Made by a program: the position numbers and the translations under genes. From Sinomicrobium kalidii (GTDB taxonomy: Bacteria; Bacteroidota; Bacteroidia; Flavobacteriales; Flavobacteriaceae): a DNA stretch of 64,000 nucleotides. Position 1 is the stretch's first letter. Each line of letters begins with the position of its first letter. Below, one piece after another: positions 1-64,000 of the stretch. A model generated the notes under the pieces. It was not told the origin of the DNA. It did no database searches and saw nothing but the letters and a program-made list of their open reading frames with translations. The stretch is from NCBI RefSeq assembly GCF_021183825.1, contig NZ_CP089211.1, forward strand, positions 62,001-126,000, given 5' to 3'.

Positions 1-452
1 GTGATGGAAAGCTGCAGGGTATCGGCAATTTCTACGGGACTCAATTCTTCGAACTGATATAGTGTATAGATGTGTTGTATACGCTTTGGCAGTTTTTCAA
101 TGGCCTGGTGTACTGCCGTAAAAGTTTCCCCGGAAGCGGGGCCTTCATTACCTGTATCTGCAATAGTATGGTTAAGGTATTCGTTTTCTTCGATAGAGGT
201 CAGTACTGCATTGAGCCTGTTTTGTTTTCGCATTTCATCCAGAAAAGTATTTTTTACCGTTACGTAAACCAGTGCCTGCGGATTGGGGTGTTTTTTAAAT
301 TTGTCAATGTGCTTCCATATTTTTATAAAGGAAGTCTGGGAGATCTCACGGGCAACGTTTTCATCCTTGCTCAAAGCCTTTAAAAAATTAAATGCTTTTG
401 CGTGGGTTTCGTCAAACAGTTTTCTGAAAAAAATTTCGTCTTTGGCTGCCAT
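1..452 (-). CDS. ECF RNA polymerase sigma factor, C-terminus cut by window edge
   Basis: The reading frame from the ATG at 450-452 runs off the left edge after about 150 residues. It begins MAAKDEIFFRKLFDETHA and contains a region-2 helix set (residues about 8-75, with FIKIWKHIDKF and YVTVKNTFLDEMRK). After a linker comes the start of region 4 (YTLYQFEELSPVEIADTL), the usual sigma4 helix-turn-helix. This is the ECF/FecI layout common in Bacteroidota. An anti-sigma and a TonB receptor gene would be expected beyond the edge, but that is inference. A short AGGA lies just before the start. No clear TAnnTTTG element is visible upstream. Confidence 0.85.
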   Translation of the reverse strand, partial: MAAKDEIFFRKLFDETHAKAFNFLKALSKDENVAREISQTSFIKIWKHIDKFKKHPNPQALVYVTVKNTFLDEMRKQNRLNAVLTSIEENEYLNHTIADTGNEGPASGETFTAVHQAIEKLPKRIQHIYTLYQFEELSPVEIADTLQLSI

Positions 453-902
453 TTCCTGAAAAAAAATTGCAGTCCTAATTTAGAAATATACCATGTCCCT
501 GTCGTTCTTTTATTGTTAACGGAATGTTACTATTTGGACTTTCCGGAGCTGTATGAAACTTCTTATTAAACTATAAATGAAACAGGTAAAGCAACAGCAT
601 CCCTGCCGAAACAGGAAACAGGGAATCCTCTGAAAGACGTTCTTATAATGATACCTCCTGTTTAAAATTCACACATTATTAACATTATTTTCATTTTCCC
701 CTGCAGCCCGTTCAAAGAGGGAATCATAATACGTGATCGTTCTGATTTTCCGGGGTAAAAACTATGGGATTATCGGGGCAATACATTAACGGGGACCGGG
801 TTAAAAAAATCACGGCTTACCCTGACAGAGCATAAACCCCGAAACCCGTACCGGTAATCGCCTATACGGAATACCTGCAATGTATTCCCCCTTACACCGG
901 GA
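453..902. other. 450-base gap with no gene seen
   Basis: No convincing reading frame, tRNA-like fold or terminator with a T-run was found between the sigma factor start and the end of the DnaE-like gene. One weak inverted repeat (TCCCTG / CAGGGA) lies near 611-635. The gap probably holds the sigma factor promoter, but I could not locate it. Confidence 0.5.
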
Positions 903-3863
903 TCAACTCTCAAACCTCGGGTCGCTGATATAATCTTCTTTCTTCATTTTCACCACTTCTATACTGAAAAACCCGAATTCATTGGCCACTTTTCCATACA
1001 GCCGATATATGCCCTTTCCGCGGAACCTGTTTCTCCGGGCCACCGGGGGAAAGACCACTACGTCAAACACTTCCCCGTAATGGTCGATAAAGGTGCCGAA
1101 AAACATCTCTTCCCCCTTATGGGTTTGCGTCTTTTTCACCGCAACCAGGTAGCCGTAAATATCAATATACTTCCCTTCGCAATATTTCAGGTCCTGGGCG
1201 CCCTTGTTGCTTTTGGACCGTTCCTGTAGCAGTTCAAAAGGACTGCTCAGACAAAACCCGAGAAGTTCCAGCTGGTCAAAAGCCGCCTCCAGTTCAGTCG
1301 TCTGTAACACAGGAACATCAAACTCTTTCTGTTGCATCCTGAACATCCGGTATTGCGACTCTTCTCCCGGAACGACGCCCTGTCGCAGGTGGGCCTGCCA
1401 GAGGAGTTCGTACTTATCCGTCCCCGTAAAGCGGAAAGCGCCGATGCGTATCAGTATGGCAAGCTGCTCTATGCTTATGGCCACCCGGTCTATAAAATCT
1501 TCGAGGGAAGCGAAAGAGCCGTTTTTGTCCCTTTCCTGTACTACCCGGTAACACACCCGCTCTTCGAGCTCTTTCAGATACCCGAAGCCGAGATAGATAT
1601 CATTTCCGGATATCCTGTTTTCCATACGGCTGCGGTTAATACAGGGCACATGGACCGTTGCTCCCAGCATCCGGGCTTCGTGTATGTAAATTTCGGGGCG
1701 GTAAAACCCACCGCCGTTATTCAGTACGGCTACCATAAATTCCAGCGGATAATAGGCCCTCAGGAACAAACTCTGGTAACTTTCTATGGCATAGGAAGCG
1801 GAATGTCCCTTGGCAAAGGCATACCCGGCAAAACTTTCGATCTGCTTCCACACCTCAAGGGTCACCTCGTCATCATATCCTTTTTGGCGACAGTTCGCAA
1901 CAAATTTCTCCTCTACTGTCCGGAACTCTGACCTTGAGCGGAACTTGCCGCTCATACCCCTCCGCAGCACATCGGCTTCGGCCAGGGTAAGCCCGGCAAA
2001 GTGGTGGGTCACTTTTATCACATCTTCCTGGTAGACCATTACCCCGTAGGTCTCCGGCATGATCTTTAACAATACGGGATGGGCCTGTTGTACCCGTTCG
2101 GGGTCCTGGTGCCGGAGGATATATTCCCGCATCATCCCGCTTTTGGCCACACCGGGGCGGATAATGGAGCTGGCGGCCACCAGCCCCAGGTAATTGTCTA
2201 CCTGCAACTTCTGTAACAACATCCGCATGGCAGGCGATTCTACATAAAAGCACCCCATACACTGCGCACTTTCCAGCATGCTGTGGATCTTCGGGTCCTT
2301 TTTAAAACGGTTGACATCATGTATATCCAAAGGAGGTTCTTCCGGGCGGTTATACCTGATGATCTCCAGGGTTTCCTTGATCTTGGCCAGTCCGCGCTGG
2401 CCCAGGATATCGAATTTGTACAACCCTACATCCTCTGCAATGTGCATATCGAACTGAACCGTGGCATATCCCTTGGGGGGCAAAAAGGTAGCGGAAAATG
2501 TGTTTAAGGGGACTTCACTGATAAGGATACCACTGGCGTGCACACTGATATGACTGGGCATTCCCTGGAGGAGTTTCCCGTATTTCAATACGAGTTGTGA
2601 AGGTTGATCCAATTTATAGGGATCGTAATTCCCGGCACTCAGGCGATCAATGTCTTCCTTGGGCAGTCCGAACACTTTTCCCAGCGCTCTCACCACGCCT
2701 TTATAATTAAAGGTGACATAAGTGCCTAACAGGGCAACATTGGGAAAGCGTTCAAAAATATAGCGGGTGACATCATCCCTGTCCCGCCAGGAAAAATCGA
2801 GATCGAAGTCGGGAGGTGTACTCCGGAACAGGTTGATGAAGCGTTCAAAATACAAATCCAGCTCCAGGGGGTCCACATCGGTAATGCCCAGCAGGTAAGC
2901 CACTATACTGTTGGCCCCGCTACCCCTGCCCACATGGAAATAGCCTTTTTGTTTGGCATAATCCACAATGTCATAATTGATCAGAAAGTAAGAAATAAAG
3001 TCTTTCTGTTTAATGAGTTCCAGTTCCCGGTGCAAACGTTCCAAGGCCATCTTCTGATCGTCAGGATAGCGATAGCGGATGTTTTTCATACAGAGTTCCA
3101 GGAGGTATTCTTCGTCCCGGGCCTTGTCCCCGGTATAGGTCTGCTGGTTACTGCTCTGTTTGGCAGCGGAAAAGTCGAAGGTGATATGGCATTCCTTCAT
3201 TAACCGGGCCGTGTTTTCCAGGATAAAATGATATTCGCCGAAAGCCCTGTACAGGTTTTCCGGGGGATACATTTTCTCATCTTCCGAAGCGACCTCTCCG
3301 GGCGACAGTTTACTCAGCAGCGTATTGTTGTCTATGGCCCGCAGCAGCTTGTGAGCATTAAAATCACTTTTGTTCCGGAAAGTCACGGGTTGTAAAACCA
3401 CCAGTTTGTCTTTTAAATGACGGCAGGCCGACAAAGGGAGTTTCCGAAGGTCATTGACAGAAACCCCGATATATTCATTGTCCCGGAAGTCCTGAAATTG
3501 ATGTGCTTCCGTTTTTTCCAGGGGATAAATAATAATCGTATGCGGAATGGACGGGGCACGCCGGGGAAAGGCCTTATCCTCACGCAGATGCCCGGATAAA
3601 AAGGTATTGAGCCCGGTATACCCTTCATTATTTTTGGCAATACCTACGAATTGCTGATCGGTTCCGTTCCTGAAATCCACACCGACAACGGGTTTCATGC
3701 CCATCTGCTCCGCCTTGCGAATAAAGTTAAGGCAGGCAGAAGTATTGTTGATGTCGGTCAGTGCCGGTTGGGTAACGTGGTTTTCACGGGCCAGTTCCAG
3801 GAGTTCCACTTCGGAAAACGTACCGAAGCGCAGGCTGTAATAGGTGTGACAATTTAAATACAT
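903..3863 (-). CDS. DnaE-type DNA polymerase III alpha, short translesion-type paralog
   Basis: A C-family DNA polymerase of 986 residues, shorter than replicative DnaE (about 1160) and close to DnaE2/ImuC size. It has an N-terminal PHP domain, then VGRGSGANS (about 321-329), the catalytic PDFDLDF with D354/D356, and a third aspartate in YKFDILGQ. A C-terminal OB fold carries IDIYGYLVAV; no tau-binding tail is seen. The PHP metal site is degenerate: the usual H-x-H reads N4-C-H6, and TDHG reads TDIN. A candidate clamp motif is QYRMF. The start ATG overlaps the stop of the Y-family polymerase by one base (TAATG), so the two are probably translationally coupled. I infer an error-prone partner of that polymerase, not the main replicase. 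Confidence 0.88.
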   Translation of the reverse strand: MYLNCHTYYSLRFGTFSEVELLELARENHVTQPALTDINNTSACLNFIRKAEQMGMKPVVGVDFRNGTDQQFVGIAKNNEGYTGLNTFLSGHLREDKAFPRRAPSIPHTIIIYPLEKTEAHQFQDFRDNEYIGVSVNDLRKLPLSACRHLKDKLVVLQPVTFRNKSDFNAHKLLRAIDNNTLLSKLSPGEVASEDEKMYPPENLYRAFGEYHFILENTARLMKECHITFDFSAAKQSSNQQTYTGDKARDEEYLLELCMKNIRYRYPDDQKMALERLHRELELIKQKDFISYFLINYDIVDYAKQKGYFHVGRGSGANSIVAYLLGITDVDPLELDLYFERFINLFRSTPPDFDLDFSWRDRDDVTRYIFERFPNVALLGTYVTFNYKGVVRALGKVFGLPKEDIDRLSAGNYDPYKLDQPSQLVLKYGKLLQGMPSHISVHASGILISEVPLNTFSATFLPPKGYATVQFDMHIAEDVGLYKFDILGQRGLAKIKETLEIIRYNRPEEPPLDIHDVNRFKKDPKIHSMLESAQCMGCFYVESPAMRMLLQKLQVDNYLGLVAASSIIRPGVAKSGMMREYILRHQDPERVQQAHPVLLKIMPETYGVMVYQEDVIKVTHHFAGLTLAEADVLRRGMSGKFRSRSEFRTVEEKFVANCRQKGYDDEVTLEVWKQIESFAGYAFAKGHSASYAIESYQSLFLRAYYPLEFMVAVLNNGGGFYRPEIYIHEARMLGATVHVPCINRSRMENRISGNDIYLGFGYLKELEERVCYRVVQERDKNGSFASLEDFIDRVAISIEQLAILIRIGAFRFTGTDKYELLWQAHLRQGVVPGEESQYRMFRMQQKEFDVPVLQTTELEAAFDQLELLGFCLSSPFELLQERSKSNKGAQDLKYCEGKYIDIYGYLVAVKKTQTHKGEEMFFGTFIDHYGEVFDVVVFPPVARRNRFRGKGIYRLYGKVANEFGFFSIEVVKMKKEDYISDPRFES

Positions 3864-5077
3864 TACTGTTTTCTATGTGCTAAAATGGTTGGAGGTTGTC
3901 CGTTGAAAGGATTGGTCATTCTTCCTATGGTCTTTACGCCCAGGGCCGAAGCCCGGGTAATGCTGCGGTCGCCATACCGCAGGCGGATCTTGTCCATGGC
4001 CTGATAGAGGCGTATGGTCTCTTCGGTATCTTCAAAAAGGTTGATCTGGTAGTTACCGTGCACCAGGTGGCTGAACTTGACCCCGATAAGGCGTACAAGG
4101 AGCCTCCGGTTATACAGTTGACGGAACAGTTCCAGCACCTTGGGGATAAGGATATGGTCAGCGCTGGTATAGGGTATTTTCAACTGCCTGGAATGGGTCT
4201 GGAAATCGGAATACCTGATCTTTACACTGATACAGGCCGTAAGTTTCTCTCCTTTTCGCAGCTGAAAAGCCAGGTTTTCCGTCATGGCAGACAGCAATGA
4301 CCGCAACCGGTTTACGTCAATGGTGTCCCGGTCAAAGGTTCGCTCCGTAGAGATGGATTTTCGTTCGGAAAAAGGAATTACCGGGGTCATGTCTATACCG
4401 TTTGCCCGTTCCCGGATGGTCAGTCCGTTACGGCCCAGCACGCGGTACAGCATTTCCACCGGTATTTCCTGTAGGGTCCTGACCTGTTTTATCCCGAGGT
4501 TGCGCAGGGTCAGGTAGGTCTTGTCACCTATCATGGGAAGTTTCCTTATTGACAATGGGGCTAAAAAAGGCTTCTCCCGTCCGAGCGCTATCCAGATCTG
4601 GTTATTGGGCTTTGCTTCGTTCGTGGCTACCTTGGAGACCACTTTGTTCACGGAAAGCCCGAAGGATATCGGCAACCCGGTTTCCCGGATGATCTTCTGC
4701 CGGAGCTCGGAAGCATAGCGATAAGTTCCGAAAAAACGGTCCATCCCCGAAAGGTCGGCATAGAACTCGTCTATACTGGACTTTTCAAACACGGGTACGC
4801 TTTCCCGGATAAGTTCGGTGACACCCTCGGAATACCTGGTGTATGTCGCAGCGTCTCCTTTGATCACTGTAGCCTCTTTACACAATTCCCTGGCCATTTT
4901 CATCGGCATACCACTGTGTATGCCAAAAGCACGGGTCTCGTAACTGCATGCGGCCACTACACCGCGGTCGCTGAGTCCCCCTACCAGCAAAGGACGTCCT
5001 TTTAAACGACTGTCCAACAACCGCTCTACGGAAACAAAGAATGTGTCCAGGTCCAAATGAAGGATGGTCCGGTTCAT
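3863..5077 (-). CDS. Y-family DNA polymerase (DinB/UmuC-like), translesion synthesis
   Basis: The protein has 404 residues. The N-terminus HLDLDTFF supplies D9, and SSIDEFYADL supplies D103/E104, matching the three carboxylates of DinB. So it should be catalytically active, unlike ImuB of the proteobacterial imuABC mutasome. A helix-hairpin-helix thumb follows (PMIGDKTYLTLRNLGI). Near the C-terminus QINLF (344-348) is a textbook sliding-clamp binding motif. It is the first gene of a two-gene operon with the DnaE-like polymerase and is transcribed divergently from an S24 regulator. The shared upstream region holds four operator-like boxes, the first ending about 7 bases from the ATG. Induction by DNA damage is inferred from this layout. 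Confidence 0.9.
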   Translation of the reverse strand: MNRTILHLDLDTFFVSVERLLDSRLKGRPLLVGGLSDRGVVAACSYETRAFGIHSGMPMKMARELCKEATVIKGDAATYTRYSEGVTELIRESVPVFEKSSIDEFYADLSGMDRFFGTYRYASELRQKIIRETGLPISFGLSVNKVVSKVATNEAKPNNQIWIALGREKPFLAPLSIRKLPMIGDKTYLTLRNLGIKQVRTLQEIPVEMLYRVLGRNGLTIRERANGIDMTPVIPFSERKSISTERTFDRDTIDVNRLRSLLSAMTENLAFQLRKGEKLTACISVKIRYSDFQTHSRQLKIPYTSADHILIPKVLELFRQLYNRRLLVRLIGVKFSHLVHGNYQINLFEDTEETIRLYQAMDKIRLRYGDRSITRASALGVKTIGRMTNPFNGQPPTILAHRKQ

Positions 5078-5083
5078 ACATCA

Positions 5084-5154
5084 GGAATTTTTCCAAAAAT
5101 ATGGAATTTTTCCATATAAAAGGAAATAATCCAATGTTTTTTAGGATATTTTCC
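5084..5154. promoter_or_regulatory. Array of four GGA-N5-TCC operator boxes
   Basis: Four 11-bp boxes: GGAATTTTTCC at 5084-5094, the same word at 5103-5113, GGAAATAATCC at 5122-5132 and GGATATTTTCC at 5144-5154. Their centres are 19, 19 and 22 bp apart, about two helical turns. Box 2 sits in a longer palindrome, TATGGAA-TTT-TTCCATA (5100-5116). Together they fill almost the whole space between the divergent polymerase operon and the S24 regulator. Such an array is what a LexA- or CI-like dimer would bind cooperatively. That the neighbouring S24 protein is the binder is inference. Confidence 0.75.
5094..5101 (-). promoter_or_regulatory. -7 element of the polymerase operon promoter
   Basis: On the minus strand this reads TATTTTTG, matching the Bacteroidota -7 consensus TAnnTTTG. 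It lies between operator boxes 1 and 2, so the predicted transcript start falls inside box 1. A repressor on these boxes would block the promoter. Confidence 0.65.
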
Positions 5155-5165
5155 ATATTAACACC

Positions 5166-5173
5166 TATATTTG
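5166..5173 (+). promoter_or_regulatory. -7 element of the S24 regulator promoter, directly before its ATG
   Basis: TATATTTG matches TAnnTTTG and is followed by only four bases (TCTT) before the ATG at 5178. The transcript would therefore start at or next to the start codon. Operator box 4 lies 11 bases upstream, in the spacer of this promoter, which suggests self-repression. Confidence 0.6.
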
Positions 5174-5177
5174 TCTT

Positions 5178-5930
5178 ATGTCCAAAAGTTTAAATACCGA
5201 AATACGGCGCTTCAAAGCACTCCGCCGGGACCTGAACCTGACGCAACAGGCTTTTGCAGAACGCCTGGGGATCAAAAATTCCACGGCCGATATCGAAAGG
5301 GGGAAAACCCGGATATCCGGGGAAGTGGTGGCTGCACTGCTCGAACAGTTCGGGATCAATCCGTTGTGGCTGTTCGGGAAAAGTGAACAGAAATACCTGC
5401 GCCCTGCGGAACAAAGCATACTTCCCAAAGTAGTTACTTTAAATTCATCAGAAAACGAAAATATCGTACTGGTAAATGTCAAAGCCTCCGCCGGGTATGC
5501 ACATAACCTGCAGGACCCCGAATGGTACGAATCCCTCCCCGCTTTTGACCTGCCCCTCCCGGAATACCGCAATGCTTCTTACCGGGGATTTCAGGTAGAG
5601 GGGAACAGCATGCACCCCGTGTTGCATTCCGGGGAATGGGTTATTGCACGTGCAGCAGAAAAGCTATCGGACATTAAAGAGAACCAGATCTATGTGGTAG
5701 TACTCCCGGATACGGTGGTCGTGAAAAAAGTCGTTGTTTCCGGGGAAAAACTACAGCTTGTCTCTATCAACCGGGAATATCCTGCAATTGAAGTAAATGC
5801 CGGAGACATACAGGAAATATGGCAGGTGGTCAGCAAGATCTCCGGCCAACTGGAAATGGCTTCGCAAAACCTGGAAACCTGGGCCGAAGAGATCAAATCG
5901 GAACTGAAAGAAATACGGGAACGGTTGTGA
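5178..5930 (+). CDS. XRE-family regulator with S24 (LexA/UmuD-type) self-cleavage domain
   Basis: The protein has 250 residues. Residues about 8-65 form an XRE helix-turn-helix (LTQQAFAERLGIKNSTADIE). Residues about 100-215 are a LexA/UmuD-like S24 domain: a likely cleavage site A105-G106 (KASAGYA), nucleophile S144 (EGNSMHP) and general base K183 or K184 (VVKKVV). The 39-residue Ser-Lys spacing is close to that of LexA. After the S24 fold comes a 30-residue charged helix (QNLETWAEEIKSELKEI), not usual in LexA. Its place opposite two translesion polymerases and next to four shared boxes argues for a damage-responsive repressor of the cassette. It might also supply a UmuD'-like fragment; that is speculation. 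Confidence 0.88.
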   Translation: MSKSLNTEIRRFKALRRDLNLTQQAFAERLGIKNSTADIERGKTRISGEVVAALLEQFGINPLWLFGKSEQKYLRPAEQSILPKVVTLNSSENENIVLVNVKASAGYAHNLQDPEWYESLPAFDLPLPEYRNASYRGFQVEGNSMHPVLHSGEWVIARAAEKLSDIKENQIYVVVLPDTVVVKKVVVSGEKLQLVSINREYPAIEVNAGDIQEIWQVVSKISGQLEMASQNLETWAEEIKSELKEIRERL

Positions 5931-5933
5931 ATC

Positions 5934-5975
5934 GGTTGCTGGTATTCGGTGATCAGTATTCGGTGTTCGGTATGG
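5934..5975 (+). repeat. Degenerate 7-base-period array, left arm of a 24-bp inverted repeat
   Basis: Six consecutive heptamers fit RGTNNNN, for example GGTTGCT, GGTATTC and GGTGATC. Bases 5941-5964 match the reverse complement of 7647-7670 at 23 of 24 positions. The array begins a few bases after the stop codon of the S24 regulator. Confidence 0.75.
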
Positions 5976-6041
5976 GATTATATTGGTGGTAATTTGGAAA
6001 TACTCCTGCATTCAATAAAACAGGCGATTGAATAAGAAAAT

Positions 6042-6620
6042 ATGAAAAAAGATTTTTTTCAAACGATTTATAATAGTCCTTATATCGAGAAAACAGATTA
6101 CGAAGAAATCGCTAAGGCACATAGCCGAATGGATGTACAGCAAGGAAGTTTACTTTTAGAAGAAGGTAAAATTGCCAGGGAGTATTATATTATTGAAAAA
6201 GGTTTGTTCAGGTCATTTGTTTATGATTATAACGGTAACGAAGTAACGACTGAATTTTATGGCCCGGAAGAATTATTAATAGAGTCTTTTTCCTTATTTC
6301 ACAGAAGCCCTTCGATGGAAAATTTTCAGGCGTTATCAAACGGAACGGTTTGGAAAATTGAATATCAATTATTTCAGCAATTGCTTGGCAAAATAGAAGG
6401 ATTACGGGAATGGGGAAGAACCTGGGCCACCAGTCATTTATTTATCATGAAAAAACGCTCTATCAGAATGCTGACAATGAATGCTACCGACAGGTATTTA
6501 AATCTGTTAAATGAAAGGCCGCAGATTATCCGACAAGTTCCATTAAAGTACATAGCATCTTATTTAGGTATTACCGATACCTCATTGAGCAGAATACGAA
6601 AAGAAATCGTAAGCACATAG
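6042..6620 (+). CDS. Crp/Fnr-family transcriptional regulator
   Basis: The protein has 192 residues. The first two thirds fit the cyclic-nucleotide-binding beta-barrel (LLLEEGKIAREYYIIEKG, then YNGNEVTTEFYGPEELLIE). The C-terminus has a short winged helix (YIASYLGITDTSLSRIRKEI). This is the compact cNMP-type regulator frequent in Bacteroidota; the ligand cannot be told from sequence and no Fe-S cysteines are present. It precedes a SAM-dependent methyltransferase in the same direction, 82 bases apart. The pair is more AT-rich by eye than the flanking genes and is enclosed by an inverted repeat, which hints at acquisition as a unit. Confidence 0.85.
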   Translation: MKKDFFQTIYNSPYIEKTDYEEIAKAHSRMDVQQGSLLLEEGKIAREYYIIEKGLFRSFVYDYNGNEVTTEFYGPEELLIESFSLFHRSPSMENFQALSNGTVWKIEYQLFQQLLGKIEGLREWGRTWATSHLFIMKKRSIRMLTMNATDRYLNLLNERPQIIRQVPLKYIASYLGITDTSLSRIRKEIVST

Positions 6621-6662
6621 TATTTCTTGCCATATGGAAAGAGTATCCTGATTTTCCGACAT

Positions 6663-6670
6663 TAATTTTG
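6663..6670 (+). promoter_or_regulatory. -7 element before the methyltransferase gene
   Basis: TAATTTTG matches TAnnTTTG. It lies 32 bases before the chosen ATG at 6703, so the methyltransferase may have its own promoter, possibly controlled by the Crp-like neighbour. Confidence 0.5.
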
Positions 6671-6702
6671 CTGTATTGGTCATTTTAAAAACAGTAACTT
6701 TA

Positions 6703-7566
6703 ATGAAATCGGATATGAAGCAAAGCAAAAAAACAACACAACCCGACAACACGGCATTGCGGACAGCTTTATGGAGAGCTTTACACGTTTTGACAGACGA
6801 CAAACCCTATATCATTGAAGACAAAATAGGTTACGACCTGATCAGGCCCGAAGACAACTGGCAGGAACGTCCCGATATGAAATATACCAGCCGGCTTCGT
6901 GCCTCTGTTGTTGCCCGTGCCCGTTTTGTTGAAGACCTGGCAAAAGAACAAATCGAAAAAGGAGTAAAACAATATATTTTGCTGGGGGCCGGACTTGACA
7001 GTTTTGCGCAACGAAATACAGAGATCAGTTCGCACCTTGATCTTTATGAAATTGACCAGCCGGGCACATTGGCCTGGAAAGAAGAAAAACTTATTGAAAA
7101 CGGTTACAAAATTCCAGACAATCTTCATTTCGTTCCTGTTGACTTTGAAACTTCATCCTGGTGGAATGAATTATTAAACAAAAACTTTGACATCAACCAA
7201 AAAGCCTTTGTTTCCTGTATCGGGGTCACACTATACCTTACCAAAGAAGCCATTACAGACACACTTAAGAAAATGACTTTACTTGCCCCGGGTTCGGTTA
7301 TTGCAATTGCATTTTATTTACCATTGGACCAGCTCGACGAAGAAGACCGACCGATGCAGGAAATCGCAAATAAAGGAGCTGAGGCATCGGGAACTCCTTT
7401 TGTTAGTTTTTTACCGGTCAGCGAAGTAAAAAAGCTGGCAGAAGAAATCGGGTTGAGAGGCATACAGACCATATCGACAAAGGATATGACAGAAATGTAT
7501 TTTAAAGACAGAAAGGATAACCTTTTACCGGCAAGCGGAGAATATTTTCTGGTTGCGAGCATATAA
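6703..7566 (+). CDS. Class I SAM-dependent methyltransferase (leucine carboxyl methyltransferase-like family)
   Basis: The ATG at 6703 gives 287 residues; a second ATG at 6715 is also possible. A TTG 27 bases further up lies at the predicted transcript start and was rejected. The SAM-binding glycine motif is LLGAGLDSFAQR, with an acidic strand end YEIDQPG and a DFETSSW motif, as in the PF04072-type methyltransferases annotated 'SAM-dependent methyltransferase, TIGR00027'. The methyl acceptor is unknown; many relatives sit in small-molecule pathways, but none is seen here. It forms a two-gene module with the Crp-like regulator. Confidence 0.8.
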   Translation: MKSDMKQSKKTTQPDNTALRTALWRALHVLTDDKPYIIEDKIGYDLIRPEDNWQERPDMKYTSRLRASVVARARFVEDLAKEQIEKGVKQYILLGAGLDSFAQRNTEISSHLDLYEIDQPGTLAWKEEKLIENGYKIPDNLHFVPVDFETSSWWNELLNKNFDINQKAFVSCIGVTLYLTKEAITDTLKKMTLLAPGSVIAIAFYLPLDQLDEEDRPMQEIANKGAEASGTPFVSFLPVSEVKKLAEEIGLRGIQTISTKDMTEMYFKDRKDNLLPASGEYFLVASI

Positions 7567-7621
7567 AAACATATCGGCAAACGAAAGGTAAAGCGCTTCT
7601 AATTCCGCACTACACTTGTAC

Positions 7622-7670
7622 TTCATCACCATCCTTATATCATCATACCGAATACCGATCACCGAATACC
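7622..7670 (-). repeat. Degenerate 7-base-period array, right arm of the inverted repeat
   Basis: On the minus strand it reads as seven successive heptamers beginning GGTATTC, GGTGATC. Its first 24 bases mirror 5941-5964 with one mismatch. It ends the segment holding the Crp and methyltransferase genes. Confidence 0.7.
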
Positions 7671-7715
7671 CTTTTTAAATCCCCGTATTTTCTTAATAAA
7701 TATTTCCGTTATCCT

Positions 7716-7723
7716 TACTTTTG
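7716..7723 (+). promoter_or_regulatory. -7 element of the FUSC gene
   Basis: TACTTTTG matches TAnnTTTG. It overlaps a TTG at 7721 that could be mistaken for a start, so the ATG at 7742 is the real one. Confidence 0.6.
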
Positions 7724-7741
7724 TACCCAGCAATCCGGAAT

Positions 7742-9967
7742 ATGAATCGCCAGCTCCAGAAATTCTTAGAAAGTACCGATTTTATCAGGGCCGTTAAAGT
7801 GGCCATAGCTGCTGCTACACCGGTTGTCCTGTTTTCTTATCTCAACCTCTTTAGTATCGGTTTTACCATAGCCCTGGGGGCGCTTTTTACATTTATCAGT
7901 GATATTCCCGGAAACCTGCGGCACAGGATCAACGGTATGCTGGCTTCCAACCTTATCGCTACGGGAAGTACCGTGCTCATAAGTCTTGCCACAATAAATA
8001 ACTGGATATTCTACCCTGTGCTTATTCTGCTGGTATTCTTCCTGTCCATGATAGCTGTCTACGGGCAGCGGGCCACCCTGGTTTCCTTTTCCGGCCTGCT
8101 CGCCATGTCCCTCTCCTTTAGTCACAGCTATACCGGGCCGGAACTTTTTGAACATGCCGGAATGATGATCGGCGGGGGGATATTCTACCTGTGCATTTCC
8201 ATGTTATTTTATTACATCAGGCCCTACCGGTATGCAGAACTCCAGATGGCCGAATGTACCCTGCTCACCTCCAGATACCTGAAACTCCGGGGCAGACTGT
8301 GGGACGGTAATGCGAACAGGGACAAGATCACCGAGAAACTGCTTACCCTCCAGATCGAACTCAACGATATCCATGAAAAACTCCGGGAAACCCTGATACG
8401 CAACCGGACCAAGGGCGGGTCTTCCAACCAGAACAGAAGATTGCTTATTGCCCATATAGAACTGGTGGAAATCCTGGAACTGGCCATGGCCACTTCTTTT
8501 GATCACGAAAAACTGCACCGTACCTTCAGTAAATATCCGTATGTGCTGAATGCTTACCAGCACCTGGCCTATAACCTGGCTGCTCTGCTGAACCGGTTAG
8601 GGCAAAGCGTGGAGAAAAGAAAAAAATACACTTCTGAACACCATCCGTACAAGGACCTGGAATCCTTTAAAAAAGCCATCGCCCGCTACGAAGAAGAAAC
8701 CAACGCTTCAGGCGCCCCGACTACGGAGGAAGTCCTCGTGCTGACCAATATGTTCAACTACGTGGAAAAACAGGCCGAAAAAATAAAGGTGGTGGAATAT
8801 ACCTTTACCCATGCCGTAAATCAGAAAGACCTGAAACGCAAGGACAAAGACCTGGAAAAGCTCCTTACACCGCTTCATTATTCACCTATTATCCTGACAC
8901 AAAACCTCAGTTTTTCATCCACAATATTCCGTCATTCCCTGCGGCTTACCCTCACCGTACTCGTCGGCTTTCTGATAGGCAGTGTATTGCCCATACAAAA
9001 CACTTACTGGATACTGCTTACCATAGTGGTGATCATGCGTCCGGGATACGGGCTCACCAAACAGCGTTCCTTTCACCGTACCATCGGAACCCTGGCCGGA
9101 GGCGTTATTGCCTTCGGTGTCATTTCCGTAGTACACAACAGTACCGTACTGGGTATTTTTGCCATGACCTGCATGGTACTCGGCTTTTCCTTTACCCAGC
9201 GGAACTATCCCATTGCAGCCACTTTTATCACCCTGTATGTGATCTTTGTTTACGGTATGCTTGCCCCTGATATCCGGGATGTGATCCTTTTCCGCATTAC
9301 AGATACGCTCATCGGTACGGCCCTTGCCTTTACGGCCAATCATTTTCTGTGGCCTTCCTGGGAATTCCTGAACCTGCCCACTTTCCTGGAAAATTCGATC
9401 AAAGCCACCCGGGATTATATCCGGGAGATCTCCACATTCTATAACCGAAAAGGGGAAGTCCCCCTCTCCTATCGCCTGGCACGAAAACACGCCTTCATTG
9501 AAATAGGCAACCTCATGGCTTCCTTTCAACGTATGACACAGGAACCCAAATCAAGACGAAAACAGCTGGGGCAATTTTACGCCATTGTAGTACTCAACCA
9601 TACGTTGTTGTCTTCCGCCGCCTCCCTGGGCACCTTTATTCAATCGCGGAAAACAACAAAGGCTTCCGATGCATTTAACGCTATAAGCCGTGCCATTATC
9701 AAAAACCTGGACAATGCCATGCAGCTTCTCAGTGAAGAGCAACAGAAAATTCCCGTAAATACGGAAGCGAGGGAAGAACTGAACCTCCGTTTTACCGAAC
9801 TGAAAAAAATACGCGAAAAGGAAATACGGAACTCCAACGGTGCATATGACGACAACTTCAAATCGAAAATGGAAGAAGGCCAACTGATCATCGAACATCT
9901 GATAGGGCTCACCAATCTTTCCGAAAATATTGCAAAGGCCATTCGGGACATTCAAAACAACCGATAA
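7742..9967 (+). CDS. FUSC/YccS-family inner-membrane protein
   Basis: The protein has 741 residues from the ATG at 7742. It has two membrane blocks, each of several hydrophobic helices (about residues 20-165 and 395-525), separated by a soluble helical region with many charged residues. A second soluble helical tail follows. This duplicated layout is that of the YccS/FUSC family, related to aromatic-acid efflux subunits such as AaeB. The signature-like stretch WILLTIVVIMRPGYGLTK opens the second block and matches the family motif. The substrate is unknown; no membrane-fusion partner lies nearby. Confidence 0.88.
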   Translation: MNRQLQKFLESTDFIRAVKVAIAAATPVVLFSYLNLFSIGFTIALGALFTFISDIPGNLRHRINGMLASNLIATGSTVLISLATINNWIFYPVLILLVFFLSMIAVYGQRATLVSFSGLLAMSLSFSHSYTGPELFEHAGMMIGGGIFYLCISMLFYYIRPYRYAELQMAECTLLTSRYLKLRGRLWDGNANRDKITEKLLTLQIELNDIHEKLRETLIRNRTKGGSSNQNRRLLIAHIELVEILELAMATSFDHEKLHRTFSKYPYVLNAYQHLAYNLAALLNRLGQSVEKRKKYTSEHHPYKDLESFKKAIARYEEETNASGAPTTEEVLVLTNMFNYVEKQAEKIKVVEYTFTHAVNQKDLKRKDKDLEKLLTPLHYSPIILTQNLSFSSTIFRHSLRLTLTVLVGFLIGSVLPIQNTYWILLTIVVIMRPGYGLTKQRSFHRTIGTLAGGVIAFGVISVVHNSTVLGIFAMTCMVLGFSFTQRNYPIAATFITLYVIFVYGMLAPDIRDVILFRITDTLIGTALAFTANHFLWPSWEFLNLPTFLENSIKATRDYIREISTFYNRKGEVPLSYRLARKHAFIEIGNLMASFQRMTQEPKSRRKQLGQFYAIVVLNHTLLSSAASLGTFIQSRKTTKASDAFNAISRAIIKNLDNAMQLLSEEQQKIPVNTEAREELNLRFTELKKIREKEIRNSNGAYDDNFKSKMEEGQLIIEHLIGLTNLSENIAKAIRDIQNNR

Positions 9968-10075
9968 ACGAACCCTTCGCACAACAATAAAACGTTTTTA
10001 TTTCCGCACATCATTCAAAAGGCATTCCAAAACCGAGTATTTCCTTAAATTTATAGCTAAACAAAAAAATATTAT

Positions 10076-12082
10076 ATGCATCAGACCACTACCCTAACCT
10101 TGCCGTTTCTCTTTTGTCTTCTCTTTTCATTTTTTACGTCTGCACAGGAACACCGGAAACAATCGGTTACCGATAGCCTCAGGAATGAACTTCAAAAAGC
10201 TACCTCCGACAGCTCCAGGGCGGTGCTCAGCATGCGCATTGCCAACAGGCTCCCGGCGGGTGACAGCATTCAGGCCAAAGATTATTTTCGCAAAGCATTA
10301 GCACTTACCGATAAGGAAAAGCAGCCTGTACTGACATCCAGGATCTATGCCAACACGGGCAGGCTCTATTACAATCTGTACCGGTTTGAAGAGGCCCAAA
10401 AGTACATGGATTCTGCCCAAAATGCCCTGGCAAGGGATACCTCCCTGTCCGCACGAAAGATGCGGGCCCATATTCAGCTAAATGTCGCAGCCCTTTACGG
10501 GGTGAACGGGGACATCCGGGAGCAACAGGAGCAATACATCCAGCTCATTCCCGTATTTACCGAACTGAAAGATACGGCCAACCTGGCCCTCACCTACAGG
10601 AACCTCGGGGTTATATTCTCCAACAAAACCCAGTACCAAAAAGCCCTGGAATACTACAAAAAAGCACTTGACACTTATGATGAATCGGATAAAAACCGGT
10701 ACTATTCCGGCACGAGACACCTGGATATTGCCATGTGCCTGAATGATATGGACAGCCTGCAGCAGATGGATGACTACCTGAAGGAAGCCGAGAACATCCT
10801 GGAATCGAGCGGGGATACCGTAGACCAGATGTCGCAACTGTATTACCTCAAAGGAGAACTGGCCTTTAAGAAAGAAGACTACAATACTGCTGAAAAAATG
10901 TACCGGACCAGCCTGGACATTGCCAACGGTTTTAAAAATTTTCATTACATGTCCAACGCCCTTATCGGCCTGGCCGATGTGTATAAAACACAGAAAAAAT
11001 ACAATAAAGCCCTGGCTGCCGCCGAAAGAAACTATCGCCTGGGGGCCGATATTCAGGATTTTCACTTTCAGTTACTGGGCCTGGAAATGCTCGGTGACCT
11101 GGAGTTTGAACTCAATCATTATCCGGAATCGTACCACTACCTCAAGGAATACATCAGGGTTTCGGACAGCCTTAACGAGGTGGAACTCACTAAAAACATG
11201 CACCGGCTGGACAAACAATACGAAACCGCCCGGAAAGAAAAACAAATTGCCCGACTGGAATTTGAAAAGGAAACCGCAGAACTCAAACTGGTGAGAAACC
11301 GGCTCGGCATATGGCTGCTCCTCATTACAATAGCCGCTCTTATGCTGATCACCGTTCTGTATTACCTGTACTACAGAAAAGGGAAAAGGCTTATTACACA
11401 GCAAAAAAAAGTACATCAATTGGAGCTGGATACCATGGGACAGGAACACAAAATATCCCTGCTGTCCGCTACCATAAACGGGGAAGAACACGAACGGAGC
11501 AGAATAGCCAAAGACCTTCACGACGGCCTGGGCGGATTGCTTTCGGGAATAAAACTGTCTCTGTCCAATTCCCTGACCGAAATACGGGAAACACCGGCAA
11601 AGAAAGCAGTTTCCGAGGCTGTAAGGCACATCGACGAAGCGGTGGACGAACTGCGTTCCATAGCCCGGAGCCTTATGCCACAGGTATTGCATATACAGGG
11701 ACTGGGAGAGGCGGTAAAGCAATTTTGCAGCAGGATATCCCAGCCGGGAATTTCAGTGACCTGCCAGGTGATAAATGTAGACAGGGACATTCCGGAGGAA
11801 AAACAGATCACGGTTTACAGAATAGTCCAGGAGCTCGTAAACAATGCCGTAAAACACGCCGAAGCATCTCACATCCTGGTACAGTTGCAACAACGAAAAG
11901 ACAAACTGTTCCTTACCGTGGAAGACAACGGAAAAGGGTTTGATCCCGACAAGTCCGTAAACTCCAGGGGATTGGGGCTTTCCAATATAAAAGCCCGGGC
12001 AGAGTTGCTGGAAGGTGATATGGATATCGATTCCACACCGGGGATGGGTACCTCGGTAAGTCTGCAATGTCAGGTGAGGTAA
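10076..12082 (+). CDS. Sensor histidine kinase with TPR sensor region (HisKA_3 type), orphan
   Basis: The protein has 668 residues. A signal peptide (1-23) is followed by tetratricopeptide-like helices (about 60-370), a coiled segment, one membrane helix (about 410-432) and a NarL-type dimerisation domain with H482 in RIAKDLHDGLGG. The ATPase domain carries QELVNNAVKHA, DNGKGFD and GLGLSN. Kinases of this class pair with LuxR-type regulators, but none is adjacent; the LytTR regulator at 20.4 kb belongs to a different pairing class. The periplasmic TPR region suggests sensing of a protein or peptide, by inference. The stop lies 4 bases from that of the convergent gene. Confidence 0.9.
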   Translation: MHQTTTLTLPFLFCLLFSFFTSAQEHRKQSVTDSLRNELQKATSDSSRAVLSMRIANRLPAGDSIQAKDYFRKALALTDKEKQPVLTSRIYANTGRLYYNLYRFEEAQKYMDSAQNALARDTSLSARKMRAHIQLNVAALYGVNGDIREQQEQYIQLIPVFTELKDTANLALTYRNLGVIFSNKTQYQKALEYYKKALDTYDESDKNRYYSGTRHLDIAMCLNDMDSLQQMDDYLKEAENILESSGDTVDQMSQLYYLKGELAFKKEDYNTAEKMYRTSLDIANGFKNFHYMSNALIGLADVYKTQKKYNKALAAAERNYRLGADIQDFHFQLLGLEMLGDLEFELNHYPESYHYLKEYIRVSDSLNEVELTKNMHRLDKQYETARKEKQIARLEFEKETAELKLVRNRLGIWLLLITIAALMLITVLYYLYYRKGKRLITQQKKVHQLELDTMGQEHKISLLSATINGEEHERSRIAKDLHDGLGGLLSGIKLSLSNSLTEIRETPAKKAVSEAVRHIDEAVDELRSIARSLMPQVLHIQGLGEAVKQFCSRISQPGISVTCQVINVDRDIPEEKQITVYRIVQELVNNAVKHAEASHILVQLQQRKDKLFLTVEDNGKGFDPDKSVNSRGLGLSNIKARAELLEGDMDIDSTPGMGTSVSLQCQVR

Positions 12083-12086
12083 AATA

Positions 12087-12680
12087 TCAGCTTACAGGTA
12101 TTTTGTTTATTTTCTGATACAGGGAATTCCGGAAAATATTAAACATCAGGGGAAGGCATAGCAGTGATGAAAGTGCCGTTAATACATAACCCGCTATACC
12201 GAACACCAGCGATATTTTATAGACCGTAGCGGAGACTTCTTCCCTGGACCTCAGGTAGGCGATGCCCAGAAACAGGGTAAGGAACAGGGCACAAATAAAA
12301 AAGGCCATACTCAACCACGCTTTATCCTGTGAAGATGCAATAAAGAAAACCAGCAGGGCGTAAACGACATAGAGTACAATACCCAGCCCCCATTGCGGTT
12401 CGGAATAGAGCCCGTGTTTCTTCAGCAATCCCAGGAAAAAAGTACACTGGTCTTCATCCAGTTTGTTCAGGCGTACAAAACCCTTGTTTCCGGCCTGACG
12501 AAAAAACCATTTCCCGTTGATCTCCAGTTGCAGGGAATTGACCTTTTCGTTATAAGTCTCCTGTTTTCTATTCCCTTTTTTCCATACGGCGGTAATATCC
12601 CATCCTTCAGCACGGAGGTCTTCTGTTAAAACCTGTAATGTGGCACCGTCAAACCGGTATACTTTAAACTGATCGTACAT
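12087..12680 (-). CDS. Hypothetical membrane protein
   Basis: The protein has 197 residues from the ATG at 12678-12680. This start is chosen because a TATCTTTG promoter element lies 17 bases upstream, inside a longer possible frame. The N-terminal 115 residues are soluble and polar (MYDQFKVYRFDGATLQVL). Then come three to four membrane helices (GLGIVLYVVYALLVFF, AWLSMAFFICALFLTLF, LVFGIAGYVLTAL). I do not recognise the family. It is convergent with the histidine kinase, so a shared role is not implied. Confidence 0.7.
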   Translation of the reverse strand: MYDQFKVYRFDGATLQVLTEDLRAEGWDITAVWKKGNRKQETYNEKVNSLQLEINGKWFFRQAGNKGFVRLNKLDEDQCTFFLGLLKKHGLYSEPQWGLGIVLYVVYALLVFFIASSQDKAWLSMAFFICALFLTLFLGIAYLRSREEVSATVYKISLVFGIAGYVLTALSSLLCLPLMFNIFRNSLYQKINKIPVS

Positions 12681-12697
12681 CGTTTTTATATTTCGGC

Positions 12698-12705
12698 CAA
12701 AGATA
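12698..12705 (-). promoter_or_regulatory. -7 element of the membrane protein gene
   Basis: On the minus strand it reads TATCTTTG, a full match to TAnnTTTG, and it fixes the downstream ATG at 12680 as the start. Confidence 0.6.
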
Positions 12706-12801
12706 AACACCTGCCGCCAACCTGCAAATCCCCGAAAACAGTTATTTATCCGGTAAAACAAACATCGTATATTTACCGGCAGAACTTATTTCTGTTTTCT
12801 C

Positions 12802-13083
12802 ATGAAAGGGACTTCGCTGGAAAAAAATAAAAAAGCCAGGCTCCTGGCCAATCTTTCATTACTGTGTAGCGGGATATCCATCGCGGGCCTTCTCTTTTTC
12901 TTTTCTGAACAATCCTATACCATGGCTATCGTACTGGGAAGCGTGGGGATCATCCTTTCCATAGGAAGCACAATAACCCTGTCCACATCCCGCGGAATAA
13001 TAGCAGGGCTTATTGCCTTTTTTCTTGTTACCGGGCTTGGTATTCTACTCTATGCCCTGAGCAACATGTGTGTAATATGCTGA
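12802..13083 (+). CDS. Small three-helix membrane protein
   Basis: The protein has 93 residues. After a short basic head (MKGTSLEKNKKARLL) come three hydrophobic helices: SLLCSGISIAGLLFF, AIVLGSVGIILSIGS and GLIAFFLVTGLGILL. It ends in NMCVIC. There are no recognisable domains. It is divergent from the preceding membrane protein gene. It is probably real because of the clean hydrophobic pattern and an ATG start, but the function is unknown. Confidence 0.6.
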   Translation: MKGTSLEKNKKARLLANLSLLCSGISIAGLLFFFSEQSYTMAIVLGSVGIILSIGSTITLSTSRGIIAGLIAFFLVTGLGILLYALSNMCVIC

Positions 13084-13143
13084 TACAGAACAACTCTGTA
13101 AAAATCCCTGATTTCCGGGATTTCCGGGTGGGGATAACCACTG

Positions 13144-13151
13144 TATATTTG
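13144..13151 (+). promoter_or_regulatory. -7 element of a candidate small RNA
   Basis: TATATTTG matches TAnnTTTG and lies in a gap with no gene downstream on this strand. The 15 bases 13142-13156 are identical to those of the icd promoter at 52456-52470, which supports it being a working promoter. Confidence 0.5.
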
Positions 13152-13157
13152 CTGTCA

Positions 13158-13307
13158 CAATACCGGTCGTACGGATAAAGAGGGGATAAATAATTTTATC
13201 CGTACAATGGTAAATCAGTAAGTTTGGGGTGATGAAATAGCCATAAATAAGTAAACTGAATAATTAGAGAGAATTCAGGTTGCTTCATGGCTATTTCTCT
13301 TTTTATT
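13158..13307 (+). ncRNA. Candidate small RNA in the 500-base gap before hisS
   Basis: No reading frame explains 13084-13586. After the TATATTTG element a perfect 11-bp stem pairs 13169-13179 (GTACGGATAAA) with 13195-13205. A second perfect 11-bp stem pairs 13234-13244 (GAAATAGCCAT) with 13287-13297; it encloses an inner CTGAAT/ATTCAG stem and is followed by a T-rich tract (CTCTTTTTATT). The promoter, two strong stems and T-tail together suggest an RNA of about 150 nt. No Rfam family is recognised. The rest of the gap, 13308-13586, shows nothing. Confidence 0.45.
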
Positions 13308-13586
13308 CTTTCCCGTGAAGTTATTCTCCGGATGGTTTTTTAGGATCAGGATCAAAGATCGTTGGGGTTTTAATTTATTGCAAGTTTCCGGTTTCCTGCC
13401 TTCCTTCATTTACGAAAACCAAACCACGCTGTACTGAAAGATACAGCGATTTTGACAGCCAATGAGTTGCACTTTAATTACTGGTTTTCAGGTTATTCAT
13501 TGACCAGACCATCCATCACGCATGAACTCAATGGCTTAACCTGTGTCTGCACCCCAGCAATACCACTTTTATACCGGACCCGTTTT

Positions 13587-14960
13587 TTAAACAGCAGCCA
13601 ATTCCCTGATAAGTTCTTCAAGGGAGACCGATTGTTGTACTCCGGTCTGCATGTTCTTCAGCGTGTATCGCCCTTTCTCCATTTCATCCTCCCCTACCAA
13701 TACGGTAAACGGGATATTCCGTTTATCGGCATACTGCATCTGTTTTTTCATCTTGGCCTTGTCGGGATAGAGCTCTACTTTTATCCCGGTTTCCCGTAGT
13801 GTTTTTATGGCTTTCACGCTATAATAAGCCTCTGCTTCGCCAAAATTAATGAACAGCGCCTTTGAGGAAGACGTTACGGTCTCGGGGAAAAGCCCGAGTT
13901 CTTCCAAAACGAGGTAAATACGATCCAGGCCGAAAGAAATGCCCACACCGCTTATCCCCTTGAGGCCGAATATCCCGGTAAGATCATCATAACGTCCCCC
14001 GCCTCCTATGGAGCCCATGGCCACACCGGGAGCAGCTACTTCAAAAATGGCCCCGGTGTAATAGTTAAGTCCGCGTGCCAGGGTTACGTCCAGGTCGAGA
14101 ACGGCAGATTGCAATCCGGTCGCTTCTATGGTATTACAGATAAAGCGTAATTCTTCCACCCCTTTTGTACCTTCCTCCGATGTACCGAGAAGTTCGGAAA
14201 GCCGGTTCAGTTTTTCACCCGCCGTTCCTTCAAACCGGAACAAGGGCTGTACTTTGGCTATGGCATTTTCGGAAATTCCCTTTTCGAGCATCTCCTTTTT
14301 CACTCCCTCTTCACCTATCTTATCCAGTTTGTCGAGCGCCACGGTAAAATCGATCAGTTTATCACCGGCTCCTATCACCTCCGCAATGCCGGAAAGCACT
14401 TTCCGGTTATTTAACTTTATGGTCACCCCGTTCAGTCCGAGAGCGGCAAAAACCGTGTCGTACAACTGTACAAATTCCACTTCCTGCCAGAGTGACTGTG
14501 AGCCCACCACATCGGCATCGCACTGGTAGAACTCGCGAAAACGCCCTTTCTGGGGCCTGTCGGCCCGCCATACCGGTTGTATCTGATAGCGTTTAAAAGG
14601 GAAGTCTATCTCGTTTTGATGTTGCACAACATACCGGGCAAAGGGAACGGTAAGATCGTACCGGAGTGCTTTTTCAGATATTTTCCCGGTAAGTTTCGCA
14701 CTGTCCTTACTGTTGTACAATGTGTCATCCACCTTGCGCAGAAAATCTCCGGAGTTGAGTATTTTAAAAATAAGCCGGTCGCCTTCTTCACCGTATTTCC
14801 CCAACAGGGTCGAGGAATTCTCAAAACTGGGGGTTTCAATGGGCTGGAAACCGAACAATTCAAAATGTTTTCGTATGATTGCAATGATATAATTTCTCTT
14901 GGCCACTTCCGCGGGAGAAAAATCGCGGGTTCCTTTGGGTATACCTGGTTTTTGCGCCAT
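13587..14960 (-). CDS. hisS: Histidine-tRNA ligase
   Basis: A class II aminoacyl-tRNA synthetase of 457 residues that charges tRNA-His. The N-terminus has GTRDFSP. Motif 2 is [17 protein letters not shown], the His-specific loop is [10 protein letters not shown], and GGGGRYDDL and [10 protein letters not shown] (motif 3) are present. The C-terminal anticodon-binding domain covers about the last 95 residues. Length is normal for the bacteroidal form. The start ATG reads [14 protein letters not shown], in line with the family. Confidence 0.97.
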
Positions 14961-15195
14961 CGGGGAATTGTAATTTCTGTTTTCTTTATTGGTTTCGAAA
15001 AGCGTTAATACTATGCTTTTTAGTGCATGTAGTGCTTTGGTCTTGTTTATCCTGATACTGTCATTTTTTCACCATAAGGATAAACCGTAATTTTTAAATA
15101 CGCACAAATATCTTAATTTTTGACCATATGGAAGCGCCTCCGAAGGCAAAGTTTATCCATAACGCAGAAGTTTTCCCGCTTTATCCTTTTCGGGA

Positions 15196-15672
15196 CTATT
15201 CTTCTTTCAATATTTCGTCAAACCAGCGATACAACTCCCCTTTGGTTATTACCCCGCCTTTTTCTATGAGTTCAAACTTATCACGGTTTTTATCATCAGA
15301 ATATGCCTTGGCCGCAGTTACAATTTCTACCATATCGGTCATAAAATGCTTCTTGAACCAGCCAAAGCCCTCTTCGGTCGTAAGGTCAATATCCGGGTTG
15401 AGTATTCGTATACCGATGAGTTTCATCTCTTTTTCGGTCAGGTAAAAGAGGTGCATCTGCCGGGCCGATATGTTCTCAAGATATGTTACCTTTCTGAGTA
15501 CACCTTCCCAGATCAGGTCACTGAACACATCGAGTTCCTCTTCCGCAGTTTCGGGTTTTTCCCGTTTTAATTTCTCCCACTCTTCAGCAGTGATGGATTG
15601 TGTAGCCAGAAAATTGATAAATTCCCGGTGCAATTCTTCCAGTTGTTCTTTTGTAAGTCGCCTGTATTTCAT
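15196..15672 (-). CDS. Conserved hypothetical protein, possibly DUF6495
   Basis: A soluble, acidic, mostly helical protein of 158 residues that begins MKYRRLTKEQLEELHREF. From memory it resembles the flavobacterial family DUF6495; no catalytic motif is apparent. Notable stretches are QSITAEEWEKLKREKPETA and GELYRWFDEIL at the C-terminus. It is transcribed in the same direction as hisS, 235 bases upstream of it, with a terminator for the next upstream gene in between. The function is unknown. Confidence 0.75.
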   Translation of the reverse strand: MKYRRLTKEQLEELHREFINFLATQSITAEEWEKLKREKPETAEEELDVFSDLIWEGVLRKVTYLENISARQMHLFYLTEKEMKLIGIRILNPDIDLTTEEGFGWFKKHFMTDMVEIVTAAKAYSDDKNRDKFELIEKGGVITKGELYRWFDEILKEE

Positions 15673-15697
15673 ATTTACCTCATTAACCTTATCTCAA

Positions 15698-15734
15698 TAA
15701 AAAACCGTTTTTGCCCGGACCGGGCAAAAACGGT
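15698..15734 (-). terminator. Rho-independent terminator of the Oar-like receptor gene
   Basis: A perfect 15-bp inverted repeat pairs 15704-15718 (ACCGTTTTTGCCCGG) with 15720-15734 and is followed on the minus strand by a TTTTTT tract. It lies 27 bases after the receptor stop codon. Confidence 0.85.
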
Positions 15735-15760
15735 GCAAATTTCACAATTTTCGTTCAGAA

Positions 15761-18700
15761 TTAAAAGCTGTAACGCAAACCAAATTGTATCTGCCATCTC
15801 GATTGCAGATCACTGAGATACACAAAGGTATTGGTCTGGTCCGGATTAAAAGTGTACACCGGGGTATTATTTTCGTCTACCACAACCCCGATCGGCTGCG
15901 TATTGGTCACCGTCTGTACCAGTCCCCAATCGGAATTTATAAAGTTGCCCAGGTTCAGGATATCTACACTAAACTGAACGGTATTCACCTTATCTTCGGA
16001 TACTTTAATATTATAATCCTGTAAAAATTTAAAATCCCATCGCCCCCTCCAGGGCGCTATGGCTCCGTACCTCTCTGCATATTGTCCCCTGCGACTCTTT
16101 AAATAATCGTCCTGACTGATGTAATTTTCCAGGGCCTCGGCCTGTCCCGGGCCTGTAAAATTCATTGCATTGATCTCCGAAGCGGTAGGTACATAGATAA
16201 GGTCGTTCATGACCGAGCCGTCATTGTTAATATCGCCTCCGTAAGTATAGCTGAAACGACCTCCCTGTGCATATTCAAAAAAAGTGGAAATCGTGGTGGC
16301 CCATTTGTCATTGCCGTATTTCCACTGTTTGGAAGCTATGCCCACAAAGCGATGCTTGTCCCCGTACTTGGAATGTGCAAGTACATCATCATTGACGTTG
16401 TTCAGGGCGGGGTTAAAGGTAAAGGCATCTCCGGTGATCTCGGCTTCAATGGAATTTACGTCCCTGGAATCCATATAATTATACGCCAGGCTGGTATAAA
16501 GACCATGGTCAAAATTCTTCTGCAGGCGAAGCGAGGCATTAAAAACCCGTCCCTTATCCGAATTTGTGAGCACATAGGCCGCGTATTCTCCTTTGTCTGC
16601 GGTTCCGTAGATCATCCTTGGGTCTACACCATTCAGAGTGGCCGTAGGTGTTTTCAGTCCCCAGTTTTGCACGTGTACGGCATTAATGTCCTTGGTATAG
16701 GCAAGATCGGCCGTGACGATCAGTCCGTTCTCAAACCTGTAATCCATACCCAGGCTGCTCCTCCAAACCTGCGGAAATTTGAAATCGGGGTCGACGATCT
16801 GATAGAAAAACTGGTCCACCCCGCTTACCTGGTTTCCGATCCAGACAAAGGGAAGCCGCCCGGTAAAAACGCCTGTTCCTCCCCGTAGCTGCAGGGAATT
16901 ATCGTCGTTCACGTCCCAGTTAAACCCGAGCCGGGGCGACCATAACAGGTTGTCATTCGGCATTTTTGTGGAATCGAAAAAGACCTCTTCGCCTGTATCG
17001 GGATCGAAATAGGGTGTAGAAGGATCGTAAAACTGGCCGTTATCGGTATCTATATATTTTTGTACGAGCTCTGATGTATTAAAGTACAAGGGCTTATCGA
17101 CACGAACGCCATAAGTGAGTTTAAAGTCTTCCGTAATGTTCCATTCGTCCTGAAGGTAAAAGGCCAGTTGCCCCACATTGACCTCTGAAAGGTTCCATCC
17201 GCCGTCATTACCGTCACCTGCCGCGTTTTTTGTTTCAAAGGTGGCAATGGCATTATCAAATGCTTCCTGATAATCGGCAGCGTTAAAATCGTTAATGTCC
17301 ACACTGCCAAAAATATCAAAGCCGTATCCCGTAAGGTTAAAGGAATTCTTGAACATAAATTTTTCAAAAGAAATCCCTGCGGTATAGGTGTGGTCCCCTC
17401 TAAAATAATTGAGATTATTTGTGGCCTGGAACACCTTCTGGTCCAGTTTGTTGTTTATCGAAAAAGGTTCGTGCCCCGCAATGATATAGGGCGAACCGTC
17501 CTTGGTGATATTGATCACCGGTGCCGGTGTGGAAAACGGGTCCCTGAAATCATTGAAATGGGTATACCCCACCTGTAATTTGTTGGTGATATTGTCGGTG
17601 AAATTGGAGTTCAGTTCTATCAGAAAGGACTGGATCTCATTGTTTATCCGGTATCCGGAGTTCCTGAACTGCAGTGTTGTGGCATCCGGTCCTCTCCTGC
17701 TTATGGCCGTAGGGTGTGCGGGCTTTTCCTTGGAAGCGTCGAGAAAATTGTAAATAAAGGCCAGGCGGTTCTTGTCGTTTATGTTCCAGTCAAGCTTGAA
17801 GATCCCTTTTACGGATTCGGTTTCGTGTATATACCCTTCGTAGGGACCCGTTTCATATCCCAGTGTTGCCAGGTCATCCGATACGGATATGAGGTCACTT
17901 TCCAGTACGCGCGACTCATTGATGGCCCCGGTACCCCGGTTGGCCACCCAGGCCGATCCCAGGTCTTCCCGCTGGTCCCTTTCAAAATTGGCAAAGAAGA
18001 ACAATTTGTTTTTTACTATCGGCCCGCCTATACTCGCTCCGTATTGTGCCTGGGTAAGTTTGGGCACAAAGATCTCTTCGCCTTTTACTTTACTCCCGGT
18101 GAGGTCCTGGTTTCGGTAAAACCCGTAAACAGTGCCGTGAAATTCATTGGTTCCGCTTTTGGTCACTGCATTGACAGAAGCTCCCGTAAAACCCGATTGG
18201 GTAACATCATAAGGTGCGGTGGCCACCTGTATCTGGTCAATGGCATCCAGCGAAATAGGCTGGGCATCGGTCTGTCCGCCCGGTGTGGCCGCATCCAGTC
18301 CGTAAGGATTGTTAAATATGGAACCGTCCAGCGAAAAATTATTGTACTGGTCGTTCCTTCCCCCGAACGATCCTCCGCTGGCCGAAGGTTCCATCCGGGT
18401 AAAGTCCTGGGCAGACCGGGTTATGGTCGGCAAGCGGGTCAGTTCCCGTCTTCCCACATTGGTTTCAGCACCTGTCCTTCCGCTGCCAAAAACTCCCGAC
18501 CTGCTTCCGGTAATGACCACTTCTTCGAGTTGCTGGCTGTCTTCGATCAATACAACATCAACTGTAATGGTCTTTCCCAGCTCCAGATAAACATCCGTAT
18601 ATTCCCGGGTCTGGAAACCGATATACGAAACAGTAACCGTATATGGCCCGCCAACCCTCATATTGAGCAGGTTAAAACGACCGTCAAAATTCGTGGCACC

Positions 18701-18871
18701 TCCGTAGGTAGTCCCCGTAGGCGTATGGACGGCTACTACATTGGCCCCCGGCAAAGGCTCATTGCTGCTATCCGTAACCAGACCTTTCATATTGGCCGTG
18801 GTTACCTGGGCACATATGTTACTTGTAAACAAAAACACCAAAATAGTTAATAAAACACCTGTCTTTTTCAT
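15761..18871 (-). CDS. Oar-like TonB-dependent outer-membrane receptor
   Basis: The protein has 1036 residues from the ATG at 18869-18871; an in-frame TTG seven codons upstream is not needed. The signal peptide ends ICAQ. Next come a CarboxypepD_reg-like beta-sandwich (MKGLVTDSSNEPLPGANVVA, about residues 27-110) and the plug domain, entered through QQLEEVVITGSRSG. The plug has FSLDGSIFNNPYG and GFTGASVNAVTKSGTNEF, typical of Oar-type receptors. A large barrel ends in WQIQFGLRYSF, with a terminal aromatic. Relatives take up peptides or other large substrates or act in secretion; the ligand here is unknown. No SusD partner or sigma factor is adjacent. A strong terminator follows. Confidence 0.92.
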   Translation of the reverse strand: MKKTGVLLTILVFLFTSNICAQVTTANMKGLVTDSSNEPLPGANVVAVHTPTGTTYGGATNFDGRFNLLNMRVGGPYTVTVSYIGFQTREYTDVYLELGKTITVDVVLIEDSQQLEEVVITGSRSGVFGSGRTGAETNVGRRELTRLPTITRSAQDFTRMEPSASGGSFGGRNDQYNNFSLDGSIFNNPYGLDAATPGGQTDAQPISLDAIDQIQVATAPYDVTQSGFTGASVNAVTKSGTNEFHGTVYGFYRNQDLTGSKVKGEEIFVPKLTQAQYGASIGGPIVKNKLFFFANFERDQREDLGSAWVANRGTGAINESRVLESDLISVSDDLATLGYETGPYEGYIHETESVKGIFKLDWNINDKNRLAFIYNFLDASKEKPAHPTAISRRGPDATTLQFRNSGYRINNEIQSFLIELNSNFTDNITNKLQVGYTHFNDFRDPFSTPAPVINITKDGSPYIIAGHEPFSINNKLDQKVFQATNNLNYFRGDHTYTAGISFEKFMFKNSFNLTGYGFDIFGSVDINDFNAADYQEAFDNAIATFETKNAAGDGNDGGWNLSEVNVGQLAFYLQDEWNITEDFKLTYGVRVDKPLYFNTSELVQKYIDTDNGQFYDPSTPYFDPDTGEEVFFDSTKMPNDNLLWSPRLGFNWDVNDDNSLQLRGGTGVFTGRLPFVWIGNQVSGVDQFFYQIVDPDFKFPQVWRSSLGMDYRFENGLIVTADLAYTKDINAVHVQNWGLKTPTATLNGVDPRMIYGTADKGEYAAYVLTNSDKGRVFNASLRLQKNFDHGLYTSLAYNYMDSRDVNSIEAEITGDAFTFNPALNNVNDDVLAHSKYGDKHRFVGIASKQWKYGNDKWATTISTFFEYAQGGRFSYTYGGDINNDGSVMNDLIYVPTASEINAMNFTGPGQAEALENYISQDDYLKSRRGQYAERYGAIAPWRGRWDFKFLQDYNIKVSEDKVNTVQFSVDILNLGNFINSDWGLVQTVTNTQPIGVVVDENNTPVYTFNPDQTNTFVYLSDLQSRWQIQFGLRYSF

Positions 18872-18925
18872 AAAATATTGAGTTAGTTGCAAAACAAATA
18901 TTAATTTTAACAGACAAGATACAAT

Positions 18926-18949
18926 AAAAAAAGCCGCTTAATAAGCGGC
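18926..18949 (-). terminator. Terminator of the rpsF-rpsR-rplI operon
   Basis: A hairpin GCCGCTT / AAGCGGC with a 3-base loop (18933-18949) is followed on the minus strand by TTTTTTT. It lies 30 bases after the rplI stop. Confidence 0.9.
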
Positions 18950-18979
18950 CTTTAAGATTTTATTAACGTTGCGTGTTAA

Positions 18980-19432
18980 CTATTTCGCTTCTGCAACAAC
19001 CTCAAATGGCAGATCGACGATAACCTCTCTGTGCAGTCGGATAACAGCATTGTATTTTCCGGTTCGTTTTACACTTCCACCGTTAATACTGATGTATTTC
19101 CTTTCAATACTTTGCCCTTCTTTTTCCAGTGCCTCTGCAAGGTTGATCGTAGTAACAGAACCGAAGAGTTTGTCTCCGCTCCCTGTTTTTGCAGTGATCT
19201 TGATTTCCAGTTGGTTCAGGGCCTCTGCGGTCTTCTTGGCATCTTCAATGACCTTTTGCTCCTTGAATGCCCTTTGCTTCAGGGTTTCTGCCAGTACTTT
19301 CTTGGCAGATGGTGTTGCCAGTACGGCAAACCCTTGCGGAATCAAGTAATTACGTCCGTAACCGTTTTTTACGGTTACCAAATCATCCTTGAATCCTAAA
19401 TTATCTACGTCTTTTCTTAATATTAATTCCAT
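18980..19432 (-). CDS. rplI: 50S ribosomal protein L9
   Basis: The protein has 150 residues. The N-terminal globular domain is typical (MELILRKDVDNLGFKDDLVTVKNGYGRNYLIPQ in overlapping motifs, including the GYGRNYLIP signature). A long connecting helix rich in Lys/Glu/Ala and a C-terminal domain ending in PFEVVAEAK follow. It binds 23S rRNA domain V near the base of L1. It is the last gene of the rpsF-rpsR-rplI operon, 13 bases after rpsR. Confidence 0.97.
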   Translation of the reverse strand: MELILRKDVDNLGFKDDLVTVKNGYGRNYLIPQGFAVLATPSAKKVLAETLKQRAFKEQKVIEDAKKTAEALNQLEIKITAKTGSGDKLFGSVTTINLAEALEKEGQSIERKYISINGGSVKRTGKYNAVIRLHREVIVDLPFEVVAEAK

Positions 19433-19445
19433 TGTCTGCCCTTTT

Positions 19446-19742
19446 TTATTTTAACAAATCAGCTACATAAGGCATTAAAGCCAGGTGACGGGCTCTTTTA
19501 ACGGCCACAGACACTTTTCTCTGGTACTTTAACGATGTCCCCGTAAGTCTTCTGGGTAATATCTTACCTTGTTCGTTTACAAATTTAAGCAGGAAATCCG
19601 GGTCTTTATAGTCGATATATTTTATTCCGGACTTTTTAAAACGGCAGTATTTCTTAGCCTTGGTGGTCTCAATATTCAGAGGAGTAAGATATCTTATTTC
19701 CCCGTCTTTTTTACCTTTGGCCTGTTGTTCGATAGATGACAT
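19446..19742 (-). CDS. rpsR: 30S ribosomal protein S18
   Basis: The protein has 98 residues, with [20 protein letters not shown] and the conserved [20 protein letters not shown] core (about 60-82) that packs against S6 on 16S rRNA. The N-terminal 20 residues ([20 protein letters not shown]) are a lineage extension. It lies between rpsF (6-base gap) and rplI. No CxxC zinc pair is present, so this is the zinc-independent form. Confidence 0.97.
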
Positions 19743-19748
19743 AATTTC

Positions 19749-20087
19749 TTAAGCTTTTTGGTTCAACTTCTTCCTTCGTTTCTCTGCCCAGGCAACAGCG
19801 TGCTTGTCCAGTTTTACGGTTAAGTAACGCATAACCCTTTCATCCCTTCTGAATTCGGTTTCATAAGGACTGAGAACTTCCCCGGGTGCCTTGAATTCAA
19901 ACAGGTGATAAAAGCCGCTTTTTTTGTGTTGAATGGGATAGGCGAGTTTTTTAAGCCCCCAATCTTCTTTGGATACAAATTCCGCCCCCCTGGAGATTAA
20001 GAAATCCTCGAACTTCTTAACTGCTTCCTTTACCTGGGTCTCAGATAAAACGGGATTTAGAATGAAAACAGTTTCGTAATGATTCAT
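19749..20087 (-). CDS. rpsF: 30S ribosomal protein S6
   Basis: The protein has 112 residues that begin [20 protein letters not shown], the standard S6 opening, with [19 protein letters not shown] in the middle and [17 protein letters not shown] near the end. It pairs with S18 on the platform of the 30S subunit. It is the first gene of the operon, behind a strong consensus promoter. Confidence 0.97.
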
Positions 20088-20112
20088 AATTAACTTTTTT
20101 ATTTTAAGGCTG

Positions 20113-20142
20113 CAAAAATACTGTTTTATAGCTTAACAACAA
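20113..20142 (-). promoter_or_regulatory. Promoter of the rpsF-rpsR-rplI operon
   Basis: On the minus strand a TTG (20140-20142) and TATTTTTG (20113-20120) are separated by 19 bp, the full -33/-7 Bacteroidota pattern. Confidence 0.75.
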
Positions 20143-20362
20143 AAAATACGTACACATTATTTCTGCCGGTGGTCTTTTTTATTTCTTTTTTCCGCCACAA
20201 AATTGGTGGATGTAAAAAATTTCAGTAAAATTGTTTATTATTTTGTCTTATCCTAAAATACCCCGGGATGAAATATTAAAGACAGGGTTCCCCAATCAGT
20301 ACCCGGAAATGGATTTTTCTCTAAAAATAACAAGGAACTTAACCAAAAGGCAATAGTAAGCA

Positions 20363-21052
20363 ATGAAGATGAATTGCATAATTGTAGATGATTCCAACAT
20401 TCAGCGAATGGCAGTGGCTAAGCTTATCAACAACAACAATTCCCTCGAACTTGTCGCTGAATACGGAAATGCTATTGAAGCTAAAAACGGGTTAAAGCTA
20501 AAAAAAATAGACCTTATTTTCCTCGATATAGAAATGCCTATCATCACGGGGTTTGACCTCCTGGAGTCCCTGCAGGACCCGCCACAGGTCATCCTTATCA
20601 CCGGTAAGGCTGAATATGCCCTGAAAGCTTTTGATTATGATGTTACCGATTACCTCCACAAACCCATTTCTTCGGAACGTTTTGAAATGGCGGTTAAGCG
20701 GGCACTGGAAAAACACAAGCTGAAAACGGCTGCCAAAGAAGACGACGATTATATCTTTGTAAAGAGCAATCTGAAGAAACACAAGGTTTTCCTCAATGAG
20801 ATCAAATGGATCGAAGCACTCGGCGATTATGTAAAACTGCTTACCGACGAAGAGAGTATTATAGTGCTTTCTACCATGAAATCTTTTGAACAGGAACTTC
20901 CCGAAGACCGGTTTATGCGGATACACAAATCTTTCATTATAAACCTGGACAAGGTAGACCGGTACAACAGCCGTATCGTTGAAGTGAGTGGCACCAAACT
21001 TCCGCTCAGCAGGAACCGCAAGGCCAGACTGGCGGAATTGCTCGGCAAATAA
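20363..21052 (+). CDS. LytTR-type response regulator
   Basis: The protein has 229 residues. The receiver domain (1-120) has D9/D10, the phospho-acceptor D55 (LIFLDIEMP), T80 and K100 (YLHKPIS), so it is complete. The LytTR DNA-binding domain (about 130-229) has IKWIEALGDYVKLLT, MKSFEQELPEDRFMRIHKSF and a basic C-terminal turn (LPLSRNRKARLAELL). LytTR regulators usually pair with a LytS/YehU-type histidine kinase; none is next to it, so the partner is unlinked. It is divergent from rpsF. Confidence 0.92.
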   Translation: MKMNCIIVDDSNIQRMAVAKLINNNNSLELVAEYGNAIEAKNGLKLKKIDLIFLDIEMPIITGFDLLESLQDPPQVILITGKAEYALKAFDYDVTDYLHKPISSERFEMAVKRALEKHKLKTAAKEDDDYIFVKSNLKKHKVFLNEIKWIEALGDYVKLLTDEESIIVLSTMKSFEQELPEDRFMRIHKSFIINLDKVDRYNSRIVEVSGTKLPLSRNRKARLAELLGK

Positions 21053-21080
21053 CCGGTTCCCGTATGCTGCCGTTCTGTCG

Positions 21081-23558
21081 TTAATACGTATCCACATCAA
21101 AGGCCACCCGGATACTCCGGTAAAGCGCTATGGCACTGAAGCTTTTGTGAATGCGCCCTATCCCTTCCTTCACCGCCTTCAGGTTTTGTCCCGGCGGGAT
21201 TTTGATCAGAACGTCCTTGATATACCGGTTCCTTATTCTCCCCACGGCAGGTGATTCCGGCCCCAGGATATATTCTCTTTTCCAGTTCGCAGTACTGAAG
21301 TAATTGCGCAGGGCACCGGTATACCATTCGGCACCTTCCCGTACCGTATTGTAATTTTTGTGCCGGAAAGAGATCTTTATCAGCCTGTAAAACGGAGGAT
21401 AACGAAACTGCTTTCTGTCGTTCAACTGGTCGGTGAGCATATCTCCGTATCTGTTCATGGAGGCCTGTTGTAATATCTGGTGATAGGGATTATAGGTTTG
21501 TATAATCACCCTCCCCCGCTTTTCCGTCCTCCCCGCACGTCCGGCCACCTGCAATATCAACTGGAAACTCCTTTCAAAGGCCCGGAAATCGGGATAATTG
21601 AGTAAACTGTCGGCATTCATGATCCCCACCAGGCTTACATTCCGGAAATCCAGCCCCTTGGTGAGCATTTGTGTACCGACGAGTATATCCGTTTCCTGTT
21701 GTTCAAACGCAGTAATGATCTTTTCATACCCGTATTTTCCGCGGGTGGTATCAGAATCCATCCTCCCTGTCCGTGCTTCAGGGAAAAGTGATTTCAATTC
21801 CTCTTCCACCTGCTCCGTACCGAAGCCCCTGGTGTCCAGTTCACTGCTGCCACAGGCCACACAACTCAACGGCAAGGCCATGTGGTAACCGCAATAATGG
21901 CAGCGCAACTGCTTCCGGGTCTGGTGATAGGTGAGGCTGACATCACAACTGGGACATTGCGGACTGTGCCCGCAGGTATTGCATTCCATAACCGGGGCAT
22001 AGCCTCTCCTGTTCTGGAAAAGGATGACCTGCTCCCCTTCGGCAAGAGAGGCTTCGATCTCTTCGATCAAACGGTCGGAAAAATGGCCTTTCATCCTTTT
22101 CTTTTTCCGTTTGTCCTTGATATCCACCAGTTCCATTTCCGGCAGCAATACATTGCCGTACCTTCGCTTCAGCCCTACCAGTCCGTACTTTCCCGCCTTG
22201 GCATTATAACTGCTCTCTACACTCGGGGTTGCAGAACCCAATAGTATTTTGGCTTCGTGAAACCGCCCCAGCACTACCGCAACATCGCGGGCGTGATATC
22301 TCGGAGCGGGATCAAACTGTTTAAAAGAGGCTTCGTGTTCCTCATCCACAATAATCAGTCCCAGGTCAGAAAAAGGCAGGAATACCGAAGACCGTGCACC
22401 GAGTACGATCTGTGTCCTCGACGATCCCTGCAGCATATTGTTCCACACTTCTACCCTTTCATTATTGGAATATTTGGAATGATAGACACTCACTTTTTCA
22501 CCAAAATAATTTTGCAGGCGATAAATGAGCTGCGAGGTAAGTGCAATTTCAGGCAACAGATAGAGCACCTGTTGCCCCCGGGCAAGGACCTCTTCCATGA
22601 GTTTTACATAGATTTCGGTTTTTCCCGATGATGTAATGCCGTATAACAGCGTAACATCCCTGGCCCGGAAATGCTCCCTGATCCCGCCAAGTGCCTTTGT
22701 CTGGAATTCGTTCAGTTCCTTGGTGTCGCTTACCGGTTTGCCGGAATATCCCACCCTGTCCGTCTGTATATGATAGTCTTCAAGAATCTCTTTTTCCAGC
22801 AGGCTGTTGATCACGGCGGGCGAAGCCCCTGTCTTTTCCTGCAGGTCTTTTAGTTTTACCGGTTTTATAGTACCGGCAGAGAGTGAAAAAAGGGACAGCA
22901 ATACTTCCCGCTGTTTCGGGGCCCTGTTCAGTGTATCCAGTAATTCCCGCAAAGCTTCTTCCGAATCGTAAGCCGGTGCCACACGTATAAACCGCACCAG
23001 TTTGGGGCGGTATTGCTCGTGTATCTCTTCCTTTACCCGGATCACATCTTTTTCCAGCAAGCGCTTTAATACGGGCAGGACATTTTTTTTATCCAGGATT
23101 GCGGCAATTTCGGTGACTTTGAGTATCGGCTGGTGCTGCAAAGCTTCGTAAACCAGCCATTCATCATCTTTCAGAGTTATTTCGGCCTCCCGGAATTTCT
23201 CATTTTTAAATACGATCGTCTCACTTTCCAGCAGCAACACTCCGGGTACCGCGGCGCGGAACACTTCTCCCGGGGCACACATGTAATAAGAAGCCATCCA
23301 GAACCACAGTTGCAACTGCTGTTCCGTAACCACCGGGGTTTCGTCCAGTATCTGGTGTATTTCCTTGGCTTCGTAAACCTGTGGCGGATTCCGGTGCAAT
23401 TTGTACGCCAGTGCAGTATATATCTTTGATTTTCCGAACGGTACGGCAATCCGCATTCCGGGCTTTATGAACCCGAATTCCCTTTCGGAAATGCTGTACG
23501 TAAATAGCTTTTCTACAGGTATGGGCAGAATAACGTCTACAAAATACTGTTGTTGCAT
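21081..23558 (-). CDS. priA: Primosomal protein N' (replication restart helicase)
   Basis: A superfamily 2 helicase of 825 residues that reloads the replisome at stalled forks. The N-terminal DNA-binding domain comes first. Walker A is GITSSGKTEIY and the DEAH-type box is IIVDEEHEASF. The zinc region has eight cysteines (CNTCGHSPQCPSC, then CHYCG and CVACGS). GTQMLTKGLDFRNV and QVAGRAGRTEKRG form the C-lobe motifs. The start ATG is preceded at four bases by TATCTTTG, suggesting a leaderless transcript. Confidence 0.96.
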   Translation of the reverse strand: MQQQYFVDVILPIPVEKLFTYSISEREFGFIKPGMRIAVPFGKSKIYTALAYKLHRNPPQVYEAKEIHQILDETPVVTEQQLQLWFWMASYYMCAPGEVFRAAVPGVLLLESETIVFKNEKFREAEITLKDDEWLVYEALQHQPILKVTEIAAILDKKNVLPVLKRLLEKDVIRVKEEIHEQYRPKLVRFIRVAPAYDSEEALRELLDTLNRAPKQREVLLSLFSLSAGTIKPVKLKDLQEKTGASPAVINSLLEKEILEDYHIQTDRVGYSGKPVSDTKELNEFQTKALGGIREHFRARDVTLLYGITSSGKTEIYVKLMEEVLARGQQVLYLLPEIALTSQLIYRLQNYFGEKVSVYHSKYSNNERVEVWNNMLQGSSRTQIVLGARSSVFLPFSDLGLIIVDEEHEASFKQFDPAPRYHARDVAVVLGRFHEAKILLGSATPSVESSYNAKAGKYGLVGLKRRYGNVLLPEMELVDIKDKRKKKRMKGHFSDRLIEEIEASLAEGEQVILFQNRRGYAPVMECNTCGHSPQCPSCDVSLTYHQTRKQLRCHYCGYHMALPLSCVACGSSELDTRGFGTEQVEEELKSLFPEARTGRMDSDTTRGKYGYEKIITAFEQQETDILVGTQMLTKGLDFRNVSLVGIMNADSLLNYPDFRAFERSFQLILQVAGRAGRTEKRGRVIIQTYNPYHQILQQASMNRYGDMLTDQLNDRKQFRYPPFYRLIKISFRHKNYNTVREGAEWYTGALRNYFSTANWKREYILGPESPAVGRIRNRYIKDVLIKIPPGQNLKAVKEGIGRIHKSFSAIALYRSIRVAFDVDTY

Positions 23559-23562
23559 GAAA

Positions 23563-23570
23563 CAAAGATA
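23563..23570 (-). promoter_or_regulatory. -7 element directly before the priA start
   Basis: On the minus strand TATCTTTG is followed by TTTC and then the ATG at 23558. The four-base gap is the same as for the S24 regulator and the HsdR-N gene. Confidence 0.55.
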
Positions 23571-23695
23571 AGGAAGACTGTCTTTTCCGAATGTTTAAGG
23601 CCGATCGAATCAGCAGACAGTTTTTTCACAATTATCGTTATCGTTACCTGTTCGTGTTATCTCATTTCCGGATTATCGCATTAACCTATCCTCTT

Positions 23696-24127
23696 TTATT
23701 TCACCCGAAACCAGTTTTGCGTACGATAGAAAAAGGCCACATACCCCCGTACATTCAGTTTGTTCGGATCATCCTCGTCCACCCAGAGCTTACAGCGATA
23801 TTCTTTTCCCTTGTTCGGGTCCAGGATGCTCCCTCCCGAATATTCCTCTCCGTCCTTTTCCATATCCTCGATGATCACCATTCCCAGAATGGGCTTGTCC
23901 TTTTTAGCGCCCTTACACTTGTCGCATGCGGCATCCTGCCTGTCCTTGTTCAGTATTTTCACTACTTTCCCGAACACCTTTCCGTCTTCCCGGTATATTT
24001 CCACTATCGATTTTTCCCGTCCGGTTTCATCATCAATGGTTTTCCACTTGCCGAAAATATCCTGGGCGGTTGCCGACAATGTACCCAGCAATAAAAAAAT
24101 ACTACACAATTTTACGATCTGTCTCAT
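23696..24127 (-). CDS. DUF2147 family secreted protein
   Basis: The protein has 143 residues with a signal peptide ending SATAQ. The mature part begins DIFGKWKTIDDETGREKS and includes YREDGKVFGKVVKIL, a CDKC pair, GMVIIEDM and LNVRGYVAFFYRTQNWFRV. This is the DUF2147 pattern, a small lipocalin-like periplasmic or secreted family of unknown function, widespread in Bacteroidota. It is followed on the same strand by priA across a 137-base gap. Confidence 0.88.
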   Translation of the reverse strand: MRQIVKLCSIFLLLGTLSATAQDIFGKWKTIDDETGREKSIVEIYREDGKVFGKVVKILNKDRQDAACDKCKGAKKDKPILGMVIIEDMEKDGEEYSGGSILDPNKGKEYRCKLWVDEDDPNKLNVRGYVAFFYRTQNWFRVK

Positions 24128-24162
24128 CTTAACTGTTTTTTGTGATTACAGAAATAAATATA

Positions 24163-25077
24163 TTAAAATTTTCGCTTCAGGCTACGAAGAGAAGCATTCA
24201 GTTCAAAACCGAGAAGCAGGATATTGGAGTTAAGCCATATATACAACATCAATATTAACAGGGCTCCTATGGAACCGTATAATTCGTTGTACTGCGAAAA
24301 ATTTTTGATATATATTCCAAAAAAATAGGATGTCAGCACGAACAGTATGGTGGTCAACAAGGCACCGGGAGAAAAAAAACGGGTGTCCCTGCCCTCGGCG
24401 GTACCGAAATAATAGAGAATGGCGGTAAAAAGATAAGCTATAAAGACAAAGAAGAGGTATTTACCTATATTGATCCAGAGTTCCACATTTTCTATATACC
24501 CCTTCCCGCTCAGTTCGTCAATGATATCGGTCTGGAAAAAAACAAAAGCCGCGACGGACAATAGCAGCAACAGTGCCATGATAACCGCCACTCCCAAAGC
24601 GATAAAGTATTGCCGGATAACGTTCCTGCTTATCTTCACGTGGTAAGAGGTCTCGAATCCGCCGAAAACGGCATTGATCCCGTTGGTCATTAAAAAAATG
24701 GAGAGTATAAATACCGAAGACAGCAGGCTCCCCCTTTTCTTGCTGGCGATATCGCTAAAAATATCGCCGAAATAAGGAGCCGTTTCCGGAGGCAGCAACC
24801 CGTCTATAAACTGCAGGAACTCACCTTCCTGTACAGGCATATACGGAATGAGATTGAGCACAAAGAGCAGAAACGGAAAAATAGCCATAAAAAAACTGAA
24901 AGAAATGGCACTCGCCCGGTATGTTAATGCCCCCTTCACTATGCCCAGCACATACATTTCGAGCAGGTCGTAAACCGAAAGCCCTTCAAACGCCCTCAGT
25001 TTGATCTTTTTGAAAAATGCGACAAGAAGGTTAATTACCGGAATTTTAGCAAGTTTTTCTTCAATTTCTATAGACAT
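24163..25077 (-). CDS. YihY/BrkB-family inner-membrane protein
   Basis: The protein has 304 residues. After a soluble N-terminal 45 residues come six membrane helices, starting with TYRASAISFSFFMAIFPFL, the family hallmark region. MTNGINAVFGGFETSYHV is the second conserved block. It ends LLLGFELNASLRSLKRKF. The family was once annotated ribonuclease BN, which is now regarded as wrong; a transport role is assumed. It precedes the DUF2147 gene by 35 bases, so the two may be co-transcribed. Confidence 0.9.
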   Translation of the reverse strand: MSIEIEEKLAKIPVINLLVAFFKKIKLRAFEGLSVYDLLEMYVLGIVKGALTYRASAISFSFFMAIFPFLLFVLNLIPYMPVQEGEFLQFIDGLLPPETAPYFGDIFSDIASKKRGSLLSSVFILSIFLMTNGINAVFGGFETSYHVKISRNVIRQYFIALGVAVIMALLLLLSVAAFVFFQTDIIDELSGKGYIENVELWINIGKYLFFVFIAYLFTAILYYFGTAEGRDTRFFSPGALLTTILFVLTSYFFGIYIKNFSQYNELYGSIGALLILMLYIWLNSNILLLGFELNASLRSLKRKF

Positions 25078-25139
25078 ATAAGTTAAAATTAGCCACCGTG
25101 CAGTGGGTTTTTCGGTTTCCGGAGCAGATCAGGTGAACA

Positions 25140-26003
25140 TCAGCCATTGACTGCTTTCAGGCTCAGGTCCATATTGTATACGGAATGTGTAAGGGCACCG
25201 GAAGAAATATAATCCACTCCGCATTCGGCATATTTTCTGATGGTACTTTCGTTAATTCCTCCCGAAGATTCCGTCTGGCATTTGCCTGCAATTCGCTTTA
25301 CCGCCGTTGTCGTATCCGTAAAGTTAAAATTGTCCAGCAAAATGCGGTATACCCCGTCACATTGCAGGATTTCCTCTACTTCCTCAAGGTTCCTGGCTTC
25401 CACAATAATTTTCAGGTCCTTCCCTCTTTCTTCGAGGTATTTCCGGGTTTTGGCAATGGCACTGGTAATTCCCCCGGAAAAGTCAATATGGTTGTCCTTG
25501 AGCATGATCATGTCATAAAGTGCAAACCTGTGATTTTGTCCGCCGCCTATTTTCACAGCCCATTTTTCCAGTGCCCTTATTCCGGGAGTGGTTTTCCGGG
25601 TATCCAGTATCCCGGCCCCGGTACCTTCGAGGAGTTTTACGTATTTCTGCGTTTTGGTGGCTATGGCACTCATGCGTTGCATGGCATTAAGCACCAGCCG
25701 TTCGGCCTTGAGAATAGATTGAGAGCTCCCTTCCACATAAAAGACAATATCGCCCTGTTCCACCTGCTGTCCGTCTTCGATCAATACTTCAATACCGAGA
25801 CTTTCGTCTACATGGTTAAAAACTTTCCGGGCAAACTCCACCCCGGCAATAATGCCCCGGTCTTTTACCAAAAGCTTTGCCTTGCCTTGTGCCGATACCG
25901 GGATACAGGCCAGTGAGCTGTGATCGCCGTCCCCCACATCCTCCCGGACGGCATTGACAATAATCAGGTCGATCTCACGGTCAAATTGTTCTTTTGTGAT
26001 CAT
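25140..26003 (-). CDS. nadC: Nicotinate-nucleotide pyrophosphorylase (carboxylating)
   Basis: Quinolinate phosphoribosyltransferase of 287 residues, which converts quinolinate and PRPP to nicotinate mononucleotide in de novo NAD synthesis. The signatures are VREDVGDGDHSS, LNAMQRMSAIAT, LDTRKTTPGIRALEKWAV with GGGQNHRFAL, and MLKDNHID. The C-terminus has ESSGGINESTIRKYAECGVDYIS. Length is normal. nadA and nadB are not in the window. Confidence 0.96.
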   Translation of the reverse strand: MITKEQFDREIDLIIVNAVREDVGDGDHSSLACIPVSAQGKAKLLVKDRGIIAGVEFARKVFNHVDESLGIEVLIEDGQQVEQGDIVFYVEGSSQSILKAERLVLNAMQRMSAIATKTQKYVKLLEGTGAGILDTRKTTPGIRALEKWAVKIGGGQNHRFALYDMIMLKDNHIDFSGGITSAIAKTRKYLEERGKDLKIIVEARNLEEVEEILQCDGVYRILLDNFNFTDTTTAVKRIAGKCQTESSGGINESTIRKYAECGVDYISSGALTHSVYNMDLSLKAVNG

Positions 26004-26301
26004 ATTTTGACGGTTTTGTCGCTAAAATACTAAGAAACTGTTTAAATTTTAAAACAAGGCCCATACAATGTATTCCTGAACCTTACTATCAACCGTGCTC
26101 CGACGATCCTTCAACCCACGGTATACCCGATTCTATCCTTGCTATATAAAGATAATACATATCGTTTACATATAACTGTCAAATGCAGTTCATATATAAA
26201 TTTATCTACTCACACCCATTGACGCATCATCAAATCACCGAATTATCAAATTTCCGGAAAAATACTTGCGTCTTATAATTCATGAGACTTATTTTGTCCT
26301 T

Positions 26302-26775
26302 ATGAACATAAAACTCCTCGTCATAGGCAAGACCGACAATGCCGCACTGCAATCGCTCATACAGGATTATGAAAAGCGACTGGGCTTTTACATCCGGTTC
26401 AACATGGAAATTATCCCGGACATCAAAAATGCCAAAAAACTGAATGAAGCCCTGCAAAAGGAAAAGGAAGGCGAACTCCTGCTCAAGAAAATACAACCGG
26501 CGGATGTCCTGATCCTGCTGGATGAAAAGGGCAGGGAATACACTTCGGTCGGTTTTTCGGAATTCCTTCAGAAAAAGATGAACTCCGGCATAAAACAACT
26601 GGTTTTTGCGATTGGCGGTCCCTATGGCTTTTCCGAAGCGGTTTACAAACAGGCCGGGGGAAAATTATCGCTCTCCCCGATGACATTTTCACACCAGATG
26701 ATCCGCCTCTTCTTTACCGAGCAACTCTACCGGGCCTTTACCATACTCAACAACGAACCCTATCATCACAGGTGA
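26302..26775 (+). CDS. rlmH: 23S rRNA (pseudouridine(1915)-N(3))-methyltransferase RlmH
   Basis: A SPOUT-fold methyltransferase of 157 residues from the ATG at 26302 (MNIKLLVIGKTDN). The SAM-binding knot shows in QLVFAIGGPYGFSEAVY and the C-terminal LSLSPMTFSHQMIRLFFTEQ with QLYRAFTILNNEPYHHR. A longer frame upstream lacks family similarity. The stop TGA is also the start of a 7-base-period array. Confidence 0.96.
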   Translation: MNIKLLVIGKTDNAALQSLIQDYEKRLGFYIRFNMEIIPDIKNAKKLNEALQKEKEGELLLKKIQPADVLILLDEKGREYTSVGFSEFLQKKMNSGIKQLVFAIGGPYGFSEAVYKQAGGKLSLSPMTFSHQMIRLFFTEQLYRAFTILNNEPYHHR

Positions 26776-26807
26776 GCGTAGTCAGAAGTACGAAGTCGGA
26801 AGTGGTT
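26773..26807 (+). repeat. Degenerate 7-base-period array after rlmH
   Basis: Five heptamers follow each other; the middle ones are AGTCAGA, AGTACGA and AGTCGGA. The first unit includes the rlmH stop codon. Confidence 0.65.
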
Positions 26808-26838
26808 TTTCTTTTTTAATTCCTTAATACATCTTATA

Positions 26839-27423
26839 ATGAAACTGGTTTTTGCCACACACAACAGGAACAAATTACACGAAGTACAGGCGCTCCTGCC
26901 TGACTACATCACACTACTGAGTCTGGACGATATAGGCTGTACCGAAGATATTCCCGAAACCTCGGATACCATTGAAGGGAACGCCCTGCAAAAAGCGGAT
27001 TATGTACGGGAAAAATACGGCTATGATTGTTTTGCAGACGATACGGGACTTGAAGCGGATGCCCTGAACGGAGCCCCGGGAGTATATTCGGCCCGGTATG
27101 CCGGCGAAGCAAAAAACGCGGCGGACAACATCGAAAAACTGCTGTACGAACTCCGCGATGAAAATAACAGGACAGCCCGGTTTAAAACTGTGATAGCGCT
27201 ACACCTGAACGGAAAGCAGATTTTTTTTGAGGGTATTGTGGAAGGCAGCATTACCAGACAAAAATCGGGTAACGGCGGGTTCGGATATGATCCGGTATTC
27301 CTCCCGAAAGGTTACAAAAAGACGTTTGCCGAACTTCCTCTTGAGGTAAAAAACACCATTGGGCATCGCGGAAAAGCCGTAAAACAGTTGATCGACTACC
27401 TGGAGAACCCGGACCGGAGTTAA
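26839..27423 (+). CDS. rdgB: Non-canonical purine NTP pyrophosphatase (RdgB/HAM1)
   Basis: The protein has 194 residues. It hydrolyses dITP, dXTP and ITP to the monophosphates and so keeps deaminated purines out of DNA. It shows the family motifs FATHNRNKLHEVQ, FADDTGLEADALNGAPGVYSA (overlapping parts), GNGGFGYDPVF and TIGHRGKAV; the last usually reads SHR, so the serine is glycine here. The stop codon overlaps that of the convergent PAP2 gene inside a TTAA. Confidence 0.95.
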   Translation: MKLVFATHNRNKLHEVQALLPDYITLLSLDDIGCTEDIPETSDTIEGNALQKADYVREKYGYDCFADDTGLEADALNGAPGVYSARYAGEAKNAADNIEKLLYELRDENNRTARFKTVIALHLNGKQIFFEGIVEGSITRQKSGNGGFGYDPVFLPKGYKKTFAELPLEVKNTIGHRGKAVKQLIDYLENPDRS

Positions 27424-28280
27424 AACACCCCGATGATCCCCACACTTCCGGGACCCAGATTCAGGTTCCACGACACTTTTTTATTCTTCCTGCGGTAGGG
27501 CGATTCGTATTTCGTATCGAGATAACGGTCTATCGCCTCAACCGTGGCTATGCTCAACGCAATACTCAGGGTAACATCGGTGAGCCAGTGTGCCCCTTCC
27601 CAAAGTCGCGAAACGGGCGGGATGAGACCTACGGTATAAATTCCCGCCCTTGCCCAGGGATTGTTTACCAGTTTGGCCAGGGCATAGGCATTGGTAAAGG
27701 ATAGTATGGCATGCCCCGAAGGAAAAGAATGGTAATCCGCATCATTGGGAAAGGGTTTGAAGGTATCGCTGGATTTCCCCGTTCTCGGCCGTGCACGCCC
27801 CACCATTAACTTGCTTACCTGTTGCAGGAACCCGGCGGCACTTGCCGAAGCGATGAGCAGTACCCCCGTCCTTCGCCATTTTTCATTTTTAGTGAACAGT
27901 CCTGTGAGGTACACCGCCCCCGTAAGCATATAGTTGTTTTGCGGACTGCCGTAATACCAGCCGTAATCGCGTATTCCCTTCGGGATATCATCGCGCTGCC
28001 GCATAAAGAAATCGCTGGTCTCCTCATCGGCGAGATAAAGCAGGCCCGTGCCGGCCATCACCCCGCCAAAGGTGAGCCAGTCGTCCCCTTCCCAGTGAAA
28101 AGGGCGACTGTATGCATGTGCTATCCCGCCAAACATATTGGCACCGTCATATTTAAACAGCTGCCAGAGGGTCTGTTCATCTTTTGATTTTTCCTGTTCC
28201 TGTCCACGGCACACTATGGAAAATACCACAATGCAAATCAGTGTGATTCTCCGTAAAAACAAAGCAAAAGCTCCGGGCAT
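27420..28280 (-). CDS. PAP2-superfamily membrane phosphatase
   Basis: The protein has 286 residues with an N-terminal signal or anchor (RRITLICIVVFSIVCRG). The three acid phosphatase motifs are present: KLMVGRARPRTGKS, SFPSGHAILSFTNA, and SRLWEGAHWLTDV with the last catalytic histidine. Likely substrates are lipid phosphates such as undecaprenyl diphosphate or phosphatidate; sequence alone cannot choose. It is downstream of clpP on the same strand by 123 bases. Confidence 0.85.
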   Translation of the reverse strand: MPGAFALFLRRITLICIVVFSIVCRGQEQEKSKDEQTLWQLFKYDGANMFGGIAHAYSRPFHWEGDDWLTFGGVMAGTGLLYLADEETSDFFMRQRDDIPKGIRDYGWYYGSPQNNYMLTGAVYLTGLFTKNEKWRRTGVLLIASASAAGFLQQVSKLMVGRARPRTGKSSDTFKPFPNDADYHSFPSGHAILSFTNAYALAKLVNNPWARAGIYTVGLIPPVSRLWEGAHWLTDVTLSIALSIATVEAIDRYLDTKYESPYRRKNKKVSWNLNLGPGSVGIIGVF

Positions 28281-28403
28281 CTTTTCAAAATTTTATTGCA
28301 GTTCGTGAAGTCCTTTTTCAAGGACCGCAAGATACAATAAAAGAGATTACGAGGCAGCAGCCGGAATATGTTAAACTTTGCAACAACCAGTACTTCAAGG
28401 CAT

Positions 28404-29060
28404 TCAATTTTTACCGGAATTAAAAAAAGAAACCTTGCCCCCCGGATTTTTCAGGGTAAGCACATCGCTGATATCTCCCATTATTTCGTCCACAAGTCCG
28501 TAGCTTTTAGCTTCCGGGGCACTCATAAACTTGTCACGTAAAAAGAGCTCCTCGACCTCTTCCCGGGTATGTCCCGTATTATTTCCTATAATATGAAATA
28601 ACTGGGCCTGAATACGCTCCTGCTCGTGTGTGGCTATGCGTACATCCTCGGTATAACCTTTTGCTCCGCCACTGGCGGGATGCATGTGTACCGTGGCATG
28701 GGAAAGTGCGTAGCGTTTCCCCTTCACTCCCGAAGTGAGGAGCGCTGTAGCCATACTTCCCGTAAACCCGACGGCTACCGTAGAGACCGGGGCAGACATC
28801 ATTTTAATGGTGTCGTAAATGGCCATTCCGGCATAAACACTGCCGCCCGGACTGTGGATATACAGGTTGACCTGCTTTTTAGGGTCCTGACTGTTGAGGT
28901 AAAGCAACTGCGCTACCACCAGATTGGCCACCGGGGCGTCGATGGGCGACCCTAAAAACACAATGCGTTCTTTCAGTAACAGGCTGTAAATATCATAGGC
29001 CCGTTCTCCACGGTCACGACTGTCGATGACCATGGGAATTACACTGGATAAAATTTCCAT
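28404..29060 (-). CDS. ClpP-family serine protease, divergent paralog
   Basis: The protein has 218 residues. The catalytic triad is in place with E. coli spacing: S102 (GFTGSMAT), H127 (VHMHPASGG) and D176 (LFLRDKFMSAPEAKSYGLVD). The residues around them differ from the housekeeping form: GQAASM becomes GFTGSM, and HQPLGG becomes HPASGG. There is no tig, clpX or clpA gene nearby, where the main flavobacterial clpP normally lies. It is therefore probably a second ClpP that may form mixed rings. It lies downstream of an ECF sigma gene and a small basic protein, all on one strand. Confidence 0.88.
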   Translation of the reverse strand: MEILSSVIPMVIDSRDRGERAYDIYSLLLKERIVFLGSPIDAPVANLVVAQLLYLNSQDPKKQVNLYIHSPGGSVYAGMAIYDTIKMMSAPVSTVAVGFTGSMATALLTSGVKGKRYALSHATVHMHPASGGAKGYTEDVRIATHEQERIQAQLFHIIGNNTGHTREEVEELFLRDKFMSAPEAKSYGLVDEIMGDISDVLTLKNPGGKVSFFNSGKN

Positions 29061-29074
29061 ATTGTCAGATTATA

Positions 29075-29116
29075 AGATGTTTGATTTCAGTTATGAGATA
29101 TCAGACTTCAGTGGTC
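29075..29116 (+). repeat. Degenerate 7-base-period array between clpP and the small basic gene
   Basis: Six heptamers in step, beginning AGATGTT and TGATTTC and ending AGACTTC, AGTGGTC; all fit (A/T)G(A/T)NNNN. The array fills the 58-base gap between the two genes. Confidence 0.6.
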
Positions 29117-29118
29117 TT

Positions 29119-29397
29119 CTATTTTTCCCGGCGGCGGAAGATACGCCGTATTTTGTTCCGGAAACCCCGGTGTTGTTCTTCATGAAAAATCCGGTGATGT
29201 ACCGATGCTATTTCTGCTTTCAGCTTCTTCCTCCCGTAAGCCTTCACATAACCGTAAACCTGCTTCTGGGCGGTGAGTTTTTGTCTGAGGTCTTCATTCA
29301 GGTACAGCTTTACGTCGGTTACAAGAGCCTCCCCATCGGTTTCCCTGTGAAAAATACGATCTTCCAGTTGTTTGGTTTCAAGCAGTGAAATCCTCAT
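29119..29397 (-). CDS. Small basic protein overlapping an ECF sigma gene
   Basis: The protein has 92 residues that begin MRISLLETKQLEDRIFHRE and end with a strongly basic helix (FRNKIRRIFRRREK). It overlaps the 3' end of the sigma factor gene by 20 bases in another frame, so translation is likely coupled. It sits where an anti-sigma factor would be expected but has no membrane helix or zinc motif. The family is not recognised. It could bind the sigma factor, RNA polymerase or nucleic acid; this is inference from position and charge only. Confidence 0.7.
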   Translation of the reverse strand: MRISLLETKQLEDRIFHRETDGEALVTDVKLYLNEDLRQKLTAQKQVYGYVKAYGRKKLKAEIASVHHRIFHEEQHRGFRNKIRRIFRRREK

Positions 29398-29926
29398 AAT
29401 GCAATGATTTTTCTTTTACCTTGTCCCTCACCTTTTCCAGGCACTTGTACTTCTGCACGGTGGCCGAACGCACGCTGCCGAACCCAAAACGTTCCGCCAT
29501 TTCCTGCATATTGAGTTTATCGTAGTAAAAAGCTTTCAGCATATTCATACACCTCCGGCCCGTTTGTTCCAGGACGTCCAGAATATTTTCCCGGGCAGAA
29601 AGCGTCATGTGGTCGTCTGCATAATCTCCGGGAAAAATATCCTGTTGCCCGGTTATTTTCTGAAATTTGCCGCCATCCCGGTACATCCCGTACCAGAGTT
29701 TTTTGGCCATTCCCATCAGGTATGCCTTTTCGTTTCGCACCGGTGAAGCCTGTTGTTCAGTTATTTTTTCATAATAGATCACCAGGCATTCCTGGAAAAT
29801 ATCCCTGGCATTTTCCAATGTCCCTCCCCGTCTTTCTATATAAGCAGCCACATCGGGGAAAAAAGACATGTACAGGTCCAGGAAAAACTTTTCCCGGTCT
29901 CGATATGTTTTCAGGTTGTACATCAT
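29378..29926 (-). CDS. ECF RNA polymerase sigma factor
   Basis: The protein has 182 residues from the ATG at 29924-29926 (MMYNLKTYRDREKFF); 20 further codons upstream look unlike coding. Region 2 covers about 10-85 (ENARDIFQECLVIYYEK, AYLMGMAKKLWY). Region 4 covers about 120-170 (KAFYYDKLNMQEMAERFGFGS and VQKYKCLEKVR). The layout sigma, small basic protein, ClpP paralog, PAP2 phosphatase is all on one strand with short gaps. No classical anti-sigma is nearby. Confidence 0.85.
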   Translation of the reverse strand: MMYNLKTYRDREKFFLDLYMSFFPDVAAYIERRGGTLENARDIFQECLVIYYEKITEQQASPVRNEKAYLMGMAKKLWYGMYRDGGKFQKITGQQDIFPGDYADDHMTLSARENILDVLEQTGRRCMNMLKAFYYDKLNMQEMAERFGFGSVRSATVQKYKCLEKVRDKVKEKSLHYEDFTA

Positions 29927-30153
29927 GGCTCGGAATATAAATGTTTTATAAGTATGTGTCCGTTTCGGTATTAATATCACCTGCAAAAAGCATATTTTTT
30001 TTGTTCGTACGAGGTTTTTGCCCTTTGCAGATGGCCTCTCTAAAGTATAAAAAACACTTTTTTCATCCTAACATTATCTGTCACAATTAATTCCGCAACA
30101 GCCGGTTAAAGCAAATAATTGGCAAATTATAACAATTAACCGCGAATAAAGAG

Positions 30154-30161
30154 TACCTTTG
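30154..30161 (+). promoter_or_regulatory. -7 element of the DEAD-box helicase gene
   Basis: TACCTTTG matches TAnnTTTG and lies 20 bases before the ATG. The preceding gap is very AT-rich. Confidence 0.5.
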
Positions 30162-30181
30162 CCCCTTATTTTAATTTATAT

Positions 30182-31891
30182 ATGAACAAATTCGAAAAAT
30201 TAGGACTGAACGAGCAGCTTTTAATGGCTATTGAAGATATGGGTTTTGAAACACCCTCAGAGGTGCAGGAAAAAGCTATACCGGTCCTCCTCGCCAATGA
30301 TACCGATATGGTATCCCTGGCACAAACAGGAACGGGAAAGACCGCAGCTTTCGGTTTCCCGCTCATCCAGAAGATCAATGCAAACGACAAAACCACACAG
30401 GGATTGATCCTTTCCCCTACAAGGGAATTGTGCTTACAAATTACCAATGAACTGAAAAACTATGCCAAATATGTCAAAGGCCTCCGCGTCGTAGCCATTT
30501 ACGGCGGCGCCAGTATTACCGAACAGGCCAGGGATGTAAAGCGGGGAGCACAGATCATAGTGGCTACTCCGGGAAGAATGCAGGATATGATAAACCGGCG
30601 TATGGTGGATATCACCGAAATCGAGTACTGTGTTCTGGATGAAGCAGACGAAATGCTAAACATGGGATTCTACGAAGATATTTCCTCCATCCTTTCGCAT
30701 ACCCCGAAAGAAAAGAACACCTGGCTCTTCTCGGCCACCATGCCCAGAGAAGTGGCGACCATCGCCAAGAAATTCATGCACAGCCCCGAAGAAATCACCG
30801 TTGGCACCAAAAATTCGGGAACAGATACGGTACAGCACGAATACTATCTTGTAAACGGAAGGGAACGCTACCTGGCGCTGAAGCGCCTGGCCGATGCCAA
30901 TCCGGATATATTTTCGGTAATATTCTGCCGTACCAAAAGGGATACACAAAATGTAGCCGAAAAGCTTATCGAAGATGGCTACAATGCTGCGGCCCTTCAC
31001 GGCGACCTGAGCCAGAACCAGAGGGATATGGTAATGAAAGCCTTCCGGACCAGGCAGATACAGATGCTTGTGGCCACTGACGTAGCCGCAAGGGGAATCG
31101 ATGTCGATGACATTACCCATGTTATCAACTATCAACTTCCGGACGAAATAGAGATCTATAATCACCGCAGCGGACGAACCGGACGTGCCGGAAAATCCGG
31201 GATATCCATAGTGATCGTTGCCAAAAGTGAACTGCGAAAGATAAAAGCCATTGAAAAGGTCTTAAAAAAACAGTTCGAAGCCAAAAAGATCCCGAGCAGT
31301 ATGGAGATCTGTGAAATACAGCTCTACCACCTGGCCAGTAAAATTAAAAACACGGAGATCAATGAAGAGGTGAACCACTATCTCCCGGCCATCAACGATG
31401 TACTCCGTGATATAGACCGCGAAGAGCTCATCAAGAAAATGGTCTCGGTGGAATTCGGCAGGTTCTTCAACTATTACAAAAATGCCAAGGACCTGAACGT
31501 AAATGCCACAGGACGCGATAAAGCTCCCGCTGTTGATGATATTCCGGGAGAAGGTGATGTTCGCTATTTTATCAACGTCGGCGAAAGGGACGGTTATGAC
31601 TGGAAATCCCTGAAGGACTTTTTACGTGATACCGTCGATCTTGACAGGGACGATATCTTTAAAGTGGATGTCAAGGAAAGCTTTTCCTTTTTCAATACGA
31701 ATGCCGCGCACACTGAAATCATTCTTCAGACCTTTACCGATTTCAAGAAGGACGGCCGTTTTGTGAATATCGAAATTTCCAAGAATCCCGGCGGAAGCCA
31801 TAAAGGACGGGGCCGAAAACGCAACGGTAACAAGTTTTCCGGGCCCAATAAAGGTTTTGGTAAAAAAGGGAGAAAAGGCAGAAGACGATAA
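30182..31891 (+). CDS. DEAD-box ATP-dependent RNA helicase (DeaD/CsdA type)
   Basis: The protein has 569 residues. The motifs in order are the Q motif, Walker A AQTGTGKTAAF, PTREL, VLDEADEML, LFSATMP, the C-lobe VATDVAARGIDVDD and HRSGRTGRAGK. A DbpA-like RNA-binding fold follows (VEFGRFFNYY, then NVGERDGYDWKSLKDFLRD). It ends in a Lys/Arg/Gly-rich tail from about 535. This matches the CsdA/DeaD group that unwinds structured RNA in ribosome assembly and cold adaptation. It stands alone with its own promoter. Confidence 0.95.
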   Translation: MNKFEKLGLNEQLLMAIEDMGFETPSEVQEKAIPVLLANDTDMVSLAQTGTGKTAAFGFPLIQKINANDKTTQGLILSPTRELCLQITNELKNYAKYVKGLRVVAIYGGASITEQARDVKRGAQIIVATPGRMQDMINRRMVDITEIEYCVLDEADEMLNMGFYEDISSILSHTPKEKNTWLFSATMPREVATIAKKFMHSPEEITVGTKNSGTDTVQHEYYLVNGRERYLALKRLADANPDIFSVIFCRTKRDTQNVAEKLIEDGYNAAALHGDLSQNQRDMVMKAFRTRQIQMLVATDVAARGIDVDDITHVINYQLPDEIEIYNHRSGRTGRAGKSGISIVIVAKSELRKIKAIEKVLKKQFEAKKIPSSMEICEIQLYHLASKIKNTEINEEVNHYLPAINDVLRDIDREELIKKMVSVEFGRFFNYYKNAKDLNVNATGRDKAPAVDDIPGEGDVRYFINVGERDGYDWKSLKDFLRDTVDLDRDDIFKVDVKESFSFFNTNAAHTEIILQTFTDFKKDGRFVNIEISKNPGGSHKGRGRKRNGNKFSGPNKGFGKKGRKGRRR

Positions 31892-32187
31892 ATAGCTTCC
31901 GCGCTTTTGTAAAGGCTTTTGCAAAAGCTATGCAAAATATACGAAAAACAGCACTTTAACTCATATTATCGCAAGCCCTTGTCGCACAGCATACAGGGAG
32001 ACCTTAACGGTAAAAGAGCTGTTAATTGTATATTAAAAAAACAGGGAAAGGCCCCTTTTTTTCATTTTGGTTTAGTATTTTTAGCCTCCGGAGCAACCCC
32101 AGCGGAAAGGGCTTTGATCAGACAGGGATTCACGAATATGGCAGGACTGTATCCCTTTCTGTGCCCCCGGGAAAAATAAAATGACTA

Positions 32188-32958
32188 GTGAAAAAGACAA
32201 TTCCATTTATACTCACCCTATTCTTTACGATTTTATGCTTTTCGCAGGAAGCGGAAAGAGTTAAGGGCGTGGTATTCAATACCAGTACGGACAGGGTAAT
32301 GGACAATGTGCATGTGGTAAACCTGAACCAGGTGATCGGTACTGTTTCCAATTCCAACGGGGAATTCCAGATAACCGCCAGGGCAAACGACACCCTGTAC
32401 TTTTCATTCCTCGGGTTTAAGTCAATAAAGATCAGGGTCACCAATGACATGCTTAAATTTGAAGGTACCAGGATAGGGATGACAGAGCTTGCCTATGCCC
32501 TGGAAGAAGTGGTGATAAGACCTTACAAACTCACAGGTTACCTGGAGATCGATGCCAAGAACATTCCCATAAACAATGCCGGGCGGTACAGTATCTCCGG
32601 ACTGCCCAAAGGTTATGAAGCGGGAAGCGCCAATCCCGGGGCCATTTCAAAAGTCATGGGAGCCATCTTCAACCCTGTCGATTTCCTGCACAATATATTC
32701 GGCAAGAAACCCCGGGAAATGCGCAAGCTCCGAAAAATGAAGGAAGACGATGAAATACGCAACCTCCTCGCCTCGAAATTCGACCGGGAAACCCTGAGTG
32801 AACTCCTGCAGATCGATCGCGTGGACATTGACGAAATATTGCGGAACTGTAACTATTCCAAGGATTTTATCCGTACCGCAAACGACCTTCAGATCCTGGA
32901 TGCCATTCACGATTGTTACGAAGAATACAAAGTGCTTAACCGTGTGGATAACAGGTAA
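32188..32958 (+). CDS. Secreted CarboxypepD_reg-like domain protein
   Basis: The protein has 256 residues and starts with GTG at 32188. This start is chosen because it opens directly into a good signal peptide (MKKTIPFILTLFFTILCFSQ); the ATG seven bases upstream is in another frame. The domain (about 25-105) has VKGVVFNTSTDRVMDNVHVV and YFSFLGFKSIKIRV, the beta-sandwich found at the N-terminus of SusC-type receptors, here without a barrel. The rest is helical and charged (KKPREMRKLRKMKEDDE). Its role is unknown, probably periplasmic or outer-membrane associated. Confidence 0.82.
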   Translation: MKKTIPFILTLFFTILCFSQEAERVKGVVFNTSTDRVMDNVHVVNLNQVIGTVSNSNGEFQITARANDTLYFSFLGFKSIKIRVTNDMLKFEGTRIGMTELAYALEEVVIRPYKLTGYLEIDAKNIPINNAGRYSISGLPKGYEAGSANPGAISKVMGAIFNPVDFLHNIFGKKPREMRKLRKMKEDDEIRNLLASKFDRETLSELLQIDRVDIDEILRNCNYSKDFIRTANDLQILDAIHDCYEEYKVLNRVDNR

Positions 32959-32970
32959 ATCCCGGAAAAC

Positions 32971-33633
32971 CTACTTTTCCGTACCGGCATAATACCGCCT
33001 GAGTATTTCCTCAACGCTTTTTATCGATTTCCGCGACCAGTCCATCCGTTTTTCAAGCATCTCCTCTTCCGAAAGCTGCCAGGGGATTCCCGATTTTTTC
33101 AGTTTTCCCGTCAGGGTATGCAGGATAATGGCAGCCGAAACCGAAATATTCAGGCTTTCCGTAAACCCGGCCATCGGTATTTTTAAAAAACCGTCGGCCT
33201 GATCCATAACATCATCGGAGAGCCCGTCTTTCTCAGTACCAAAGAACAACGCCGACCTTTGCGATACATCAAATTCATCCACAAAACAGGAATCGTTGTG
33301 GGGAGTGGTCGCTATGATCCGGTAACCCTGCCTTCTGAGTTCCTTTATACAGTCATCGGTGGAAGCATGCCTGTGAACATCAACCCATTTCTGTGCACCC
33401 ATGGCTATATTCTTATCCAGCCTGTTACCGAAACGTTCCTCTATGATGTGCGCCTCCTGAATACCGAAAACATCACAGCTGCGTATTACCGCACTGGTAT
33501 TGTGCACCTGGAATACATCCTGTATGGCCACGGTAAAATGTTTGGTACGCCGCGACAATACGTCTGCAAACTTTTGTCTCCGTTCTTCGGTCAAAAAACG
33601 CTCCAGGTATTCTAACAATGCTGTATCTGCCAT
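32971..33633 (-). CDS. TrmH-family (SpoU) RNA 2'-O-methyltransferase
   Basis: The protein has 220 residues. The N-terminal part has RRTKHFTVAIQDVFQVHNTS and AVIRSCDVFGI, the TrmH opening. The SPOUT knot shows in ALFFGTEKDGLSD, FLKIPMAGFTESLNISVSAA. This fits tRNA guanosine-18 2'-O-methyltransferase TrmH more than the 23S enzymes RlmB, but substrate assignment is from resemblance only. It is convergent with the preceding gene at a 12-base gap. Confidence 0.88.
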   Translation of the reverse strand: MADTALLEYLERFLTEERRQKFADVLSRRTKHFTVAIQDVFQVHNTSAVIRSCDVFGIQEAHIIEERFGNRLDKNIAMGAQKWVDVHRHASTDDCIKELRRQGYRIIATTPHNDSCFVDEFDVSQRSALFFGTEKDGLSDDVMDQADGFLKIPMAGFTESLNISVSAAIILHTLTGKLKKSGIPWQLSEEEMLEKRMDWSRKSIKSVEEILRRYYAGTEK

Positions 33634-33846
33634 CGGTCTTTACGATTTACGACTTCCGGTTTCCCCGGAATGTCCCGGCCGGTGCTCCGTAACTTTTTAA
33701 ATATATCACTTTTAATCCGGCACAATTTACATTATTTTAGACTAAAATTTAAACCCTTATGCTTTTTCGGTAACGGTATAAAACACACGCCTTTTGTGCG
33801 TAAACCCCGAAAAAACTACCGGAACCCGATATTAAAAAACGTTACA

Positions 33847-34536
33847 ATGAAAAAAATTGTTGTTTTAACAGGTGCGGGAATCAGTGCGGAAAGCGGGATC
33901 AACACCTTCAGGGATGCCGACGGACTCTGGGAAGGCCACGATGTCATGGAAGTGGCCTCACCGGAAGGTTTCCGGAAAAATCCGGCCCTGGTACTCGATT
34001 TTTACAACAAACGGAGACGCCGGCTTTTTGAAGTGGAGCCCAATACCGCCCATTATGCACTGGCAGACCTGCAATCCGAATATGAAGTGACCGTTGTTAC
34101 CCAGAATGTAGACAACCTTCACGAACGTGCGGGCAGTAAAAATGTGGTCCACCTGCACGGCGAACTGCTGAAGGCCCGGAGTACTTTTGACGAAGCCCTT
34201 ATCTACGACTGGAAAAAAGATATCCGCATGGGCGATTTCTGCGAACACCACCACCAGTTAAGACCCCATATTGTCTGGTTCGGTGAAGCCGTTCCCATGA
34301 TGGATAAGGCGATTGAAGAGGTAAGCCGGGCCCATATCCTGATGGTTGTGGGCACTTCCATGCAGGTATATCCCGCCGCCGGACTGGTCCACTACACGAA
34401 GAAAAACGTCCCCCTCTATTTTATCGACCCGAAACCCAATATTACAGAAGACAGCGTTCCCAACCTCACAATTATTTCCGAAAAAGCAACAACCGGCGTT
34501 CCCAAAGCCATCTCGTTACTCAAAAATTCAAAATAA
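33847..34536 (+). CDS. cobB: Sirtuin-type NAD-dependent deacylase lacking the zinc cysteines
   Basis: The protein has 229 residues from the ATG at 33847 (MKKIVVLTGAGISAESGI). NAD-binding motifs are GAGISAESGI, TFRD and TQNVDNLHERAG. The catalytic histidine is H104 (HLHGEL). Y53 and R56 (FYNKRR) match the acyl-carboxylate pair of class III (CobB/SIRT5), pointing to desuccinylase-type activity. The four zinc cysteines are missing: the segment from about 108 to 140 reads KARSTFDEALIYDW and GDFCEHHHQLRP, with only C132. It is followed 1 base after the stop by a TTG-started gene. Confidence 0.9.
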   Translation: MKKIVVLTGAGISAESGINTFRDADGLWEGHDVMEVASPEGFRKNPALVLDFYNKRRRRLFEVEPNTAHYALADLQSEYEVTVVTQNVDNLHERAGSKNVVHLHGELLKARSTFDEALIYDWKKDIRMGDFCEHHHQLRPHIVWFGEAVPMMDKAIEEVSRAHILMVVGTSMQVYPAAGLVHYTKKNVPLYFIDPKPNITEDSVPNLTIISEKATTGVPKAISLLKNSK

Positions 34537-34537
34537 C

Positions 34538-35116
34538 TTGCAAAACAACATCTACGACAAACTCCACTACGTAAATGCCCTGCGGAAACACCGGAAAGCA
34601 CTTTCCGATGAAATTCTCAATACCCCTGCCCTGTTCCCGGACCTGCTGGAAGCCTGTTTCGTTAAAGATGAAAAGATCTCGGCCAAAGCCTGCTGGGTAC
34701 TGGAATTCGTTTGCAAGGAAAAACCGGAGTGGATACTTCCGTACGCAGATACCTTTGTCGGTAATATCTGTAAATTAAAAGCCCACGGCGCCATACGGTC
34801 TTCAGGAAAGATTTGCGAGATCCTTTGTGAGCGTTATTTTAGCGAACACCGGAATTCCGTAAAGAATTCCCTTACCGAAGACCATCTCCGGAAGATCACG
34901 GAAACCTGTTTCGACTGGCTTATCGGGGATGAAAAGGTGGCTGTGAAAGCGTACGCCATGCATTCGCTTTTTCTGCTCGGAAAGAAATTTCAATGGATAT
35001 ACCCCGAACTCCGTCTGGTACTCGAACAGGGGTACAATGAACACTCTGCGGCATACCGCGCCAGGGCAAAACATATCCTCGACCGGATCGGGAAAAGAAA
35101 ACAATACGGGGAATAA
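34538..35116 (+). CDS. Helical repeat-like conserved protein, TTG start
   Basis: The protein has 192 residues. No ATG lies between the cobB stop and the conserved part; the TTG at 34538 gives (M)QNNIYDKLHYVNALRKHRK. The protein is all-helical with HEAT-like pairs (ACWVLEFVCKEKPEWILPY, VAVKAYAMHSLFLLGKK). Similar flavobacterial proteins are sometimes labelled adenylosuccinate lyase by transfer, but no lyase signature is present. Its tight coupling to the sirtuin gene suggests joint expression. Confidence 0.75.
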   Translation: MQNNIYDKLHYVNALRKHRKALSDEILNTPALFPDLLEACFVKDEKISAKACWVLEFVCKEKPEWILPYADTFVGNICKLKAHGAIRSSGKICEILCERYFSEHRNSVKNSLTEDHLRKITETCFDWLIGDEKVAVKAYAMHSLFLLGKKFQWIYPELRLVLEQGYNEHSAAYRARAKHILDRIGKRKQYGE

Positions 35117-35283
35117 CTCGGTTCACCGGCAACCCAATATCTCAAATTTACTTAAATTCGCAACATAAACCTTTTTGATTACAGGTTAAGAACAATTTAA
35201 GTTTTGAAGTTCGTAAGGTTAAAATTCCAAATGAATCCTTTTTCAAAACCCGATAACAGAAAACACACTAAAAACAGAATAAA

Positions 35284-36459
35284 ATGACAAGAAAAGTAGT
35301 TATAGTAGCTGCGGTAAGGACCCCGATAGGGAGCTTTATGGGTGGCCTCTCGGGCATTCCCGCCCCCAGGTTGGGTGCTGTGGCCATCAAAAGTGCACTG
35401 CAAAAAGTAAACCTGGAACCTTCAAAAGTCGATGAAGTATTGATGGGCAATGTAGTACAGGCCGGGGAAGGTCAGGCCCCTGCCCGGCAGGCAGCCATTT
35501 ATGCCGGAATACCCGATACCGTGCCTTGTACTACGGTCAACAAGGTATGTGCAAGTGGTATGAAAGCCGTAATGCAGGGCGCCCAGGCCATAGCCCTCGG
35601 TGATGCGGAAATAATCGTGGCAGGCGGAATGGAAAACATGAGCTCCATTCCCCATTACGTACATATGCGCAAGGGACAGAAATTCGGTCCGGTATCAATG
35701 GAAGACGGTATGCAAAAAGACGGACTGGTCGATGCTTACGACCAGAATGCAATGGGCGTATGCGGGGATGCCTGCGCAAAGGAATACGGCTTTTCAAGGG
35801 AAGACCAGGACAATTTTGCGGTACAGTCCTATCAAAGGTCTGCCTCGGCATGGAAAGAAGGCCGGTTTGCCGATGAAGTTGTCCCGGTGGAAGTACCACA
35901 GCGAAAAGGTGACCCCGTTCTGGTAAAAGAAGATGAAGAATATAAAAATGTGATCCTGGATAAAATACCTTCCCTGCGTCCGGCGTTCTCTAAGGACGGT
36001 ACGGTGACCGCCGCCAATGCCTCGACCATAAACGACGGTGCCGCCGCACTGGTGTTGATGAGCGAGGAAAAAGCATCGGAACTGGGGCTTACCCCCCTGG
36101 CCACGATAAAAGGGTATGCAGATGCCGCCCAGGAACCGAAGTGGTTTACCACAGCCCCCGCCAAGGCATTGCCGAAAGCATTGGAAAAATCGGGGATAAC
36201 GCTGGAAGACGTCGATTTTTTTGAATTTAACGAAGCCTTTTCCGTAGTGGGACTGGCCAATATGAAGCTACTGGGATTAACCGACGACAAAGTGAATGTA
36301 AACGGCGGAGCCGTTTCCCTCGGGCACCCTTTGGGATGCTCGGGCGCACGTATCCTGGTTACCCTTATACACGTTTTAAAACAAAACAACGCAAAAACAG
36401 GGGCAGCTGCCATCTGTAACGGCGGAGGCGGCGCTTCGGCCATTGTAATTGAAAAATAA
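35284..36459 (+). CDS. Acetyl-CoA C-acyltransferase (thiolase)
   Basis: The protein has 391 residues. The acylated cysteine lies in NKVCASGMKAVMQGAQAI. The catalytic histidine is in SLGHPLGCSGARI and the second cysteine in AAICNGGGGASA. Length and motifs fit biosynthetic-type acetyl-CoA acetyltransferase or degradative 3-ketoacyl thiolase; the two cannot be separated with confidence here. No partner dehydrogenase is adjacent. Confidence 0.95.
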   Translation: MTRKVVIVAAVRTPIGSFMGGLSGIPAPRLGAVAIKSALQKVNLEPSKVDEVLMGNVVQAGEGQAPARQAAIYAGIPDTVPCTTVNKVCASGMKAVMQGAQAIALGDAEIIVAGGMENMSSIPHYVHMRKGQKFGPVSMEDGMQKDGLVDAYDQNAMGVCGDACAKEYGFSREDQDNFAVQSYQRSASAWKEGRFADEVVPVEVPQRKGDPVLVKEDEEYKNVILDKIPSLRPAFSKDGTVTAANASTINDGAAALVLMSEEKASELGLTPLATIKGYADAAQEPKWFTTAPAKALPKALEKSGITLEDVDFFEFNEAFSVVGLANMKLLGLTDDKVNVNGGAVSLGHPLGCSGARILVTLIHVLKQNNAKTGAAAICNGGGGASAIVIEK

Positions 36460-36465
36460 GTAAAT

Positions 36466-36500
36466 AGTTCTTAGTTTTCTGGTTGAAGAGCTCGGAGTTG
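36466..36500 (+). repeat. Degenerate 7-base-period array after the thiolase gene
   Basis: Five heptamers in step, starting AGTTCTT and AGTTTTC; the later ones are poorer. It begins seven bases after the stop codon. Confidence 0.5.
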
Positions 36501-36575
36501 ATGAGTTATATGCCCGACTGATCAGCTCCCCGGCTCCAAGACTCCGAAACTGTAAAAAAACCGACCCTGAAATAG

Positions 36576-37325
36576 ATGCAATACGGAATTTGTAACCTCA
36601 GTATCGTTCCTTTACGATCTCATCCCTCAGATACGGCCGAACTCACCTCCCAGGCCCTGTACGGTGAACATTTCAAGGTATTAGAACAACAAAAATACTG
36701 GAGCAGAATCCGTCTTGCAGCCGACCGGCATGAAGGGTGGATCGATAACAAACAGTTCCTCAAGATCGAAGAGGAAACGTATAAAAAGGTAGACAAGGGT
36801 ACTCCCCGCCTGTCTGCCGACATGGTAGAATTCATCACGGACCATAACGGACAGCTTATGCCGATACCCGTAGGGGCACATGTGTGTTCCTCTTCCCTGC
36901 TTTCACACCATTTTGAAGGCAATGTCCGATCGGGTAAACAAGCCAAGGAGAACCTGGTGGAAACCGCGTTTTTATTCCTGAACTCCCCCCATCAGCACGG
37001 TGGTAAAACACCCTTTGGCATCGATGCGGCAGGACTTGCACAAATGGTGTACAAGCTGAATGGTTATCCGTTGTTGAGGGGAGCTGCACAACAAGCCACA
37101 CAGGGCGAGCCCCTGAGCTTTATCGAAGAATCCGAACCGGGCGACCTGGCCTTTTTTGACGATGACGAAGGGAATATTGTACATGTAGGCATTATTATGA
37201 AAGACAATTACGTAATCCACGCCTACGGTAAGGTACGTATTGACCGTATAGACCATACCGGGATTTTTAGTGTGGAAGCCAGGAGGCACACGCATAAACT
37301 CCGGGTGATCAAAAAGATCATTTGA
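36576..37325 (+). CDS. NlpC/P60-fold protein with SH3 domain, catalytic cysteine replaced by alanine
   Basis: The protein has 249 residues. The N-terminal SH3-like domain (YGICNLSIVPLRSHPSDTAE, WSRIRLAADRHEGWID) is followed by an NlpC/P60 domain (about 125-249). In active members the motif reads G-I-D-C-S-G-F. Here it is GIDAAGLAQMVYK, with A151 at the cysteine position; the codons at 37021-37035 are unambiguous. The conserved tryptophan before GGKTPFG is also changed (HQHGGKTPFG). The histidines H203 (IVHVGII) and H215 remain. There is no signal peptide. It is probably an inactive peptidoglycan-binding relative or has a new role. Confidence 0.85.
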   Translation: MQYGICNLSIVPLRSHPSDTAELTSQALYGEHFKVLEQQKYWSRIRLAADRHEGWIDNKQFLKIEEETYKKVDKGTPRLSADMVEFITDHNGQLMPIPVGAHVCSSSLLSHHFEGNVRSGKQAKENLVETAFLFLNSPHQHGGKTPFGIDAAGLAQMVYKLNGYPLLRGAAQQATQGEPLSFIEESEPGDLAFFDDDEGNIVHVGIIMKDNYVIHAYGKVRIDRIDHTGIFSVEARRHTHKLRVIKKII

Positions 37326-37328
37326 TAT

Positions 37329-37404
37329 AAAAAATCCCGGATTCCGGACCTTGCTTCTCCCCGTTGTGGAAATGACCGGGTCTGAAATCCGGGACTTTTG
37401 TTTT
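37329..37404. terminator. Bidirectional terminator between the NlpC-like gene and ettA
   Basis: TCCCGGATT (37335-37343) pairs with 37386-37394, with an inner GACC/GGTC pair. A-runs on the left and T-runs on the right serve both convergent genes. Confidence 0.6.
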
Positions 37405-37416
37405 AGCCGGGTTGTC

Positions 37417-39111
37417 TTATTCCCTGATAAGTTTCTTGTATTTGATCCTTTTGGGCGTTACTTCGGCACCCAGGCGCTTGCGTTTGTTTTCTTCATAATC
37501 AGAAAAACCGCCTTCAAAAAAGTACACTTCGGAATTTCCTTCAAAAGCCAGGATATGGGTACAGATACGATCCAGGAACCAACGGTCGTGTGAAATGACA
37601 ACAGCACAGCCGGCAAAGTTTTCCAACCCTTCTTCCAGTGCCCTGAGCGTATTTACATCAAGGTCGTTCGTCGGTTCGTCCAGGAGCAGTACGTTACCCT
37701 CTTCTTTGAGGGTCATGGCCAGGTGAAGCCGGTTTCGTTCACCGCCGGACAATGCAGACACCTTTTTGTTCTGTTCACTTCCCGAAAAGTTAAAACGGCT
37801 GAGATAGGCCCTGGAATTCACCTGTTTCCCGCCCATCATCACCAGTTCCTGTCCGTCGGAAAAGTTTTCCCAAATGGATTTTTCCGGATTGATGTTGGCG
37901 TGTTTTTGATCTACATAAGCGATCTTGGCCGTCTCTCCGACAACAAATTCCCCCTTGTCCGGCTTTTCTTCCCCCATGATCATTTTAAAAATGGTGGTCT
38001 TTCCGGCACCGTTAGGGCCAATAATCCCTACTATTCCCGCCTGGGGAAGTTTAAAATTCAGGTTGTCATAGAGCAGTTTGTCACCGAATGCCTTGGCTAC
38101 TCCCTTGGATTCTATAACATTAGTTCCCAGCCTGGGACCGTTGGGAATGTAGATCTCCAGTTTTTCATCCAGTTGCTTCTGGTCTTCATTGAGCAGTTTA
38201 TCGTAATTATTGAGACGTGCTTTTTGTTTGGCCTGTCGCCCTTTCGGGGCCATACGCACCCACTCGAGCTCCCGTTCCAGGGTCTTCTGCCGCTTGGAGG
38301 CCTGTTTTTGTTCCTGGGCCAGGCGTTTGGATTTCTGGTCGAGCCATGAAGAGTAGTTCCCTTTCCACGGAATGCCTTCGCCCCTGTCCAGTTCCAGTAT
38401 CCATCCTGCAACATTGTCCAGGAAATAACGGTCGTGCGTTACGGCAATGACCGTTCCGCTGTATTGCTGTAAATGTTGCTCCAGCCAAAGCACGGATTCG
38501 GCATCGAGGTGGTTGGTAGGCTCATCCAGCAGTAAGATGTCCGGTTGTTGTAAAAGCAGCCTGCAAAGGGCCACACGCCTGCGTTCTCCTCCCGACAACA
38601 CCTTAACGGGCGTATCCGGTTCAGGTGTACGCAGGGCATCCATAGCGATCTCCAGCTTGGTGTCCAGCTCCCAGGCATTGGTAGCATCGATCTTATCCTG
38701 CAATTCGGCCTGCTTGTCCATGAGTTTTTGCATTTTATCGGCATCCTCATAAACCTCCGGCAATCCGAACATATCGTTGATCTTGTTGTATTCATCAAGT
38801 ACCGTTACCACCTCGGCAACGCCTTCCTTAACGATCTCGATCACCGTTTTTTCTTCATCCAGTTTCGGTTCCTGTTCCAGGTATCCTACGGAATACCCCG
38901 GCGAAAAAACGACATCGCCCTGGTAATTCTTTTCCACTCCGGCAATAATTTTCAGCAAAGTGGATTTCCCTGAACCGTTAAGTCCGAGTATACCGATCTT
39001 GGCCCCGTAAAAAAAGCTTAAGTAAATGTCTTTAAGCACGGTTTTATTTGTACTCTGGTACGTTTTGGAAACGCCTGACATTGAAAATATGACTTTCTTA
39101 TCGTCTGACAT
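37417..39111 (-). CDS. ettA: Energy-dependent translational throttle protein EttA (ABC-F)
   Basis: An ABC-F protein of 564 residues with two ATPase domains and no membrane part. Walker A motifs are GLNGSGKSTLLK and GPNGAGKTTIFK; the signatures are LSGGERRRVALCR and LSGGERNRLHLAM; Walker B is LLLDEPTNHLD and LLLDEPTNDLD. The P-site tRNA interaction motif linker lies at about 250-320. EttA gates entry of ribosomes into elongation at low energy charge. Length matches EttA better than other ABC-F members. Confidence 0.94.
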   Translation of the reverse strand: MSDDKKVIFSMSGVSKTYQSTNKTVLKDIYLSFFYGAKIGILGLNGSGKSTLLKIIAGVEKNYQGDVVFSPGYSVGYLEQEPKLDEEKTVIEIVKEGVAEVVTVLDEYNKINDMFGLPEVYEDADKMQKLMDKQAELQDKIDATNAWELDTKLEIAMDALRTPEPDTPVKVLSGGERRRVALCRLLLQQPDILLLDEPTNHLDAESVLWLEQHLQQYSGTVIAVTHDRYFLDNVAGWILELDRGEGIPWKGNYSSWLDQKSKRLAQEQKQASKRQKTLERELEWVRMAPKGRQAKQKARLNNYDKLLNEDQKQLDEKLEIYIPNGPRLGTNVIESKGVAKAFGDKLLYDNLNFKLPQAGIVGIIGPNGAGKTTIFKMIMGEEKPDKGEFVVGETAKIAYVDQKHANINPEKSIWENFSDGQELVMMGGKQVNSRAYLSRFNFSGSEQNKKVSALSGGERNRLHLAMTLKEEGNVLLLDEPTNDLDVNTLRALEEGLENFAGCAVVISHDRWFLDRICTHILAFEGNSEVYFFEGGFSDYEENKRKRLGAEVTPKRIKYKKLIRE

Positions 39112-39125
39112 AAGATGTTATTTGT

Positions 39126-39169
39126 TTTTATGGTTTGTGGTTTTTAAGTATTAAGTATTTCGTTACGTT
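39126..39169 (+). repeat. Degenerate 7-base-period array next to a GC-rich inverted repeat
   Basis: Six heptamers in step, for example TTTATGG, TTTGTGG and GTATTAA, GTATTTC. It lies between the ettA start and the following inverted repeat. Confidence 0.5.
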
Positions 39170-39251
39170 CCCCTGTGTCCCCCCCTAAAGGGGGGATTTT
39201 ATATCTTTTAAAGAACGTATGGTTTCCCCCTTTAGGGGACACACAGAGGGG
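39170..39251. repeat. Inverted repeat with CCCCTAAAGGGG-type palindromic arms
   Basis: The left arm has CCCCTGTGTCC then CCCCCTAAAGGGGG (39170-39195). The right arm is its near reverse complement (39226-39251). Each arm is itself palindromic around TAAA/TTTA, and the arms are about 30 bases apart. This resembles the REP-like intergenic elements with CCCCTTTAGGGG cores that I know from Bacteroidota genomes; mobilisation by a RAYT-type transposase is possible, but none is in the window. Confidence 0.65.
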
Positions 39252-39264
39252 CATTCAATTTCTA

Positions 39265-39456
39265 TCAAACCCTTCCCTTCAGCGCATTAAAGATCCACGA
39301 CATGGCAAAAAACCCGATTCCCACTACCGAAAAACCTATGGCGTAGTCCCTGTATTTCAAGACGCCCAGCAATACCAGTGCCGTGCCTATTAAAAACATG
39401 ATAAAGGAGGCCCAACCGAATATCGTATTCTTATTCATTCCCATCGATGTGTCCAT
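39265..39456 (-). CDS. Small two-helix membrane protein, possibly CAL67264 family
   Basis: The protein has 63 residues from the ATG at 39454-39456 (MDTSMGMNKNTIFGWASF); starts at the next two methionines are also possible. It has two hydrophobic helices, IMFLIGTALVLLGVL and AIGFSVVGIGFFAMSWIF, and a basic end. The motif MGMNKNTIFGWA recalls a flavobacterial family named CAL67264, from memory. The function is unknown. Confidence 0.65.
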   Translation of the reverse strand: MDTSMGMNKNTIFGWASFIMFLIGTALVLLGVLKYRDYAIGFSVVGIGFFAMSWIFNALKGRV

Positions 39457-39734
39457 TAAATATGATTTATGTACAAAAGTCCGTATTTGTACCAAATTAG
39501 CGCGCAAATATCGTACAATTTATGAAATATTTAAGGATTACGGATAGCGTTCCATCAAAGTCTCCCGATTATTATTCCGGTTTCGGGATTCGGCAGCACA
39601 ACTCCCTGTCGACTAAAAAGTCCATAACCGACTAGCTCCCGGGGTACATTACCCGGTTCCTTCATTGAACATATCCCCCCGGCTTCGAACTTCGGGCTTC
39701 TTTTCGTATTTTAGCAGCATTCTAATCAAAAAAC

Positions 39735-41363
39735 ATGGATATCAACTTCAACAAAAACGAAGACCACAATAAACTGCTCGTATCCGAATACAGGAACAGG
39801 CTTGCCGCGATAAAAAAGGGGGGCGGGCAAAAACGGATTGAAAAGCTGCATTCCGAAGGTAAAATGACCGCCCGGGAGCGCATTGACTACCTGCTGGACA
39901 AAAACACCGACAGTATAGAGATCGGAGCCTTTGCCGGGGATGACATGTATGAAGAACACGGGGGCTGCCCGTCCGGCGGTGTTGTTGTAAAGATCGGGTA
40001 CGTCAAAGGACGGCAATGCATCGTCGTGGCCAATGACGCCACGGTAAAAGCCGGGGCGTGGTTCCCCATTACGGGAAAAAAGAACCTCCGCGCCCAGGAG
40101 ATCGCCATGGAAAACAGACTCCCCATCATTTACCTGGTGGACAGTGCCGGGGTTTACCTGCCCATGCAGGATGAAATATTCCCTGACAAGGAACACTTTG
40201 GCCGGATTTTCAGAAACAATGCCATCATGAGCAGCATGGGCATTACTCAGATCGCCGCCGTTATGGGAAGCTGCGTGGCCGGTGGGGCATATCTCCCCAT
40301 AATGAGTGATGAAGCACTGATCGTGAACAAGACCGGGAGTATCTTCCTGGCAGGCAGTTACCTGGTAAAAGCAGCCATAGGCGAAACCATCGATAACGAA
40401 ACCCTTGGCGGGGCCACCACTCACTGTGAAATTAGCGGTGTCACCGACTACAAAGCTGAAGACGACAAGGACGCCCTGGACACCATAAAAAATATCATGG
40501 ACAAGATCGGCGACTTTAACAAGGCCGGTTTTAACCGTACAAAGGCCGCCAAACCGAAGGAAAATCCCGAAGACATTTACGGAATCCTCCCCAGATCGAG
40601 AGGAGACCAGTATGACATGAAGGAGATCATAAAACGCCTGGTAGACAATTCGGAACTGGAAGAATACAAAGCGGGCTACGGCAAAACACTCATTACCGGG
40701 TATGCACGTATTAACGGATGGGCTGTAGGTATTGTGGCCAACCAGCGAAAGGTAGTGAAAACCAAAAAGGGCGAAATGCAGTTCGGAGGAGTTATTTATT
40801 CCGACAGCGCCGATAAAGCCACCCGGTTTATAGCCAACTGCAACCAGAAAAAGATCCCCCTGGTATTTTTACAGGATGTCACGGGCTTTATGGTAGGCAG
40901 TAAAAGCGAACACGGAGGCATTATAAAAGACGGGGCCAAAATGGTTAATGCACTGAGCAATAGTGTGGTTCCCAAGTTTACGGTGGTTATAGGGAACTCT
41001 TATGGGGCCGGTAACTACGCCATGTGCGGCAAGGCTTATGATCCCAGGCTTATCTTTGCATGGCCAAGTGCCGAACTCGCCGTAATGGGAGGTTCCCAGG
41101 CCGCCAAGGTATTGTTACAGATAGAAACGGCCTCACTGAAGAAAAAAGGGGAAAACATTACCAAGAAAAAGGAAGAAGAACTGTTTAACAAGATAAAATC
41201 GAGATACGATGCGCAGACCTCTCCCTACTATGCTGCGGCCAGGTTGTGGACCGATGCCGTGATCGATCCTGCCGATACCCGGAAATGGATCAGTATGGGG
41301 ATCGAAGCTGCCAACCACGCTCCGATTGAAAAACCGTATAATCCCGGGGTGATGCAGGTTTAA
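39735..41363 (+). CDS. Acyl-CoA carboxylase, carboxyltransferase (beta) subunit
   Basis: The protein has 542 residues, biotin-dependent carboxyltransferase fold with N- and C-lobes: KMTARERIDYLLD, GGCPSGGVVVKIGYV, SCVAGGAYLPIMSDEA, then VTGFMVGSKSEHGGIIKDGA and GNSYGAGNYAMCGKAYDP. The length and QDEIFPDKEHFGRIF match the methylcrotonyl/geranyl-type beta subunits more than the propionyl type. The biotin-carrying alpha subunit is not adjacent, so the exact substrate is open. The last codons form the first unit of a 7-base-period array. Confidence 0.92.
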   Translation: MDINFNKNEDHNKLLVSEYRNRLAAIKKGGGQKRIEKLHSEGKMTARERIDYLLDKNTDSIEIGAFAGDDMYEEHGGCPSGGVVVKIGYVKGRQCIVVANDATVKAGAWFPITGKKNLRAQEIAMENRLPIIYLVDSAGVYLPMQDEIFPDKEHFGRIFRNNAIMSSMGITQIAAVMGSCVAGGAYLPIMSDEALIVNKTGSIFLAGSYLVKAAIGETIDNETLGGATTHCEISGVTDYKAEDDKDALDTIKNIMDKIGDFNKAGFNRTKAAKPKENPEDIYGILPRSRGDQYDMKEIIKRLVDNSELEEYKAGYGKTLITGYARINGWAVGIVANQRKVVKTKKGEMQFGGVIYSDSADKATRFIANCNQKKIPLVFLQDVTGFMVGSKSEHGGIIKDGAKMVNALSNSVVPKFTVVIGNSYGAGNYAMCGKAYDPRLIFAWPSAELAVMGGSQAAKVLLQIETASLKKKGENITKKKEEELFNKIKSRYDAQTSPYYAAARLWTDAVIDPADTRKWISMGIEAANHAPIEKPYNPGVMQV

Positions 41364-41405
41364 GGTTCTAAGTTCTAAGTTCAAAGTTTAAGGTTTAAGG
41401 TTTAA
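41357..41405 (+). repeat. Clearest 7-base-period array, starting inside the stop of the carboxylase gene
   Basis: Seven heptamers, all RGTTYWA-like: GGTTTAA (which includes the stop codon), GGTTCTA, AGTTCTA and so on, with GGTTTAA twice at the end. There is no phase slip over 49 bases. Confidence 0.8.
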
Positions 41406-41463
41406 TATTGGTTAAATTTAATTCGGTTCCTGAGCGGAGCCGAAGGGGAAAATTCAGGAATCC

Positions 41464-43092
41464 ATGAAAAAAATTTTACTTTTAGGTTTAGTGTTGGCAG
41501 GTATTCAAGGGATACACGCCCAGTTGCTCCAGGACAAGGAAAGCTATACCCGGGGAGATACCCTGAGAGGCTCCCTTCGTACGGAACGAAACTTTGACGT
41601 GAGGAAGTACCGCCTGAGCATTAAACTCGACCCGGACAAAAAATATATCGAGGGGTACAACCGTATCGTTTTTGTACCGCAGCAACGGCTGACCTCCATG
41701 CAAATCGACCTGTTTGAGAATATGGAAGTGGATTCCATTCTGTATCACGGCAAGCGCCTTCCCTATCGCCGGGAATACAATGCTGTTTTTATAAAGAATG
41801 ATAAAGGATTTGCAAAAAACAGTAAGGACAGTATTACTTTTTACTATTCGGGAAATCCCATTACCGCCAAACGCGCCCCGTGGGACGGAGGTTTCGACTG
41901 GAAAACCGACAAGAACGGAAAACCCTGGATTGCTACGGCTGTTCAGGGAACGGGAGCAAGCGCCTGGTGGCCCAACAAGGATCATCAGAGCGACGAGCCG
42001 GAGAACGGCATGACCATTAAGGTGGCGGTTCCCAACGGACTAATGAATGTATCCAACGGCAGGCTTACCGGTAAAAAAGACCTGGGCAACGGCTATACCC
42101 GGTGGGACTGGAAGGTTACCAACCCCATAAACAATTATGATGTGGCCCTGAATATAGGGGATTATGCCCATTTCGGGGAAACATACAAGGGACTGGACAT
42201 GGATTTTTATGTACTGAGCTACAATCTCGAAAAGGCCAAAAAGCACTTTCAGGAAGTCAAGCCCATGATGGATTGTTTCCAGGAAAAATTCGGCACTTAT
42301 CCGTTTAAGGAAGACAGTTATAAGATGGTGGAAACCCCTCACCTGGGTATGGAACACCAAAGTGCGGTGGCCTACGGTAACAAATACATGAAAGGTTACC
42401 TGGGACGTGATCTTTCCGGTACGGGCATAGGCACCCGGTGGGACTTTATTATCATCCATGAAACCGGTCACGAGTGGTTCGGTAACAGCATTACGTCTTC
42501 CGATATTGCCGATATGTGGATACACGAGGGCTTCACCACCTATTCCGAAGCCGTTTACGTAGAATGCCGCTGGGGTTATGAAGACGGGCAAGCCTATGTG
42601 AACGGGTTAAAACAGAATGTAAGGAACGACAAGCCCATTATCGGCGATTACGGCGTGAACAGGGAAGGCTCCGGAGACATGTACCCCAAGGGCGCCCTGA
42701 TGCTCAACACCATCCGCCATATGATCAACGATGATGACAAGTGGTGGCAACTGATAAAAAATTTCAGTGAGACCTTTAAACACATGATCGTGGATACCGA
42801 AATGGTATTGAATTTCTTTGAACAGGAAACCGGTCTCGACCTGGAACCGGTATTTGACCAGTACCTGAGGCATAAGGACATCCCGGTACTGGAGCTGAAA
42901 AGGGAAGGCAATGGCGCTGCCTACCGGTGGATTGTAGATGTTAACCATTTCAATATGCCCGTAGACGCCAGTATTAACGGAGAAACGGTACGTCTGCACC
43001 CTACCGCCGAATGGCAAAAGCTGGACACTCCGCCCGCCGGGATCTCGATAGCCACCGATCGCTTTTTTATCAATGTCAAAAGGGATAAATAA
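41464..43092 (+). CDS. M1-family zinc metallopeptidase (aminopeptidase N-like), secreted
   Basis: The protein has 542 residues with a signal peptide ending IHAQ. The zinc-binding sequence is HETGHEWFGN (H332, E333, H336) with the distal glutamate E355 in WIHEGF. The substrate motif lies in TPHLGMEHQSAVAYG, a variant of GAMEN. The N-terminal beta domain spans about 40-230; the C-terminal helical ERAP-like domain is absent, which is normal for the short bacteroidal form. It probably trims peptides in the periplasm. A terminator follows. Confidence 0.93.
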   Translation: MKKILLLGLVLAGIQGIHAQLLQDKESYTRGDTLRGSLRTERNFDVRKYRLSIKLDPDKKYIEGYNRIVFVPQQRLTSMQIDLFENMEVDSILYHGKRLPYRREYNAVFIKNDKGFAKNSKDSITFYYSGNPITAKRAPWDGGFDWKTDKNGKPWIATAVQGTGASAWWPNKDHQSDEPENGMTIKVAVPNGLMNVSNGRLTGKKDLGNGYTRWDWKVTNPINNYDVALNIGDYAHFGETYKGLDMDFYVLSYNLEKAKKHFQEVKPMMDCFQEKFGTYPFKEDSYKMVETPHLGMEHQSAVAYGNKYMKGYLGRDLSGTGIGTRWDFIIIHETGHEWFGNSITSSDIADMWIHEGFTTYSEAVYVECRWGYEDGQAYVNGLKQNVRNDKPIIGDYGVNREGSGDMYPKGALMLNTIRHMINDDDKWWQLIKNFSETFKHMIVDTEMVLNFFEQETGLDLEPVFDQYLRHKDIPVLELKREGNGAAYRWIVDVNHFNMPVDASINGETVRLHPTAEWQKLDTPPAGISIATDRFFINVKRDK

Positions 43093-43120
43093 CGTTCTAC
43101 CCCTAAAAACAAAACACTGA

Positions 43121-43157
43121 AAAACAGCAAATTAATTTAATATTTGCTGTTTTTTTT
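43121..43157 (+). terminator. Terminator of the M1 peptidase gene
   Basis: A 12-bp perfect stem AAAACAGCAAAT (43121-43132) pairs with 43142-43153, with a 9-base loop, running into a tract of eight Ts. Confidence 0.88.
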
Positions 43158-43192
43158 GTATCTTAAGGGGTGTATTTTTAAAGACCGGAACC

Positions 43193-43615
43193 ATGGGAAC
43201 AGTAAAAACTTTAAACAAATGGGCCAATTCGCATACCTATTATCCGCTTGACATTTTACGGATAGCCCTCGGGGTATTCCTGTTTATGAAAGGGACTTCC
43301 TTTATTGTTAACAGCCAGTACCTGATAGACATTATCAAACCGATACAGAACTGGTGGGGAGCCATGCTGACCGTACACTACGTAGCCTCGGCCCACATGC
43401 TCGGCGGTATACTGATCATTTTCGGACTGCTGACACGGTGGTCGGTGGCTGCACAATTACCTATTCTTATAGGAGCCATTGTCATTAATTTTATCGGGGA
43501 AATGCACAGCGGTAACCTTATCGCTTCTTCCCTGACCTTTGTAGCCTGTATCTTTTTCCTGATCTACGGTTCGGGGAAGCACTCGGCGGATTATTATTTT
43601 AAGATGCAGCAATAG
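43193..43615 (+). CDS. DoxX-like membrane protein
   Basis: The protein has 140 residues with four membrane helices: ILRIALGVFLFMKGTSF, AHMLGGILIIFGLLTRW, QLPILIGAIVINFIG and LTFVACIFFLIYGSG. The first helix with R-I-A-L-G-V-F-L-F-M-K-G and the helix-2 G-x-L-x-x-F-G-L-x-T-R match the DoxX/DoxD fold. It is a single gene of unknown role. A second DoxX-like gene lies at 54982. Confidence 0.85.
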   Translation: MGTVKTLNKWANSHTYYPLDILRIALGVFLFMKGTSFIVNSQYLIDIIKPIQNWWGAMLTVHYVASAHMLGGILIIFGLLTRWSVAAQLPILIGAIVINFIGEMHSGNLIASSLTFVACIFFLIYGSGKHSADYYFKMQQ

Positions 43616-43739
43616 ATAATAGGATACATCAAAACCTTTAAGATCCCGGTTCATTACAAGCGGGTATAAGTAGGTTTAACTGTCATTGGTCCGAGTCTTC
43701 CAAATTTTTTTCAAGCCTTATTTAACGCCGAGATTAAGA

Positions 43740-43772
43740 CAAAAAAAGGACTGCCTTTCAAAAGACAGCCCC
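43740..43772 (-). terminator. Terminator of the SusC-SusD operon
   Basis: On the minus strand GGGCTGTC pairs with GGCAGTCC (two G-U pairs), followed by TTTTTTT. It lies about 80 bases after the SusD stop. Confidence 0.7.
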
Positions 43773-43850
43773 TTTCATTTAATTCAATCGGATAACAACA
43801 AATATTTAAGCTTTTTTTGATTTCACTTAATCGTCATTATCAAACCTTTA

Positions 43851-45479
43851 TCAGTTCTGGTCAGCCTCTGTTAAATTAGGATTGGCATCAATTTCCGCCT
43901 GGGGTATCTTCCAGATCCAGGCATCGTTTACGGAAGGTTTTTCCTGTTGAAAACCGTCTTGGTACAACTTTTCAGCAGCCCCGGAGTTTGATTGGTCTAA
44001 ACCTTCATCCCACCTGATGTTATCGTGGTAACTGAAGCCTTCTCCCCATAATTCTACCCGTCTTTGAAGTTTAATCTGGTCCATAAGCGCTTCCTTTGTA
44101 CCGAAGGCCAACTTATCAAATGCGGAATCCCTTGCTTCACCTAAAAGAGCTAATGCATTTTGAGCCCCGGTTATGTCGCCCACCATGGCTTTTGCCTCAG
44201 CCTCGATTAAAACCATTTCTGAAGATCTCATGTAAATTACATCATCCGGATCTATGGTTCCCGGATTTTTTTGCAGGAACTTAACATTTATGTACGGGTG
44301 GGTATTGTGGCCCGTTGTCATACCATAAGTGGTGATGATGTCTTCCCAGGCATTCCAGAAATCGTCTTCATTATCGTAGTTAGGATCTGTTTCATAACTC
44401 CCTCCCTGGTCATTTGACGCATCGGGATTAGTATTTGGCGCTAAAGGCAACCAGGCATCCCTTCTGTAATCTGTCTCGGGCAACTGATTGTAAAGCGCTT
44501 TACTTATAAATTTAGGATTACTTCTGTTTTGGCTGCCGTTAAATGTAGAACAGATATAATAGAAATAAGACTGGAAGTAGTTAGTTTCCGAATCTATTAC
44601 ATTGCCACCCCAGATCACTTCAGAAAGGTCTAAGGTATTAAAACCGGACTTCCAATCGGACTCACCCATAATCGGATATCCTTCTCTTGCCATTTCGGCA
44701 TAAGTGGCTGCGGTTTGCCAATCTCCTTTGGATAAAGCTACACGGGCTTTAATACCATAGGCTGCGTTAACAGATATATGCGACTTGGCACTGGAACCAC
44801 TTCCCGGATTTATTCCTTCTTCCAAATAACCGATGGCAAGGTCGATATCATCTTCTATTTGCTTGTAAATCTCGGCAACGGTAACTCTCGGCCCGCTTTC
44901 AAATGGCACACCCCTGTCTAACAATAAGGGTACTCCGGGGTCTGTATCCGGATCGCCAATGATATATCCGCGGGCAAAGGTGGTGACAAGCCTCCAGTAA
45001 GACCATGCTCTATAGGCATGTGCCTGCCCCAGTATATTGTTCAGTTTCCCATCCCGGGTAAAATCGCCATTGGCAACAGCATTAATAATTCCGTTAGCAC
45101 TGGAAATGAAATGGTAACGCTGATACCAAAAACTATAGTTCGTTGTACTACTGGCAATAGTATGAGTAGTCCATTGCAGATCCGATCTCATCCAACCGTT
45201 TCCCCGCGAGGAGTGAAGGATATTCCCTCCAATGGCATCTAATGAAGGGAGAAAATGGCTTTCTCCCGACCTCGAGGAATTATCATAGTCGTCTAACGGG
45301 CTTTGCGCATACATTTGCCTGTGCAACCCGTTTAACACGAGCAACATATTGTCTGGAGTGCTAAAAGCTTCCTGGTCGGAGATTGAATCTGTGGGATACT
45401 TCTCCAGATAATCATCGGAGCAGCTTACCGGGATCGTAGCTATTATAGTTAGTAAGATCAAGTATATTTTATATTTCAT
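43851..45479 (-). CDS. SusD/RagB-family outer-membrane lipoprotein
   Basis: The protein has 542 residues from the ATG at 45477-45479, which opens the lipoprotein signal MKYKIYLILLTIIATIPVSC, with the lipidated cysteine at 20. A longer frame upstream overlaps susC and is rejected. The mature protein starts SDDYLEKYPTDSISDQEAF, a standard SusD beginning, with helical TPR-like units (QAHAYRAWSYWRLVTTFARG) and the C-terminal block RVELWGEGFSYHDNIRWDEG. It forms the lid of the SusC channel. The ligand is not predictable: no glycoside hydrolase, peptidase or lyase follows. Confidence 0.94.
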   Translation of the reverse strand: MKYKIYLILLTIIATIPVSCSDDYLEKYPTDSISDQEAFSTPDNMLLVLNGLHRQMYAQSPLDDYDNSSRSGESHFLPSLDAIGGNILHSSRGNGWMRSDLQWTTHTIASSTTNYSFWYQRYHFISSANGIINAVANGDFTRDGKLNNILGQAHAYRAWSYWRLVTTFARGYIIGDPDTDPGVPLLLDRGVPFESGPRVTVAEIYKQIEDDIDLAIGYLEEGINPGSGSSAKSHISVNAAYGIKARVALSKGDWQTAATYAEMAREGYPIMGESDWKSGFNTLDLSEVIWGGNVIDSETNYFQSYFYYICSTFNGSQNRSNPKFISKALYNQLPETDYRRDAWLPLAPNTNPDASNDQGGSYETDPNYDNEDDFWNAWEDIITTYGMTTGHNTHPYINVKFLQKNPGTIDPDDVIYMRSSEMVLIEAEAKAMVGDITGAQNALALLGEARDSAFDKLAFGTKEALMDQIKLQRRVELWGEGFSYHDNIRWDEGLDQSNSGAAEKLYQDGFQQEKPSVNDAWIWKIPQAEIDANPNLTEADQN

Positions 45480-45507
45480 CTTTTTAAGTTTTTGATTTTT
45501 TTCTTTT

Positions 45508-48500
45508 TTAAAAAGCAATATCCAAACCAACGGAGGCCACCCTACTCGGATTAAAATCGTTCCCCGCAGGTGTCCCCGACAGGTTGTACTGCGGATTTAA
45601 ACCTTTTCTTTTTGCCCATAATGCCAGATTCTCGGCAGACACAAAAAACCTGAGCTTGTCCATACCTAATTTGTCTAAAATTTTATCCCCAAAATTGTAG
45701 GATAAATTAACATTTCTCAGCGCTATATATGATGCATCTGTCAACCATCTTGAGGATAACCTGGGTGATAAATCGGCATTACCGTTTTCCATTCTGGGAA
45801 CATCGGTTACATCTCCGGGTTTTTTCCATGCTTTAAGGGCGTCGGGGTGTAAAGAATAACCGTAATCTCCTTCATGCATCATATCGGCATAACCGTAGTC
45901 TAAAATTTTACCGCCCAACTGGTAAACGAACAGGAAGTTGAGGTTGATATTTTTATAAGAGAACCCGTTTCTAACAGACCCGATAACATCGGGAACCGAA
46001 CTCTCTCCCACATATCCCTTGTTGGCTTCCTGGTAATCGTTGGTCGTGGCATGCGATCCGTCTTCATTCATAACGGGAACATTAGCTCCGTTGGGATCGT
46101 CCGGGTTGGATTCGTACATATAAAATAAGGCATCTCCATTATCCGGGTCTACACCTGCATAGTCATAGATATAAAAATCGTATCGCGACCGGCCGGCTTC
46201 CCAACGTTTGGAACCAGTTATGAACGGGCTCGGCAGGAAAGTGATTTCATTTTTCAGGGTAGAAGCCTGGATGCCCATTTCCCAGGAGAAATCCTTGCCA
46301 TCTACGATCACGCCGTTCAGGCCCAATTCAAATCCTTCGTTGTACATATCACCAATATTATCAGGTGCTTTGGAAACACCTTCGGATATCGGGGTTGGTA
46401 CATTGTATAATAAGTCAGAGGATATCTTTTTGTAGTATTCCAGGGCCCCGTTAATTCTGTTGTTAAAAAACCCGAATTCCAGGGCAACATCCCACATTCC
46501 CATGGTTTCCCATTGTAAATTGGCATTACCGGCCGCATCCCAGAATGCTCCGGGCGTACCGGCATTGGGGTAGATTGCAAAAAGACCTTGCGATATATAA
46601 TAGTTATCATCATCCAGCCGGTCATTACCAACCTCGCCATAAGAGGCCCTTAACTTTAAGTTATTTACAAATTTTGCGTTGTCCATAAAAGACTCCCGGT
46701 CTATTCTCCAGGAGGCACCTGCAGAATAGAACGTCCCCCACTTGTAGTTGGTAAACACGGAAGAACCATCTCTTCTGACAGATCCGCTTAAATAATATTT
46801 ATTGTTAAAATTATAATTTAACCTGGCAAAATAGCCTTCGAGTGTCTTTTCTGTGGTAGAACCGTCTAATGAAGAAATTACCGAAAAGTTATCAAATTCA
46901 TGGATGTCTGCAACCGTCTGCCTGGTTTTAAATCCGTCTATATCGGTAATTTCCCTGTCAAAATTTTCGTGACCCAGGGTGATTTCAAAATTATGATCGT
47001 CAAACGATTTGTTGTAATTGATGATCTGGTTAAAGTTCTTTACGGTTCTTCTGTATCTGAAATCGCTGAAACGTCCGTCCGGCGCACCGTCTCCAACCAG
47101 ATTGTTTTCGTATTCTTTATCAATATAATCCTGAATATCCTGGCCGTAATTGAAACTTATTTTTAAACCGTCAATAATATTAAAATCAACGTTGTAGCGG
47201 AACCCCAGATTATTAATCTTTGTTTGGTTACTGTTCAGGATAAGTTCTTCTACGGCATTCCGGCCAACACTAGACCCATATGACCTGGATTGGATGCCGT
47301 AATTGGGATAACCTTCTCCTCTATCAAATTGAAGTTCGCCTTCCTGGTCTAATATATACTCACCTGTTCCGGGGTCTACAATATAAATAGGATAAACAGA
47401 GGCCATGTTTTTAGCAAAACTAAAAGGGTTTACAATACTACTCAGTTCATCATATGACGGACCATTGGCCTCTGATAAGGCCAAATTAACCGACCCGCCT
47501 AATGTAATCCATTTTTTGGGGGAGAAACTGGCATTTAAACGGGTGGTTGTCCTTTGAAAATCACTTTCAATAACGTATCCGGTTTCCTTGAGGTTTGAAG
47601 CAGAAAAGAATACGTTAAAGTTTTCACCGCCACCTGATACGCTGACGTTATGGCTTTCCCTTTTTCCGGTCCTTTCCAATACATCATACCAGTCCAGTCC
47701 TTTGAAGATAACTTTTGCATTGGGATTTAGAACACCGTCTTCACCCACAATCTCGTCATTTGGTACATTAAACGGATTGTAACCCAATCTGTTAAATATG
47801 GTTGCAGAAGCTTCTGCTTCCGGATTGGCTTCGTTCAATGAGTTTTTATACGCCTGCCACATCAACTCGTAGTATTGACCGGGAGAAACGGCATCGTACT
47901 CGTCAACTCCCTTTGTGATAATACCGGTTTGAGTATTTGCACTGACCCTGAGTGAAGAATCCCTTCTCCCTTTTTTAGTAGTGATCATCACAACACCATT
48001 TGCTGCCCGGGAACCGTAAAGCGAAGTAGAAGCAGCATCTTTTAAAATTGTTATGGACTCTATATCGTTTTGGTTTATGGAGTTTAAACCGCCTTCGAAC
48101 TGAATACCATCAATAATGATAAGCGGATCGACAGAACCGTTAAGTGTCCCAACACCTCTAATTACTATATTCGGGGAAGAACCGGGTTGTCCGGATGCAG
48201 AGGTAAACTGAACGCCTGTAGCAGCTCCCTCAATGGCTGAAATCGGAGAAGTTGCAGGTCTTAATTCAATATCTTCCGGTTCTATTACAGAAGCAGCACC
48301 TGTAAATGCTTCTTTAGTAGTGGTACCGTAAGCTACAACTATTACCTCTTCCAAAGCCTGGGCATCTTCTTCCATCCTTAAATTTACCGTCCCGGAGGAC
48401 CCCACACGTATTTCTTCGGTCTTTTGTCCTACGTAGGAAAAGATCAATACCTGTCCTTCGTCGGCAGCGATCGTATAATTTCCGTCAAAATCGGTTTGGG

Positions 48501-49095
48501 TTCCAACGGTAGTCCCCTTCACCACAATGTTCACGCCGGGCAAAGGCATCCCGGTATGGTCCGTAACCTTCCCGGTCACCAGATTTTGCAATACCCGGTT
48601 TAATTCTGCCGGTTTTTTGTTGTGCTGAACCGTTTGTACCTGCTCCTTTCCCGGGTCGTCTTTCTCCATATCTTCCAGAAATTCCTCTATCATCTGTACC
48701 ACATAGGTATCTCCTTTCGGGAAGAGTACGATCTGGTTTTTTACCATTTTATAATCGATCTCCAGGTTATGCAGCAATTGTTTCAGCACCGTCTCCAGTT
48801 CTGCATTATCCACATCGATACTCACCTTTTTGGAAACATCAACCAACCTGTTGTTGTAAAAGAAGTGATAATCGGTTTTCTGTTCGATTTCCGCAAGAGC
48901 TTCAGACAAGCTGCTGTGCTTCAGGTTTAATGATATACTCTGTGCTTTAATGTTGGTGGCCAAGAGTTCTCCTAAGGTAAGACATACCAAAACGACATAA
49001 ATCTTCATGATCCTGAGCATTTGTTTAGCTGGCATTTTTCCGGAACCCGAAAGGAAATGCCTGCCAAACAATTTAAAACGATAGTTTTTTTTCAT
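45508..49095 (-). CDS. SusC/RagA-type TonB-dependent transporter with STN signalling domain
   Basis: The protein has 1195 residues. A long N-terminus with a hydrophobic helix (about 30-50, ending NIKAQ) precedes an STN domain (about 52-125, SLSEALAEIEQKTDYHFFYN), the part that contacts a FecR anti-sigma. Next is a CarboxypepD_reg-like domain (GKVTDHTGMPLPGVNIVVKG), then the SusC plug with EEVIVVAYGT, DPLIIIDGIQFEGG and SITILKDAASTSLYGSRAANG. The barrel ends NPSRVASVGLDIAF. It imports a ligand together with SusD, whose start is 28 bases downstream. Regulation through FecI/FecR is implied by the STN domain and gene order. Confidence 0.95.
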   Translation of the reverse strand: MKKNYRFKLFGRHFLSGSGKMPAKQMLRIMKIYVVLVCLTLGELLATNIKAQSISLNLKHSSLSEALAEIEQKTDYHFFYNNRLVDVSKKVSIDVDNAELETVLKQLLHNLEIDYKMVKNQIVLFPKGDTYVVQMIEEFLEDMEKDDPGKEQVQTVQHNKKPAELNRVLQNLVTGKVTDHTGMPLPGVNIVVKGTTVGTQTDFDGNYTIAADEGQVLIFSYVGQKTEEIRVGSSGTVNLRMEEDAQALEEVIVVAYGTTTKEAFTGAASVIEPEDIELRPATSPISAIEGAATGVQFTSASGQPGSSPNIVIRGVGTLNGSVDPLIIIDGIQFEGGLNSINQNDIESITILKDAASTSLYGSRAANGVVMITTKKGRRDSSLRVSANTQTGIITKGVDEYDAVSPGQYYELMWQAYKNSLNEANPEAEASATIFNRLGYNPFNVPNDEIVGEDGVLNPNAKVIFKGLDWYDVLERTGKRESHNVSVSGGGENFNVFFSASNLKETGYVIESDFQRTTTRLNASFSPKKWITLGGSVNLALSEANGPSYDELSSIVNPFSFAKNMASVYPIYIVDPGTGEYILDQEGELQFDRGEGYPNYGIQSRSYGSSVGRNAVEELILNSNQTKINNLGFRYNVDFNIIDGLKISFNYGQDIQDYIDKEYENNLVGDGAPDGRFSDFRYRRTVKNFNQIINYNKSFDDHNFEITLGHENFDREITDIDGFKTRQTVADIHEFDNFSVISSLDGSTTEKTLEGYFARLNYNFNNKYYLSGSVRRDGSSVFTNYKWGTFYSAGASWRIDRESFMDNAKFVNNLKLRASYGEVGNDRLDDDNYYISQGLFAIYPNAGTPGAFWDAAGNANLQWETMGMWDVALEFGFFNNRINGALEYYKKISSDLLYNVPTPISEGVSKAPDNIGDMYNEGFELGLNGVIVDGKDFSWEMGIQASTLKNEITFLPSPFITGSKRWEAGRSRYDFYIYDYAGVDPDNGDALFYMYESNPDDPNGANVPVMNEDGSHATTNDYQEANKGYVGESSVPDVIGSVRNGFSYKNINLNFLFVYQLGGKILDYGYADMMHEGDYGYSLHPDALKAWKKPGDVTDVPRMENGNADLSPRLSSRWLTDASYIALRNVNLSYNFGDKILDKLGMDKLRFFVSAENLALWAKRKGLNPQYNLSGTPAGNDFNPSRVASVGLDIAF

Positions 49096-49154
49096 AATTT
49101 TAAACGTTTTTTAGATTAAAACAAGACTGGTTTTAGTTTAATTAAACACTCACG

Positions 49155-49180
49155 GAAGAAGGTGTTGCCGCACCTTCTTC
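49155..49180 (-). other. Stable hairpin between the FecR and SusC genes
   Basis: GAAGAAGGTG (49155-49164) pairs perfectly with 49171-49180, with a 6-base loop. The T-run lies on the side that would serve plus-strand transcription, whereas the genes here are on the minus strand, where it is an A-run before the stem. It is therefore not a clear terminator; it may be a processing or stability element separating fecR from the highly expressed susC. Confidence 0.5.
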
Positions 49181-49193
49181 TTTTTTTACCTAA

Positions 49194-50159
49194 TTAATAC
49201 AAGGTTATTTTATTTTCTTCCTTCTTATAATCTATAGGGGACGATATCTGCAATACCTTCAGTACTTCTTCTATAGTAAGGTTATCAAAAGTCCCGGTGT
49301 ACAGGTATTCATAAAGTGCTTCGGATTGCACCTTGAAATTCACATCATATTTCCGTTCAAGGTCTTCCAGCACTTCTTCCAGGGGGGTCTCCATGAAAAT
49401 GAGTTTCCCTTCTTTCCAGGAAACGGCTTCCTCCCGGGATACTTTTTTTATTTTGAGGTGCTTTTCCTCCCGGTTAAGCATTGCGGCTTGCAGTGGTTCC
49501 AGTTTAACAGGCGCGGCATAAGCACTTCCCACTTCCACAACCCCTTCTACCAATGTGGTCCTGACATCAGTGTCTTCAGAATAGGAACGGACATTGAAAG
49601 AGGTCCCCAATACCTTTACGTTCATCTCCCCGGCGTGTACTATAAAAGGGCGTGTCGTATCCCTTTGCACTTCAAAATAGGCCTCGCCGCTAAGAAAAAC
49701 TTCCCTTATACTGTCTGTAAAACTTCTGGAATATCGCAATTGACTGTCCACATTCAGTACCACCTGTGTACCGTCCGGCAGTTCAATTTCCCTGCTCACT
49801 CCTTTGGGGGTGATTTCCTCCACAAGTTCTGTTTCCGCAATTCCGGGAAGGGCACTCCCCGATCCGCGGGAATTCAAAACATTAAAGATCAACAATCCCA
49901 ACGCCAGTATTGCCGCCACAGACGTTACCCGTATCAATACCTGCCTCAATTTTTTGTTCCGGCCTGCTTCCTTAACCCGTAAATAGGCCTGTTCCGTATC
50001 GAGCACGGGTATATTGAAACCGGATGCCGTGTGTTTGGCCTTCAGGAGATTATACCGTTCCTGGTTTTCCTGTGTTGAAAATATCCATTCCATAACACGG
50101 CGTTTTTCTTCTTCTCCCAGTTCGCCTTCTATATATTTAACAATGGTCTCGTCTTTCAT
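49194..50159 (-). CDS. FecR-family anti-sigma factor
   Basis: The protein has 321 residues from the ATG at 50157-50159 (MKDETIVKYIEGELGEEEKRR). The cytoplasmic anti-sigma part covers about 1-75, one membrane helix is VAAILALGLLIFNVL (about 82-100), and the periplasmic FecR domain follows (SREIELPDGTQVVLNVDSQL, FEVQRDTTRPFIVHAGEMNVKVLGTSFNV in pieces). A C-terminal STN-like module (LEEVLEDLERKYDVNFKVQSE) ends the protein. It transmits the signal from the SusC STN domain to the sigma factor. Confidence 0.93.
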   Translation of the reverse strand: MKDETIVKYIEGELGEEEKRRVMEWIFSTQENQERYNLLKAKHTASGFNIPVLDTEQAYLRVKEAGRNKKLRQVLIRVTSVAAILALGLLIFNVLNSRGSGSALPGIAETELVEEITPKGVSREIELPDGTQVVLNVDSQLRYSRSFTDSIREVFLSGEAYFEVQRDTTRPFIVHAGEMNVKVLGTSFNVRSYSEDTDVRTTLVEGVVEVGSAYAAPVKLEPLQAAMLNREEKHLKIKKVSREEAVSWKEGKLIFMETPLEEVLEDLERKYDVNFKVQSEALYEYLYTGTFDNLTIEEVLKVLQISSPIDYKKEENKITLY

Positions 50160-50384
50160 TTTTGTGTTTAAACTGTTAAGCATATATTAATAAGACGTTA
50201 AAAAAATGTTTTACCCTGAGTTTTATGTGAAATTTTATGACATGGACAATTATTTCTCAAAAAATTCAGTCTTTATTAAAACATCCGCTTTATTTTAAGA
50301 ACAATCAAAAAACCGGGAATACGGATCGAAGTGATCGCAAAATAACGGGGCAGGATCAAAAGTTGTGGAATAAAGTCAGGTTTT

Positions 50385-50426
50385 AGATTTCAGATATGAG
50401 ATGTAAGATTTATGATCTATGATTAC
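50385..50426 (+). repeat. Degenerate 7-base-period array in the fecI-fecR gap
   Basis: Six heptamers in step, e.g. AGATTTC, AGATATG and TGATCTA, TGATTAC. The remaining gap (50160-50580) shows no gene or terminator. Confidence 0.65.
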
Positions 50427-50580
50427 TAAGATGCAGGAAGTAATTCAGACATTGTTTTACCGGGATTTCAGCTATATCGAAAATCTTTATGGTCTTTAGG
50501 ATTCTCCGGTCACAGTGAAAGCAACCTGTAACCTACCATTATCAATACATCAAAAGGAAATAATTGTCGTTCGAACACAT

Positions 50581-51177
50581 TTAAAGGAAAGGAATTCCTC
50601 CGAACAGGGAAAAGCACGACAAAAACTCACGTAAATGCAAACGCATATGTTTTAATGCCTTCGTCATATGACTTTCTACGGTTTTTACGGAGATACGGAG
50701 TTCCTCGGCGGTTTCTTTGTAGTTAAGTCCGTCCACTTTGGTTTTCAGGAACACCTTTTTACAGGTTTTAGGCAGCAGCGCCACAGCCTCTTCTATACGT
50801 TTTTCCAGTTCTTCTTCCAGCAGGAAAGCGGCTTCCTTATCCTGTAATGCCTTGAAATTTAGCTTATTTTCAAGGAGTACTGTTTCATCTTCCATAGAAA
50901 TCAGCTTTCTCGGTTTCCTGAGAATATCCAGGCAACGGTTTTTCACCATTTTAAACAGATACCCTCCCGTATTTCCCCGGATGTGAAGCTCTTTTCTCCG
51001 GTCCCATAACGAAATAAAAATGCCCTGCACCACTTCTTCGGCCAGAAAATCATCTTTCAGGTAGGACCTTGCTATGACAAACAGATTATTGGCATACAAA
51101 CGGTACAGGGTTTCAAAGGCTTTTTCATCCCCCCGTTTTATGAGCTGTATTAAATTATTTGAGTTAGTTGGATTCAA
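50581..51177 (-). CDS. FecI-type ECF sigma factor (Bacteroidota family 1)
   Basis: The protein has 198 residues. Region 2 is ETLYRLYANNLFVIARSYLKDD and AEEVVQGIFISLWDRR; region 4 is ALLPKTCKKVFLKTKVDGLNYKE and AEELRISVKTVESHMTKALKH. The only in-frame start is a TTG at 51175-51177 (MNPTNSNNLIQL), which is uncommon but fits the usual length. It is followed on the same strand by the FecR, SusC and SusD genes after a 421-base gap. It probably directs transcription of susC-susD when the ligand is present. Confidence 0.93.
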   Translation of the reverse strand: MNPTNSNNLIQLIKRGDEKAFETLYRLYANNLFVIARSYLKDDFLAEEVVQGIFISLWDRRKELHIRGNTGGYLFKMVKNRCLDILRKPRKLISMEDETVLLENKLNFKALQDKEAAFLLEEELEKRIEEAVALLPKTCKKVFLKTKVDGLNYKETAEELRISVKTVESHMTKALKHMRLHLREFLSCFSLFGGIPFL

Positions 51178-51392
51178 TGGACAATCCTGTTTTACCAGTT
51201 TGATTTCCGATGTTAAAACTACAAAAAAACACTTCTTTTTAACATTGAATCGCCATTCTTTTCTTAAACTTTTTTAAAAAGCAGAATTTTATCTTATACA
51301 ATGAGGAATTACCTTTCAACTCGCCCATGCTCCCGGTTGTACGGGGTTTCTAATAGTATTTTAAATACACAAAACAAGAACTGCTCTCCTCT

Positions 51393-51423
51393 TTGTTCCA
51401 ATTAAAATAATTAACTATATTTG
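51393..51423 (+). promoter_or_regulatory. Promoter of rplS
   Basis: TTG at 51393-51395 and TATATTTG at 51416-51423 are separated by 20 bp. The leader to the ATG at 51497 is about 66 bases, long enough for ribosomal-protein feedback, though no specific fold was identified. The rest of the gap 51178-51392 shows nothing. Confidence 0.7.
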
Positions 51424-51496
51424 CACCCGATTTCAGATCAACCTCTGGCGAAGGACGTGAATGTTGCTTTGAAAAAACGCGATTAAAAACAGAACA

Positions 51497-51847
51497 ATGG
51501 AAGATTTAGTAAAATTTGTCCAGGACGAATTCGTTACCAAAAAGGAATTCCCGGAATTCTCTGCCGGAGACACCATTACCGTTTACTACGAAATTAAAGA
51601 GGGTGAAAAAACCCGTACACAGTTCTTCAGAGGTGTGGTAATACAAAGGAGAGGCCAGGGAGCATCCGAGACTTTTACTATCCGTAAAATGTCCGGTACT
51701 GTTGGTGTAGAGCGTATTTTTCCTATAAATATGCCGGCACTCCAAAAAATAGAGATCAACAAAAAAGGTAAAGTACGACGCGCCCGTATATTCTATTTCA
51801 GAGGGCTCAGGGGTAAAAAAGCAAGAATTAAAGAGGTCAGATCATAA
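51497..51847 (+). CDS. rplS: 50S ribosomal protein L19
   Basis: The protein has 116 residues with the core FSAGDTITVYYEIKEGEKTR, QFFRGVVIQRRGQGASETFT, VGVERIFPINMP and a basic end with RRARIFYFRGLRGKKARIKE. It lies at the 30S-50S interface. It is monocistronic, with its own promoter and terminator. Confidence 0.97.
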   Translation: MEDLVKFVQDEFVTKKEFPEFSAGDTITVYYEIKEGEKTRTQFFRGVVIQRRGQGASETFTIRKMSGTVGVERIFPINMPALQKIEINKKGKVRRARIFYFRGLRGKKARIKEVRS

Positions 51848-51872
51848 ACTTTTTTACCGTACAAAAACACTA

Positions 51873-51905
51873 AAAGGCTATTCTTTACAGAATGGCCTTT
51901 TTTTA
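51873..51905 (+). terminator. Terminator of rplS
   Basis: GGCTATTCT pairs with AGAATGGCC (one G-U pair) and is followed by TTTTTTTA. It starts about 25 bases after the stop. Confidence 0.85.
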
Positions 51906-52139
51906 TTAACCATTGTTAATAACTACGGTTTATAACATGTTGATTTTTAATCGGGTAAATATACTCTATTCCTGTTTCGTTTTTGTATCTTTATACCACT
52001 CTTCCGAATACAAAGGAAACGTTCTTGTAAATAAATACTTTTTTGACAATGTCTGGAAAAGCATTATTGTGATACACAATACAAGCTGGACAGAAACTTA
52101 GAAACAATTTGTTATCTATGCCGAAAAGATTCGTTGATA

Positions 52140-52350
52140 CTATTAACGGAACAGTGTAGGAAGTCAGGAAAGTATGCAGAAACACGGAGTGCGATATCAT
52201 AATCACAACAAAGTGTTTCTACGGAAATAGCGGTGTAACCGGCAACCGGAGTTTGCAAACCCGGTATAAACACCGGGACAAACGGATTTACACAACTATT
52301 TTCAGAAAGCCATATCAGTATAGAAATATGATGATATGGCTTTTGTTTTT
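52140..52350 (+). ncRNA. Candidate structured RNA between rplS and icd, with its own terminator
   Basis: There is no credible reading frame in 51906-52457. Three folds follow one another. AGAAACAC (52178-52185) pairs with 52213-52220. CGGTGT (52231-52236) pairs with 52270-52275 and encloses an ACCGG/CCGGT hairpin (52245-52265). A perfect 12-bp stem AAAGCCATATCA (52306-52317) pairs with 52332-52343, with a 14-base loop, and runs into TTTTGTTTTTT. The last is a textbook terminator with no gene in front of it. The 5' end is uncertain: no exact TAnnTTTG was found upstream. No known class (tmRNA, SRP, RNase P) is recognised. Confidence 0.55.
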
Positions 52351-52454
52351 TCCGCTTTCCGCGCTTCTCTTCCTCACCTTCGTATTATTCTAACATTTTA
52401 CCCCGATATTCCCTGTTTTTTTGAAATATCTAACCCTCTCATTCCCACATTTAA

Positions 52455-54758
<2,304 letters not shown>

Positions 54759-54782
54759 TTAAGTCAACACCAAAATTCAGAG

Positions 54783-54813
54783 AGGCTGCCCCTACAGGCA
54801 GCCTTTTTCTTTT
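54783..54813 (+). terminator. Terminator of icd
   Basis: AGGCTGCC (54783-54790) pairs with 54797-54804, with a 6-base loop, followed by TTTTCTTTT. Confidence 0.88.
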
Positions 54814-54981
54814 ACACCTATCTTCTTTTCCCTCGAAATCCCGCTTTCGCTCTTCCCTCCTGTCCGGGGTTTATCGTACTTTTTTCAGATCTTTTATTCG
54901 TCCTGTTCCGTCCTTTTACTTTATTATATACAATATAATTTCCTATTTTAGTAGGGTATAAACCAAAAAAACAATCTTAAA

Positions 54982-55386
54982 ATGAAAAGAGACAACTCTT
55001 CCAACCTGGGGCTGGCCCTGCTTAGAATTGGCGCTTCAGCTCTCATAATGACTCATGGTTACGGAAAATTACAAATGTTATTAAGCGGTGAAGAAATCCA
55101 GTTCGCCGACCCCATAGGTTTAGGGGTCAAAACCTCCCTTATCCTGGCCATGATAGGTGAATTCATAGCCCCCATCCTCGTTATTATTGGGTTTAAAACC
55201 AGATGGGCCACCATACCGACCATAATCACAATGGGTGTAGCAGCTTTTGTAGTACATGGCAGCGATCCCTTAAAAGTAAAAGAACTGGCCTTTCTCTACC
55301 TGATAGTTTTTGCCGCCATTGCCCTGCTGGGCCCCGGAAAATATAGTGTAGACGGTGCCACGACCAAAAAATCGCCCTATGCATAA
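54982..55386 (+). CDS. DoxX-family membrane protein
   Basis: The protein has 134 residues and four membrane helices: LGLALLRIGASALIMTHGYGK (the family start motif with R-x-G-x-x-x-x-x-x-H-G), LILAMIGEFIAPILVIIGF, PTIITMGVAAFVVHG and LAFLYLIVFAAIALLGPG. The short end GKYSVDGATTKKSPYA is also typical. Its function is unknown; some relatives take part in redox or sulfur metabolism. It is unrelated in position to the other DoxX gene. Confidence 0.9.
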   Translation: MKRDNSSNLGLALLRIGASALIMTHGYGKLQMLLSGEEIQFADPIGLGVKTSLILAMIGEFIAPILVIIGFKTRWATIPTIITMGVAAFVVHGSDPLKVKELAFLYLIVFAAIALLGPGKYSVDGATTKKSPYA

Positions 55387-55586
55387 AAAATAATAGTTAT
55401 AAGGATATACAAAAATTTATAGAAACCAAAGTAACTACAATAATCCCGATTATCCCGTATAGATGCCGGGATCGGGAGCAGGGTTTTAACCTTTAACTTG
55501 ATAATAAACAGGGTTGATAAAAAGCGGTCGGAGCCTCAATTAACAAGGTATAAGTTTACAGCAAGCCACAAAAATCCCGGACGGAA

Positions 55587-56591
55587 TCAGTTCATAATCC
55601 TTACCAGCAGTTCTTTCAACAGATCGGCCTGTGGTATATTGGAGGCTCCGACCCCTTTTCCCTTGACATCCATTTCACGTAACACGGCTACAGCCCTGCT
55701 CACTTTCTTCATGGGGTAATTCCGGGCAGCCGCCTCGTATTCTTTCACAAAATAAGGGTTAATGCGCAAAGCACCGGCCACACTTCGCGGAGAATGGTCA
55801 TTAAGCCCGTGATACTGCAATAACTGGGAAAAAAAGTTAAATAATAGCGCTACCGTGACCACTAACGGGTTGTCTTTGGGGTTCTGACCGAAATAATGGA
55901 TGATCCTGGTGGCTTTTACCACATCCTTCTCACCGATAGCCTTTCGAAGTTCAAAGTTGTTATAATCCTTGCTTATCCCGATGTTCTCTTCAATATGGGA
56001 CGGGGTGATTTCCGTACCTTCGGGCAGGATAAGCTGTAATTTTTCCAGTTCGTTGTTTATTTTGCCCAGGTCCGTACCCAAAAACTCCACCAGCATCAGT
56101 GCCGCTTTCGGCGAAATGGCGTACTTTCTTCCGGCCAGCACCCTTCTTATCCAGTCGCCTACCTGGTTTTCGTACAGTTTTTTACTCTGGAACAACACAC
56201 CGCTCTTTTTTACGGCCTTGTACAATTTCTTCCGCTTGTCCAGACTCTTGTACTTGTAGCACAGTACCAGGACCGTAGTGGGTTGTGGATTTTCCGCATA
56301 AGGGGCCAGGTTCTCAATGGTCCTTGAAAGCTCCTGGGCTTCCTTGACAATAACCACCTGTCGTTCGGCCATCATCGGGTAACGCTTTGCACTTTCCACT
56401 ATATCGCCCACAGCGACATCCTTTCCGTAGAGCACCACCTGGTTGAACCCCTTCTCTTCTTCAGAAAGTACATTGTCTTCTATAAATTCCGCAATCCTGT
56501 CAATATAATACGGTTCCTCCCCCATCAAAACGTAAACCGGTTTTATATCCCCTTTCTGTATATCTGCTACTATCCGTTTTACTTCGTCCAT
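55587..56591 (-). CDS. holA: DNA polymerase III subunit delta
   Basis: A clamp-loader subunit of 334 residues that opens the sliding clamp. It begins MDEVKRIVADIQKGDIKPVYVLMGEEPYYID in pieces, with the AAA+-like fold lacking a Walker A. Features are QELSRTIENLAPYAENPQPTTVLVL, LVEFLGTDLGKINNELEKL and VVTVALLFNFFSQLLQYH. Length is normal. It is divergent from the HsdR-N gene, a pairing I recall as frequent in flavobacteria. Confidence 0.92.
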   Translation of the reverse strand: MDEVKRIVADIQKGDIKPVYVLMGEEPYYIDRIAEFIEDNVLSEEEKGFNQVVLYGKDVAVGDIVESAKRYPMMAERQVVIVKEAQELSRTIENLAPYAENPQPTTVLVLCYKYKSLDKRKKLYKAVKKSGVLFQSKKLYENQVGDWIRRVLAGRKYAISPKAALMLVEFLGTDLGKINNELEKLQLILPEGTEITPSHIEENIGISKDYNNFELRKAIGEKDVVKATRIIHYFGQNPKDNPLVVTVALLFNFFSQLLQYHGLNDHSPRSVAGALRINPYFVKEYEAAARNYPMKKVSRAVAVLREMDVKGKGVGASNIPQADLLKELLVRIMN

Positions 56592-56736
56592 CTGTTTTTC
56601 CTGTTCAAAAATTTACACGTTTATCGTTTATTCCGTTTAACGGCCGGGCATCGGCACAAACCCGCTTTTTCTTCGCATCTCCCGGTTCACCTTCCCGCCT
56701 CTCTCTCTTTTTTCCGGTTCCGTTGCTCCTTTTGTT

Positions 56737-56744
56737 TATATTTG
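56737..56744 (+). promoter_or_regulatory. -7 element directly before the HsdR-N gene
   Basis: TATATTTG is followed by CGGC and then ATG at 56749. The four-base gap implies that the transcript begins at the start codon. Confidence 0.6.
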
Positions 56745-56748
56745 CGGC

Positions 56749-57195
56749 ATGCAGGCCTTAAATTTTCCCACATATGACTTTCGCATCAAAAATAGAGAAA
56801 ATAAGCCCTATATTTTTGATCCTATCCGTAAAAAATTCATCGCGCTGCAACCCGAGGAATGGGTCCGCCAGCACGTGGTCCGGTTCCTGGTACAGGAAAA
56901 AGGGTACCCGAAGTCGCTTATCAATGTCGAAAAGGAACTCCGTATCAATCACCTGAAAAAACGCTATGACGTGGTCATTTATACGCCGCGGGGCCATATT
57001 ACCCTGATTGTGGAATGTAAAGCACCTTCGGTACGTATCACCCAGGAAACTTTTGACCAGATAGCCCGTTATAACCTTGCGCTGAAAGCCGATTATCTCA
57101 TGGTCACCAACGGTCTCCGGCATTACTTTTGCCGAATGGATTATTCTGAAGAAAAATACATATTTTTAGAGGATATTCCCGCATATAGTCGTTAA
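56749..57195 (+). CDS. Stand-alone HsdR N-terminal (PD-(D/E)XK nuclease-like) domain protein
   Basis: The protein has 148 residues. The PD-(D/E)XK core is visible: D74 in KKRYDVVIYT, and E89-C-K91 in LIVECKAPS, followed by TQETFDQIARYNLALKADYLMVTNG. This is the nuclease domain of type I restriction HsdR without motor or specificity parts, and no hsdM/hsdS is near. It is divergent from holA. I infer a housekeeping DNA-processing role, not restriction. The start MQALNFPTYDF fits relatives and lies 4 bases after the promoter element. Confidence 0.87.
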   Translation: MQALNFPTYDFRIKNRENKPYIFDPIRKKFIALQPEEWVRQHVVRFLVQEKGYPKSLINVEKELRINHLKKRYDVVIYTPRGHITLIVECKAPSVRITQETFDQIARYNLALKADYLMVTNGLRHYFCRMDYSEEKYIFLEDIPAYSR

Positions 57196-57282
57196 TTTGT
57201 GCCCTTTAATATTAATCTTACGGACTATTCCCGCGGTCTGTCCCTCCCTGTCAGGAAAAGACCCGCACGAACCTATGAAAAA

Positions 57283-57303
57283 AGTCAGAAGCCGGAAGCA
57301 GAA
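57283..57303 (+). repeat. Short 7-base-period array before the glycosyltransferase gene
   Basis: Three heptamers in step, beginning AGTCAGA, AGCCGGA. They match the words used after rlmH (26780-26803). Confidence 0.45.
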
Positions 57304-57361
57304 TTGATCCACATGCAATCCTTCGGACTCCGCGCACCGGACTTCAGACCTCAAAAAACAG

Positions 57362-58363
57362 ATGAAAGTAGCTGTAGTTATACTCAACTGGAACGGAAAA
57401 CAATTACTGGAGCGGTTTATGCCTTCGGTACTCGCTCATTCCCCGGGAGCTGATATATATGTGGCAGACAATGCTTCAACAGACAATTCCATCGGTTTCC
57501 TGCGCGATTCTTTTCCACAGGTGAAAATTATTCAAAATCCGGTAAACGGCGGATTCGCCAAAGGGTATAACGATGCCCTCAAGCATGTGGATGCCGATAT
57601 TTTTTGCCTGCTTAATTCAGACATCGAAGTAACGAAGGACTGGCTCTCCCCCATTGTTGATATATTCCGGGACCGTCCGGATGTTGGCATAGCACAACCC
57701 AAGATACTCGACTACAAGCAAAAGGATTTCTTTGAATATGCCGGAGCTGCCGGGGGGTACATCGACAGGCTGGGATACCCCTTTTGCCGCGGCAGGGTGT
57801 TTCAGACCCTGGAACGCGATCACGGACAATATGACGACACCCGCGAGATCTTTTGGGCCACAGGCGCCTGTATGTTTATACGCAGGGAAGTTTTTGAAGA
57901 CCTGTGCGGTTTTGATGAAGATTATTTTGCACATCAGGAAGAGATTGACCTCTGCTGGCGCGCCGGGAATGCCGGACACACCGTTTTATACGTAGGCCAA
58001 AGCCACGTATATCACATAGGCGGTGCCACCTTACACAATATGAACCCGAAAAAAACCTTTCTGAATTTCCGGAATTCCCTGTTCTCACTTACGAAAAACG
58101 CCCCTTCCCGTTACGTTTTCCCCCTGGTTTTCGCCCGACTCACATTAGACGGTATTGCCGGAATTCGCTTTGTTTTCCAGTTAAAGTTCAAGCATTGTCT
58201 TGCCGTACTCCGGGCACACGTCAGCTACTACTACCATCTGAAAAATACCATAAAAAAACGGGGCAAGGGTAATAAGAAAGGGCATTATTACGTTATTAAG
58301 TCAGTTGTTTGGGCATATTACATTACTAATGTAAGAGTATACCCCAGATTAGTTAAAGATTAA
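57362..58363 (+). CDS. GT2-family glycosyltransferase (rhamnosyltransferase-like)
   Basis: The protein has 333 residues. The GT-A fold starts VAVVILNWNGKQLLE, with ADNASTDNS, the metal-binding CLLNSDIEV, WATGACMFIRREVF and the catalytic-region QEEIDLCWRAGN. The C-terminal third is amphipathic and aromatic, possibly membrane-attached (YRF-type helices, KKRGKGNKK). Relatives transfer rhamnose or other sugars onto cell-surface glycans; acceptor and donor are unknown. There are no further glycan genes around it. Confidence 0.9.
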   Translation: MKVAVVILNWNGKQLLERFMPSVLAHSPGADIYVADNASTDNSIGFLRDSFPQVKIIQNPVNGGFAKGYNDALKHVDADIFCLLNSDIEVTKDWLSPIVDIFRDRPDVGIAQPKILDYKQKDFFEYAGAAGGYIDRLGYPFCRGRVFQTLERDHGQYDDTREIFWATGACMFIRREVFEDLCGFDEDYFAHQEEIDLCWRAGNAGHTVLYVGQSHVYHIGGATLHNMNPKKTFLNFRNSLFSLTKNAPSRYVFPLVFARLTLDGIAGIRFVFQLKFKHCLAVLRAHVSYYYHLKNTIKKRGKGNKKGHYYVIKSVVWAYYITNVRVYPRLVKD

Positions 58364-58373
58364 CAAAAACATC

Positions 58374-58403
58374 TTGTTTAATAAGAAGATTTTAATACTT
58401 TTG
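58374..58403 (+). promoter_or_regulatory. Promoter of the OmpA-family lipoprotein gene
   Basis: TTG at 58374-58376 and TACTTTTG at 58396-58403 are separated by 19 bp, a full consensus. The predicted leader is about 90 bases. Confidence 0.75.
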
Positions 58404-58438
58404 GGAACTCATTTTTTAAACCAATATTAAACACAATC

Positions 58439-58495
58439 ATGAAAACAGGCCTTGCACAAATACGAGGAACAGACTGTGCAGGCATAAATTTTTAA
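58439..58495 (+). CDS. Possible 18-residue leader peptide in the OmpA leader
   Basis: ATG AAA ACA to TAA encodes MKTGLAQIRGTDCAGINF and stops 5 bases before the ATG of the lipoprotein. The frame overlaps a bulged hairpin (58449-58458 with 58475-58483; TGCACA/TGTGCA core). It may be a coupling ORF that delivers ribosomes to the next start, or chance. A frame this short has no statistical support by itself. Confidence 0.3.
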   Translation: MKTGLAQIRGTDCAGINF

Positions 58496-58500
58496 GACAA

Positions 58501-59343
58501 ATGAAAAAATTAATTTTGTTAGGGGCAGGAGTTGCCATTTTCTTCTCTTCTTGTGTATCGCAAAAGAAATATGCAGAACTGGAAGCGAAGCAAAAAGAAA
58601 CCCAGGATCTGTTGAATTCAGCTACGGTGAAGCTCAATTCCTGCCTGGAAAGCAAATCCAGACTGGAAGCAGATAACCAAAGTCTGAGATCAGAGAAGAA
58701 CGCACTTATAGACAATATGGGCAACCTCACGACCCTGTCTAAAAAAGGAGCTGAAAACCTGGAAAAATCCCTGGAAAGTCTAAGGGAAAAAGATCTTCGC
58801 ATCCAGCGTTTGCAGGATGCCATGAACAAGAAAGACTCTGTAACCCTCGCATTGGTGACCAGCCTCAAAGGCGTATTGGGTAACATCAATGACGAAGATA
58901 TTGAGATCAGCGTGGAAAAAGGTGTGGTATTCGTTTCCATTTCCGATAAACTCTTGTTCCGAAGCGGAAGCTATACCGTAACCGAAAGGGCAAAAGAAGT
59001 CCTCGGAAAAGTGGCCAAAGTGGTAAACAACAAGCCCGACTTTGAGTTTATGGTGGAAGGACACACCGATAACGTACCGATTAAAAGACCGGGAATCGAA
59101 GACAACTGGGATCTGAGTGTACACAGGGCAACAGCCGTGGTGAGGATACTCCAGAACGACTTTAACGTGGCTCCCGCAAGGATGACCGCCGCAGGTAGAA
59201 GTTATTACATCCCCGTAGATTCCAACGAAACTGCTTCCGGACGTGCCAGAAACCGAAGGACAAGGATCGTTGTACTGCCCAAGTTAGACCAGTTCTACGG
59301 TATGATCGAAGATACTATGAAAGATATGTCCAAGGGTAAATAA
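58501..59343 (+). CDS. OmpA-family peptidoglycan-binding lipoprotein
   Basis: The protein has 280 residues. The lipoprotein signal ends FFSSC at residue 18. A long coiled coil (about 22-115, heptad-rich, e.g. YAELEAKQKETQDLL) is followed by an OmpA C-terminal domain (about 135-262) with MVEGHTDNVPIKRPG, NWDLSVHRATAVVRIL and ASGRARNRRTRIVVLP, including the diaminopimelate-binding D and R. It anchors the outer membrane to peptidoglycan. It has a strong promoter, an unusual structured leader and a strong terminator, suggesting high expression. Confidence 0.94.
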   Translation: MKKLILLGAGVAIFFSSCVSQKKYAELEAKQKETQDLLNSATVKLNSCLESKSRLEADNQSLRSEKNALIDNMGNLTTLSKKGAENLEKSLESLREKDLRIQRLQDAMNKKDSVTLALVTSLKGVLGNINDEDIEISVEKGVVFVSISDKLLFRSGSYTVTERAKEVLGKVAKVVNNKPDFEFMVEGHTDNVPIKRPGIEDNWDLSVHRATAVVRILQNDFNVAPARMTAAGRSYYIPVDSNETASGRARNRRTRIVVLPKLDQFYGMIEDTMKDMSKGK

Positions 59344-59370
59344 ACCAATATTTCCCTTGCAACTGCAAAG

Positions 59371-59401
59371 CCGCTCCTTTTCATCAGGGAGCGGTTTTTT
59401 T
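59371..59401 (+). terminator. Terminator of the OmpA-family gene
   Basis: CCGCTCC (59371-59377) pairs with 59388-59394, followed by TTTTTTT. Confidence 0.88.
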
Positions 59402-59448
59402 ATGACCCGAAATAGGATTTTTTAACAATTTTTCGTATTTTTAATAGC

Positions 59449-59898
59449 ATGAAGGTGCTACTGAAATACATACTCGCCATCCTGATCGTTGTGGCAGCTC
59501 TCTTCGCCTGCGCCACCGGAAAGGTAGCCCATACTCCGGAGGAATCGGAAATTTTCAATACGCAAAGCAGTGATTCCGTTGCGATTTCCAATGACAGCCT
59601 GGAATACGAGATCATTATCATAGAGCCCGGCTTCAATATCTGGCTCAACAGTGTGGCAAAGCCCGAAGGCTATTATTCACAGCATTTCCTCGAAAATCGC
59701 AACAGGATTTATGTGATCAACTGGAATCAGCGTGTACAGCAACCCTTTCGCTACAGTCCGGACCTTTATACCATGCAGATCGATTACGATCCCTTCATCG
59801 ACTACGGCTATGAAGTAAACTATAAACTTTACAATTATTTCATTTATTTTCAACGGAAATACAATCAGCGGCTGGCAGGTTTTGTTCCGCGGATCTGA
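59449..59898 (+). CDS. Small lipoprotein, probably DUF6146
   Basis: The protein has 149 residues. The lipoprotein signal MKVLLKYILAILIVVAALFAC has its lipid cysteine at 21. The mature part has a Ser/Glu-rich linker, then EYEIIIIEPGFNIWLNSVAK and VNYKLYNYFIYFQRKYNQRL, the pattern I recall as DUF6146 of flavobacteria. No enzymatic motif is present. It is probably anchored in the outer or inner membrane. It is followed 60 bases later by another small family gene. Confidence 0.8.
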   Translation: MKVLLKYILAILIVVAALFACATGKVAHTPEESEIFNTQSSDSVAISNDSLEYEIIIIEPGFNIWLNSVAKPEGYYSQHFLENRNRIYVINWNQRVQQPFRYSPDLYTMQIDYDPFIDYGYEVNYKLYNYFIYFQRKYNQRLAGFVPRI

Positions 59899-59930
59899 CA
59901 AAAATCACTTCGGATATAAGAAATCTTAAT

Positions 59931-59938
59931 TATCTTTG
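59931..59938 (+). promoter_or_regulatory. -7 element before the DUF6787-like gene
   Basis: TATCTTTG matches TAnnTTTG, 20 bases before the ATG. Confidence 0.5.
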
Positions 59939-59958
59939 CCCAGTCAAATGCACCTCGT

Positions 59959-60267
59959 ATGAATAAATTAAAAAAGCGTTGGGGAATCCGTTCCAATGTA
60001 CAGCTTTTCATCATACTTCTCGTTTTTGCCATTACCGGATCGTCGGCAGCCAAACTCGCAGGGCCGCTCCTGGGCTTCTTTGAAATGCATGAAGAAAATA
60101 TGCATACCTTCCTTTACTGGACCCTGAGAATATTACTCATATTTCCCATATACCAGGTATTACTGGTCACCTTCGGATGGCTATTCGGACAGTTTGAATT
60201 TTTCTGGAACTTTGAAAAAAAGATGCTGAAGCGAATGGGACTGGGCTTTATCTTCACCAAATCCTAA
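59959..60267 (+). CDS. Small two-helix membrane protein, probably DUF6787
   Basis: The protein has 102 residues that begin MNKLKKRWGIRSNVQLFIIL. The first helix is LFIILLVFAITGSSAAKLA and the second LRILLIFPIYQVLLVTFGWLFG. It ends in a basic tail KKMLKRMGLGF. From memory it matches DUF6787, sometimes labelled prolipoprotein diacylglyceryl transferase without support. Its stop overlaps that of the convergent Fur-like gene by 4 bases. Confidence 0.8.
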   Translation: MNKLKKRWGIRSNVQLFIILLVFAITGSSAAKLAGPLLGFFEMHEENMHTFLYWTLRILLIFPIYQVLLVTFGWLFGQFEFFWNFEKKMLKRMGLGFIFTKS

Positions 60268-60686
60268 GAACAATATTTACAGGTGCCGTTAATAAGCAAT
60301 GACGACGCTTTCACCACAAAACCTGCGGGCGTATTAACCGGCGGGATTTTTGTGTTTGAAAGGCAATAGGTCTGTTCGCAGGTGTCACATTTAAAGTGTA
60401 CGTGGGCCGCTGCACCTTCTATTTTTGTAACGGCATATTTGATGCCCCCGCTGCCGTCGTTCACCGCGTGAATAATGCTCTTTTCCTCAAAACTGTTCAG
60501 GGTGCGGTATACGGTAGATTTATCAAACTTGTCCCCCAAACGTTCGCTGATATCATTATAGGAGATCGCATAACCGCTTTCCAGTAAGAGCATCAGTATT
60601 TCTATCCTTGCCGAAGTACGTTTTAAACGGTGCGACTTCAGTATGCCGTCTATGTCTTTGTCCATGTTCACTGCCGCTGCATTCAT
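60264..60686 (-). CDS. Fur-family metalloregulator (Zur-like by context)
   Basis: The protein has 140 residues from the ATG at 60684-60686 (MNAAAVNMDKDID); MDKDID seven codons on is an alternative. The winged helix has SYNDISERLGDKFDKSTVYRTLNSFEE. The dimer domain has AHVHFKCDTCEQTYC and ends CKYC, two CxxC pairs for structural zinc. The Fur/Zur/PerR specificity cannot be read with certainty. The neighbours (DUF3299-like protein, FtsX-type transporter with a histidine-rich loop, MerC domain) favour zinc. It is the last gene of the minus-strand row and has its own promoter. Confidence 0.9.
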   Translation of the reverse strand: MNAAAVNMDKDIDGILKSHRLKRTSARIEILMLLLESGYAISYNDISERLGDKFDKSTVYRTLNSFEEKSIIHAVNDGSGGIKYAVTKIEGAAAHVHFKCDTCEQTYCLSNTKIPPVNTPAGFVVKASSLLINGTCKYCS

Positions 60687-60725
60687 ACTTTTATTTTTAC
60701 CTGTTTTTGCCTTCCCGGCGTTTAG

Positions 60726-60746
60726 CAAATATACGTAAAGATACGT
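60726..60746 (-). promoter_or_regulatory. Promoter and possible operator of the Fur-like gene
   Basis: On the minus strand TATATTTG (60726-60733) is preceded by an inverted repeat ACGTA-TCTT-TACGT (60733-60746) that overlaps it by one base. The repeat could be a self-control site; it does not resemble the palindrome at 63131-63149. Confidence 0.55.
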
Positions 60747-60765
60747 TTTTCCGGATTTCCCGCTG

Positions 60766-61203
60766 TCAAAGGGCAAACCCACGTGCATCCGTGAGGATAT
60801 AATTGCAATGATTTATATCGTCGGCATTCAGTTTTAGTTTCCCGGTAATCGTTACAACTTCATCGGTCTTAAAGGACGGCTTTTTACTGAATTTCACTTC
60901 CAGTACCGTCTCGGGTCCGCCGCCGCCGCAGAAAAAACACGAAGCCATCGGATTCTGGGACAGCATGTATATATCGTCTGAAGGAGACAGGCTTAAAAAA
61001 TACCCTGTAATGGAAATTTCCTTTCCTTCCAGTTCTTCAACGCTTTTCCCAAAGTCGGGAACCAGGAAATAGTCGTCCGTATCCTCGAAGTATTCCGATG
61101 TGAAGGAAACATCCGCCAGGTCTTTCCACGTCACCTCCTGCTGTGCCTGCACACAAAATACCGTAAAGAAAAAAACTGTTGTCCAGAAAAAATGTTTAGT
61201 CAT
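60766..61203 (-). CDS. DUF3299-like exported protein
   Basis: The protein has 145 residues with a signal peptide ending VCVQAQ. The pattern LEGKEISITGYFLSLSP followed by FFCGGGGPETVLEV recalls DUF3299, whose members have an ITGYMVPL-type strand and a CxxxPPPP loop. The C-terminal part is an OB-like strand set (VVTITGKLKLNADDINHCNYIL). DUF3299 proteins occur beside FtsX/MacB-type ABC genes in zinc-controlled loci of other bacteria (zrg-type); here the order is the same. The gene overlaps the permease gene by 8 bases. Confidence 0.75.
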   Translation of the reverse strand: MTKHFFWTTVFFFTVFCVQAQQEVTWKDLADVSFTSEYFEDTDDYFLVPDFGKSVEELEGKEISITGYFLSLSPSDDIYMLSQNPMASCFFCGGGGPETVLEVKFSKKPSFKTDEVVTITGKLKLNADDINHCNYILTDARGFAL

Positions 61204-62464
61204 CTTCCGTCAAAATTTTAGATACATTGAGATAAAACACCGGAACTGCTGCCAGTATCGTTGCAAATATCGTCAATAGTATGGTAAAAATAAACAAAAA
61301 AACCTCCGCTTTCATCACCATCGCATTTCCTATGGTATACCGGTAGCTGTCTTCTATATACCCGGACAAAATCAGCATTCCCAACCTGCTGAACACTATT
61401 CCGATAACAAAGCCCGTTACCCCGATGAGCAGCCCTTCCGCCACAACAGACAAAAGCAACTGTAGCCTGGAGGCCCCGTAGGTGCGCAGCAATGCCATTT
61501 CATATTTGCGTTCGCGAACGGCCTTGTACAGGTTTACAAAAATACTGATCCCCGAAACCAGCATTATTACAATGGCAATGAGGGTTATGGCCCTGCTTCC
61601 CGCATTCAGGAGTTTAAACAACCGCTCTATCTCATAATTGGGCAGGGCGGCCTGCATGTTGGTATTTTCATTGATCATCCGGGGAAGGCGTACCATAGCC
61701 ATCGGGTTTTTGAACTGTACCAGTAACGAGGTGATCTCCCTGTCCTCTTCCGGTAAATCATATTCATGATCGTGTTCATCGTGTTCATGGCCGTCTGTTT
61801 CTTCGTGATCGTGCTTTGCCGCCTCCGCATATTCTTCCTCCCCGCCATGCCCGTGAACCAGCCATACACTTTCCAGGTCGCACATAATCAACTGGTCTGC
61901 TACCGTATTTCCGGGTTTGAGTATCCCCACAACGGTAAAAGGATGGTGATCATGGGCTTCCGCACTGTTTTCCATCAAACCGTGTGAACCGGAAAACGTA
62001 CTGCCGGGAGTTAACCCCAGTTTTTCGGCCACCACGGCCCCGACCACTACTTCGAAAGGTTTTTCCCAGCTCCTTCCCTCCTGCAGCTCCGCGTTGTAAA
62101 GTTCCAGGAAACTCTTTTCCGTCCCCAGAATCCTGTAGCCTTCGTAATTATCGCCGTAAGAAACGGGAATTCCCTGTTTCACCAAAGGGTTCCGGGCTAT
62201 TTTTTCAGCTTCCCCGAGTTTTATGTTCCCCGTGGGCACATCGATATGCAATACGGAAGACAACACCAGTTGCAGCGGGCTACCCTTGGCCCCAATAACC
62301 ATGTCTATGCCCCTGATGTTCCTTTCGAGCTTACCATCGAGCTGTTTGGTAACCTGTAACATCAGTGAAATAAGACCGATACTGAGCACGAGCAGCAGTA
62401 CACTCAACAAGGTGCTCAACGGATTGGCAAGCGCGTTCTTGATTCCCAGTTTATATATGTTCAT
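61196..62464 (-). CDS. FtsX-type ABC permease with histidine-rich metal-binding loop
   Basis: The protein has 422 residues with four membrane helices in MacB/LolE order: one at about 15-38 and three in the C-terminal 140 residues (AITLIAIVIMLVSGISIFVNLY, SVVAEGLLIGVTGFVIGIVF, FTILLTIFATILAAVP). The large periplasmic domain carries an insertion rich in His and acidic residues (about 204-233, with eight histidines; HDHEETDGHEHDEHDH) plus HDHH at 171-174, which look like zinc ligands. The start overlaps the ATPase stop by four bases (ATGA). It probably works with the ATPase and the DUF3299-like protein in zinc handling. Confidence 0.88.
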   Translation of the reverse strand: MNIYKLGIKNALANPLSTLLSVLLLVLSIGLISLMLQVTKQLDGKLERNIRGIDMVIGAKGSPLQLVLSSVLHIDVPTGNIKLGEAEKIARNPLVKQGIPVSYGDNYEGYRILGTEKSFLELYNAELQEGRSWEKPFEVVVGAVVAEKLGLTPGSTFSGSHGLMENSAEAHDHHPFTVVGILKPGNTVADQLIMCDLESVWLVHGHGGEEEYAEAAKHDHEETDGHEHDEHDHEYDLPEEDREITSLLVQFKNPMAMVRLPRMINENTNMQAALPNYEIERLFKLLNAGSRAITLIAIVIMLVSGISIFVNLYKAVRERKYEMALLRTYGASRLQLLLSVVAEGLLIGVTGFVIGIVFSRLGMLILSGYIEDSYRYTIGNAMVMKAEVFLFIFTILLTIFATILAAVPVFYLNVSKILTEDD

Positions 62465-63087
62465 AATCGGATGCTATTGGAAAATTGAGAAGCTATTCTT
62501 TGATCGTGAGTGATAACGACCAGGCTGGAATTGGTATATTCGGCCTGTTCTTTCAGCAATCCCGTTACGGCCGTACAGTTCTTGTCATCCAAACTGGATG
62601 TAGGTTCATCGGCCAGAATAACATCGGGGTTGTTTACGAGGGCGGCCGCTATGGACACTCTCTGTTTTTGTCCTTCACTGAGGTTACTCCCCCGGGCCCC
62701 GGCTTTCTCCCCGATGTTCAGCCTTTCCAGTATATCGCGTATACGGGACTTGTTCTGCTCCCCTCCGGAAAGGTGCTGGATAAGCAGAAGGTTTTCTTCC
62801 ACCGTAAGGGAATGTATGAGCCTCGCTTTCTGGAACACAATACCGATATGCCTGCCCCGGAATTTGTCCAGTTTTTTCTGGCTGAGCTGTGTTATGTCTG
62901 TTTCCTCTACAGTTATCGCCCCGCTGTCCGGCGTCAGCAAGCCCGCGAGCAGATGAAGAAATGTGGTCTTCCCCACCCCGGAATCTCCCAGTATGAGCAA
63001 GTGCCCCTTCTTTGGTATTTCTATATCGGGAAACCGGAATTCCTGTTCCCTGTCGTAACTGAAACACAGGTTTTTTGTCGTTATCAT
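62461..63087 (-). CDS. ABC transporter ATP-binding protein (MacB/LolD type)
   Basis: The protein has 208 residues. Walker A is GDSGVGKTTF, the Q-loop region is IGIVFQKARLIHSL, the signature is LSEGQKQRVSIA, Walker B is VILADEPTSSLD and the H-loop is VVITHDQR. Its size and the VFQ..RL region match the LolD/MacB subclass that drives FtsX-type permeases, not substrate import of the usual kind. It is the first gene of the row ATPase, permease, DUF3299-like protein, Fur-like regulator, transcribed from the divergent promoter shared with the MerC gene. Confidence 0.92.
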   Translation of the reverse strand: MITTKNLCFSYDREQEFRFPDIEIPKKGHLLILGDSGVGKTTFLHLLAGLLTPDSGAITVEETDITQLSQKKLDKFRGRHIGIVFQKARLIHSLTVEENLLLIQHLSGGEQNKSRIRDILERLNIGEKAGARGSNLSEGQKQRVSIAAALVNNPDVILADEPTSSLDDKNCTAVTGLLKEQAEYTNSSLVVITHDQRIASQFSNSIRL

Positions 63088-63107
63088 TCCTCTGTATTTA
63101 TTAAGGA

Positions 63108-63172
63108 CAAATATATAAAATGCTTTTGTTAATGCAATTTCGTTGCATTTATATTTTTTTATTCTATATTTG
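63108..63172. promoter_or_regulatory. Symmetrical divergent promoter with a palindromic operator
   Basis: Two TATATTTG elements face away from each other: minus strand 63108-63115 for the ABC genes and plus strand 63165-63172 for the MerC gene. Midway lies the palindrome AATGCAA-TTTCG-TTGCATT (63131-63149). Each arm supplies the -33 TTG of one promoter, both at 19 bp. A dimer bound here would silence both directions at once. A weaker copy (11 of 15 bases) of the core is at 63171-63185 over the MerC transcript start. A Fur-family (Zur) repressor is the natural candidate. Confidence 0.75.
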
Positions 63173-63188
63173 CAACAAAGTAGCGTTT

Positions 63189-63584
63189 ATGAGATACAAC
63201 AAAACCAATTACCGGTACCTGTACGACTACCTTGGATTTTCCACATCACTCTTGTGTGCCATACACTGTGCCATAGTTCCGGTACTGATTACTTTTTCGG
63301 CCCTCGGAAGCCTCTCCTTCCTGGCCAATCCCGCTATCGAATGGACTTTTATTGTTACGGGCCTCTTCCTGGCGCTTTTATCCCTGTGGCCTTCCTACAG
63401 GAAATATCACCATAAAAAGTTTCCCCTTCTCCTGGCCACATCCGGCTTTGTCCTTATTGCCCTGAGCCGTATTGAAGTGCATGAACTCTGGGAAGCGGTT
63501 CTCACTCCCCCGGGTGCATTGGGAATAGCCATTGCCCATTATTTTAACTGGAAGTACCTGAAACGGTATCGACATCAACACTAA
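63189..63584 (+). CDS. MerC-domain membrane protein
   Basis: The protein has 131 residues from the ATG at 63189 (MRYNKTNYRYLYDYLGF); a frame opening 69 bases earlier would span the promoter and is rejected. It has four membrane helices; the first contains CAIHC (about 23-27), the cysteine pair of MerC-type metal transporters. The end is histidine-rich (KRYRHQH). In Bacteroidota such genes often sit beside Fur-family regulators and lack other mercury-resistance genes, so zinc or another metal is more likely than mercury. Confidence 0.85.
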   Translation: MRYNKTNYRYLYDYLGFSTSLLCAIHCAIVPVLITFSALGSLSFLANPAIEWTFIVTGLFLALLSLWPSYRKYHHKKFPLLLATSGFVLIALSRIEVHELWEAVLTPPGALGIAIAHYFNWKYLKRYRHQH

Positions 63585-63662
63585 GCCCGCCTTATACTTT
63601 TCTCATAACTATATAAACGGTCCTGTTTTTCCTTTTGGAACAGGACCGGGGCTTAGTAACAC

Positions 63663-63697
63663 AACCCTGACCTTACCCCGTCAGGGTTTGTTTTTTT
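63663..63697 (+). terminator. Terminator of the MerC gene
   Basis: AACCCTGAC (63663-63671) pairs with 63680-63688, followed by TGTTTTTTT. An extra 10-bp hairpin (CGGTCCTGTT, 63618-63627, with 63639-63648) lies just before it. The T-tract overlaps the end of the convergent gene. Confidence 0.85.
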
Positions 63698-63992
63698 CGC
63701 TTTCGGCTTCTATGTTTTTTCGCTTTTCGAAAACATAGACATAAAACCACGTAAGCGTAAAGGTCGGGATAACATCCAGCCCAGGCGCCAGCTCTTCCAC
63801 AAGAGACACTACGGCGGCCACCTTACCGGTCTGCCCCTTGTACATCCGGGATACGAGCCACGCAGAAGCCGGGGCCCACAAAATATCGGTAAACTCCCCG
63901 AAACCGGGGAAAATATAGGAAACATAGCCTATAGCATCGAACAAAAGCCCCAGTACGAGTTTTTTGTATTTTCCGCTCTTATTTTTTTCCAT
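63681..63992 (-). CDS. Small membrane protein of unknown function
   Basis: The protein has 103 residues and is complete, with its ATG eight bases from the right edge. It is basic at both ends (MEKNKSGKYKKL, FEKRKNIEAESEKNKP). Hydrophobic segments are VLGLLFDAIGYVSYIFPGFG, DILWAPASAWLVSRMY and DVIPTFTLTWFYVYVF. It resembles conserved Bacteroidota proteins without an assigned role. The upstream region is outside the window. Confidence 0.75.
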   Translation of the reverse strand: MEKNKSGKYKKLVLGLLFDAIGYVSYIFPGFGEFTDILWAPASAWLVSRMYKGQTGKVAAVVSLVEELAPGLDVIPTFTLTWFYVYVFEKRKNIEAESEKNKP

Positions 63993-64000
63993 ATGATTGT

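Follow-up and report, generated by a model that had tools for sequence, protein, structure and literature searches.

The closest systems to the locus described here are those in PMC8565304, PMC6511836 and PMC13148647, and no closer system was found in the open-licence papers searched. According to the accessible parts of PMC8565304, GGA-N5-TCC is the operator recognised by a group of Bacteroidetes SOS repressors named "non-canonical LexA", whose regulons comprise about nine operons in several families, Flavobacteriaceae among them; in Elizabethkingia, one such regulator is encoded opposite the gene of an error-prone polymerase, and an extra C-terminal helix was already noted in that 2021 paper and taken as a possible dimer stabiliser. 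On the polymerase side, the accessible text of PMC6511836 reports an active PolY paired with DnaE2 without ImuA in Bacteroidetes and gives PolY2-DnaE2 as an operon type in Cellulophaga algicola, and no mention of an S24 regulator of PolY2-DnaE2 was found in that text. Self-contained S24-polymerase units (FddR) have been described in Francisella (PMC13148647, in the parts accessible). Both halves of the present locus, the S24 regulator and the PolY with DnaE2 but no ImuA, have been reported before from related bacteria, and the locus therefore represents a well-formed new example and not a new kind of system.

Organization of the locus

The window is the whole 64,000-nucleotide stretch of Sinomicrobium kalidii DNA that was analysed. 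It contains a gene for a DnaE2-type second DNA polymerase III alpha (903..3863, minus strand; 986 amino acids, ending after an OB-like region) and a gene for the Y-family polymerase PolY (3863..5077, minus strand; 404 amino acids, with a conserved C-terminal tail), the PolY stop and DnaE2 start codons overlapping by one base. In this complete genome the gene of the predicted S24 repressor, assigned to the non-canonical LexA group (5178..5930, plus strand; 250 amino acids, HTH_3 and Peptidase_S24, with a CI-like HTH), is divergent from these two genes, with a shared gap of 100 bp. Open reading frames and domain matches bore out the composition given in the initial annotation (S24 protein, Y-family polymerase and 986-residue DnaE), the coordinates of which covered the S24 and PolY genes but left out the DnaE gene at 903-3863.

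With a probability of about 0.88, the locus is predicted from its sequence to be a DNA-damage-inducible divergent unit of an S24 repressor and a PolY-DnaE2 operon, switched by RecA-stimulated cleavage of the repressor and producing a PolY and DnaE2 mutasome. The S24 protein would occupy all four boxes of the 100-bp gap between the divergent genes and so repress its own gene as well as the PolY-DnaE2 operon. Its cleavage at A105-G106 would be stimulated by RecA filaments formed on single-stranded DNA, after which it would leave the promoters and PolY and DnaE2 would be made. The two polymerases would act jointly in an error-prone translesion mutasome, the likely partner of which would be RecA and not ImuA, a suggestion taken over from PMC6511836 (accessible part), where a RecA-NT-like motif in the PolY C-terminus is given as a feature of the PolY2-DnaE2 mutasome.

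The probable S24 repressor and its putative operators

The intact cleavage site claimed in the initial annotation was recovered throughout the S24 alignment, where A105 and G106 of the cleaved bond and S144 and K183 of the dyad were retained in 18/18 rows, the window's own among them (18 of the 120 homologues listed, from 2026 homologues). The DNA-binding domain matched was a CI-type HTH (PF01381) and not the winged LexA domain, and the lexA equivalog model scored 22 bits against a cut-off of 111. A C-terminal helix is predicted at residues 232-249 by a structure model whose confidence is modest (mean pLDDT 63.8), and its conservation in the 18-row alignment is poor.

Four operator boxes, unassigned to strand, were observed in the shared gap, namely box 1 (5084..5094) and box 2 (5103..5113), both reading GGAATTTTTCC, box 3 (5122..5132), reading GGAAATAATCC, and box 4 (5144..5154), reading GGATATTTTCC. 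All four have the form GGA-N5-TCC, and the S24 gene has its -7-like element 22 bp downstream of the start of box 4. This element, TATATTTG (5166..5173, plus strand), follows TAnnTTTG, which we take to be the Bacteroidota-type -7 consensus, and the -7-like element of the PolY-DnaE2 operon, TATTTTTG (5094..5101, minus strand), is flanked by boxes 1 and 2; boxes overlap promoter elements in the gap. When the 100-bp gap was shuffled 20,000 times by dinucleotides, eight of the shuffled sequences contained two boxes and none contained more, against four in the real gap.

Similar arrangements were observed at the S24 orthologue loci, 80 of which were examined out of at least 537 confirmed, 79 with upstream sequence (L043, at a contig end, was excluded from the box counts). 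All 79 loci had one or more boxes within 180 bp and 78/79 had two or more, an agreement that is partly expected because the loci were picked by similarity to this S24. Successive boxes were spaced by 18-19 or 22-23 bp in 102 of 128 cases in this set, and TAnnTTTG followed the last box at 49/79 loci, in 47 of these cases at a distance of 19-22 bp, and was absent there at 30/79. One orthologue, with 54% identity and two boxes, is that of Salegentibacter agarivorans DSM 23515 (locus L069), where specific GGA-N5-TCC binding and mitomycin induction have been measured for a regulator belonging to this group (PMC8565304, accessible part). The S24 regulator of the window fits this published group, and it is most probably the repressor of the cassette and of its own gene, as predicted from residues and boxes.

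Regulation within the genome

A regulator independent of any genomic LexA had been suggested at first, and the genome-wide profile search agrees, no LexA DNA-binding domain (PF01726) being found above the cut-off (five weak matches, the best 15.1 bits against 23.7). One S24 gene was found in the Pfam search of the genome and four further S24-like ORFs with a wider profile, and the proposal that it is the sole S24 gene of the genome was rejected on that account. None of the four has the A-G bond or the catalytic lysine, and three are also without the serine, so the claim is narrowed to a single S24 protein, among those found, whose cleavage residues are intact. The genome was also scanned for boxes with two patterns, strict single boxes and paired boxes. 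Paired boxes occurred at 36 places, compared with 20 in the control, and all-A/T spacers in both boxes were observed only at the three places of the cassette; nearly all of 207 boxes in relatives have all-A/T spacers. Strict single sites numbered 11, three of them in the cassette and one other outside mechanical ORFs, and the reversed control pattern also gave 11. Two AT-leaning box pairs outside the cassette both lie within mechanical ORFs, and one AT-rich box separates the gene of a response regulator from an ada-oxygenase pair. No box was found within the 5 kb surrounding recA, which leaves a loop without the usual recA arm; recA was likewise not induced in S. agarivorans (PMC8565304, accessible part).

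Since no LexA domain exceeded the cut-off, the other S24-like ORFs lack cleavage residues and A/T-spacer pairs are confined to the cassette, self-containment of the unit is supported for this genome, and the predicted regulon seems to have come down to the cassette and perhaps the ada operon. Across the family, however, a wider SOS regulon is usual. In four relatives with a closely related S24 encoded elsewhere, a box pair with 19-bp spacing precedes PolY or DnaE2 (4/4), compared with 0/5 loci in genomes with a distant S24; the paired boxes of these four relatives precede the S24 gene itself, PolY/DnaE2 and an SplB-like radical SAM gene, the latter two far from the regulator, so that linkage is not required. 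These targets, together with the published regulons of Flavobacteriaceae and other families (PMC8565304, accessible part) and the box beside the ada-oxygenase pair, would suit a reading in which the S24 protein serves the whole genome as a broad SOS master regulator, the cassette being one target of many and the back-to-back layout incidental. This reading is less likely than not here, as among the 36 paired-box places only those of the cassette have all-A/T spacers and the strict single sites, three of them in the cassette, do not exceed the reversed control.

The PolY and DnaE2 polymerases

The active-looking Y-family enzyme of the initial annotation is consistent with the alignment of the window's PolY and those of 11 loci with linked S24, in which the putative catalytic residues D9, D11, D103 and E104 and the clamp-type motif QI[ND]LF at residues 344-348 (QINLF in the window) were retained in 12/12 rows. 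The DnaE catalytic motif PDFDxDF was likewise retained in 12/12 rows, and the earlier description of a short DnaE was confirmed by comparison with the replicative DnaE of the same genome: the PHP site is degenerate (H-x-H to N-x-H and TDH to TDI, with HLH and TDH present in the replicative enzyme), and the C-terminal tail is absent, the protein ending about 85 residues short of the replicative DnaE in a pairwise alignment. The clamp-type motif of DnaE2 is variable.

In the PolY protein no ImuB-C domain was found with Pfam, and the UmuC subfamily model gave 81 bits, below its cut-off of 431. ImuA, stated at first to be missing, was not found above the cut-off in the genome, where the sole match of model NF033429 was the RecA gene (48 bits against 150), a control that is weak since 0/14 control genomes exceeded the ImuA cut-off; a RecA family search of the genome gave one gene above the cut-off, RecA. 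A comparison of the PolY C-terminus with the genome's RecA gave no statistical significance for the RecA-NT-like motif: its score was reached by 11.5% of shuffles and, with the whole RecA, by an unrelated stretch as well.

PolY2-like and DinB-type matches were distinguished by score alone, across a gap between 445 and 349 bits. The 63 PolY2-like loci are all places with at least 440 bits, the window's own locus excluded, and the DinB-type controls are 17 of the 28 weaker places listed. An adjacent DnaE2 was observed at 42/63 PolY2-like loci and at 0/17 DinB-type loci. This pairing, and the overlap of the PolY stop and DnaE2 start codons, make it rather improbable that the two enzymes act separately, PolY as a stand-alone Pol IV and DnaE2 as a backup polymerase for gap filling, with no more than the operon in common, although both look catalytically intact, each carries a clamp-type motif and 21/63 PolY2-like loci are without adjacent DnaE2. 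Joint action of PolY and DnaE2 is the reading we retain. That the cleaved S24 fragment doubles as a UmuD'-like polymerase subunit, as the initial annotation proposed, is highly improbable: the S24 protein scores 34 bits with the UmuD model, above its LexA score but with each far under its cut-off, this PolY group has a conserved C-terminal tail as in UmuC (PMC6511836, accessible part) and tail and linked S24 occur together in 12/12 alignment rows, but in a wider set the presence of the tail does not follow that of an adjacent S24 (10/12 PolY with the strict NPF-G-PP tail are without S24 within 300 bp, and 24/26 PolY with S24 within 300 bp are without the tail), a linked PolY was not found at 69/80 orthologue loci (80 of at least 537; L043 and L061 short upstream), and the C-terminal helix of S24 is poorly conserved.

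Distribution and mobility of similar units

A tree of 62 S24 rows (those of the 11 linked loci, every fourth-numbered unlinked locus of the 80 and further loci), built with a quick method that gave long-branch warnings, placed the S24 of 26 of the 27 divergent loci examined in another clade, with a GGA-N5-TCC box at 0/26, and that of the Dyadobacter divergent locus, with three boxes, in the GGA clade. S24 profile matches were present in 51/51 PolY2 genomes (the window's own included) and in 12/20 genomes without a PolY match, these controls being those listed without such a match and not random, and the S24 matches possibly including non-cleavable paralogues. Similar divergent units were found on plasmids and on one viral contig. 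For the first 16 kb of the window, blastn showed flanks common to Sinomicrobium loci L035-L037 but not to L038, L039 or Zhouia L040, which gives no sign of recent movement.

A wider reading, tentative and at somewhat less than even odds, is that of a Bacteroidota-wide portable self-regulated module, in which an S24 repressor is joined to divergent error-prone polymerases. Two old S24 clades would have been joined repeatedly to PolY-DnaE2 or ImuA-ImuB-DnaE2, the module would travel on plasmids (one conjugative) with its own damage switch replacing the host LexA, and the regulon would have shrunk to the module in the lineage of the window.

Comparison with known systems

Like the imuA-imuB-dnaE2 cassette, the locus places a Y-family homologue and DnaE2 under a putative S24 repressor, but ImuA was not found here and the Y-family catalytic residues are present, whereas ImuB is catalytically dead. 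It differs from UmuDC (Pol V) in that PolY is not of the UmuC subfamily and the S24 protein, unlike UmuD, has a DNA-binding domain (HTH_3), and from canonical LexA in that the winged-helix LexA DNA-binding domain is absent from the S24 protein. The following likenesses are drawn with the accessible parts of the papers cited. The Francisella FddR units (PMC13148647) share a phage-like S24 regulator divergent from a polymerase gene (DinB there) and a self-contained layout, on plasmid or chromosome in that case, and differ in S24 lineage, box (GTG-N11-CAC), a DinB without DnaE2 and phylum. As in the putative PolY2-DnaE2 mutasome (PMC6511836), an active-looking Y-family polymerase adjoins DnaE2 and ImuA was not found. 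With non-canonical LexA (PMC8565304) the regulator shares the S24 domain with A-G and S-K, the CI-like HTH, the additional helix at the C-terminus, a promoter of its own with GGA-N5-TCC boxes and a link to dinB-dnaE operons; in contrast to that system, the regulator gene here directly adjoins a divergent PolY-DnaE2 operon with which it shares four boxes, and the predicted regulon seems limited to the cassette, perhaps with the ada operon.

With repressor, operators and polymerases within 5 kb, the locus represents a compact example of SOS-like control without LexA. The same boxes lie in cis here and remote from the regulator in relatives, and similar units occur on plasmids, which makes it testable in Bacteroidota how mutagenesis cassettes acquire or carry a damage switch of their own.

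Composition of the cassette

The complete S. kalidii genome (5.36 Mb, one contig) carries in the window an S24 repressor gene (5178–5930, forward strand) and, divergent from it on the reverse strand, a PolY gene (5077–3863) followed by a DnaE gene (3863–903), with the PolY stop codon and the DnaE start codon overlapping. The observation in the initial annotation was confirmed as a whole, its interval covering the S24 and PolY genes and leaving the DnaE gene outside. The S24 protein, 92% identical to a Sinomicrobium weinanense protein, comprises HTH_3 and Peptidase_S24 domains, and its cleavage site is intact as claimed, with A105, G106, S144 and K183 kept in all 18 aligned rows, own row included, an alignment using 18 of the 120 matches listed among 2026 homologues. 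The structure model, of modest confidence (mean pLDDT 63.8), predicts five N-terminal helices, then the S24 domain and a helix at 232–249, and its top Foldseek matches were LexA and lambda/186 repressors. PolY (IMS and IMS_C domains) has the full carboxylates (D9/D11/D103/E104) and the clamp motif (QI[ND]LF) that had been described, both in 12/12 aligned rows including its own. The catalytic PDFDxDF of DnaE is likewise kept in 12/12 rows, and the reported degenerate PHP site and missing C-terminal tail were recovered: N-x-H replaces H-x-H and TDI replaces TDH, as against HLH and TDH in the replicative DnaE of the genome, and the alignment places the C-terminus about 85 residues before the end of the latter. 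The replicative DnaE (1460 aa) is extended at its N-terminus by what looks like the exonuclease domain described for Bacteroidetes in the available text of PMC3919608. Between the S24 gene and the next conserved gene lie a CRP-like regulator and a TIGR00027 methyltransferase (5927–7673), also observed in S. weinanense (locus L035); the corresponding interval is about 270 bp in locus L036 and 40 bp in locus L037.

The genome contains two PolY matches, the cassette's and one 38% identical, two DnaE genes and one RecA gene above the cut-off. No LexA DNA-binding domain exceeded the cut-off (five weak matches), and neither did any ImuA, the model matching RecA only, which agrees with the proposed lack of ImuA under a weak control (0/14 control genomes over the cut-off). 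A PF00717 search returned one S24 gene, and the family profile four further S24-like ORFs outside the window (L212:5896–6642, L213:5593–6429, L214:5722–6432 and L215:5674–6405), all with a Phage_CI_repr HTH, which are apparently non-cleavable repressors. The A-G bond and the lysine are absent in 4/4 of them and the serine in 3/4, so that, judged by aligned residues, the cassette's protein is the only S24 found in the genome with intact cleavage residues.

Candidate operator boxes and promoters

Four GGA-N5-TCC boxes were observed in the 100-bp gap, at 5084, 5103, 5122 and 5144 (spacings 19, 19 and 22); when the gap was dinucleotide-shuffled 20,000 times, two boxes occurred in 8 shuffles and more than two in none. 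According to the available text of PMC8565304 (Sanchez-Osuna et al.), the motif was established by EMSA for the regulator of Salegentibacter agarivorans, whose orthologue (locus L069, 54% identity to the window's S24) is among the 80 orthologue loci compared here out of at least 537 confirmed S24 loci. One of the 80 ends at a contig end, and all 79 with upstream sequence carry one box or more in the 180 bp before the gene, 78 of them two or more; successive spacings (128) cluster at 18–19 bp (52) and 22–23 bp (50). The element TAnnTTTG, which we take to be the Bacteroidota -7 consensus, lies 3' of the last box in 49/79 loci, at 19–22 bp in 47 of these. In the window it lies 22 bp after the last box, and TATTTTTG occurs on the opposite strand between boxes 1 and 2, so the boxes would overlie both promoters, as expected for a repressor.

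Probable control in cis and in trans

The PolY-DnaE2 operon adjoins S24 in 11/80 orthologue loci. In four genomes with a closely related S24 elsewhere, a 19-bp-spaced box pair precedes PolY (three) or the operon-leading DnaE2 (one), against 0/5 loci from genomes whose S24 is distant; it is thus very likely that this repressor controls PolY-DnaE2 irrespective of where its own gene lies. A second box pair was found at a radical SAM gene in 4/4 of those relatives (Pfam Radical_SAM in the one checked), which we read as SplB-like; SplB is named as a target in the available text of PMC8565304.

A strict single-box scan of the S. kalidii genome gave 11 sites, equal to the reversed control pattern (11), of which three fall in the cassette and one other outside mechanical ORFs; in the four relatives the counts against control were 20 vs 10, 12 vs 7, 9 vs 7 and 20 vs 19. 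That other site, an AT-rich box (L216:3576–3586), is flanked by a LuxR-type response regulator on one side and an ada / Oxygenase-NA pair on the other, a possible second target that could be chance. Two-box places numbered 36 against 20 in the control. In relatives, almost every one of 207 boxes has an all-A/T spacer, and only the cassette's three places among the 36 have such spacers in both boxes, because of which the regulon detectable by these patterns may hardly extend beyond the cassette. The proposed self-containment agrees with this possible confinement and with the lack of a LexA domain above the cut-off; it would not extend to the four relatives in which PolY-DnaE2 is very probably controlled by an S24 encoded elsewhere.

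The cleaved S24 had also been suggested as a UmuD'-like partner of PolY, and no link was found. An NPF-G-PP tail follows the clamp motif (window 3863–3950) in 12/12 alignment rows, all linked to S24, and in 12 of 89 PolY loci in the wider set; yet an S24 within 300 bp is absent in 10/12 tail-bearing loci, and the tail is missing in 24/26 loci with such an S24. Taken as a whole, the earlier interpretation is supported in part.

Distribution in Bacteroidota

PolY matches at E ≤ 1e-80 were detected in 79/296 Bacteroidota genomes, with a gap between 445 and 349 bits. Among the 63 PolY2-like loci above the gap (own excluded), DnaE2 is adjacent in 42, a divergent S24 lies within 300 bp in 22, and both occur in 19, compared with 0/17 for either among DinB-type controls (17 of 28 weaker places listed); neither occurs in the ten loci of the 63 with the lowest scores. 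S24 profile matches, which may include non-cleavable paralogues, occurred in 51/51 PolY2 genomes vs 12/20 listed, non-random genomes without a PolY match.

A quick-method tree of 62 S24 proteins (all 11 linked loci, every fourth-numbered of the 80 loci among the unlinked ones, and survey and plasmid loci), returned with long-branch warnings, split into two clades; divergent linkage is present in both and requires seven or more changes on branches with good support. Among 27 divergent loci scanned, the GGA box was absent in 26/26 of the other clade. Dyadobacter tibetensis (Cytophagales) carries a GGA-clade S24 with three boxes, which suggests transfer, though on a long branch. In 33 further S24 proteins (32 of the other clade and one GGA-clade viral contig) the scissile bond is A-G in 21, M-G in 8 and A-S in 4; since the aligned bond varies, cleavability is less certain in the other clade than in the window's group. 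The other-clade regulators with A-S or M-G in place of A-G are L141, L143, L144, L145 and the eight M-G loci.

Mobile copies and known systems

Divergent pairs of an S24 gene and an error-prone polymerase operon were also observed on three plasmids and one viral contig (L121, L122, L124 and L129). On pEMTOL01, a conjugative Emticicia plasmid, SRAP, S24, dinB and dnaE occur together with S24 divergent from dinB, a pair also present on a mobilizable Chryseobacterium plasmid; on a Dyadobacter plasmid typed non-mobilizable, S24 is divergent from an ImuA-annotated gene, after which come a Y-family gene and one for an error-prone DnaE. No S24 lies in the examined stretch of an Adhaeribacter plasmid, which has SRAP-dinB-dnaE, or in two stretches of Persicobacter megaplasmid, which have PolY-DnaE, and one of three IMG/VR loci with PolY has S24-PolY-DnaE2. 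No description of a plasmid-borne S24/PolY-DnaE2 unit of Bacteroidota was found in the open-licence papers searched.

As far as the available texts go, the window's S24 shares its motif, extra helix and dinB-dnaE link with the non-canonical repressor family of PMC8565304, which targets dinB-dnaE operons and has a member in Elizabethkingia encoded opposite an error-prone polymerase gene. The active-looking PolY with DnaE2 and without ImuA corresponds to the ImuA-less pair of active PolY2 and DnaE2 reported for Bacteroidetes in PMC6511836, and the divergent, self-contained arrangement resembles the S24-DinB units of Francisella, one of them on a plasmid, in PMC13148647.
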